A stretch of DNA of 25,763 nucleotides from a virus: the IMG/VR virus record IMGVR_UViG_3300022187_000207, positions 1-25,763 of that record; one strand, written 5' to 3'. A program made the translations under genes and the position numbers. Shown piece after piece: positions 1 to 25,763 of the stretch. Positions within the stretch are counted from its first letter, which is position 1. The number at the start of each line of letters is the position of its first letter. Under the pieces are notes generated by a model. It saw only the letters and a list, made by a program, of their open reading frames with translations, ran no database searches and was not told where the DNA came from.

Positions 1-35
1 GTAACTGGTGGTCTTACTCTTCTTTTTTTATTCAT
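1..35 (-). CDS. Start of a leftward gene, cut by the window edge
   Basis: On the minus strand an ATG at 33-35 follows a good ribosome binding site (AGGAG at 42-46). The visible codons give MNKKRRVRPPV, a very basic N-terminus, before the window ends. The same kind of purine-rich site precedes the ArdC-like gene further right, which supports this start. Product unknown; only 11 full codons are visible. It would be the next leftward gene after the ArdC-like gene, but the terminator at 294-322 separates them, so it probably has its own promoter in 36-290. Confidence 0.55.
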   Translation of the reverse strand, partial: MNKKRRVRPPV

Positions 36-120
36 TAGTTACTCCTTAACTATCTTGTAAACCAGTTTAACTAACTATAAATATATCTCAACATGTCTTA
101 AATAAAATGTGTTAATCGAT

Positions 121-149
121 TTGACAACAATCTTAAAATGTAGTATGGC
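121..149 (+). promoter_or_regulatory. Possible sigma70-type promoter
   Basis: A perfect TTGACA (121-126) is followed after 17 nt by TATGGC (144-149), a weak -10. No + strand gene lies downstream before the hairpin at 301-322, so it would drive only a short RNA of roughly 170 nt, or it is not a promoter. The tandem 11-bp repeats start directly after the -10, in the position of an initial transcribed region or an operator. Confidence 0.3.
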
Positions 150-150
150 T

Positions 151-172
151 GACTTAGGCGAGACTTAGGCGA
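151..172. repeat. Tandem 11-bp direct repeat
   Basis: Two exact head-to-tail copies of GACTTAGGCGA (151-161 and 162-172). The 11-bp period is close to one helical turn, so a protein bound to both copies would lie on one face of the DNA. It sits in a non-coding gap beside promoter-like sequences, and a role as operator or replication-protein site is an inference. Confidence 0.85.
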
Positions 173-293
173 GGACACCACTATATATAGTATGCCTTTA
201 TCTTCGATTTAAGGCCGGTTATATGTCAACTTGGGTTACAATACCATAAAGAACAGTAGGCTCTTAAATGGCCTGTATCGTGAGCTTAGAGGT

Positions 294-322
294 AAAAAAA
301 AGAGCCCCATCGAAGGGGCTCT
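294..322 (-). terminator. Rho-independent terminator after the ArdC-like gene
   Basis: AGAGCCCC (301-308) and GGGGCTCT (315-322) form a perfect 8-bp GC-rich stem with a 6-nt loop. On the minus strand the stem runs into T residues (complement of the A run 294-301). It lies 27 bp past the stop of the leftward ArdC-like gene. On the + strand the stem is followed by only TTCCTT, so termination in that direction should be weaker. Confidence 0.85.
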
Positions 323-333
323 TCCTTGTTTAT

Positions 334-352
334 GTAATAAGGGGGTTATTAC
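334..352. repeat. Inverted repeat over the ArdC-like stop codon
   Basis: GTAATAA (334-340), five Gs, then TTATTAC (346-352): a perfect 7-bp inverted repeat overlapping the stop codon (349-351). It could form a small hairpin at the 3' end of the message, just ahead of the terminator. Function unknown. Confidence 0.6.
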
Positions 353-1227
353 ATCTTATCCATGATAAGTTGTACAGTTTTGAGAACCGCCTTCATTGAT
401 TGGTGAAGGGTCTCCTTATCGTTGCTACTCCATCCGGCTACATATCCAACGCTATAAGAGCTAGTATCTAAGCCGAGCATATTTGCTACAGTGTATGCTA
501 TGGACTCCGCTTCTACTTCTCTAAGTGGTCGCGGGTCAGTCATATTAAATTCGCGGTCTTCAGCATGTGCGAACATATGTCCAATCTCATGGATTATTGT
601 TTTTAGTTGTTGTGCTTCCGGTCTATCCGATGAGACAACAACTTCTTTATTTGTAAAGTCAGTCCAACCATTTAGGTCTTTAGAGCTCCATGAATCATAT
701 CGGAAATTAAATCCATTATCTTCTACTATCTTAATGAATCTTTGTGTAATCTCTTCGTCAGTCTCACCGGTCACCCAGTCTACTAATTTAGGTATTTCCT
801 CTCCGCCTTCTAGTGCTTCAGTGTCTGCAACATCAAAGACATAAACAACTCTAAAGAATAATATTTCCTCTTCGGTGTCCTTACCATTTACTTTGATAAT
901 TTCTCCGGTCTTTTTGGTCATTGGTGCAAGTTGCTCAATTCTTTTTGGTGCTGTACGCTCTTCACAAGTACACTCAGCATTTTTAAAACTTCTGCATACT
1001 GTACAAGCTACAACAATTCTCTTATGGTCATCTATCCATTGCTTGTAACCTTTTACATAAGTAGCGTGCGGGTTGCTAAAGAATATCAAAAATTGATTAT
1101 TCATAGAACGATTAATGAACCTTGAACTAAAGTCTAAATAGTTTTTTAGCTTCTCCGAATCCTCGAAGGCTTCAACCTTTTGATGTAGGTCTTCTATTAT
1201 TGCTTTAGCTTTTGATTGCTTTTTCAT
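349..1227 (-). CDS. ArdC-like antirestriction protein with zinc metallopeptidase motif
   Basis: The 292-aa protein has an N-terminal part like the ssDNA-binding domain of ArdC antirestriction proteins: roughly residues 10-70, with NNQFLIFF and ATYVKGYKQW. The C-terminal part is metallopeptidase-like, with HEIGH at 213-217 and a downstream EVEAESIAY segment (about 237-245) that can supply the third metal ligand. Known ArdC proteins protect incoming DNA from restriction; that role here is inferred. Four cysteines (75, 78, 86, 88) lie between the two parts, where typical family members have a short KGE-type loop, and suggest an extra zinc knuckle. The start is supported by AGGGAG just upstream. 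The gene stands alone on the minus strand with its own promoter (1260-1288) and terminator (294-322), as expected for an independently expressed early or accessory gene. Family assignment is fairly sure; substrate and activity are not. Confidence 0.8.
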   Translation of the reverse strand: MKKQSKAKAIIEDLHQKVEAFEDSEKLKNYLDFSSRFINRSMNNQFLIFFSNPHATYVKGYKQWIDDHKRIVVACTVCRSFKNAECTCEERTAPKRIEQLAPMTKKTGEIIKVNGKDTEEEILFFRVVYVFDVADTEALEGGEEIPKLVDWVTGETDEEITQRFIKIVEDNGFNFRYDSWSSKDLNGWTDFTNKEVVVSSDRPEAQQLKTIIHEIGHMFAHAEDREFNMTDPRPLREVEAESIAYTVANMLGLDTSSYSVGYVAGWSSNDKETLHQSMKAVLKTVQLIMDKM

Positions 1228-1259
1228 TTATTACTCCCTTTTAATTAATAACTTCTTAT

Positions 1260-1288
1260 ATATTATTGTTAATTGTTTTACTTGTCAA
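1260..1288 (-). promoter_or_regulatory. Near-consensus promoter of the ArdC-like gene
   Basis: On the minus strand, TTGACA (complement of 1283-1288), a 17-nt spacer and TAATAT (complement of 1260-1265) lie 33 bp upstream of the ATG. The -35 is inside the 11-bp palindrome ACTTGTCAAGT (1280-1290), a natural place for a repressor to bind. Confidence 0.75.
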
Positions 1289-1352
1289 GTATATTTACAG
1301 ATATATTTTATACAGTGTATGTATATTTATTGCTGGCCTTCGCTGGTTGGAT

Positions 1353-1469
1353 TTAAATTAATATAGGGTAGTGGGTTCTAATCAATCTCTTCGCATATAA
1401 TCCCATCACACCACTAAACACCAGCACGAAGAATACATTCGCTGGTAAAGGAAAAACAAAATCAATCAT
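1353..1469 (-). CDS. Small membrane protein, holin-like (38 aa)
   Basis: A leftward frame of 38 codons runs from ATG (1467-1469) to TAA (1353-1355). It encodes one hydrophobic segment rich in V, F, L and G (about residues 4-26), followed by a basic end (YAKRLIRTHYPILI). This layout fits a one-helix membrane protein such as a small holin, but nothing proves it. The open frame continues upstream without a stop for 15 more codons that are also hydrophobic, to an ATT beside a TAG. No canonical start exists in that extension, so the real start is uncertain. Only a poor ribosome binding site is seen. It lies upstream of the ArdC-like gene on the same strand. Confidence 0.45.
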   Translation of the reverse strand: MIDFVFPLPANVFFVLVFSGVMGLYAKRLIRTHYPILI

Positions 1470-1588
1470 AAAGAATAAGTTACCTATAGAGCCATATAAA
1501 ACAATGGTAATGTCAATCTAAACACCCTATCTTGTTATGTCTTAGACCATAGTATTTATCAGTAACAAAGTGTAGTAAAAATGTACTA

Positions 1589-1699
1589 CTAGATATAGTG
1601 TACTTTAGTTGATTGACTACAGATAGTTGGACTACTATCACAGTAGTAAGTTGTCTCGTTAATCTGTTTTAGTGTAGAGTTACACTCTAAACATTTCAT
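1589..1699 (-). CDS. Small Cys-rich protein, possible zinc ribbon (36 aa)
   Basis: From ATG (1697-1699) to TAG (1589-1591), leftward. The protein starts MKCLECNSTLKQ and has cysteines at 3, 6, 20 and 27, so a CXXC knuckle plus two later cysteines could bind one zinc. I do not recognise a family. No clear ribosome binding site precedes this ATG. The same frame stays open upstream back to an in-frame TAA at 1769-1771, with protein-like codons but no standard start, so the gene may once have been longer. Alternatively the whole 1589-1858 stretch is non-coding: it contains several short inverted repeats, for example AGTGTA (1671-1676) with TACACT (1681-1686). Confidence 0.45.
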   Translation of the reverse strand: MKCLECNSTLKQINETTYYCDSSPTICSQSTKVHYI

Positions 1700-1771
1700 A
1701 GTACCTATTGTAGTGGGGGTTCTTTCATAGCAGGCATTATGTGCAATAGAATTGCGAAAGTGTTTAAGTTA

Positions 1772-1858
1772 CTTGTTTCTAAATTCCTTGGGTACTGGGT
1801 TTGCCTTTCTAGTGTATCGTATTACCGATTCCCAGCTTTCTGACTCCTGATGCCAACT
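1772..1858 (-). pseudogene. Open frame without start, possible gene remnant
   Basis: Twenty-nine sense codons lie between TGA (1859-1861) and TAA (1769-1771) on the minus strand. They are in the same frame as the Cys-rich small gene at 1589-1699, so one TAA alone splits a frame of about 90 codons. The translation is polar and protein-like (it ends PVPKEFRNK) but has no ATG, GTG or TTG. A remnant of a broken gene is one reading. Chance, or an RNA with no protein product, is another. Confidence 0.25.
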
Positions 1859-1867
1859 TCACCTGTA

Positions 1868-1895
1868 ATTTTATACTATAAGTCACTGTTTGTAA
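1868..1895 (-). promoter_or_regulatory. Possible leftward promoter
   Basis: On the minus strand TTACAA (complement of 1890-1895) and TAAAAT (complement of 1868-1873) are spaced by 16 nt. Transcription would begin just before the leftward frames at 1589-1858. Both hexamers are imperfect. Confidence 0.3.
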
Positions 1896-1911
1896 TTTCA
1901 TACTAAATGCA

Positions 1912-1929
1912 TTTGCAATGTAATGCAAA
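1912..1929. repeat. Inverted repeat, operator-like
   Basis: TTTGCA (1912-1917) and TGCAAA (1924-1929), six bases apart, in an AT-rich stretch (1896-2012) with no gene on either strand. It lies upstream of the possible leftward promoter at 1868-1895. Binding site for a regulator is inferred only from the symmetry. Confidence 0.4.
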
Positions 1930-2012
1930 CTAATATAAAATAAATATTAAGATTGATAATTCATTTTATTATTTCTTATTTTAATTAATACATTAAGTCG
2001 ATGTAAACTAGG

Positions 2013-2038
2013 CCCTCTAGAAATAGAGGGTCTTTTTT
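2013..2038 (+). terminator. Strong rightward terminator
   Basis: CCCTCTA (2013-2019), a GAAA tetraloop, TAGAGGG (2024-2030), then TC and six Ts (2033-2038): a textbook rho-independent terminator for + strand transcripts. No convincing + strand gene ends just before it, so it may end a short non-coding RNA or block read-through into the micro-gene cluster. Confidence 0.8.
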
Positions 2039-2073
2039 AATTCAATATAAAAAACCTGTGTAGACTTAAAGTA

Positions 2074-2096
2074 TTGACATATGTTAATTCTTAACA
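2074..2096. promoter_or_regulatory. TTGACA with adjoining inverted repeat
   Basis: TTGACA (2074-2079) is followed by TGTTAA TTC TTAACA (2082-2096), a perfect 6-bp inverted repeat. No good -10 follows at 16-18 nt (the best is TTGTTA at 2097-2102). If a promoter exists here, the inverted repeat lies in its spacer and would suit a repressor. It precedes the small gene at 2147. Confidence 0.35.
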
Positions 2097-2111
2097 TTGT
2101 TACTCCTTATA

Positions 2112-2130
2112 ACCCTAGCTTGTCTAGGGT
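2112..2130 (+). other. Hairpin upstream of small zinc protein gene
   Basis: ACCCTAG (2112-2118) pairs with CTAGGGT (2124-2130) across a 5-nt loop. A run of five Ts follows 10 nt later (2140-2144), directly before the ATG at 2147. It could act as a 5' leader hairpin hiding or spacing the start, or as a weak attenuator. Confidence 0.5.
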
Positions 2131-2146
2131 ATGGTAAACTTTTTGT

Positions 2147-2248
2147 ATGACTGAATACATACCGGTAGTTGATTGTGAATATTGTTGGAATCCTTTTTGG
2201 GAAGACGAACTTGTTGAAGGCCTATGTTATAAATGCAGGGAACTGTAA
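2147..2248 (+). CDS. Small zinc-ribbon protein (33 aa)
   Basis: The frame runs from ATG (2147-2149) to TAA (2246-2248). The protein carries two CXXC pairs (C10/C13 and C27/C30) 13 residues apart, the standard arrangement of a minimal zinc ribbon, and is acidic between them. Such micro-proteins are common in phage accessory regions, where they may bind nucleic acid or a host protein; the actual role is unknown. No canonical ribosome binding site lies within 12 nt, but AGGG of the upstream hairpin (2126-2129) is 17 nt away. The double CXXC makes coding very likely despite the short length. Confidence 0.65.
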   Translation: MTEYIPVVDCEYCWNPFWEDELVEGLCYKCREL

Positions 2249-2386
2249 AAACAAAAACAGCTTTGTCTGTAGTATAAAAACTAAATCCGAAGACATAGAG
2301 ATATAAAAAAATTTTTTTCACCTCAGTCCTGTTTTCGTTCCTACCTGTGCCTTACAATAAAACAAAGATAAGTTTTAGGAGGATGT
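2249..2386. other. Gap with A7T7 tract
   Basis: No gene seen. The gap contains seven As followed by seven Ts (2305-2318), which should be stiff or bent DNA and could also give a T-rich 3' end to the message of the small gene before it. It ends in the AGGAGG ribosome binding site of the next gene. Confidence 0.5.
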
Positions 2387-2518
2387 GTGTCTAAAAAAAT
2401 ATTATATAAAGGTGCAACTTTAGACGAAATAATAGAAATAGAATCTATGAATAAATATTGGAAGCTGTACAAATATAATTTAGAATTTAAGTTACATAAA
2501 TATCCAGTAACACTATAG
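2387..2518 (+). CDS. Small charged protein (43 aa), unknown function
   Basis: It starts with GTG (2387-2389) four bases after a perfect AGGAGG (2377-2382) and ends at TAG (2516-2518). The product begins MSKKILYKGATLDEIIEIES and continues with many Lys, Tyr and Leu residues; no known motif is visible. The full-strength ribosome binding site and the clean frame make it a real gene despite the GTG start. It forms a rightward micro-gene group with the genes at 2147 and 2557, which ends at the terminator at 2701-2722. Confidence 0.65.
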   Translation: MSKKILYKGATLDEIIEIESMNKYWKLYKYNLEFKLHKYPVTL

Positions 2519-2556
2519 TAGGTATACCTAGAAAACCTAGGTAATCATATGAGGAT

Positions 2557-2676
2557 ATGATTCAATTTATGAAAGAAAGAAAAGCGATTCATCTTAAAAA
2601 AGTAAACAAAGTTATGTGGTGTAACAGTGTAACTGATGGAATGTTTTTGTGGATTTCATATTTTTCATTACAGTAA
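2557..2676 (+). CDS. Small protein (39 aa), unknown function
   Basis: The frame opens at ATG 2557-2559 and ends with TAA 2674-2676. The first ATG is only two bases from GAGGA (2551-2555), which is very tight. An in-frame ATG at 2569 would give a 35-aa product starting MKERKAIHLKK, with that site 13 bases away. The N-terminal half is basic and the C-terminal half aromatic and hydrophobic (W21, W32, several Phe). It is the last gene before the terminator at 2701-2722. No family recognised. Confidence 0.5.
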   Translation: MIQFMKERKAIHLKKVNKVMWCNSVTDGMFLWISYFSLQ

Positions 2677-2700
2677 ATGGACAGACTGTACGATACAAAG

Positions 2701-2722
2701 CCCTACAGCAATGTGGGGTTTT
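2701..2722 (+). terminator. Terminator between convergent small genes
   Basis: CCCTACA (2701-2707), GCAA loop, TGTGGGG (2712-2718): a 7-bp stem with one G-U pair, followed by TTTTGTTT on the + strand. It ends the rightward micro-gene group. The leftward gene stopping at 2725 also runs into it, but with only a poor T run on that side. Confidence 0.7.
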
Positions 2723-2724
2723 GT

Positions 2725-2931
2725 TTATTGTGTAGGTTCTTGTAATCCACTAGGAGCATTGCGACCTTTTATTCGTGGATACACTTTAGGTTTGTGATTG
2801 TTACAATATTTAAATTTATTATATTTTGAAATAACTGTTGTACAAGTTTCTTGAATACAAATTCGCCCGCTACTATATGCAGTAGAGGGTTTGTAATTAG
2901 GATATTGTTGTCCTTTAATATAATCACTCAT
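2725..2931 (-). CDS. Small CX4C...CX2H putative zinc protein (68 aa)
   Basis: Leftward from ATG (2929-2931) to TAA (2725-2727). Cysteines at 25, 30 and 43 and a histidine at 46 give a CX4CX12CX2H pattern, followed by a basic KPKVYPRIKGR stretch. I recall similar short proteins from actinobacterial phages; this is memory, not a search result. Together these suggest a zinc-stabilised nucleic-acid or host-protein binder. No Shine-Dalgarno sequence is visible. TATACT lies nine bases before the ATG on the minus strand and would act as a -10 for an almost leaderless message. The gene is divergent from the morphogenesis genes starting at 2956 and convergent with the micro-gene group to its left. Confidence 0.7.
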   Translation of the reverse strand: MSDYIKGQQYPNYKPSTAYSSGRICIQETCTTVISKYNKFKYCNNHKPKVYPRIKGRNAPSGLQEPTQ

Positions 2932-2955
2932 ACAACATATAGTATAGGAGAAGAT

Positions 2956-3024
2956 ATGCCAGGTAAAGGTTACTCATACAAAAAAGGTATGAAAAAAAAT
3001 AAAGGTAGAAAAAAGAAAAGATAA
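2956..3024 (+). CDS. Very small basic protein (22 aa)
   Basis: ATG (2956-2958) follows AGGAGAAG (2947-2954), a strong ribosome binding site. The product begins MPGKGYSYKKGMKKNKGRKK and ends at TAA 3022-3024, whose last base is the first base of the next ATG. It is almost entirely Lys, Arg and Gly, so it probably binds nucleic acid. It opens the rightward morphogenesis cluster. The strong binding site and the coupled start of the next gene argue that it is translated. Confidence 0.7.
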   Translation: MPGKGYSYKKGMKKNKGRKKKR

Positions 3025-3281
3025 TGGCTGAGTGGCGTGGGATGAAGGTTAAGCTTAATAATCCAACAAGGATTAGTAAAGGCGAACCAGGATATGGTAG
3101 AAAAAAATTTAAAGTTTTTGTTATGTCTAATGGAAAAGTTAAGAAGGTTATGTTTGGCGACCCTAACATGGAGATACGCAAAGATAATCCAAAAGCAAGA
3201 GCATCCTTTAGAGCAAGACACAAATGTTCTACAGCTAAAGATAAAACAAGTGCAAGATACTGGTCTTGTCGCATGTGGTAG
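3024..3281 (+). CDS. DUF5872-like small basic protein (85 aa)
   Basis: The protein starts MAEWRGMKVKLNNPTRISKG and contains KKVMFGDPNMEIRKDNPKAR and a C-terminal segment with C73 and C82 ending SCRMW. I recognise the whole as the DUF5872 type found in many aquatic phages and some large viruses; the molecular role is not established. It is strongly basic, and its place directly before the terminase hints at packaging or DNA handling. The start overlaps the preceding stop by one base (TAATG), so it is translationally coupled to the 22-aa gene. Confidence 0.8.
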   Translation: MAEWRGMKVKLNNPTRISKGEPGYGRKKFKVFVMSNGKVKKVMFGDPNMEIRKDNPKARASFRARHKCSTAKDKTSARYWSCRMW

Positions 3282-3296
3282 TGTATAGTTACTAAC

Positions 3297-3419
3297 ATGG
3301 CAAAAAAAGTAACTTGGATGTGGGGTGGCAAACGATATAGTGGGACTCTTATTAGAGAAACAAAAACACATAAATTTGCACGCACAGAAAATGGTAACAT
3401 AAAGAAAATTAAAAAATAA
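3297..3419 (+). CDS. Small basic protein (40 aa) upstream of terminase
   Basis: From ATG (3297-3299) to TAA (3417-3419). The product begins MAKKVTWMWGGKRYSGTLIR and ends in a run of lysines. It looks like a small beta-rich, basic, nucleic-acid-binding protein, but I cannot assign a family with certainty. There is no obvious ribosome binding site. The last base of its stop is the first base of the terminase ATG, a one-base overlap that supports a functional unit with the terminase. Confidence 0.7.
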   Translation: MAKKVTWMWGGKRYSGTLIRETKTHKFARTENGNIKKIKK

Positions 3420-5317
3420 TGCCTAGACCTAGGTGTAAGTTAAATGATTTAGTTGGTGAGACTTGTCGTAAACAATCTCGTACAAGTTCACCTTATTGTT
3501 CTACAAAATGCAAAAACAGATATCATTATGTTAATAATAAAATTGTAAGAACAGCTACAGTACCAACTGAAGTAAAACCAAGCACAGTAGCACGAGGTCC
3601 ACGATACGATGAGTTTGTTGCAGAATGGGCAGCAGTTATCGAATCTAAAACATACACACATCAACAAGTAGCAGATGCTATGGAGATTGATAGAAGTACT
3701 GTGTCAAAAATGTATAAAGCTTATCAACAAGATAAAGCTGTGTTTATTGCACAGGAAGAATGGGAAGTTACAGAGGATACACTTGTAGCACTAGAAGATT
3801 TTAAAAACTTTAGAGATAGATATTTTAAAACAGAGACTGGTGAATTATACGAGACAGCAGATTTTCACGATAAATGGATTAATCAAATTGTTAATGCTAT
3901 GCAAAATGGTTTACAACAGATGATACTAAGTCCACCTCGACATGGTAAGACTGACTTACTAACACACTTTGCTGTATGGCAGATATGTAAAAATCCTAAC
4001 ATCAGAATTATGTGGGTAGGTGGTAATGAAGATATAGCTAAGAACGCTGTAGGTTCTGTACTTGACCATTTAGAAAACAATGAACTACTACAAGAAGAGA
4101 TATGTGGACCAGGTGTAAAGTTTCAACCAAAAGTACGAAGTGGTAAGTCTTGGAGTTCCGGTCAGTTTACTGTAGCAACAAGAACAGTTACAGGAATTAA
4201 GAGTCCTACAATGGTAGCTGTTGGTAAAGGTGGAAAGATACTTTCTCGTGACTGTGACTTAATAATTGCAGACGACATTGAGGACCATGGTACAACAATA
4301 CAACCAAGTGCTAGAGAGCAGACTAGGCAATGGTGGACTACAACATTATCTTCCAGGAAAGAGGAACATACTGCTGTAGTTGTTATTGGCTCTAGGCAAC
4401 ACCCAGAAGATTTATATAACTTTCTTTTAGAAAACCCAGAGTTTGAAACAATTGTAGAAGAAGCACACAGTACAGAATGTATACTACCTGAGACAGAGAT
4501 ACAAGAACATCAAGAGTGTATGTTGTGGCCAGGCAAGAGAACTTTTAAATGGTTAATATCGCAAAAAAATAATGCTGACACAACAGGCGGTAGAGCAATC
4601 TTTGAAATGGTATATCTTAACAAAGCTTTCGTAGAAGGTATAACAATGTTTAATTCAGAAGAGATAGACCAGTGTAGAGATATTAACAGAAGAATTGGGC
4701 ATGTACCTGCTGGAACACATTTGATAGCAGGACTTGACCCAGCATCTACAGGATTTCAGGCTTGTGTGTTATGGGCAGCCAACCCGGAGACTGGTCAATT
4801 ATTTCTAGTTGATATAGAAAACGAAGAAGGTGGCGGAGTTATACAAGCTAAAAAGTCTATAAAGAATTGGTATGAGAAATATGGATTAGCACACTGGGTT
4901 ATTGAAGAAAATGGTTTCCAAAGAGCTATACGACAAGATAAAGATATAAAAGATTACTGTGCAAGATTCGGTATACATTTAGAAGGACATCAGACACAAA
5001 AAAACAAATATGACCCAATCTATGGTGTTGGAAGTATGCAACAGTTGTTTGAGCAGAAGTTAATTAATTTGCCATATGGTGACACAGAAAGTGAAACTAA
5101 GAGTAATATATATCGTAGGCAACTAATTTATTTTTCAAGTGCTGCTAGTAAGGCTAGCAAAGCTAAAAGTTATAAATCAGATGTCGTTATGGCTAGTTGG
5201 TTTCCATTAAAAGTTGTAAGAAGATTAGGAAAAGAACGATTAGCTGAGGTAGGATTAGATTATGAACCAAGTTTTGGAGAATGGAATATAAGTAACATAA
5301 ACGATACACCATGGTAA
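3419..5317 (+). CDS. terL: Terminase large subunit with N-terminal zinc motif and helix-turn-helix
   Basis: The 632-aa ATPase/nuclease cuts and packages phage DNA into proheads. Residues 1-37 carry cysteines 6, 16, 27 and 31 (zinc-ribbon-like). Residues 79-102 form a helix-turn-helix (THQQVADAMEIDRSTVSKMY). The ATPase part has Walker A SPPRHGKT at 171-178 and Walker B DLIIADD at 280-286. The nuclease part begins near GLDPAS (D440), with E496 (VIEENGF) and D588 (SDVVMA) as likely metal ligands. The protein is longer than many large terminases because of the first 110 residues. No separate small terminase gene is visible upstream, so DNA recognition may be built in. The start overlaps the preceding stop by one base. 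Portal follows four bases after the stop. Confidence 0.93.
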   Translation: MPRPRCKLNDLVGETCRKQSRTSSPYCSTKCKNRYHYVNNKIVRTATVPTEVKPSTVARGPRYDEFVAEWAAVIESKTYTHQQVADAMEIDRSTVSKMYKAYQQDKAVFIAQEEWEVTEDTLVALEDFKNFRDRYFKTETGELYETADFHDKWINQIVNAMQNGLQQMILSPPRHGKTDLLTHFAVWQICKNPNIRIMWVGGNEDIAKNAVGSVLDHLENNELLQEEICGPGVKFQPKVRSGKSWSSGQFTVATRTVTGIKSPTMVAVGKGGKILSRDCDLIIADDIEDHGTTIQPSAREQTRQWWTTTLSSRKEEHTAVVVIGSRQHPEDLYNFLLENPEFETIVEEAHSTECILPETEIQEHQECMLWPGKRTFKWLISQKNNADTTGGRAIFEMVYLNKAFVEGITMFNSEEIDQCRDINRRIGHVPAGTHLIAGLDPASTGFQACVLWAANPETGQLFLVDIENEEGGGVIQAKKSIKNWYEKYGLAHWVIEENGFQRAIRQDKDIKDYCARFGIHLEGHQTQKNKYDPIYGVGSMQQLFEQKLINLPYGDTESETKSNIYRRQLIYFSSAASKASKAKSYKSDVVMASWFPLKVVRRLGKERLAEVGLDYEPSFGEWNISNINDTPW

Positions 5318-5321
5318 AAAT

Positions 5322-7070
5322 ATGACACCAGAAGAAATACAACACGCAATAACACAATTACATTTTGATAATCAAAGTGCATACAGCACTCGTGGTCGTA
5401 TTCGTGCAATTATGAATGGCGGACCTGATGGTATACAAGCATTACTTGGTGACCAGCTAAAAGGTTTTGAAGACTGGCAAGTACCAGTACCTAACCTTAT
5501 GATGTCAGGTTTAGAACACCTATCACAAAAAATTGGTCGTATTCCAAACTTAAAAGTTGATGTACCTAATGGTAAAGACTCAGGCAGAGCAAGAATGAAA
5601 GCAGAAAAACTTTCTAGGATTGTTAATGCATATGACGATGTACAAAAACTAGATTTACAAATGCCACAAGTAGGTAGATGGCTACCTGGTTATGGTTTTT
5701 CTGTTTGGGTTATTAGAGAAAAAAAAGATGCAGATGGTACACCTTACCCTTGTGCAGAACTTCGTGACCCTTACAATTGTTTTCCTGGTTACTTTGGTGC
5801 AGACCAACAACCAAAAGAAATGGCAATCATTAGACGCGTACCTAAAGAAGCACTAGCTAGAACTTACCCAGCATCAAAAGATAAAATTATGCAAAAGGAT
5901 GCTTACGAAACAAACATTCTTGGTGTTGGTAATGCGTATGCTTCTGCTTATACAGACCAGTACAATGGTTCATGGGCTAACTCTAATGGCGATGGAGATT
6001 TGATTGCAGAGTATTACAACTTAGATGGAACTTATATTTTTCATATGCAATCAGGAACTATTCTTGACTTCATACCAAACCCACTTGATAGTGGTCCAGC
6101 ATTTGTAATAGCAAAGAAATTTGCTTTTGATAGATTGCAGGGACAGTATGACCAAATCATAGGGCTTATGGCTTCTATGGCAAAGATTAATGTGATGTCA
6201 ATAATAGCAATGGAAGATGCAGTGTTTACAGAAACAAACATTTCTGGAGAGATAGAGAGTGGACAATATCGTAAAGGTAGATTCGCAGTTAACTATCTAG
6301 CTCCAGGTACACAAGTTTCCAAACCAGCATCTAATGTTCCTTATCAAATTTTCCAACAGATAGATAGAATAGAACGACAACTTCGTGTTGGTGGTTCTTA
6401 TCCTGTATCGGATGATTCACAGTCACCACTTAGCTTTGCTACTGGTAGAGGACTGGAAGAACTTGGTGCATCTATGTCACTTATGATTAGAGAGTATCAC
6501 ACAGTAATGGGTGATGCTATAGAAATGATTGACTCTAAAAGATTAGAATGGGATGAAAAAATGTATGGCGGAAAGACAAAACAATTGTCTGGTTATATGA
6601 ATGACACATTTTATTCAGAGACATACAATCCAGAAAAAGATATTGCTGGTTCATATAAAACTAGAAGAGTCTATGGGGCTATGGCTGGTTACGATGAACC
6701 ACAAAAAATTGTAACAGGGCTGCAATTGGTACAGAATGGCATTATCGATAGACAAACACTACAAGAAAATCTAGATGGTTTAGATAATCTTGTACGAGTA
6801 AATGAAAGAATAACAAAAGAGAAAATGGATAACGCACTAGAAGCTGCTCTACTTTCTCAAGCACAAGCTGGTGACCCTAAAGCATTAATGGCGATAACGC
6901 AAATAAGAAAAAATCCAGATGATATGCAAAATATTTTAGATAAATTCTTTACAGCAGAAGAGCCAGAGATTCCACAACCCGAACAAGAATTGCTTGGAGG
7001 TGGCTTACCACAAAACCAAACCGGGCCACCGCCAGGCATAACTCAGTTATTACAAGGATTAGGTGGATAA
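5322..7070 (+). CDS. Portal protein
   Basis: At 582 aa and directly after the terminase, it has the length and composition of a phage portal: an alpha/beta N-terminal half with PVPNLMMSGLEHLSQKIG, a middle part with GLMASMAKINVMSIIAMEDA and the long helices typical of the stem and crown, and a Gln/Pro/Gly-rich C-terminal tail after about residue 545. Portals form the dodecameric vertex ring through which DNA enters and leaves and to which terminase docks. No enzyme motif is present. No clear ribosome binding site precedes the ATG, but it is only four bases past the terminase stop. The C-terminal Gly-Gly codons supply the ribosome binding site of the next gene. The role is assigned from order and features, without a search. 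Confidence 0.85.
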   Translation: MTPEEIQHAITQLHFDNQSAYSTRGRIRAIMNGGPDGIQALLGDQLKGFEDWQVPVPNLMMSGLEHLSQKIGRIPNLKVDVPNGKDSGRARMKAEKLSRIVNAYDDVQKLDLQMPQVGRWLPGYGFSVWVIREKKDADGTPYPCAELRDPYNCFPGYFGADQQPKEMAIIRRVPKEALARTYPASKDKIMQKDAYETNILGVGNAYASAYTDQYNGSWANSNGDGDLIAEYYNLDGTYIFHMQSGTILDFIPNPLDSGPAFVIAKKFAFDRLQGQYDQIIGLMASMAKINVMSIIAMEDAVFTETNISGEIESGQYRKGRFAVNYLAPGTQVSKPASNVPYQIFQQIDRIERQLRVGGSYPVSDDSQSPLSFATGRGLEELGASMSLMIREYHTVMGDAIEMIDSKRLEWDEKMYGGKTKQLSGYMNDTFYSETYNPEKDIAGSYKTRRVYGAMAGYDEPQKIVTGLQLVQNGIIDRQTLQENLDGLDNLVRVNERITKEKMDNALEAALLSQAQAGDPKALMAITQIRKNPDDMQNILDKFFTAEEPEIPQPEQELLGGGLPQNQTGPPPGITQLLQGLGG

Positions 7071-7291
7071 TGTCTATTAATAAAAAGTTTGCTGACATTG
7101 TTGATTTCTGTTTAGGTGATGTAGACGAAAAAGGTGATGCAATTATTTTTCAAGATTTAGAAAATACTAGAGGTGCTAGGGTTTTTACAGACCAATACCC
7201 ACCTATGGTTTTTCCATTCGGTTATATGATTATAAGTTCAACATTTATGTTTTATGATGAGGATGATGAAGATGGCATCGAAGAGGAGTAA
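7070..7291 (+). CDS. Small acidic protein (73 aa), unknown function
   Basis: The ATG shares one base with the portal stop (TAATG), and AGGTGG at 7061-7066 acts as ribosome binding site. The 73-residue product has a hydrophobic centre (VFPFGYMIISSTFMF, about residues 45-59) and a very acidic tail (DEDDEDGIEEE). It could be a small head protein or an assembly factor; nothing identifies it. Its 3' end overlaps the next gene by 20 bases in another frame, which confirms tight packing of the cluster. Confidence 0.7.
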   Translation: MSINKKFADIVDFCLGDVDEKGDAIIFQDLENTRGARVFTDQYPPMVFPFGYMIISSTFMFYDEDDEDGIEEE

Positions 7292-7679
7292 TTCTAATAA
7301 AGGGATAGCTAAACCACAATATACAGGTTTGACTTATGGAACTACAGAAGAGGTTAATAATTTAATTATTGACAAAAGAAAACAAAACCTTCCACCTGCT
7401 GCTACAAATACAATAGACAATACAAGAAATGCACAAGAAGCTACAGAGACAACAGAAGTTGTAGCAGAAACAACAAGTCCAGGAACACAAGGCAGAATGC
7501 CAATACAAGGTTTGAATTTAAATATTTTAAGAGATATGGATAGTGCAGAGTCTCCAACATTTGGAGCAGTACCAGTTCAACTACCACCAGAAGTAGTGGG
7601 AGATATGGATTATGAAGTACTTGCAGATTTATCAGAAAACACAGAGGTACAAGCACTTATTGAAATATTAGGACTGTAA
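7272..7679 (+). CDS. Unknown virion-cluster protein (135 aa)
   Basis: I place the start at ATG 7272-7274 (MASKRSNSNKGIAKPQ). The preceding ATGs at 7254 and 7257 would add six residues of low complexity, and GAGGATGATGAAG just upstream can serve as ribosome binding site. The N-terminus is basic. The middle (about residues 40-70) is rich in Thr, Glu and Ala and likely disordered. The C-terminus is acidic and hydrophobic. Such small, partly disordered proteins between portal and capsid genes are sometimes scaffold or head-decoration proteins, but the scaffold candidate in this phage is at 17071. Function unknown. It stops one base before the next gene. Confidence 0.65.
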   Translation: MASKRSNSNKGIAKPQYTGLTYGTTEEVNNLIIDKRKQNLPPAATNTIDNTRNAQEATETTEVVAETTSPGTQGRMPIQGLNLNILRDMDSAESPTFGAVPVQLPPEVVGDMDYEVLADLSENTEVQALIEILGL

Positions 7680-7680
7680 C

Positions 7681-10600
7681 ATGTCTAATGAGATTGTAGG
7701 ACCATATTCATTTGGCGAAGAGTGGATTCGAGAAAAAGAAAAACAAGCACAAACAAATATTTTATTTCAACAAAAAAAAGCTGCTGTACAACCTGCACAA
7801 ATAGATAGAGCAAAAGATTTAGCAACTAAATACCCAACAGCTATGAAAGGATTAATTTCTAATGCTGTCAATAAAGGATTTACTGATAAACAAGTAGAAG
7901 ATTTATTGCGATTACAGTATCAAGCTGTTCCTAAGTCACAACCATACAATCCTAACCCTGTAGGTAATGATATAACCAATGCTTATATCCCTATCTATGG
8001 TGATGTGTATGAGGTAAAACAAGCTTCTAAAAACTTTAGAACAGAACCAGTATATGGAACATTGAAAGGTATAGCACGAGTAGCAATGCTTGGTGCAGAA
8101 GGTTTATGGAATGTAACTATGGGTAGGACAGGTAGAGCATTTGTAAAAACTGCTGAGTCATATGAAAAACCATTCCAGGCACAAGTACAAGCTATGTCGA
8201 AAAAAGAACAAGAATTAATTGAACAACATAAAGCTGGTGACCCGAATGTTACTTTATACGATATAGCTGCTCTTAGAGACCAGCAAGAAAAAACAGAAAA
8301 AACAGGAAGAGTAACAGGAGCTGCACTTGCCTTAACTGCATTGTTAAGTGGAAGAAGTTATGGTCATAGCAAAATGACTAGAGAAAGTTTTTTTGATAAT
8401 TGGAAAGATGCTGGAAGTTCTTGGATAGGTGAATCATTTTCACAAGCTAGAGAAGGTATGGGATTTAAAGAGGTTTGGAAAAGTTTAGGTGATGGATTTA
8501 TACCATCAGGACCTATTGTTGCAAAAGCACAAGCAGACCAAGAAGCATTTAAATACAGAGGTAGAAATATAACTATAGGTAGATACATTGAGGATGTTAT
8601 CGGTATAGACCCAAATAGTGCTTTGTATGGTGGTGTTTCTGGTGTAATAGATTTCTATAATGCTTTGGCATTTGACCCAGCTTTAGTTGCAACTAAATCA
8701 GTTAAAGCAATTAATTATTCGAAGTCAGTCATGGGTAAAATAAATAAAGCATTTACTGAGGGGGATTTTGGAAAAATAGCTGATGAAATAGATATCTTTC
8801 TTACTAGTCCTAAATCAAATAAACATTTAGACGCATTGGCAGAAAGTAAAGACTTTAAACAAATTTTTGATTCGGTTAAAGATACTGACATGGCTTTACA
8901 ACTTCTTAAAACAAATACAAGAGATGAAGTAACTAAAGTTGTTAGAGATTATGTTATTAAAAATCAAAGTATTGGCCTACCAAAAGTAACAAGAACTATT
9001 AATAGCATAGGTTATAACAAGAATTTACTTAAAGATATTGGTAGTAGAGATAAAGGATTTTCTAAGTTTGGCGAATGGACACCGACACAAGATTCTTTAT
9101 TTAAAGATACTAATGGTGGTGTAGCAAATTATTCCAGATGGTTAGCAAGTATGGAAATACCAAGAAACGAAGCTAACAAATTGCTTACTGATTTTGCAGA
9201 AGCGTCTGTTAAAGGTGACCAAGTTGCTCAGAAAAATGTTTTATATAAAGATACGCTAACACAGTTAACAAACAAATTAGAAAAAGATGGATTTAGTAAA
9301 TTAGTTATTGACGAACTCAAAAAAGATTTTGCTGAGCTACAAGGTATATTACCTAGTGGTAAAACTGTTGGTAAAACATACTGGGCAAAACTAGATAAAA
9401 CTGCTGGTGGTAAATTTTTAAATCCAATAGAAGCTACATTCAAAGGTCAAAGAAGTATACCAATTAAAGGGCTTGATGATAGTGTTACATTACCTACGCC
9501 ATTTGATATTGGACAACATATGGATGAAGTATGGTCACTAGGTAACCCAAAAGATTTAAAAAGAACCATAGGTACTTTTAATAAATATGCTACTTTACCA
9601 GAATTTAAAATAGCAAATATGATAGATAATACTGCTATAGAATTACCAAAAGGATTAACAACACCTATAGATAAAATACTAGGTAAATCAGTCCCACAAG
9701 TATTTAAAGGATTAAAAAAAGGTAGAGACCAACTTGTAGATGTAGCTTGGAACTTACAAAAGAAATGGACTGGTGCTCAGCTAGTTACTCGTGTTGCTTG
9801 GCCACTAAGAATATTTGCTGAATCGCAATTTAGAATGGGATTAGCTGGTTTAGATAACTGGTTTGAAAATCCTATGGCTATGTGGGTTTGGGGTAACTAC
9901 ACATATGATTTAGCAGGAACTCCGATGAAAGTAGGTAAAGGAGCTAAAGGTGTTGCTTATGGTGCTGGAGTAGAAAATATAGTTGCAAGAAGAGCTAGTT
10001 CTATTTTCGGAAAACAAAATCAAGCAAGTTACATAAATAACACTTGGGAGAGAACATTAAAAGAAGGTGCAGACAGAGCTGGTTATATAAAGTCGTGGCA
10101 AGTAAATCTTAAATGGCCATTAGAAAGTGATTTAGGAAAAGCAATTGCGAATGATATTTTAGAAGGCACTGACTTAGCTGCAACTAAAAATAGTTTCTGG
10201 TCTGGTGATTTAAAGAAAATAAGAGAACAATTAAACGATGTCAAATATGATAATAAAGGTAATCGTACAAGACCTTATACCTCTTTAGAAGATGCTAATA
10301 CTTATGTTGATAATTATAGAGAATGGATTATGGACCTTACTAAAGGTGATGAAGATGTACTAAAAATGATTCGTGATAGAAGAATTGTTACAGCTGATGG
10401 AGATATTCTACCATTAGATAACATAGATAGATTTACTAAGAACAATATACAAGAAATTAGAAAATTTCTTGATACCAAGTATGATGTTGCACCTGATGTA
10501 TTAGCAAGTCCAAAATGGGCAACAGAGCAAAAAGCGTTAGATGAAGCTTTCGAAGCATCACAATATTTATGGTACTGGTTAGGTGAAGCACCAGATGCAG

Positions 10601-12618
10601 CACTAAACAGGATACCTACCTACACACAATATTACTGGACAAGTGTTGGGCAATTAATACCATTCGCAGATGAAGCAGCTTTAAAACATTTTGATAAATT
10701 ATCTAAAGCAGGTGACTTACCACCATCAGTAAAACAAATCTATGAAGCAGGTAAGCGTTCTGCTATTAAAAAATATGGTTCGATTGCTGATGCAGTCAAA
10801 GCAAACCCTGAAGCTAAACTGTCTATAGATGAAATATCAGAAGCATCAAAAGCATTTTCATTAGATGCACACAATACTTTGTTGTATAACCTATCTGAAA
10901 AAGGTTTCTTTGCAGAAGCTACAAGATTAATATTCCCATTCTTTGAACCTTGGAAAGAAGTAGCTTTAAACTATCCACGACTGTTTGCTAAAAATCCTGC
11001 TGGTCTTAGAAAAATACAAATGCTTACAGCTAAAGGACAACAGAGCGGAATACTATATAGAGACCCAACAATAGATGAGTTATTCTATGTAGCTCCGATG
11101 ACTGATATGCAAGAAAACTTGTTTGGTATAGAGTTACCTGAGAGTGTTGATGTACAACAAGTATCGCCATTAGCTGGTGCTAACTTGTTTACTGCTAGTT
11201 ACTATCCAGGATTTGGACCGGTAGTACAACTATCAGTAAAAGCATTAGATAAGTATTTACCAAAGACAAATGAATGGCAAGATATAGAAGACCAAGTATT
11301 TCCATATGGACTAGGCGGTAGAACAGTGTCAGATACTCTCGGTGGTTTATTGCCAACATATCTAGACAACGCTATCAATGCTTATACAGAAGGACTGATA
11401 AACAAAAATGCTTGGTATGACCAAGTAGCTGATGCTACTAAAATATTAACAGTATCTTGGAATGAAGGAATGTTGGATTACGACCCTAGAACAAAAGAAG
11501 GAAGAAAACAATTTGAAGAAGATGCAATAGTTATGGCAAAGAAGTTAACCTACCATAATTCATTAGCTAAATTCTATCAGCCATCATCACCAAGAGAGCA
11601 AGTGAGAATAGGATTAGAGACACCAGGATTTTTAAATCCCCTATTGGTAGAAGATATATTTAGAACATACCTACCTGAAGATATGTCATTTGGAAAATAT
11701 GATGATGATTTATTTAATAGTGTTGTTATTACAGCACTTTATGCACAAGCATATGAAGCAGTTGAACCAGGAGATGAGTACCTAGCTACACAGTTAATTG
11801 CTAGCTTGATAGGTGGAACACCAGATGACTGGGATGATATCTATACAGCAGCTTACTTAGTACAAGGTAAGACAACAACAAAAGGTAAAAAACTTCCATC
11901 TACAGAAGGAGAAGTTAGATTTGAAAGAGAATGGCCAGAGTATGCAGAGAAGTACTCCAGTATTTTTCCTTACTTTGCTCCAGTCGTAGAAGAGTACGAT
12001 ATGCTAGATATTAATTCTTTTTATAACCAAATAGAAGAAGGTGAGAGAGTAAATCTTACTACACAACAAATGTTAGAAAGAGCTCAGGAAAGAGCATTCA
12101 AAGTTATATTTAATCACAGAACTAAACCTTTTAGAGATAGGAGAGATTCACAGGCAGTAGCAGAGAGAGCAAGGATACAAGCAGAGTTACTACAACAATT
12201 TCCTTATGGACTAGGTAGAGATATTGCGACTTATGGAGGTGACATATCACAGGAAGAGATGTTTGCAGAGATAAAAGAAGCAGCTGCTGATTCCTGGATT
12301 ACAGAAAACACTGAAGCAGGTCAAGGATTAAAATTATTTTTCTATGGTGATGAGAATAATAAAGGGTTACTTGATGCACTAGATGAAATTAAAAACTATG
12401 AACCATTAGTAAAAACTACAGAAGATGGAACAAAGGTATATTACACCGATGCACAGGCTTTATCTTATCTACAGAAAAATAAAAAAGCACAAGTTGGTAG
12501 AAATATCTTATTAAAATGGGCACAGCAAATAACTAAAAAACATCCAGAATTTGGTGCTTTGTTTAAAGAAAAACTATTAGGGTATGTAGAATTAACAGTG
12601 ACAGAGGATAAAGAATAA
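7681..12618 (+). CDS. Very large internal virion / DNA-ejection-type protein (1645 aa)
   Basis: This is the largest gene of the window. The product has no enzyme motif I can see, is mostly helical and charged, and has short hydrophobic stretches (about 211-224). Landmarks are TRVAWPLRIFAESQ around W707 and LIFPFFEPWKEV at 1083-1094. I associate both with very large proteins of actinobacterial phages, from memory only. It follows the portal cluster, precedes a lysozyme, and there is no tape-measure or tail-tube set. I therefore infer an internal core protein expelled into the host during DNA entry, comparable in role to gp16 of T7. A structural tail protein is the main alternative. AGGA seven bases before the ATG is the likely ribosome binding site. 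The next gene follows without a gap. Confidence 0.6.
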   Translation: MSNEIVGPYSFGEEWIREKEKQAQTNILFQQKKAAVQPAQIDRAKDLATKYPTAMKGLISNAVNKGFTDKQVEDLLRLQYQAVPKSQPYNPNPVGNDITNAYIPIYGDVYEVKQASKNFRTEPVYGTLKGIARVAMLGAEGLWNVTMGRTGRAFVKTAESYEKPFQAQVQAMSKKEQELIEQHKAGDPNVTLYDIAALRDQQEKTEKTGRVTGAALALTALLSGRSYGHSKMTRESFFDNWKDAGSSWIGESFSQAREGMGFKEVWKSLGDGFIPSGPIVAKAQADQEAFKYRGRNITIGRYIEDVIGIDPNSALYGGVSGVIDFYNALAFDPALVATKSVKAINYSKSVMGKINKAFTEGDFGKIADEIDIFLTSPKSNKHLDALAESKDFKQIFDSVKDTDMALQLLKTNTRDEVTKVVRDYVIKNQSIGLPKVTRTINSIGYNKNLLKDIGSRDKGFSKFGEWTPTQDSLFKDTNGGVANYSRWLASMEIPRNEANKLLTDFAEASVKGDQVAQKNVLYKDTLTQLTNKLEKDGFSKLVIDELKKDFAELQGILPSGKTVGKTYWAKLDKTAGGKFLNPIEATFKGQRSIPIKGLDDSVTLPTPFDIGQHMDEVWSLGNPKDLKRTIGTFNKYATLPEFKIANMIDNTAIELPKGLTTPIDKILGKSVPQVFKGLKKGRDQLVDVAWNLQKKWTGAQLVTRVAWPLRIFAESQFRMGLAGLDNWFENPMAMWVWGNYTYDLAGTPMKVGKGAKGVAYGAGVENIVARRASSIFGKQNQASYINNTWERTLKEGADRAGYIKSWQVNLKWPLESDLGKAIANDILEGTDLAATKNSFWSGDLKKIREQLNDVKYDNKGNRTRPYTSLEDANTYVDNYREWIMDLTKGDEDVLKMIRDRRIVTADGDILPLDNIDRFTKNNIQEIRKFLDTKYDVAPDVLASPKWATEQKALDEAFEASQYLWYWLGEAPDAALNRIPTYTQYYWTSVGQLIPFADEAALKHFDKLSKAGDLPPSVKQIYEAGKRSAIKKYGSIADAVKANPEAKLSIDEISEASKAFSLDAHNTLLYNLSEKGFFAEATRLIFPFFEPWKEVALNYPRLFAKNPAGLRKIQMLTAKGQQSGILYRDPTIDELFYVAPMTDMQENLFGIELPESVDVQQVSPLAGANLFTASYYPGFGPVVQLSVKALDKYLPKTNEWQDIEDQVFPYGLGGRTVSDTLGGLLPTYLDNAINAYTEGLINKNAWYDQVADATKILTVSWNEGMLDYDPRTKEGRKQFEEDAIVMAKKLTYHNSLAKFYQPSSPREQVRIGLETPGFLNPLLVEDIFRTYLPEDMSFGKYDDDLFNSVVITALYAQAYEAVEPGDEYLATQLIASLIGGTPDDWDDIYTAAYLVQGKTTTKGKKLPSTEGEVRFEREWPEYAEKYSSIFPYFAPVVEEYDMLDINSFYNQIEEGERVNLTTQQMLERAQERAFKVIFNHRTKPFRDRRDSQAVAERARIQAELLQQFPYGLGRDIATYGGDISQEEMFAEIKEAAADSWITENTEAGQGLKLFFYGDENNKGLLDALDEIKNYEPLVKTTEDGTKVYYTDAQALSYLQKNKKAQVGRNILLKWAQQITKKHPEFGALFKEKLLGYVELTVTEDKE

Positions 12619-13587
12619 ATGAAAATATATAGAAAAAAAGAAGATGGTACATACGAAACAACAACAGCTACGCAAGAAGAGTTTGATACTTTATACAGTA
12701 AAGCTGGATGGACTGATGTAGAACCAATAGATATTTTAGGTGCTGTTAGCGAAGAAAGTAAAAAAACACAAACATTTATTGCAGAAGAAGAATTAGATGC
12801 TCTTGCTCCTATTGGATACACTGCACAAATGCCTTATCAAAATGGCTTTATACCTGTAAGTGAATACCTATCTTTATTATTTCCTGAAACAAAAGATAAC
12901 TTTTATTATCCAGGAGCAGAAGATGCTATTCTTGATGGATTAAAAGTCAATGAAATAAAAACACTTCAAGATAGATTAGTTAAAACATCTTGGTTGGATA
13001 CAGAAGAATATTCAGTAGAGTATGGTAGGCCAGGAACAAATACTAGAACTGCTTTATATAATGCACTAAAAGAATCTAATGCCCTTGGAGGTATTGGTTA
13101 TAATGGAGCAATAGACATACAATTACAAAATCCTTATTCTCCCAAATACGAACCTAAAATATATCAACCAACAGATAGGGTAACTAGACTACAAAAAGTT
13201 GATGCTATAGCTAACTCATTAGGATTATCTTTTTCTAATAAAGAAAGAAACTACTACGAAAAAATACTAGAAACTTTAGAAGAGAAAGAATTTAGAGTTG
13301 ATGAAACAATAGGTCGAATAGCTGTAGAAGGACAGAAAACAACTACTACACCTAAGTTAGCACCTGGTGTAGACCCACTTACAGAAAGGCCAATACAAAG
13401 AGTTGTTGGTCAAACAGTAACACAAGAACCTATACCTTCGCAATTTGATGCTACTGCTAATTTACAAGAGCAAATTAAAACAGACTTTACAGGAGTTATG
13501 GAAAGACAGACAGATGTAAATAAAGCTCGAATGAATGCAGGAAATATTGCACAATCAATTATGCGACTCAAAGCATTGGGTGGATAA
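12619..13587 (+). CDS. Virion-cluster protein with peptidoglycan-binding-like motif (322 aa)
   Basis: The gene starts directly after the stop of the 1645-aa gene, with GAGG ten bases upstream. Residues about 108-152 (IKTLQDRLVKTSWL, then RPGTNTRTALYNAL) follow the pattern LQxxL...GxxTRxAL of peptidoglycan-binding domains, although the repeat is imperfect. The C-terminal third is Thr/Pro/Gln-rich and then helical. With the lysozyme encoded next and overlapping by one base, a role in holding a cell-wall-degrading unit on the virion or on the wall is plausible but inferred. It could equally be a structural protein with a chance resemblance. The last codons (TTG GGT GGA) form the ribosome binding site of the lysozyme gene. 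Confidence 0.55.
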   Translation: MKIYRKKEDGTYETTTATQEEFDTLYSKAGWTDVEPIDILGAVSEESKKTQTFIAEEELDALAPIGYTAQMPYQNGFIPVSEYLSLLFPETKDNFYYPGAEDAILDGLKVNEIKTLQDRLVKTSWLDTEEYSVEYGRPGTNTRTALYNALKESNALGGIGYNGAIDIQLQNPYSPKYEPKIYQPTDRVTRLQKVDAIANSLGLSFSNKERNYYEKILETLEEKEFRVDETIGRIAVEGQKTTTTPKLAPGVDPLTERPIQRVVGQTVTQEPIPSQFDATANLQEQIKTDFTGVMERQTDVNKARMNAGNIAQSIMRLKALGG

Positions 13588-14435
13588 TGGAAGTATCTCC
13601 ACCAGTTATAGAAATAATACAAGAAGAAGAAGTTTTCAAAGGTACTGCATATGATGATGCAAGACCAGATTATGTATTAAAACCTGGTGACAAAATTATA
13701 GGTACATTAACAATTGGTTATGGTCATACTAATGCAGCTAGAAATAATGATGAACAAATCAATATAGGCGATACTGTTACAGAAGAAGAAGCATTAGAGA
13801 TACTCAAACTAGATATAGCTGAGTTTGGTAAGTATGTTACTAACAGAGCTAATAATTTTGAAGTTAACTTATTGCAACCACAGTTTGATGCTTTAGTTAT
13901 GGCAAGTATGAATAGAGATGCCAAGATGAGTGGTGGTCCTCTGTGGAGAGCTATCAAAAGTGGTGATGAAAAAAAGATTAGAGAGATATGGTCTAGTACA
14001 GTAGAGAAGTCTTTAGAAAAATACCCAGGTTTAGAAGGTCGGAAAGATAAAGAGTTAGAAATATTTTTTGATAGTTATGAAAAACCAGAAGATATTGATG
14101 AAGATAGAGGAATACCAGAGCCTGAAGATAATTTTATACCTGGACCTATACCAGAAAACAATATCCCACCAACAGTAGTTCCTCCACCAACAGAAGATAC
14201 TGGTGTACAAAATATGATATGGACAGACCTATTCAACAATTTGTCTAATGCATTTATAGATAATCCTAGAACTGCAAGAGAAAGAGAATTGTTTGGTAGA
14301 ACTTCTATTCGCTACAATCCTCCAACAGAGAAGGATATATCGGAAAAAATTGTGTATGATAGTGAAGAGAAGCAAATAATAGGTGATAACTATACAAGGT
14401 TATTACAAGCAATATCACAAGGATTTATGAGATAA
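13587..14435 (+). CDS. GH24 (T4-type) lysozyme with long C-terminal extension
   Basis: Residues 9-150 match phage lysozymes of glycoside hydrolase family 24, which cut the MurNAc-GlcNAc bond of peptidoglycan. The likely catalytic glutamate is E15 in EEEVFKGTAYDD, and the signature TIGYGHT is at 42-48, followed by GDTVTEEEALEIL. After about residue 150 comes an extension of 130 residues. Its first part is rich in Pro and Glu; its last 60 residues look folded and end YTRLLQAISQGFMR. Simple endolysins of this family are about 150-180 aa. The extension and the position among virion genes suggest a virion-bound enzyme used for entry, though a role in lysis cannot be excluded because no other endolysin is in the window. 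One-base overlaps join it to both neighbours. Confidence 0.85.
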   Translation: MEVSPPVIEIIQEEEVFKGTAYDDARPDYVLKPGDKIIGTLTIGYGHTNAARNNDEQINIGDTVTEEEALEILKLDIAEFGKYVTNRANNFEVNLLQPQFDALVMASMNRDAKMSGGPLWRAIKSGDEKKIREIWSSTVEKSLEKYPGLEGRKDKELEIFFDSYEKPEDIDEDRGIPEPEDNFIPGPIPENNIPPTVVPPPTEDTGVQNMIWTDLFNNLSNAFIDNPRTARERELFGRTSIRYNPPTEKDISEKIVYDSEEKQIIGDNYTRLLQAISQGFMR

Positions 14436-15949
14436 TGGCACAAGTAGTAGTATATGGACCTAATGGGGCTAGAACAACAGCTAATACAGTATTTACAGAA
14501 GCTGACAAAGCCGCTGGTTATACAATGTCTGAGTACGATAGACTTATTGCTGGTCAAGTACCAGGAAGAGAAGGCTATGCAGGTGCTTCACAAACAGAAC
14601 CTTTAACACCAGAATACCCAGGAGACTATGGTGGTGAAGATGCTTCTACTCCTACTAATGAAAGAGAAAGTGTTGTAGGCATAGGTAATACAAACTACGA
14701 CACAAAAGATTATTCTAATGTCGGTGAAGATGGAGAAGTAGTAATTAAGAACGAAGATGGTTCTGTATATTCACCTACAGCTAAAAGAGATATGCCTATT
14801 CCTACAGGTGCAGAATATTGGAATGTTGATGGTGAGTATTACATTGTGTATTATATTCCTGGTACAAACACACCGATATATTACGATTCAAGTTTAGAAG
14901 ATTTAAAAAATATATTTGGTCCTGTTGAATTTCCTGGTATAGAACAAACTATTAAATCTCCTACAGCAGAGGAATGGAACTCAGCTATTCGTTTTGGTGA
15001 CTCACTAGAGTTAGCTGACCCTAATGTGTACAATCCTGAAGTAAGTCCATGGTCTTCTTTCATAGATACAATTGCAACAGAGTCTAAAATTAGGCCTTGG
15101 TTACAAGATGCTGAAATGATAGAAAGACTAGCTGAAGCTACTTTAGAAGGTAGAACTGTTACTGATGCAGAATGGCAATCTACAAATTGGTGGAGAACAC
15201 ATACACAAGCTGAAAGAGATTGGTTACTATTAGCACAAAGCAATGCAACAGATTTCACTTCAGTATTAACTGCGGATGCAGAAAGAAAAATACAGGACGA
15301 TAAAGCCGCTATAAAAAATTTAATGGAACAGTCAGGTATATCTAATCCATCAGATGAACTTGTATCTTGGGTAGGACAAAAATTGACTACTGGTCTTTGG
15401 TCTGATAGCTATGTTGCTGAACAAGTAAAGGTATTGTCTGACCCTACATTAGAAACAAACATGGATGTCGAGTTAGATAATTTTATAACATCTGGTGCTA
15501 TAGATTATGACACCACAAGAGCTGGAGAATCACAAGTTAAAAGACTTAGCAAAGAAATAATGGGGCCTGTTTTTGGTGGTAACCTTGCAGAAAGTCAAAT
15601 TAGTAAATGGGCTGGTATGATAAGAAATGACCCAGATGCAGAGATAGAAATTAGAGACAAAATGATGAGTATGGTTAAAGGACTTTTTGGTGAAAATACA
15701 GCTGAAGGTTTGACATACGAAGAGATTGCTGCACCTTGGCGTGGGTTTACTAGCAATGTTTGGGGTGGAACTTTAGATGAAACTTCTAACTTATTTCAAA
15801 ATGTTATTAAAGCTAATGACATAACAAAAGCAAATCAACTTCTTTACACTGCTGGGCTACAAGATGGTGGTTCTGAAAAAATAAAAACAGAAGTAAAGAA
15901 TAACATTGTAGGTGCTTTCGGTGGTGGAAGTGTTAGGAGGATTGTATAG
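14435..15949 (+). CDS. Virion-cluster helical protein (504 aa)
   Basis: Not assigned to a named family. Residues 1-170 are acidic, Gly/Tyr-rich and low in helix. Residues 175-500 look helical. TDAEWQSTNWWRTHTQAERD (243-262) is a distinctive Trp-rich helical motif, and I associate such motifs with tail or lysin-linked proteins of actinobacterial phages, from memory. One-base overlaps with the lysozyme gene before it and the next gene after it argue for fixed co-production with the internal virion proteins. The last codons contain AGGAGG, the ribosome binding site of the next gene. Most likely an internal or tail-tip virion component. Confidence 0.5.
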   Translation: MAQVVVYGPNGARTTANTVFTEADKAAGYTMSEYDRLIAGQVPGREGYAGASQTEPLTPEYPGDYGGEDASTPTNERESVVGIGNTNYDTKDYSNVGEDGEVVIKNEDGSVYSPTAKRDMPIPTGAEYWNVDGEYYIVYYIPGTNTPIYYDSSLEDLKNIFGPVEFPGIEQTIKSPTAEEWNSAIRFGDSLELADPNVYNPEVSPWSSFIDTIATESKIRPWLQDAEMIERLAEATLEGRTVTDAEWQSTNWWRTHTQAERDWLLLAQSNATDFTSVLTADAERKIQDDKAAIKNLMEQSGISNPSDELVSWVGQKLTTGLWSDSYVAEQVKVLSDPTLETNMDVELDNFITSGAIDYDTTRAGESQVKRLSKEIMGPVFGGNLAESQISKWAGMIRNDPDAEIEIRDKMMSMVKGLFGENTAEGLTYEEIAAPWRGFTSNVWGGTLDETSNLFQNVIKANDITKANQLLYTAGLQDGGSEKIKTEVKNNIVGAFGGGSVRRIV

Positions 15950-16809
15950 TGGAAGAATTTTTAAAAGAAGTTAGAGCTTTATTACCTTGGTTACCAGAAT
16001 CATTAGTAATGACTTATGCTAATAGCTATGCTACAAATCAAAATACAGATATCGCTTTAGCAGAAGTAAGAGCTACTGAAGAATACGAACAATTTTTTCC
16101 TAAGAACAAAAGACCAGATGGAACAGTTAGATTATCAGAATCTGATTATGCTGCTGTTAAAGAATCTTATGGTTTAACTGTTTCTGATTATGGAATTAAC
16201 CCAGACTATTTCGAAAACACATTTGCAACTTTAATAGAAAAAGGTATATCACCAAACACTTTTAGACAAAGAGTAGCTACAGCTAGTGAAGGTATCATGC
16301 AAAATATTCCTGCTGTAAAAGATTATTATGCTGCAAACTTTGCTATGGATTTAACTGATGAGTCTATCCTTGCTTCTGTTATAGACCCTGATGTCGGGCA
16401 AGCTATTATAGAAGGAAGAATAACTGCTGCACAAATAGGAGCAGAAGCTGGTGCTAGAGGATTTGAATTGAATGCACAAGAAGTACAAGCATTAGAAAGA
16501 GCCGGATTAACACAGTCACAAGCAAGAGAATTTTTTGCTGTAGCAGAAAGAGAAGTTCCTAGACTAGCTAATCTAACTAGGAAATTTAAAGCAGAAGAAC
16601 CAGTAACTGTAGAAGAAGTATTAACACCAGAAGGTCTAGTAGAAAGACCGGGTTACGATATTGAGGAATTTGTACAAGCTAAAGTCTTTGGTTCTGCTGA
16701 AGAGATAGAAAGATTAAGAAAACTAGAAGCACAAGAACTATCTGAGTTTACACCGCAAACTGGTGCAGCTAGAACAGGTCGTAGAGTTACAGGGCTTACT
16801 GAATCCTAG
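15949..16809 (+). CDS. Virion-cluster helical protein (286 aa)
   Basis: It begins with GTG (15949-15951) that overlaps the previous TAG by one base; AGGAGG (15934-15939) lies nine bases upstream and fixes this start. The protein is almost all helix, acidic, without Cys, and has Ala/Glu-rich stretches (for example 130-200) that could form coiled coils. The Arg-rich last part ends TGRRVTGLTES. It closes the five-gene block that began at 7681. Right after the stop come a 14-bp palindrome and the promoter for the capsid genes. No family recognised; internal virion protein is inferred from position. Confidence 0.5.
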   Translation: MEEFLKEVRALLPWLPESLVMTYANSYATNQNTDIALAEVRATEEYEQFFPKNKRPDGTVRLSESDYAAVKESYGLTVSDYGINPDYFENTFATLIEKGISPNTFRQRVATASEGIMQNIPAVKDYYAANFAMDLTDESILASVIDPDVGQAIIEGRITAAQIGAEAGARGFELNAQEVQALERAGLTQSQAREFFAVAEREVPRLANLTRKFKAEEPVTVEEVLTPEGLVERPGYDIEEFVQAKVFGSAEEIERLRKLEAQELSEFTPQTGAARTGRRVTGLTES

Positions 16810-16823
16810 TACTATATATAGTA
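16810..16823. repeat. 14-bp palindrome upstream of capsid promoter
   Basis: TACTATATATAGTA is a perfect palindrome directly after the stop codon at 16807-16809 and eight bases before the -35 at 16832. The overlapping motif ACTATATATAGTAT (16811-16824) is also found at 180-193. An operator or activator site for late expression is possible. Confidence 0.6.
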
Positions 16824-16831
16824 TTAAATCC

Positions 16832-16858
16832 TTGACATACAAGATATAGTGGTATAAT
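16832..16858 (+). promoter_or_regulatory. Strong promoter for capsid genes
   Basis: Perfect TTGACA (16832-16837) and perfect TATAAT (16853-16858) with a short 15-nt spacer. TGG before the -10 makes an extended TGnTATAAT element that can offset the short spacing. It is the best promoter in the window and would start a transcript near 16865 for scaffold and major capsid protein. Confidence 0.8.
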
Positions 16859-16864
16859 TAAATT

Positions 16865-17070
16865 ATCGCATAGCGGTAGTCTGCGAATATAAATCGACTC
16901 TGCACATCCGGCTTATGTCTGGCGTATAAGCTGAGTATTTCAATTCGCCTAGTATCGGTACAGCTAGAAGTGGCTGACAATTCTCATTTGTACTTTAATT
17001 ATAACTTGTCGCCTATCGCATTATATTCCCCAGGGTAATGCAGTTAGTAGAAACTGGGAGAGGAGAGAAT
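16865..17070 (+). ncRNA. Structured 5' leader of the capsid transcript
   Basis: About 206 nt of transcribed but untranslated sequence lie between the promoter and the scaffold ATG, whereas neighbouring genes have almost no spacing. Local hairpins can be drawn: TCGCA (16866-16870) with TGCGA (16882-16886); GCTTAT (16911-16916) with ATAAGC (16926-16931); CAGC (16961-16964) with GCTG (16973-16976). The octamer TATCGCAT occurs near both ends (16864-16871 and 17014-17021). GC content looks higher than in the flanking DNA, which fits selection for structure. It ends in the purine-rich binding site GGGAGAGGAG. No tRNA or known riboswitch is recognised. Confidence 0.5.
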
Positions 17071-17532
17071 ATGGAAAACGAAGTAGAAAATACAGTAGAA
17101 GAAACACAGGAAGAAAGTAATCCTGTATCTCAGTTAAGAGAGCAATTAAAAAAAGCTCAATCTGAGAATAAGGAATTGAAGGCCTTTAAAGCAGATGCTG
17201 TTTTTAAAGAAGCAGGGTTTGACACTTCAACCGGTGAAGGCAAGGCATTAAAAAACTTATATGATGGTGAGTTACAAGCAGATGCAATTAAGCAGTTTGC
17301 TTCTCAAGAGTTCGGATGGGGTCAAGCTCCAGCTGAAGCAACAGAGCAAGAGGCACAAAAGCAAAGAGTTGTAACTAGCCAAGAAAACTTAGATACTGTT
17401 ATTGAAGCATCAGTTCCAGTAGAACCTGTAGGACTAGATGACCAAATAAATCAGGCACAAGCTGATGGTGATTGGGCTACAAGTTCCGCTCTTAAAGCAG
17501 ACAAATTAAAACAATTATTAAAAGATAAATAG
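17071..17532 (+). CDS. Capsid scaffolding protein
   Basis: I place the start at ATG 17071 (MENEVENTVEETQEES), five bases after AGGAG (17061-17065). The ATG at 17038 in the same frame lacks a ribosome binding site and would add 11 unlikely residues. The 153-aa product is very acidic at the N-terminus, has a heptad-like helix (SQLREQLKKAQSENKELKAF, about 20-39) and a basic helical C-terminus (KADKLKQLLKDK). Length, charge pattern and place directly before the major capsid protein are typical of scaffolds, whose C-terminal basic helix binds the shell. It is first in the transcript from the promoter at 16832. Confidence 0.75.
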   Translation: MENEVENTVEETQEESNPVSQLREQLKKAQSENKELKAFKADAVFKEAGFDTSTGEGKALKNLYDGELQADAIKQFASQEFGWGQAPAEATEQEAQKQRVVTSQENLDTVIEASVPVEPVGLDDQINQAQADGDWATSSALKADKLKQLLKDK

Positions 17533-17546
17533 AAAGGACCTAAGAA

Positions 17547-18485
17547 ATGGGTGCAGTATCAGGACTCGGCGATTCTTATGACTTGCCGAATTATGTAGGG
17601 GAACTCTTTAATGTTACTCCTAACGACACTCCTTTTCTATCCGCTATTGGTGGGATGACTGGTGGTAAATCAGTAACCTCTAAACAATTTACTTGGCAAA
17701 CAGTAGATAACGCTGCTGCTGCTCAGACAGTTGCATTAGAAGGTGCAGACCCAACATTCGCAGAAAGAACAAGAAGTGAAGTAATAAATGTTACACAAAT
17801 TATGCAATATGGTGTTAATGTTTCTTACACAAAACAAGCAGCAACTGGAAACCTTAGTGGACAATCCATTATTGGTAACCAACCAGTTCAAGATGAATTG
17901 GCCTTCCAGTTAGACATGGCTCTTAAACGAGCAGCAAGAGACATCGAGTTCTCTTTCTTACAAGGTACATATGTAGCAGATACAGACATGGCCACAGAAA
18001 GAAAAACAAGAGGTATCTTAGAAGCTATCACAACTACAGAAGTTGCTGGTGGTGCTGCTGCTTTAAGTCAAACAATGATTGAATCAGCATTAAAAGGAAT
18101 GGCGGACTCAGGTGCTCCATTTGAAATGCCAGTCATTATGGCTAACAGCTTCCAAAAGCAAAAACTATCATCAATCTACTCAAGTGCTTTAGCTTTAGCA
18201 CCAAGAGATAGAAACATTGGTGGCGTTAATATCACAACAATCGAAACTGACTTCGGTCAAGTTGGAATTGTTTATGATAGACACATGCCAATAGATGATG
18301 TTGCTATTGTAGACTTGGCTTTTTGTAAGCCAGTATTCTTGGATATTCCAGGAAAGGGACACTTCTTCGTAGAGCCATTGGCTCAATCCGGAGCAGCTTA
18401 TAAGTTCCAAGTGTATGGAGAAATCGGACTTGAATATGGTCCAGAACAATTCCATGCTAAAATAACAAACCTAGCTACCTCCTAA
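17547..18485 (+). CDS. Major capsid protein, SU10-like (HK97 fold)
   Basis: The 312-aa protein starts MGAVSGLGDSYDLPNYVGEL, with AAAGGACC upstream. The N-terminal TPNDTPFLSAIGG segment, the central FLQGTY and the C-terminal KGHFFVEPLAQSGAAYKF agree with the SU10 major capsid protein family (DUF5309), which has the HK97 fold and builds the icosahedral shell. It is shorter than HK97 gp5 and has no protease or delta-domain extension, consistent with a separate scaffold encoded 14 bases upstream. Its stop lies in the palindrome at 18479-18492. A stable hairpin follows at 18510-18537 before the connector gene. Confidence 0.88.
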   Translation: MGAVSGLGDSYDLPNYVGELFNVTPNDTPFLSAIGGMTGGKSVTSKQFTWQTVDNAAAAQTVALEGADPTFAERTRSEVINVTQIMQYGVNVSYTKQAATGNLSGQSIIGNQPVQDELAFQLDMALKRAARDIEFSFLQGTYVADTDMATERKTRGILEAITTTEVAGGAAALSQTMIESALKGMADSGAPFEMPVIMANSFQKQKLSSIYSSALALAPRDRNIGGVNITTIETDFGQVGIVYDRHMPIDDVAIVDLAFCKPVFLDIPGKGHFFVEPLAQSGAAYKFQVYGEIGLEYGPEQFHAKITNLATS

Positions 18486-18492
18486 TTAGGAG
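18479..18492. repeat. Palindrome over the capsid stop codon
   Basis: CTCCTAATTAGGAG is a perfect 14-bp palindrome that contains the TAA stop of the major capsid gene. It can fold only with a very small loop, so a protein-binding role or chance is as likely as an RNA hairpin. Confidence 0.6.
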
Positions 18493-18509
18493 ATAGATAG
18501 TATATTTAT

Positions 18510-18537
18510 TAGAGGGAGATAAATACTTCTCCCTCTA
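18510..18537 (+). other. Stable 10-bp hairpin after the capsid gene
   Basis: TAGAGGGAGA (18510-18519) pairs perfectly with TCTCCCTCTA (18528-18537) across an 8-nt loop. No T run follows, so it is not a standard terminator. A 3' stabiliser of the abundant capsid message, a processing site, or partial attenuation of the downstream connector and tail genes are the usual roles of such hairpins. Confidence 0.75.
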
Positions 18538-18552
18538 GTAATATGGAGATAT

Positions 18553-19455
18553 ATGGCAGCAGTAAGTACACTCGTAGATAGAATATATAGAGATTTTTTA
18601 AATAAACCTGATGACCTTTCAGCGTTCTCTAGATTAGATGGTGAAATGACTGCTATTCAAAATACATTATCTTATGAAGCAGGACTGTTTAGTGTAGAAG
18701 AAGAGAACTTATTAGGTAATGGAGCAATTGTAGAAGTAGACCAAGAACTTATGTTAGTTACAAGTGCTAACACATCAACAAGAGTTTTATCAGTATCAAG
18801 AGCTTACCAAGGAACAACAGCTGCTATACATAGTGATAAAACAAATATTTTTATTAACCCAACATTTCCTAGAAAATCTGTATTTGATGCAGTTGCAGAT
18901 AATATTGTAAGATTGTATCCAAGTTTATATAATGTAACAACTACAACAGTTACCTCTAGTACCACTTATGCCGAAGTTCCGGCATCAACTATAGAAGTAC
19001 TAACTTCTTATGTACAAAATTCTAGTGGTGAGAAGTACACATCTGCGGGTATAGAACTACTTAGAGATTTTCCACCATCAAGTACAAATGCAGCTGTACA
19101 ATTTTACAACACATCTACTGGTAAGACAGTATATCTTGTAGTTAAAAGAAAGTTTGTTAGACCATCTGATGAAACAGTTGACCTATCAACTACTTGTCTT
19201 ATAGAAGATGAGTATGAACAGATAGTCATGGTGGGTGCTGTAGCAGACATTGTAGGTGCTACAGATATAGATGCAACAACACAAGAATTTATTACAGAAA
19301 AATTAGCAGCTGAAAATTATCCAGTTGGTTCAGGAGAAAGACTTAGAAATGCACTTCTTAGACTTAGGTCATTGTTGATAGATGAAGCAAGAGGGAACTT
19401 GCGTTCTTTATATCCTGCTCCTGTGACAATAATGAACATAAATTACAGTGCATAA
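18553..19455 (+). CDS. Head-tail connector / adaptor protein
   Basis: GGAG (18545-18548) precedes the ATG. The 300-aa protein begins MAAVSTLVDRIYRDFLNKPD, contains a small beta domain with AIVEVDQELMLV and SVSRAYQGT (about 58-95), and has a helical region around FITEKLAAENYPV and RLRNALLRLRSLLIDEA near the C-terminus. Position after the major capsid protein and this mixed fold suggest the adaptor ring between portal and tail, comparable in role to gp11 of T7. I cannot prove the family by eye. Its stop overlaps the next start by one base. Confidence 0.6.
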   Translation: MAAVSTLVDRIYRDFLNKPDDLSAFSRLDGEMTAIQNTLSYEAGLFSVEEENLLGNGAIVEVDQELMLVTSANTSTRVLSVSRAYQGTTAAIHSDKTNIFINPTFPRKSVFDAVADNIVRLYPSLYNVTTTTVTSSTTYAEVPASTIEVLTSYVQNSSGEKYTSAGIELLRDFPPSSTNAAVQFYNTSTGKTVYLVVKRKFVRPSDETVDLSTTCLIEDEYEQIVMVGAVADIVGATDIDATTQEFITEKLAAENYPVGSGERLRNALLRLRSLLIDEARGNLRSLYPAPVTIMNINYSA

Positions 19456-21431
19456 TGGCTGTATTACCTTCTCCAAGTAACACATCACAACCACAAGCTC
19501 AAGGCTTTGAAGCTAACTTAGATGATTTATTTCTAAGATTTGCTGTAGGTCCTGGTAGGCAGATGCAGATAAACACTGCACCTCTACAGGCACAAGCTAT
19601 ACAAACATCAGAAACACCAGAGGATTTCCAACAGGAGTTTGGTCAGATTTATTCAAGAACAGATTTCTCTGGTGGTGAAGGTTTAGATAAAGCACATAGA
19701 AGAAATGGTACAGATAGAGATTTCTCTAGGTTTTGGGATAGCAAAGGTGTTGATGTCTTTCATGGTGATGAAGATACTGGGTACAATGCACATTTGTTAC
19801 ACGATATGGAACAAAAAACATTAACACTTACAGATACAAATAATTATTTAGCACAAACAACAAATGGATATTTATATATTACTGATGACACAGATGTGTA
19901 TGAATCAACTGATGAAGGTGACACTTGGTCAGCTATGACTTCTACAAACATAAGTTATAAAGTACAAGGTATAACTTCTTTTGGTAATGATTTGTTTGTT
20001 GTAACAGGAGATGGTTCTACGAACAAACAGTTACTACATTATGATGGTACTACTTGGACTGATGAAGCATTAGGCTCTAGCTTTACAGGTTCTTTTACAG
20101 GTATATGGTTTGCAAAAGGTGCATTGTTTGTTAGTGGTAAATCCACATCAGCAGAATATTTATGGCAAGGTGACCCATTTACAGGAAACTTTACAGGTGT
20201 ATTTCAAACAACAAGTGCATTAACACAGACAGAACCAACACATGGTTTTACTGATGTTGTAGATGCAGGTGCAGTAGTTCTTGCAGGTAATACAGATGGC
20301 AATATATATTCTTTAAAAATAGATGGTGGTACTTGGTCATTAAAAGGACAAACTAAATTAAGTTTTGAAGAGATACATTCATTAGCTGCAACAGAAGGCA
20401 TAGTATTTATAGGAACTAAGGGTAGCCAGTCTAATACCGGTAGATTTTATAGTGCTGAAGTAACAGTAGCAGATAACTTATATGTTCTTGGAAACAGACA
20501 GTTAATAAAACAATGGGATAATGGTATTGATTTAACACCACACGCTATGTTTGTTACTAGAGATAGTGTGTATATGGGAGTACACGAATCAGCAACTGAA
20601 ACTTATTTGTGGAGATACTTTTTACCAACAGGTGGACTTGCTAGAGATGTTGGCATAACACATTCTTCTAACACAACATCTGTAGTTAATGGAATAACAC
20701 AGACTGGTACAACTTCTGCAAGATTTATATTTGTATCTACTGGTCAAGGTGTCTATAAAGAGTTAAGCACTTATGTATCAACAGGATATATCGTTACTGC
20801 ATTAGCTGACTTCTACACATCTGAAAAAAAACAGTGGGTAGGAGCAAAGCTCAATACTAATAATGTATCTTTTGGAACAGTAGAATTAGCAACATCTACA
20901 ATACCTACAGATATAGATAGTATAAATTCCACTACTTGGCAAAACCAAATAACTATAGCATCTGGCATAGGTGGAGATGAAGAAGTATTAGAGTTAGTAG
21001 ATGGTAGGTGGATTACTGCAAGACTTACTTTAACAACTAGTGATACATCACAAACTCCAGAATTATTATCTTTTGCTATTAGAGGATTCCAGTTAGTTAA
21101 TGACTTAGTTGTAGATATGCCTATCAATATATCTGACCAGATAGAAAGACCTTACAGGAAAGCATTAAGAATAAATGGTCAAGGTGAGTTGATATATCAA
21201 GCACTAAGAAACAAAGAAGGAAAGAATGTCCAATTAGAGATATACAGACCAGATACTTTATTACGAGGTATAATAGAAAATGTTAGCAGTCCTATTGAAG
21301 AAATATCTCCAAGAGGGTCTGTAACACAATATTGTATAGTAAGATTTAGAGGTAGTAAGGTAATTGCAACCTCGTCTTCTGGACAAGGATTAGGAATACA
21401 ATTATTAGGCGTAGGTAGTTTAGGAAAATAG
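19455..21431 (+). CDS. Beta-propeller-like tail protein, nozzle candidate (658 aa)
   Basis: After an N-terminal arm of about 100 residues come repeated beta-blade units ending in Trp or Tyr. Examples are NNYLAQTTNGYLYI, FGNDLFVVTGDGS with LLHYDGTTW, FAKGALFVSGKS with YLWQGD, and AGAVVLAGNTDGNIYSLKI with DGGTW. These suggest a propeller at about residues 120-440. The C-terminal part has beta segments (GYIVTALADFYTSEKKQWVG, then VQLEIYRPDTLLRG). Short-tailed phages such as T7 use a propeller-containing nozzle protein, which fits the position after the adaptor. A baseplate-like or receptor-binding protein is the alternative. It is translationally coupled to the gene before by a one-base overlap. 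Confidence 0.6.
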   Translation: MAVLPSPSNTSQPQAQGFEANLDDLFLRFAVGPGRQMQINTAPLQAQAIQTSETPEDFQQEFGQIYSRTDFSGGEGLDKAHRRNGTDRDFSRFWDSKGVDVFHGDEDTGYNAHLLHDMEQKTLTLTDTNNYLAQTTNGYLYITDDTDVYESTDEGDTWSAMTSTNISYKVQGITSFGNDLFVVTGDGSTNKQLLHYDGTTWTDEALGSSFTGSFTGIWFAKGALFVSGKSTSAEYLWQGDPFTGNFTGVFQTTSALTQTEPTHGFTDVVDAGAVVLAGNTDGNIYSLKIDGGTWSLKGQTKLSFEEIHSLAATEGIVFIGTKGSQSNTGRFYSAEVTVADNLYVLGNRQLIKQWDNGIDLTPHAMFVTRDSVYMGVHESATETYLWRYFLPTGGLARDVGITHSSNTTSVVNGITQTGTTSARFIFVSTGQGVYKELSTYVSTGYIVTALADFYTSEKKQWVGAKLNTNNVSFGTVELATSTIPTDIDSINSTTWQNQITIASGIGGDEEVLELVDGRWITARLTLTTSDTSQTPELLSFAIRGFQLVNDLVVDMPINISDQIERPYRKALRINGQGELIYQALRNKEGKNVQLEIYRPDTLLRGIIENVSSPIEEISPRGSVTQYCIVRFRGSKVIATSSSGQGLGIQLLGVGSLGK

Positions 21432-23714
21432 ATGACAGCACAAGAAACAAATTTATTTAACGCATTTGAAACAACTCTAGCAACAACTATGGGTTCTTCA
21501 GATACAACATTAACTGTAGCAGCAGTTACAGATAGTTACCCAACAACATTATCTGCTCCTTTTTACATTGTTATTAACCCAGATAGTGCTACAAACAGAG
21601 AAGTAATTTTAGTTACTGCTGTAGATTCAGGCACTAAACAACTTACAACTACAGTACCAAATAGGTACTTACCAGGTTCAGCAGCAAGTTCAGGTCTATC
21701 ACACGCATCTGGACAAGTTGTAAGAATGACACCATTGCAACAACACATAGAGGACATTAACGACAGAGTAGATACCATAATTAACGAAGATGGTACAGCG
21801 GTAAATACAACATTATTTTTAGATGAAGATGACATGGTATCTGACAGTGCTACTAAAGGTGTAACACAACAATCAGTTAAAGCATATGTAGATAGCCAGG
21901 TAACAGCACAAGACTTAGACTTTTTAGGTGATACTGGAAGTGGTGCAGTTGATTTAGATTCACAGGACTTTACCATAGCAGGTACAGCAAATGAAATTGA
22001 AACAAGTGCATCAGGTCAAATACTTACTATTGGTCTACCTTCCAGCATTACTGTAAATGTAACTGGAGACTTGACAGGTAATGTAACTGGAGATGTTACA
22101 GGAGATTTAACTGGTAATGTTACTGCTACTTCTGTACTTGCAGATGGTGTAACAGCTACAACACAGAGTTCTGGAGATAACTCTACTAAGGTAGCAACAA
22201 CAGCTTATGTTGATGCAATATCAGTAGATGATAACTTAACAGTTAGTGATGGTACAACTTCTACGACAATAGATTTAGATACACAAACATTTAGTGTTTT
22301 AGGAACTGCTAATGAAATAGAAACTAGCACAACTGCACAAACAATAACAATTGGTTTACCTTCAAGTATTACAGTTGATGTAACAGGTAACTTAACAGGA
22401 AATGTAACAGGCGATGTTACAGGTGACCTTACAGGTAATGTCACAGGAAATGTAACAGGAAATGTAACAGGAGATTTAACTGGAGATGTTACAGGTAATG
22501 TTACAGGTAATACAACTGGTACACATACTGGTGCAGTTACAGGAAATGTTACTGGAAATCTAACTGGTAATGTTACCGGAGATGTCACAGGTGATGTAAC
22601 AGGAAACTTAACAGGTAATGTAACTGGTAATACTACCGGTACAGTAACCGCAACTTCTACATTAGCTGATGGTGTAACAGCTACTACACAAAGTGCAGGA
22701 GATAATAGTACTAAAGTTGCTACTACTGCTTATGTAGATTCTATATCAATAGATGATGATTTGACATTTGCTGGTGATACTGGTTCAGGTACAGTTGATT
22801 TAGATACACAAACTTTTACAGTTGCTGGTACTACAAATGAGATAGAAACAAGTGCTACAGGACAAACACTTACAATAGGATTACCTTCATCTATAACAGT
22901 AGATGTCGTTGGTAATGTAACTGGTCAAGTAACAGACATATCTAATCACAGTACAACAGATTTATCAGAGGGTACTAATCTTTATTACACAACTACAAGA
23001 GCTAATACAGATATAGATGCAAGAGTAACTAAGTCTTTTGTTGATGCTCTCAATGTAGATGCAGATACCTTAGATGGTAATGACAGTACAGCATTTGCAA
23101 CTTCTGCACAAGGTGCATTAGCCGATAGTGCAATACAGCCAACAGATGGTGTAGGTGACTTATCAGATGTAGATACAACAGGTGTAACAAATGGACAAGT
23201 CCTAGCTTACAACTCTACTTCTGGAGATTTTGAACCTGCTGACCCAACAACTGGAGATATAACAGCAGTAAATACAAACGCTAACTCTGGTTTAGCTGGT
23301 GGTGCAGTATCAGGAGATGTTGACCTTACTGTAGACCCATCAAACTTAACAGATGGTACAAGTATTACAGTAGATACATCTAATGACTTCTTAATCTTAG
23401 AAGATGTAACAGATGGTACAGTATATAAAGTTAATCCAGACCAGATAGCTTCTGGTTCTGCTAACGCACTTATTGATGGTACATCAGACTTAACAATTAC
23501 AGATGGAACAGGTTTAGATTATGACATTAGTGGAACAGATGTAGCTAGTTGGGAAGTAGGTGGTATTGCATTAACTTCACAAGGTGGTGTTTTCCAACAC
23601 AACCAAACACAAGCTGCAACTTACACTATTGCAAGTGGTAATGGTACAGTTTTAGCAGGACCAATTACAATAACTGGAACTGTTACAAACTCTGGTACAA
23701 TGGTTATACTATAG
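21432..23714 (+). CDS. Tail fibre with tetrapeptide repeats (760 aa)
   Basis: The start follows the previous stop without a gap. The N-terminal 150 residues form the presumed tail-binding part (including LQQHIEDINDRVDTIINEDG). Then come three related modules of about 46-50 residues sharing NEIETS and TIGLPSSITV, at about 21921-22058, 22230-22379 and 22755-22910. Tracts of the repeat (V/L)TG(N/D) lie at 22059-22124 and 22380-22649. Two copies of a linker with ADGVTATTQS and STKVATTAYVD follow the tracts. The C-terminus ends in TYTIASGNGTVLAGPITITG and a hydrophobic tail. Such fibres are trimers with beta-helical shafts that reach the receptor. Module duplication is a common way to vary fibre length. 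Cysteine is absent. Confidence 0.85.
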   Translation: MTAQETNLFNAFETTLATTMGSSDTTLTVAAVTDSYPTTLSAPFYIVINPDSATNREVILVTAVDSGTKQLTTTVPNRYLPGSAASSGLSHASGQVVRMTPLQQHIEDINDRVDTIINEDGTAVNTTLFLDEDDMVSDSATKGVTQQSVKAYVDSQVTAQDLDFLGDTGSGAVDLDSQDFTIAGTANEIETSASGQILTIGLPSSITVNVTGDLTGNVTGDVTGDLTGNVTATSVLADGVTATTQSSGDNSTKVATTAYVDAISVDDNLTVSDGTTSTTIDLDTQTFSVLGTANEIETSTTAQTITIGLPSSITVDVTGNLTGNVTGDVTGDLTGNVTGNVTGNVTGDLTGDVTGNVTGNTTGTHTGAVTGNVTGNLTGNVTGDVTGDVTGNLTGNVTGNTTGTVTATSTLADGVTATTQSAGDNSTKVATTAYVDSISIDDDLTFAGDTGSGTVDLDTQTFTVAGTTNEIETSATGQTLTIGLPSSITVDVVGNVTGQVTDISNHSTTDLSEGTNLYYTTTRANTDIDARVTKSFVDALNVDADTLDGNDSTAFATSAQGALADSAIQPTDGVGDLSDVDTTGVTNGQVLAYNSTSGDFEPADPTTGDITAVNTNANSGLAGGAVSGDVDLTVDPSNLTDGTSITVDTSNDFLILEDVTDGTVYKVNPDQIASGSANALIDGTSDLTITDGTGLDYDISGTDVASWEVGGIALTSQGGVFQHNQTQAATYTIASGNGTVLAGPITITGTVTNSGTMVIL
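22059..22124 (+). repeat. Short tract of TG tetrapeptide repeat
   Basis: Twenty-two codons of the fibre gene give five and a half units of (V/L)TG(N/D), a 12-bp period. Synonymous codons vary between units (ACA or ACT for Thr, GGA or GGT for Gly). Confidence 0.85.
22380..22649 (+). repeat. Long tract of TG tetrapeptide repeat
   Basis: Ninety codons of the fibre gene: 22 units with TG fixed at positions 2-3, mostly VTGN, VTGD and LTGN, with rare TTGT and HTGA units. The DNA period is 12 bp, but the third codon positions are shuffled, so long exact repeats are limited. The regular Gly and hydrophobic residue per unit point to a beta-solenoid shaft. Confidence 0.9.
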
Positions 23715-23721
23715 GAGAAAT

Positions 23722-24723
23722 ATGCCAGGAAAATTAATTGTAGATGAAATAGAAGATAGTGGTGGTACTTCTGTTATAGGCAGAAAAAATTATATCATCA
23801 ATGGTAACTTTGATATATGGCAGAGAGGAACTTCTGTAACAACTGGATATGGTCCAGATAGATTTACATATCAAAACTCTGGTTCAACAGGAACTTTAGC
23901 ACAAGGAAGTTTCACAGCAGGACAAACAGATGTTCCCAATAATCCTAAATATTTTGCTAATTTAACAGTTACAGGTGCTGATGATAACGCTAATATTGCA
24001 CACAGAATAGAAGATGTATATACATTATCTGGAGAAACTGCAACAATTTCTTTTTATGCAAAACATACAACTAACGCACCTACAAGTTTTAATGTTACTT
24101 CTTACCAAGTATTTGGTTCTGGTGGTAGCACTGCTGTAGAAACATCTATAGCTACAAGTCAAACTACAACTACTTCTTGGCAAAAATATACAGCTACAGT
24201 AACTTTCCCAAGTGTTAGTGGTAAAACTATAGGAGCAAGTAGTTACTTAGAATTGTTATTTATAAATCCTAACAATGAAATATTTGATATACAGATAGCA
24301 CAAATACAGTTAGAAAAAGGTAGTGTTGCTACAGATTTTGAAGTAAGACCTATTGGAGAAGAACTTAACCTTTGTGCTAGATACTATCAGAAATTAATAT
24401 CTCCTAGAGTTAATTTTAATTTTGACAATGCAGGTTTAGCAAATACTACTTCACTAATTTTAGTTAGCATTCCTTTAATTAATGAAATGAGAATAGATAG
24501 TGATGGAACTACAGGAACAGTAACTAAATCTGGAGATATGGCTATTAATGATTACGCAAGTAATGGTAATAATTTATCTGGAACTCCTATTAATTATTTT
24601 AGAATTTCAAAAACAATACTTCAATTAGGTTTAAATAAAGCAACAGCAAATATGACTTCTGGAAGTCATTATGAGTTATCAGCAAATAATGATGCCTACT
24701 TTGATATAGATGTGGAGTTGTAA
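23722..24723 (+). CDS. Tail fibre / receptor-binding protein, carbohydrate-binding-like (333 aa)
   Basis: AGGAGAAAT precedes the ATG. After a short arm (MPGKLIVDEIEDSGG) comes NYIINGNFDIWQRGTS (27-42), a signature of many marine phage fibre proteins. It is followed by a jelly-roll-like beta domain with ISFYAKHTTNA and the closing IQIAQIQLEKGSVATDFE (about 192-209). This fold resembles carbohydrate-binding modules, so the protein probably recognises surface glycans. The last 120 residues, after CARYYQKL, form a second beta domain. Its first residues resemble those of the 203-aa protein downstream (MPG plus an acidic beta strand), which could be a shared attachment arm. Confidence 0.75.
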   Translation: MPGKLIVDEIEDSGGTSVIGRKNYIINGNFDIWQRGTSVTTGYGPDRFTYQNSGSTGTLAQGSFTAGQTDVPNNPKYFANLTVTGADDNANIAHRIEDVYTLSGETATISFYAKHTTNAPTSFNVTSYQVFGSGGSTAVETSIATSQTTTTSWQKYTATVTFPSVSGKTIGASSYLELLFINPNNEIFDIQIAQIQLEKGSVATDFEVRPIGEELNLCARYYQKLISPRVNFNFDNAGLANTTSLILVSIPLINEMRIDSDGTTGTVTKSGDMAINDYASNGNNLSGTPINYFRISKTILQLGLNKATANMTSGSHYELSANNDAYFDIDVEL

Positions 24724-24894
24724 ATGATTGACAGCATTGCATACACAGGATACGAAACAATGGTTAATGTTGCTTATGATGATGGAAAGATTGTAGCTTG
24801 TGATGAAAGTAATTCTCTTGTACAAGAGTGGTTAAATTTATCAGAAGATAATACAATAGATGGTACTGCTAATACCTATGTTGAAGGAGCATAA
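24724..24894 (+). CDS. Small acidic protein (56 aa) between fibre genes
   Basis: ATG (24724-24726) lies directly at the end of the previous gene (TAA followed by ATG). The product begins MIDSIAYTGYETMVNVAYDD and ends at TAA 24892-24894. It is acidic, has one Cys, and looks like a small alpha/beta protein. No family recognised. Its last codons contain AAGGAG, which serves the next start, and the two genes are contiguous. Position suggests a fibre accessory or chaperone-like role, which is an inference. Confidence 0.7.
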   Translation: MIDSIAYTGYETMVNVAYDDGKIVACDESNSLVQEWLNLSEDNTIDGTANTYVEGA

Positions 24895-25506
24895 ATGCCA
24901 GGACAAATAAAAATAGATGATGGAGCAGGTAACTATACAGTACTTACTAATGGTGGTTCACTAGGTTCAGACAAGACAATTACTATTCCTAATACAACTG
25001 GAACTATGGCTTTGACTTCTGATATTAGTGCAGGTGGATTAGAAGAAGTAGATATATGGCATTTAACTTCAGATTTTACAGGAGATGCTAATCCTATATC
25101 ATCTAATTTAAGTAGATTTGCAACAAATTGGGAAAAAATTGGAACAGGTATGACAGAAAGTTCTGGAACATTTAGTTTTCCTTCTACAGGCAAATGGCAA
25201 ATAGAATTTATTGCAAAATATACAACTAATCCTTCTAATGCTGCTGAAAGAGCTGCATTAAATTATATACAAGTAACTACAAATAATTCTACTTATACAC
25301 AATACGCAGCAAATTCAGCAAATATGTACAGTACAGCAACAAGTATAGATGGTGGTGCTTATACAGCATTATTGTTAGATGTAACAGATACTGCAAATAT
25401 AAAAGTAAGATTTGAAATACAAGAACAAGCAGGAACAACTAAAACACAGGGTAATGCTTCATATTTAAGAACATTTATGACATTTAAAAAATTAGGAGAT
25501 ACATAA
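24895..25506 (+). CDS. Tail fibre-like protein with jelly-roll C-terminus (203 aa)
   Basis: The N-terminal MPGQIKIDDGAGNYTVLTNG and TITIPNTTGTMALTS are typical of trimeric fibre shafts in marine phages. Residues 50-203 form a compact beta domain (FSFPSTGKWQIEFIAKYTT, then KVRFEIQEQAGTT, ending YLRTFMTFKKLG) that resembles the C1q/TNF-like trimeric heads found on some fibres. It probably forms the tip of a short fibre and takes part in host recognition. Ribosome binding site AGGAG eight bases upstream; the stop overlaps the next start by one base. Confidence 0.7.
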   Translation: MPGQIKIDDGAGNYTVLTNGGSLGSDKTITIPNTTGTMALTSDISAGGLEEVDIWHLTSDFTGDANPISSNLSRFATNWEKIGTGMTESSGTFSFPSTGKWQIEFIAKYTTNPSNAAERAALNYIQVTTNNSTYTQYAANSANMYSTATSIDGGAYTALLLDVTDTANIKVRFEIQEQAGTTKTQGNASYLRTFMTFKKLGDT

Positions 25507-25763
25507 TGTTTGAAACTATAGAGGATGTATTAGTAACATTACATACAGGTCAATGGTTTGGTTTTAATGGAGATAAAGTTTATGAAAATCTTTGGGTTGC
25601 AGATGGATATGATAAGCCAACAGAAGAAGAATTAAATACTTTACTTACTAATAAACAAGCAGAATATGATGCTAACCAATATCAAAGAGATAGAGTTTAC
25701 CCACAGCTTGGAGAACAATTTGATAAGCTATGGCACGATATAAATAATGGTACACTAGATAAC
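25506..25763 (+). CDS. Tail-associated protein, truncated by window end
   Basis: The ATG (25506-25508) overlaps the previous stop by one base, and 86 codons are visible. The product begins MFETIEDVLVTLHTGQWFGF. It later has a PTEEELNTLLTNKQAEYDAN helix and then RDRVYPQLGEQFDKLWHDIN. The last part matches a pattern I know from many marine phage tail genes (YPxxxEQxDxLxHDI), often placed next to fibre genes and considered fibre assembly or tail proteins. The 3' end is outside the window. Confidence 0.7.
   Translation, partial: MFETIEDVLVTLHTGQWFGFNGDKVYENLWVADGYDKPTEEELNTLLTNKQAEYDANQYQRDRVYPQLGEQFDKLWHDINNGTLDN

Follow-up and report, generated by a model that had tools for sequence, protein, structure and literature searches.

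Among structural-protein operons, the ribosomal-protein leaders of rpsO (S15) and the alpha operon (S4) carry a pseudoknot that adjoins or covers the ribosome-binding site, tmRNA contains four pseudoknots in one RNA, and eukaryotic RNA viruses possess tandem H-type pseudoknot domains in an untranslated region. In the phage T4, the leader of gene 32 contains one pseudoknot of ~28 nt, followed by an unstructured UUAAA tract that is bound cooperatively (PMC535899). The tisB mRNA of E. coli combines a sequestered ribosome-binding site with one 5' pseudoknot, which binds protein S1 and the 30S subunit and on which standby translation depends (PMC7708055). Here, sequence comparison identifies a conserved RNA leader at positions 16864-17060 in an uncultured virus, preceded by a consensus promoter and followed by the scaffold-capsid genes. 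A leader of four tandem pseudoknots, such as the one described below, is not known to us from any bacterial or phage mRNA and, to our knowledge, structured leaders on the capsid mRNAs of tailed phages have hardly been described.

The window analysed comprises the 25,763 nt of the IMG/VR virus record IMGVR_UViG_3300022187_000207. The stop of the upstream gene (16809) and the ATG of the putative scaffold gene (17071) are separated by 261 nt, whereas the remaining gaps in the gene cluster range from -38 to 14 nt, with the exception of 67 nt after the capsid gene. This bears out the unusually long gap before the scaffold described in the earlier note, which had also placed a perfect extended -10 promoter ~210 nt before the scaffold start; the distance from the end of the promoter (16858) to the ATG is 212 nt. 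The main features of the locus are as follows.

16832-16858, plus strand: sigma-70-type promoter, with TTGACA at 16832-16837, a 15-nt spacer and the extended -10 element TGGTATAAT at 16850-16858
16864-16866, plus strand: predicted transcription start, 0-2 nt 5' of the first pair of pseudoknot 1, placed from the spacing to the -10 box
17061-17065, plus strand: Shine-Dalgarno sequence AGGAG, 2 nt 3' of pseudoknot 4 and 5 nt 5' of the ATG
17071-17532, plus strand: putative scaffold gene, first of the transcript, 153 aa, PHROG 7813, conserved in position and sequence
17547-18485, plus strand: major capsid gene, SU10_MCP (PF17236, E 4e-78)

The product of 17071-17532 would be the scaffold, judging by its synteny with a gene annotated as head scaffolding protein in an actinophage. 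The promoter matches the consensus and, from its sequence, is rated strong. From viral contigs we collected and aligned 83 homologous leaders, all distinct (alignment A2). Among these, TATAAT is perfect in 62 and the TGn motif is present in 57, while the -10 box lies exactly 7 nt 5' of pseudoknot 1 (PK1) in 59 and 7-8 nt in 69. Given this constant spacing, the transcript should begin at PK1. The higher G+C content noticed earlier was also found, with 42.1% in the leader as compared to 36.1% in the upstream gene, 37.9% in the scaffold gene and 35.2% in the whole window. The octamer reported near both ends, TATCGCAT, is indeed present at 16864 and 17014. Among the relatives, the second copy is mostly retained and the first is variable (TATCGGAT, TATAGCCT); since the first copy is not conserved, we dropped the repeat as a meaningful element, and the repeat itself is probably meaningless.

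Elsewhere in the window, a seeming 171-nt gap at 24724-24894 corresponds to a 56-aa open reading frame (ATGATTGACAGC...TAA), and a very large protein of 1645 aa is encoded at 7681-12618, between portal-side genes and lysozyme. The gene at 349-1227 (minus strand), transcribed opposite to the structural genes, encodes a protein with an ArdC/IrrE-like metalloprotease domain (PF06114; PHROG 87, metallo-protease; PHROG 7245, anti-restriction).

Reading the covariation in alignment A2 by hand, we propose a leader fold of four consecutive H-type pseudoknots with 50 pairs. In each unit, the loop of a hairpin forms a second helix with bases just 3' of the hairpin, and the geometry of all four is similar, with ~2-5 nt in loop 1, 0-2 nt in loop 2 and ~9-12 nt in loop 3.

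16866-16903, plus strand: pseudoknot 1 (PK1), with P1 at 16866-16869/16883-16886 and pk1 at 16873-16876/16900-16903
16879-16881/16896-16898, plus strand: optional extension of PK1
16909-16949, plus strand: pseudoknot 2 (PK2), with P2 at 16909-16915/16927-16933 and pk2 at 16921-16924/16946-16949
16958-17013, plus strand: pseudoknot 3 (PK3), with P3 at 16958-16962/16989-16993 plus 16966-16969/16981-16984
16972-16974 and 16976-16980 with 17006-17013, plus strand: pk3, the loop helix of PK3
17018-17058, plus strand: pseudoknot 4 (PK4), with P4 at 17018-17023/17036-17041 and pk4 at 17029-17033/17054-17058

The helices keep their pairing through different sequences. All 83 leaders pair pk1, as GCGG/CTGC, GCAA/TTGC, GTGG/CTAC or GTAG/CTAC, and the strands of P1 alternate between TCGC/GCGA, TCGG/CCGA, ACGC/GCGT and AGCC/GGCT. 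Compensatory types were likewise found for pk2 (GGCG/CGCC, AAGCG/CGCTT, CTACG/CGTAG, CTGCG/CGCAG, CAGCG/CGCTG), and pk4 occurs as CCCAG/CTGGG, CCAAG/CTTGG or CACAG/CTGTG. The alignment does not keep the outer stem of P3 in register; scored sequence by sequence, this stem gave 5 of 5 pairs in 83/83 sequences with six strand combinations. Nearly invariant, pk3 shows a single compensatory class, from GACAA/TTGTC to GACTA/TAGTC. Identity is at least 97% at 27 unpaired positions, among them the TATC linker 5' of PK4 and a GT in the PK3 loop. The Shine-Dalgarno sequence, which in relatives reads AGGAG, GGAG or similar, is unpaired in the conserved structure.

The several hairpins seen by the earlier note did not hold up as a nested fold: the minimum free energy structure is no better than that of shuffled sequences (z +0.62, with 147 of 200 shuffles as good), and four chained H-type pseudoknots stand in their place. 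Since nested folding cannot draw pseudoknots, it is blind to most of this structure. RNAalifold also misses most of it, still drawing parts of P2, P4, pk1 and pk3. It further proposes a 5-bp hairpin with a GAAG loop (AGCTA/TGGCT, 16962-16966/16971-16975) that would break PK3; most of its pairs are retained in relatives, with one-sided changes only, and it may be a switch or a product of chance. A search of the single sequence for chained H-type pseudoknots returned four in the window, with a score reached by none of 60 dinucleotide shuffles. The same search was weaker in two divergent relatives, where 0/60 and 3/60 shuffles reached the score.

Standard pairs fill 93.0% of the cells of the 50 pairs in the alignment, against 36.9-42.2% when the partners are slid by 1-3 columns. 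The covarying pairs among relatives that the earlier note had looked to were found in the 83 leaders: both-sided changes occur in 18 pairs and 206 cells, as compared to 9.7±1.5 pairs and 61.6±10.0 cells in shuffles, none of which (0/500) scored as high. Because relatedness inflates covariation counts, we also simulated the columns along trees (300 simulations, two trees). Under this null, no more than 1 of 300 simulations matched or exceeded the paired fraction of P2, pk2, P4 or pk4, and for pk1 the count was 1 and 0 of 300, bearing in mind that the leaders are mosaic and a single tree only approximates their history. Weaker results were obtained for pk3 (18/300), P3b (5-6) and P1 (44-64), the last because the P1 classes are misaligned in the MAFFT alignment. 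Compensatory double changes fell on 47-60 branches in the phylogenetic analysis. In PK4, both sides had changed in 47 cells, where the phylogenetic null gave 4.9 (0/300). A strict all-against-all phylogenetic test of ~25,000 column pairs yielded five at E<0.05, the top three of which are structure pairs and the other two lie outside the structure. The partner strands are tightly linked, with a Cramer V of 0.98 for pk2 and 1.00 for pk4. Most of the between-module values are far lower, the pattern anticipated for modules that recombine while pairing is kept. The free combination of PK1, PK2 and PK4 types suggests that the leaders are mosaics recombined at module borders. Taken over the alignment, the RNA structure is real and strongly supported.

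A noncoding, conserved stretch with an octamer repeat could instead be a DNA element (a packaging, recombination or attachment site) or conceal a small gene. Within the structure pairs, however, G·U accounts for 229 cells and A·C for 4, an asymmetry that is expected only for RNA of the plus strand; the signal therefore comes from RNA transcribed from that strand, and a DNA site was rejected on these counts. A conserved small reading frame, the other point raised by the earlier note, was absent from both strands among the 83 relatives, the commonest frame of at least 12 aa occurring in only 22 of them, and the hidden gene was rejected as well. We regard either form of this explanation as barely credible.

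No match to the leader was found among the 4227 families of Rfam 15, up to an E-value of 5, in the window or in five relatives, in agreement with the earlier remark that it belongs to no recognised family. ARAGORN predicted 0 genes, and the leader contains no conserved reading frame, tRNA-like domain or tag frame. A search of open-access literature gave no description of the element, and an earlier one may exist among subscription papers. The size of ~200 nt, the promoter of its own and the setting among head genes would also suit a separate trans-acting or structural RNA transcribed from here, such as a packaging or procapsid RNA (cf. the phi29 pRNA). We consider this very unlikely: no terminator could be recognised upstream of the scaffold, PK4 runs up to the Shine-Dalgarno sequence, relatives preserve the spacing to the ATG, and Rfam gave no match.

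Searching IMG/VR with the capsid protein yielded 80 loci. The gap between the upstream gene and the scaffold measures 235-270 nt in most of them and about 420-1230 nt in the rest, where the surplus sequence lies further upstream; the last ~210 nt can be aligned in all. At loci L006, L010, L017, L026, L028, L032 and L059, the surplus ends in a terminator-like hairpin (AATAGTGGG..CCCACTATT) directly 5' of the leader promoter. With a strict pattern taken from the most conserved stretch, we obtained 112 viral matches in IMG/VR. The same upstream gene is present in all of them save one, which is cut on its 5' side and carries the scaffold, and the scaffold follows wherever the contig reaches far enough downstream. 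No other genomic context was found, also with looser viral patterns filtered by a covariance model. Loose-pattern matches in bacterial genomes were not confirmed by the covariance model and were taken as chance. The mean pairwise DNA identity is 77.6% for the leader, 72.3% for the scaffold and 79.3% for the capsid gene.

The identity of capsid relatives jumps from about 72-74% to 57% or less, and the unfiltered covariance model found no leader in 15 uncultured relatives at 48-57% identity. By their capsid, the closest isolated phages infect Actinobacteria. In Mendokysei, B22 and Dulem virus 32, only 69-201 nt precede the scaffold, with no covariance-model match. A DNA similarity search of a phage collection gave no match, and a host search in two marine genomes was empty. 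The carrier phages are uncultured and mostly marine-looking.

Additional structure was found on the other side of the capsid gene.

18506-18541, plus strand: 14-bp hairpin after the capsid stop, without a U run, with arms TTATTAGAGGGAGA/TCTCCCTCTAGTAA

This hairpin, of 13-16 bp, is kept in 62 of 63 relatives, and its variants in length and sequence retain pairing (for example TTATTAGGGAGAGAA/TTCTCTCCCTAGTAA). It may be a 3' protection or stabilising element, or a processing element, of the scaffold-capsid mRNA. As the leader and this hairpin are both conserved, scaffold and capsid are bracketed by RNA structure.

The leader most likely acts in cis and, from its arrangement, would control the translation and/or stability of the scaffold-capsid mRNA. 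We assign a probability of roughly 60% to the reading that 16864-17060 is the 5' leader of this mRNA, folds into four pseudoknots and acts in cis at the post-transcriptional level. The earlier proposal of a regulatory RNA for capsid synthesis thus stands in its structural part, as comparison of the leaders establishes that the RNA is structured, conserved, read from the plus strand and exclusive to this context, and where it lies with respect to the promoter and the Shine-Dalgarno sequence; the regulation itself we infer, along with the 5' end, shielding, gating, a ligand and the post-transcriptional mode of action.

Located at the extreme 5' end of the transcript, PK1 would shield it against decay. 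PK4, ending 2 nt before the Shine-Dalgarno sequence, lies within the expected 30S footprint, and its folding state could set the access of ribosomes; such gating is not forced, since the Shine-Dalgarno sequence itself is unpaired. The near-invariance of PK3 and of the linker bases points to a factor that recognises them, for which a phage protein (unassembled scaffold or capsid) or a host component (the 30S subunit or protein S1) would be candidates. Two modes fit these features and are compatible with each other: gating by PK4 with a factor reading the invariant core, and a chain that shields the mRNA or recruits 30S and S1.

It is possible, though less likely than not, that the chain boosts expression constitutively, shielding the 5' end and/or recruiting 30S through S1 as a standby site. 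No ligand would then be sensed, and the hairpin after the capsid gene would protect the 3' flank. The structure begins 0-2 nt from the predicted transcript start, the 3' hairpin is conserved and the promoter is strong, and the binding of S1 and 30S by the 5' pseudoknot of tisB provides a precedent (PMC7708055). Nevertheless, the 27 near-identical unpaired positions and the near-invariant PK3 exceed what a passive shield needs, and with an open Shine-Dalgarno sequence a standby site is not obviously needed.

As a more specific form of the preferred cis-acting reading, unassembled scaffold or capsid protein could bind the pseudoknots and block ribosomes or hasten decay, so that synthesis would match assembly. 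The exclusive linkage to scaffold and capsid, the adjacency of PK4 to the Shine-Dalgarno sequence and the invariant loop and linker bases are consistent with such autogenous control. There is a phage precedent in the scaffolding protein of P22, which reportedly represses its own synthesis post-transcriptionally, as described decades ago, by a mechanism said to be unsolved. Another is T4 gp32, whose own mRNA leader contains a pseudoknot to which it binds (PMC535899). On the other hand, the identity of the leader follows that of the capsid only weakly (r 0.30) and that of the scaffold moderately (r 0.49), and PK1 has several exchangeable forms. We rate this reading as rather unlikely. We would hold still more tentatively that the four pseudoknots are a sensor, in a dsDNA phage, of the pool of unassembled scaffold or capsid that tunes translation or decay of the capsid mRNA, and represent a new class of RNA. 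If they were, head assembly would be coupled to capsid synthesis.

The leader is present in more than 100 uncultured viral contigs, is better conserved than the scaffold gene and is absent from Rfam. A capsid mRNA that opens with four pseudoknots, the last of them adjoining the ribosome-binding site, suggests that phages carrying the leader control capsid production through RNA structure. Its location exactly on scaffold and capsid makes the post-transcriptional tuning of head-protein synthesis in tailed phages directly testable, and four natural pseudoknots with known compensatory variants offer material for the bench.

In comparison with known systems, the leader resembles described leader pseudoknots in position and is a member of no family tested. 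Like tmRNA, it has four pseudoknots, in this case within an mRNA leader that lacks a tRNA-like domain and a tag frame. It differs from the rpsO/S15 and alpha operon/S4 leaders in its sequence, its four units and its phage genes. With the domains of eukaryotic RNA viruses it shares an H-type chain in an untranslated region, a likeness of architecture alone that implies no relation in sequence. As in the tisB standby site, a pseudoknot is located near the 5' end of the mRNA, far upstream of the start codon, but here AGGAG (17061-17065) is left unpaired, and the leader is taken up entirely by four pseudoknots. The gene 32 operator of T4 and RB69 likewise consists of a phage 5' leader with a pseudoknot upstream of the Shine-Dalgarno sequence at the translation initiation region, in cis before a stoichiometrically important protein. 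Unlike T4 gene 32, the present leader has four pseudoknots, no UUAAA or UAAA tract and a PK4 that reaches to 2 nt before the Shine-Dalgarno sequence, and it precedes a scaffold and an SU10-type capsid instead of a single-stranded DNA-binding protein. T4 gene 32 and tisB are the nearest documented analogues, and the architecture of the leader matches neither.
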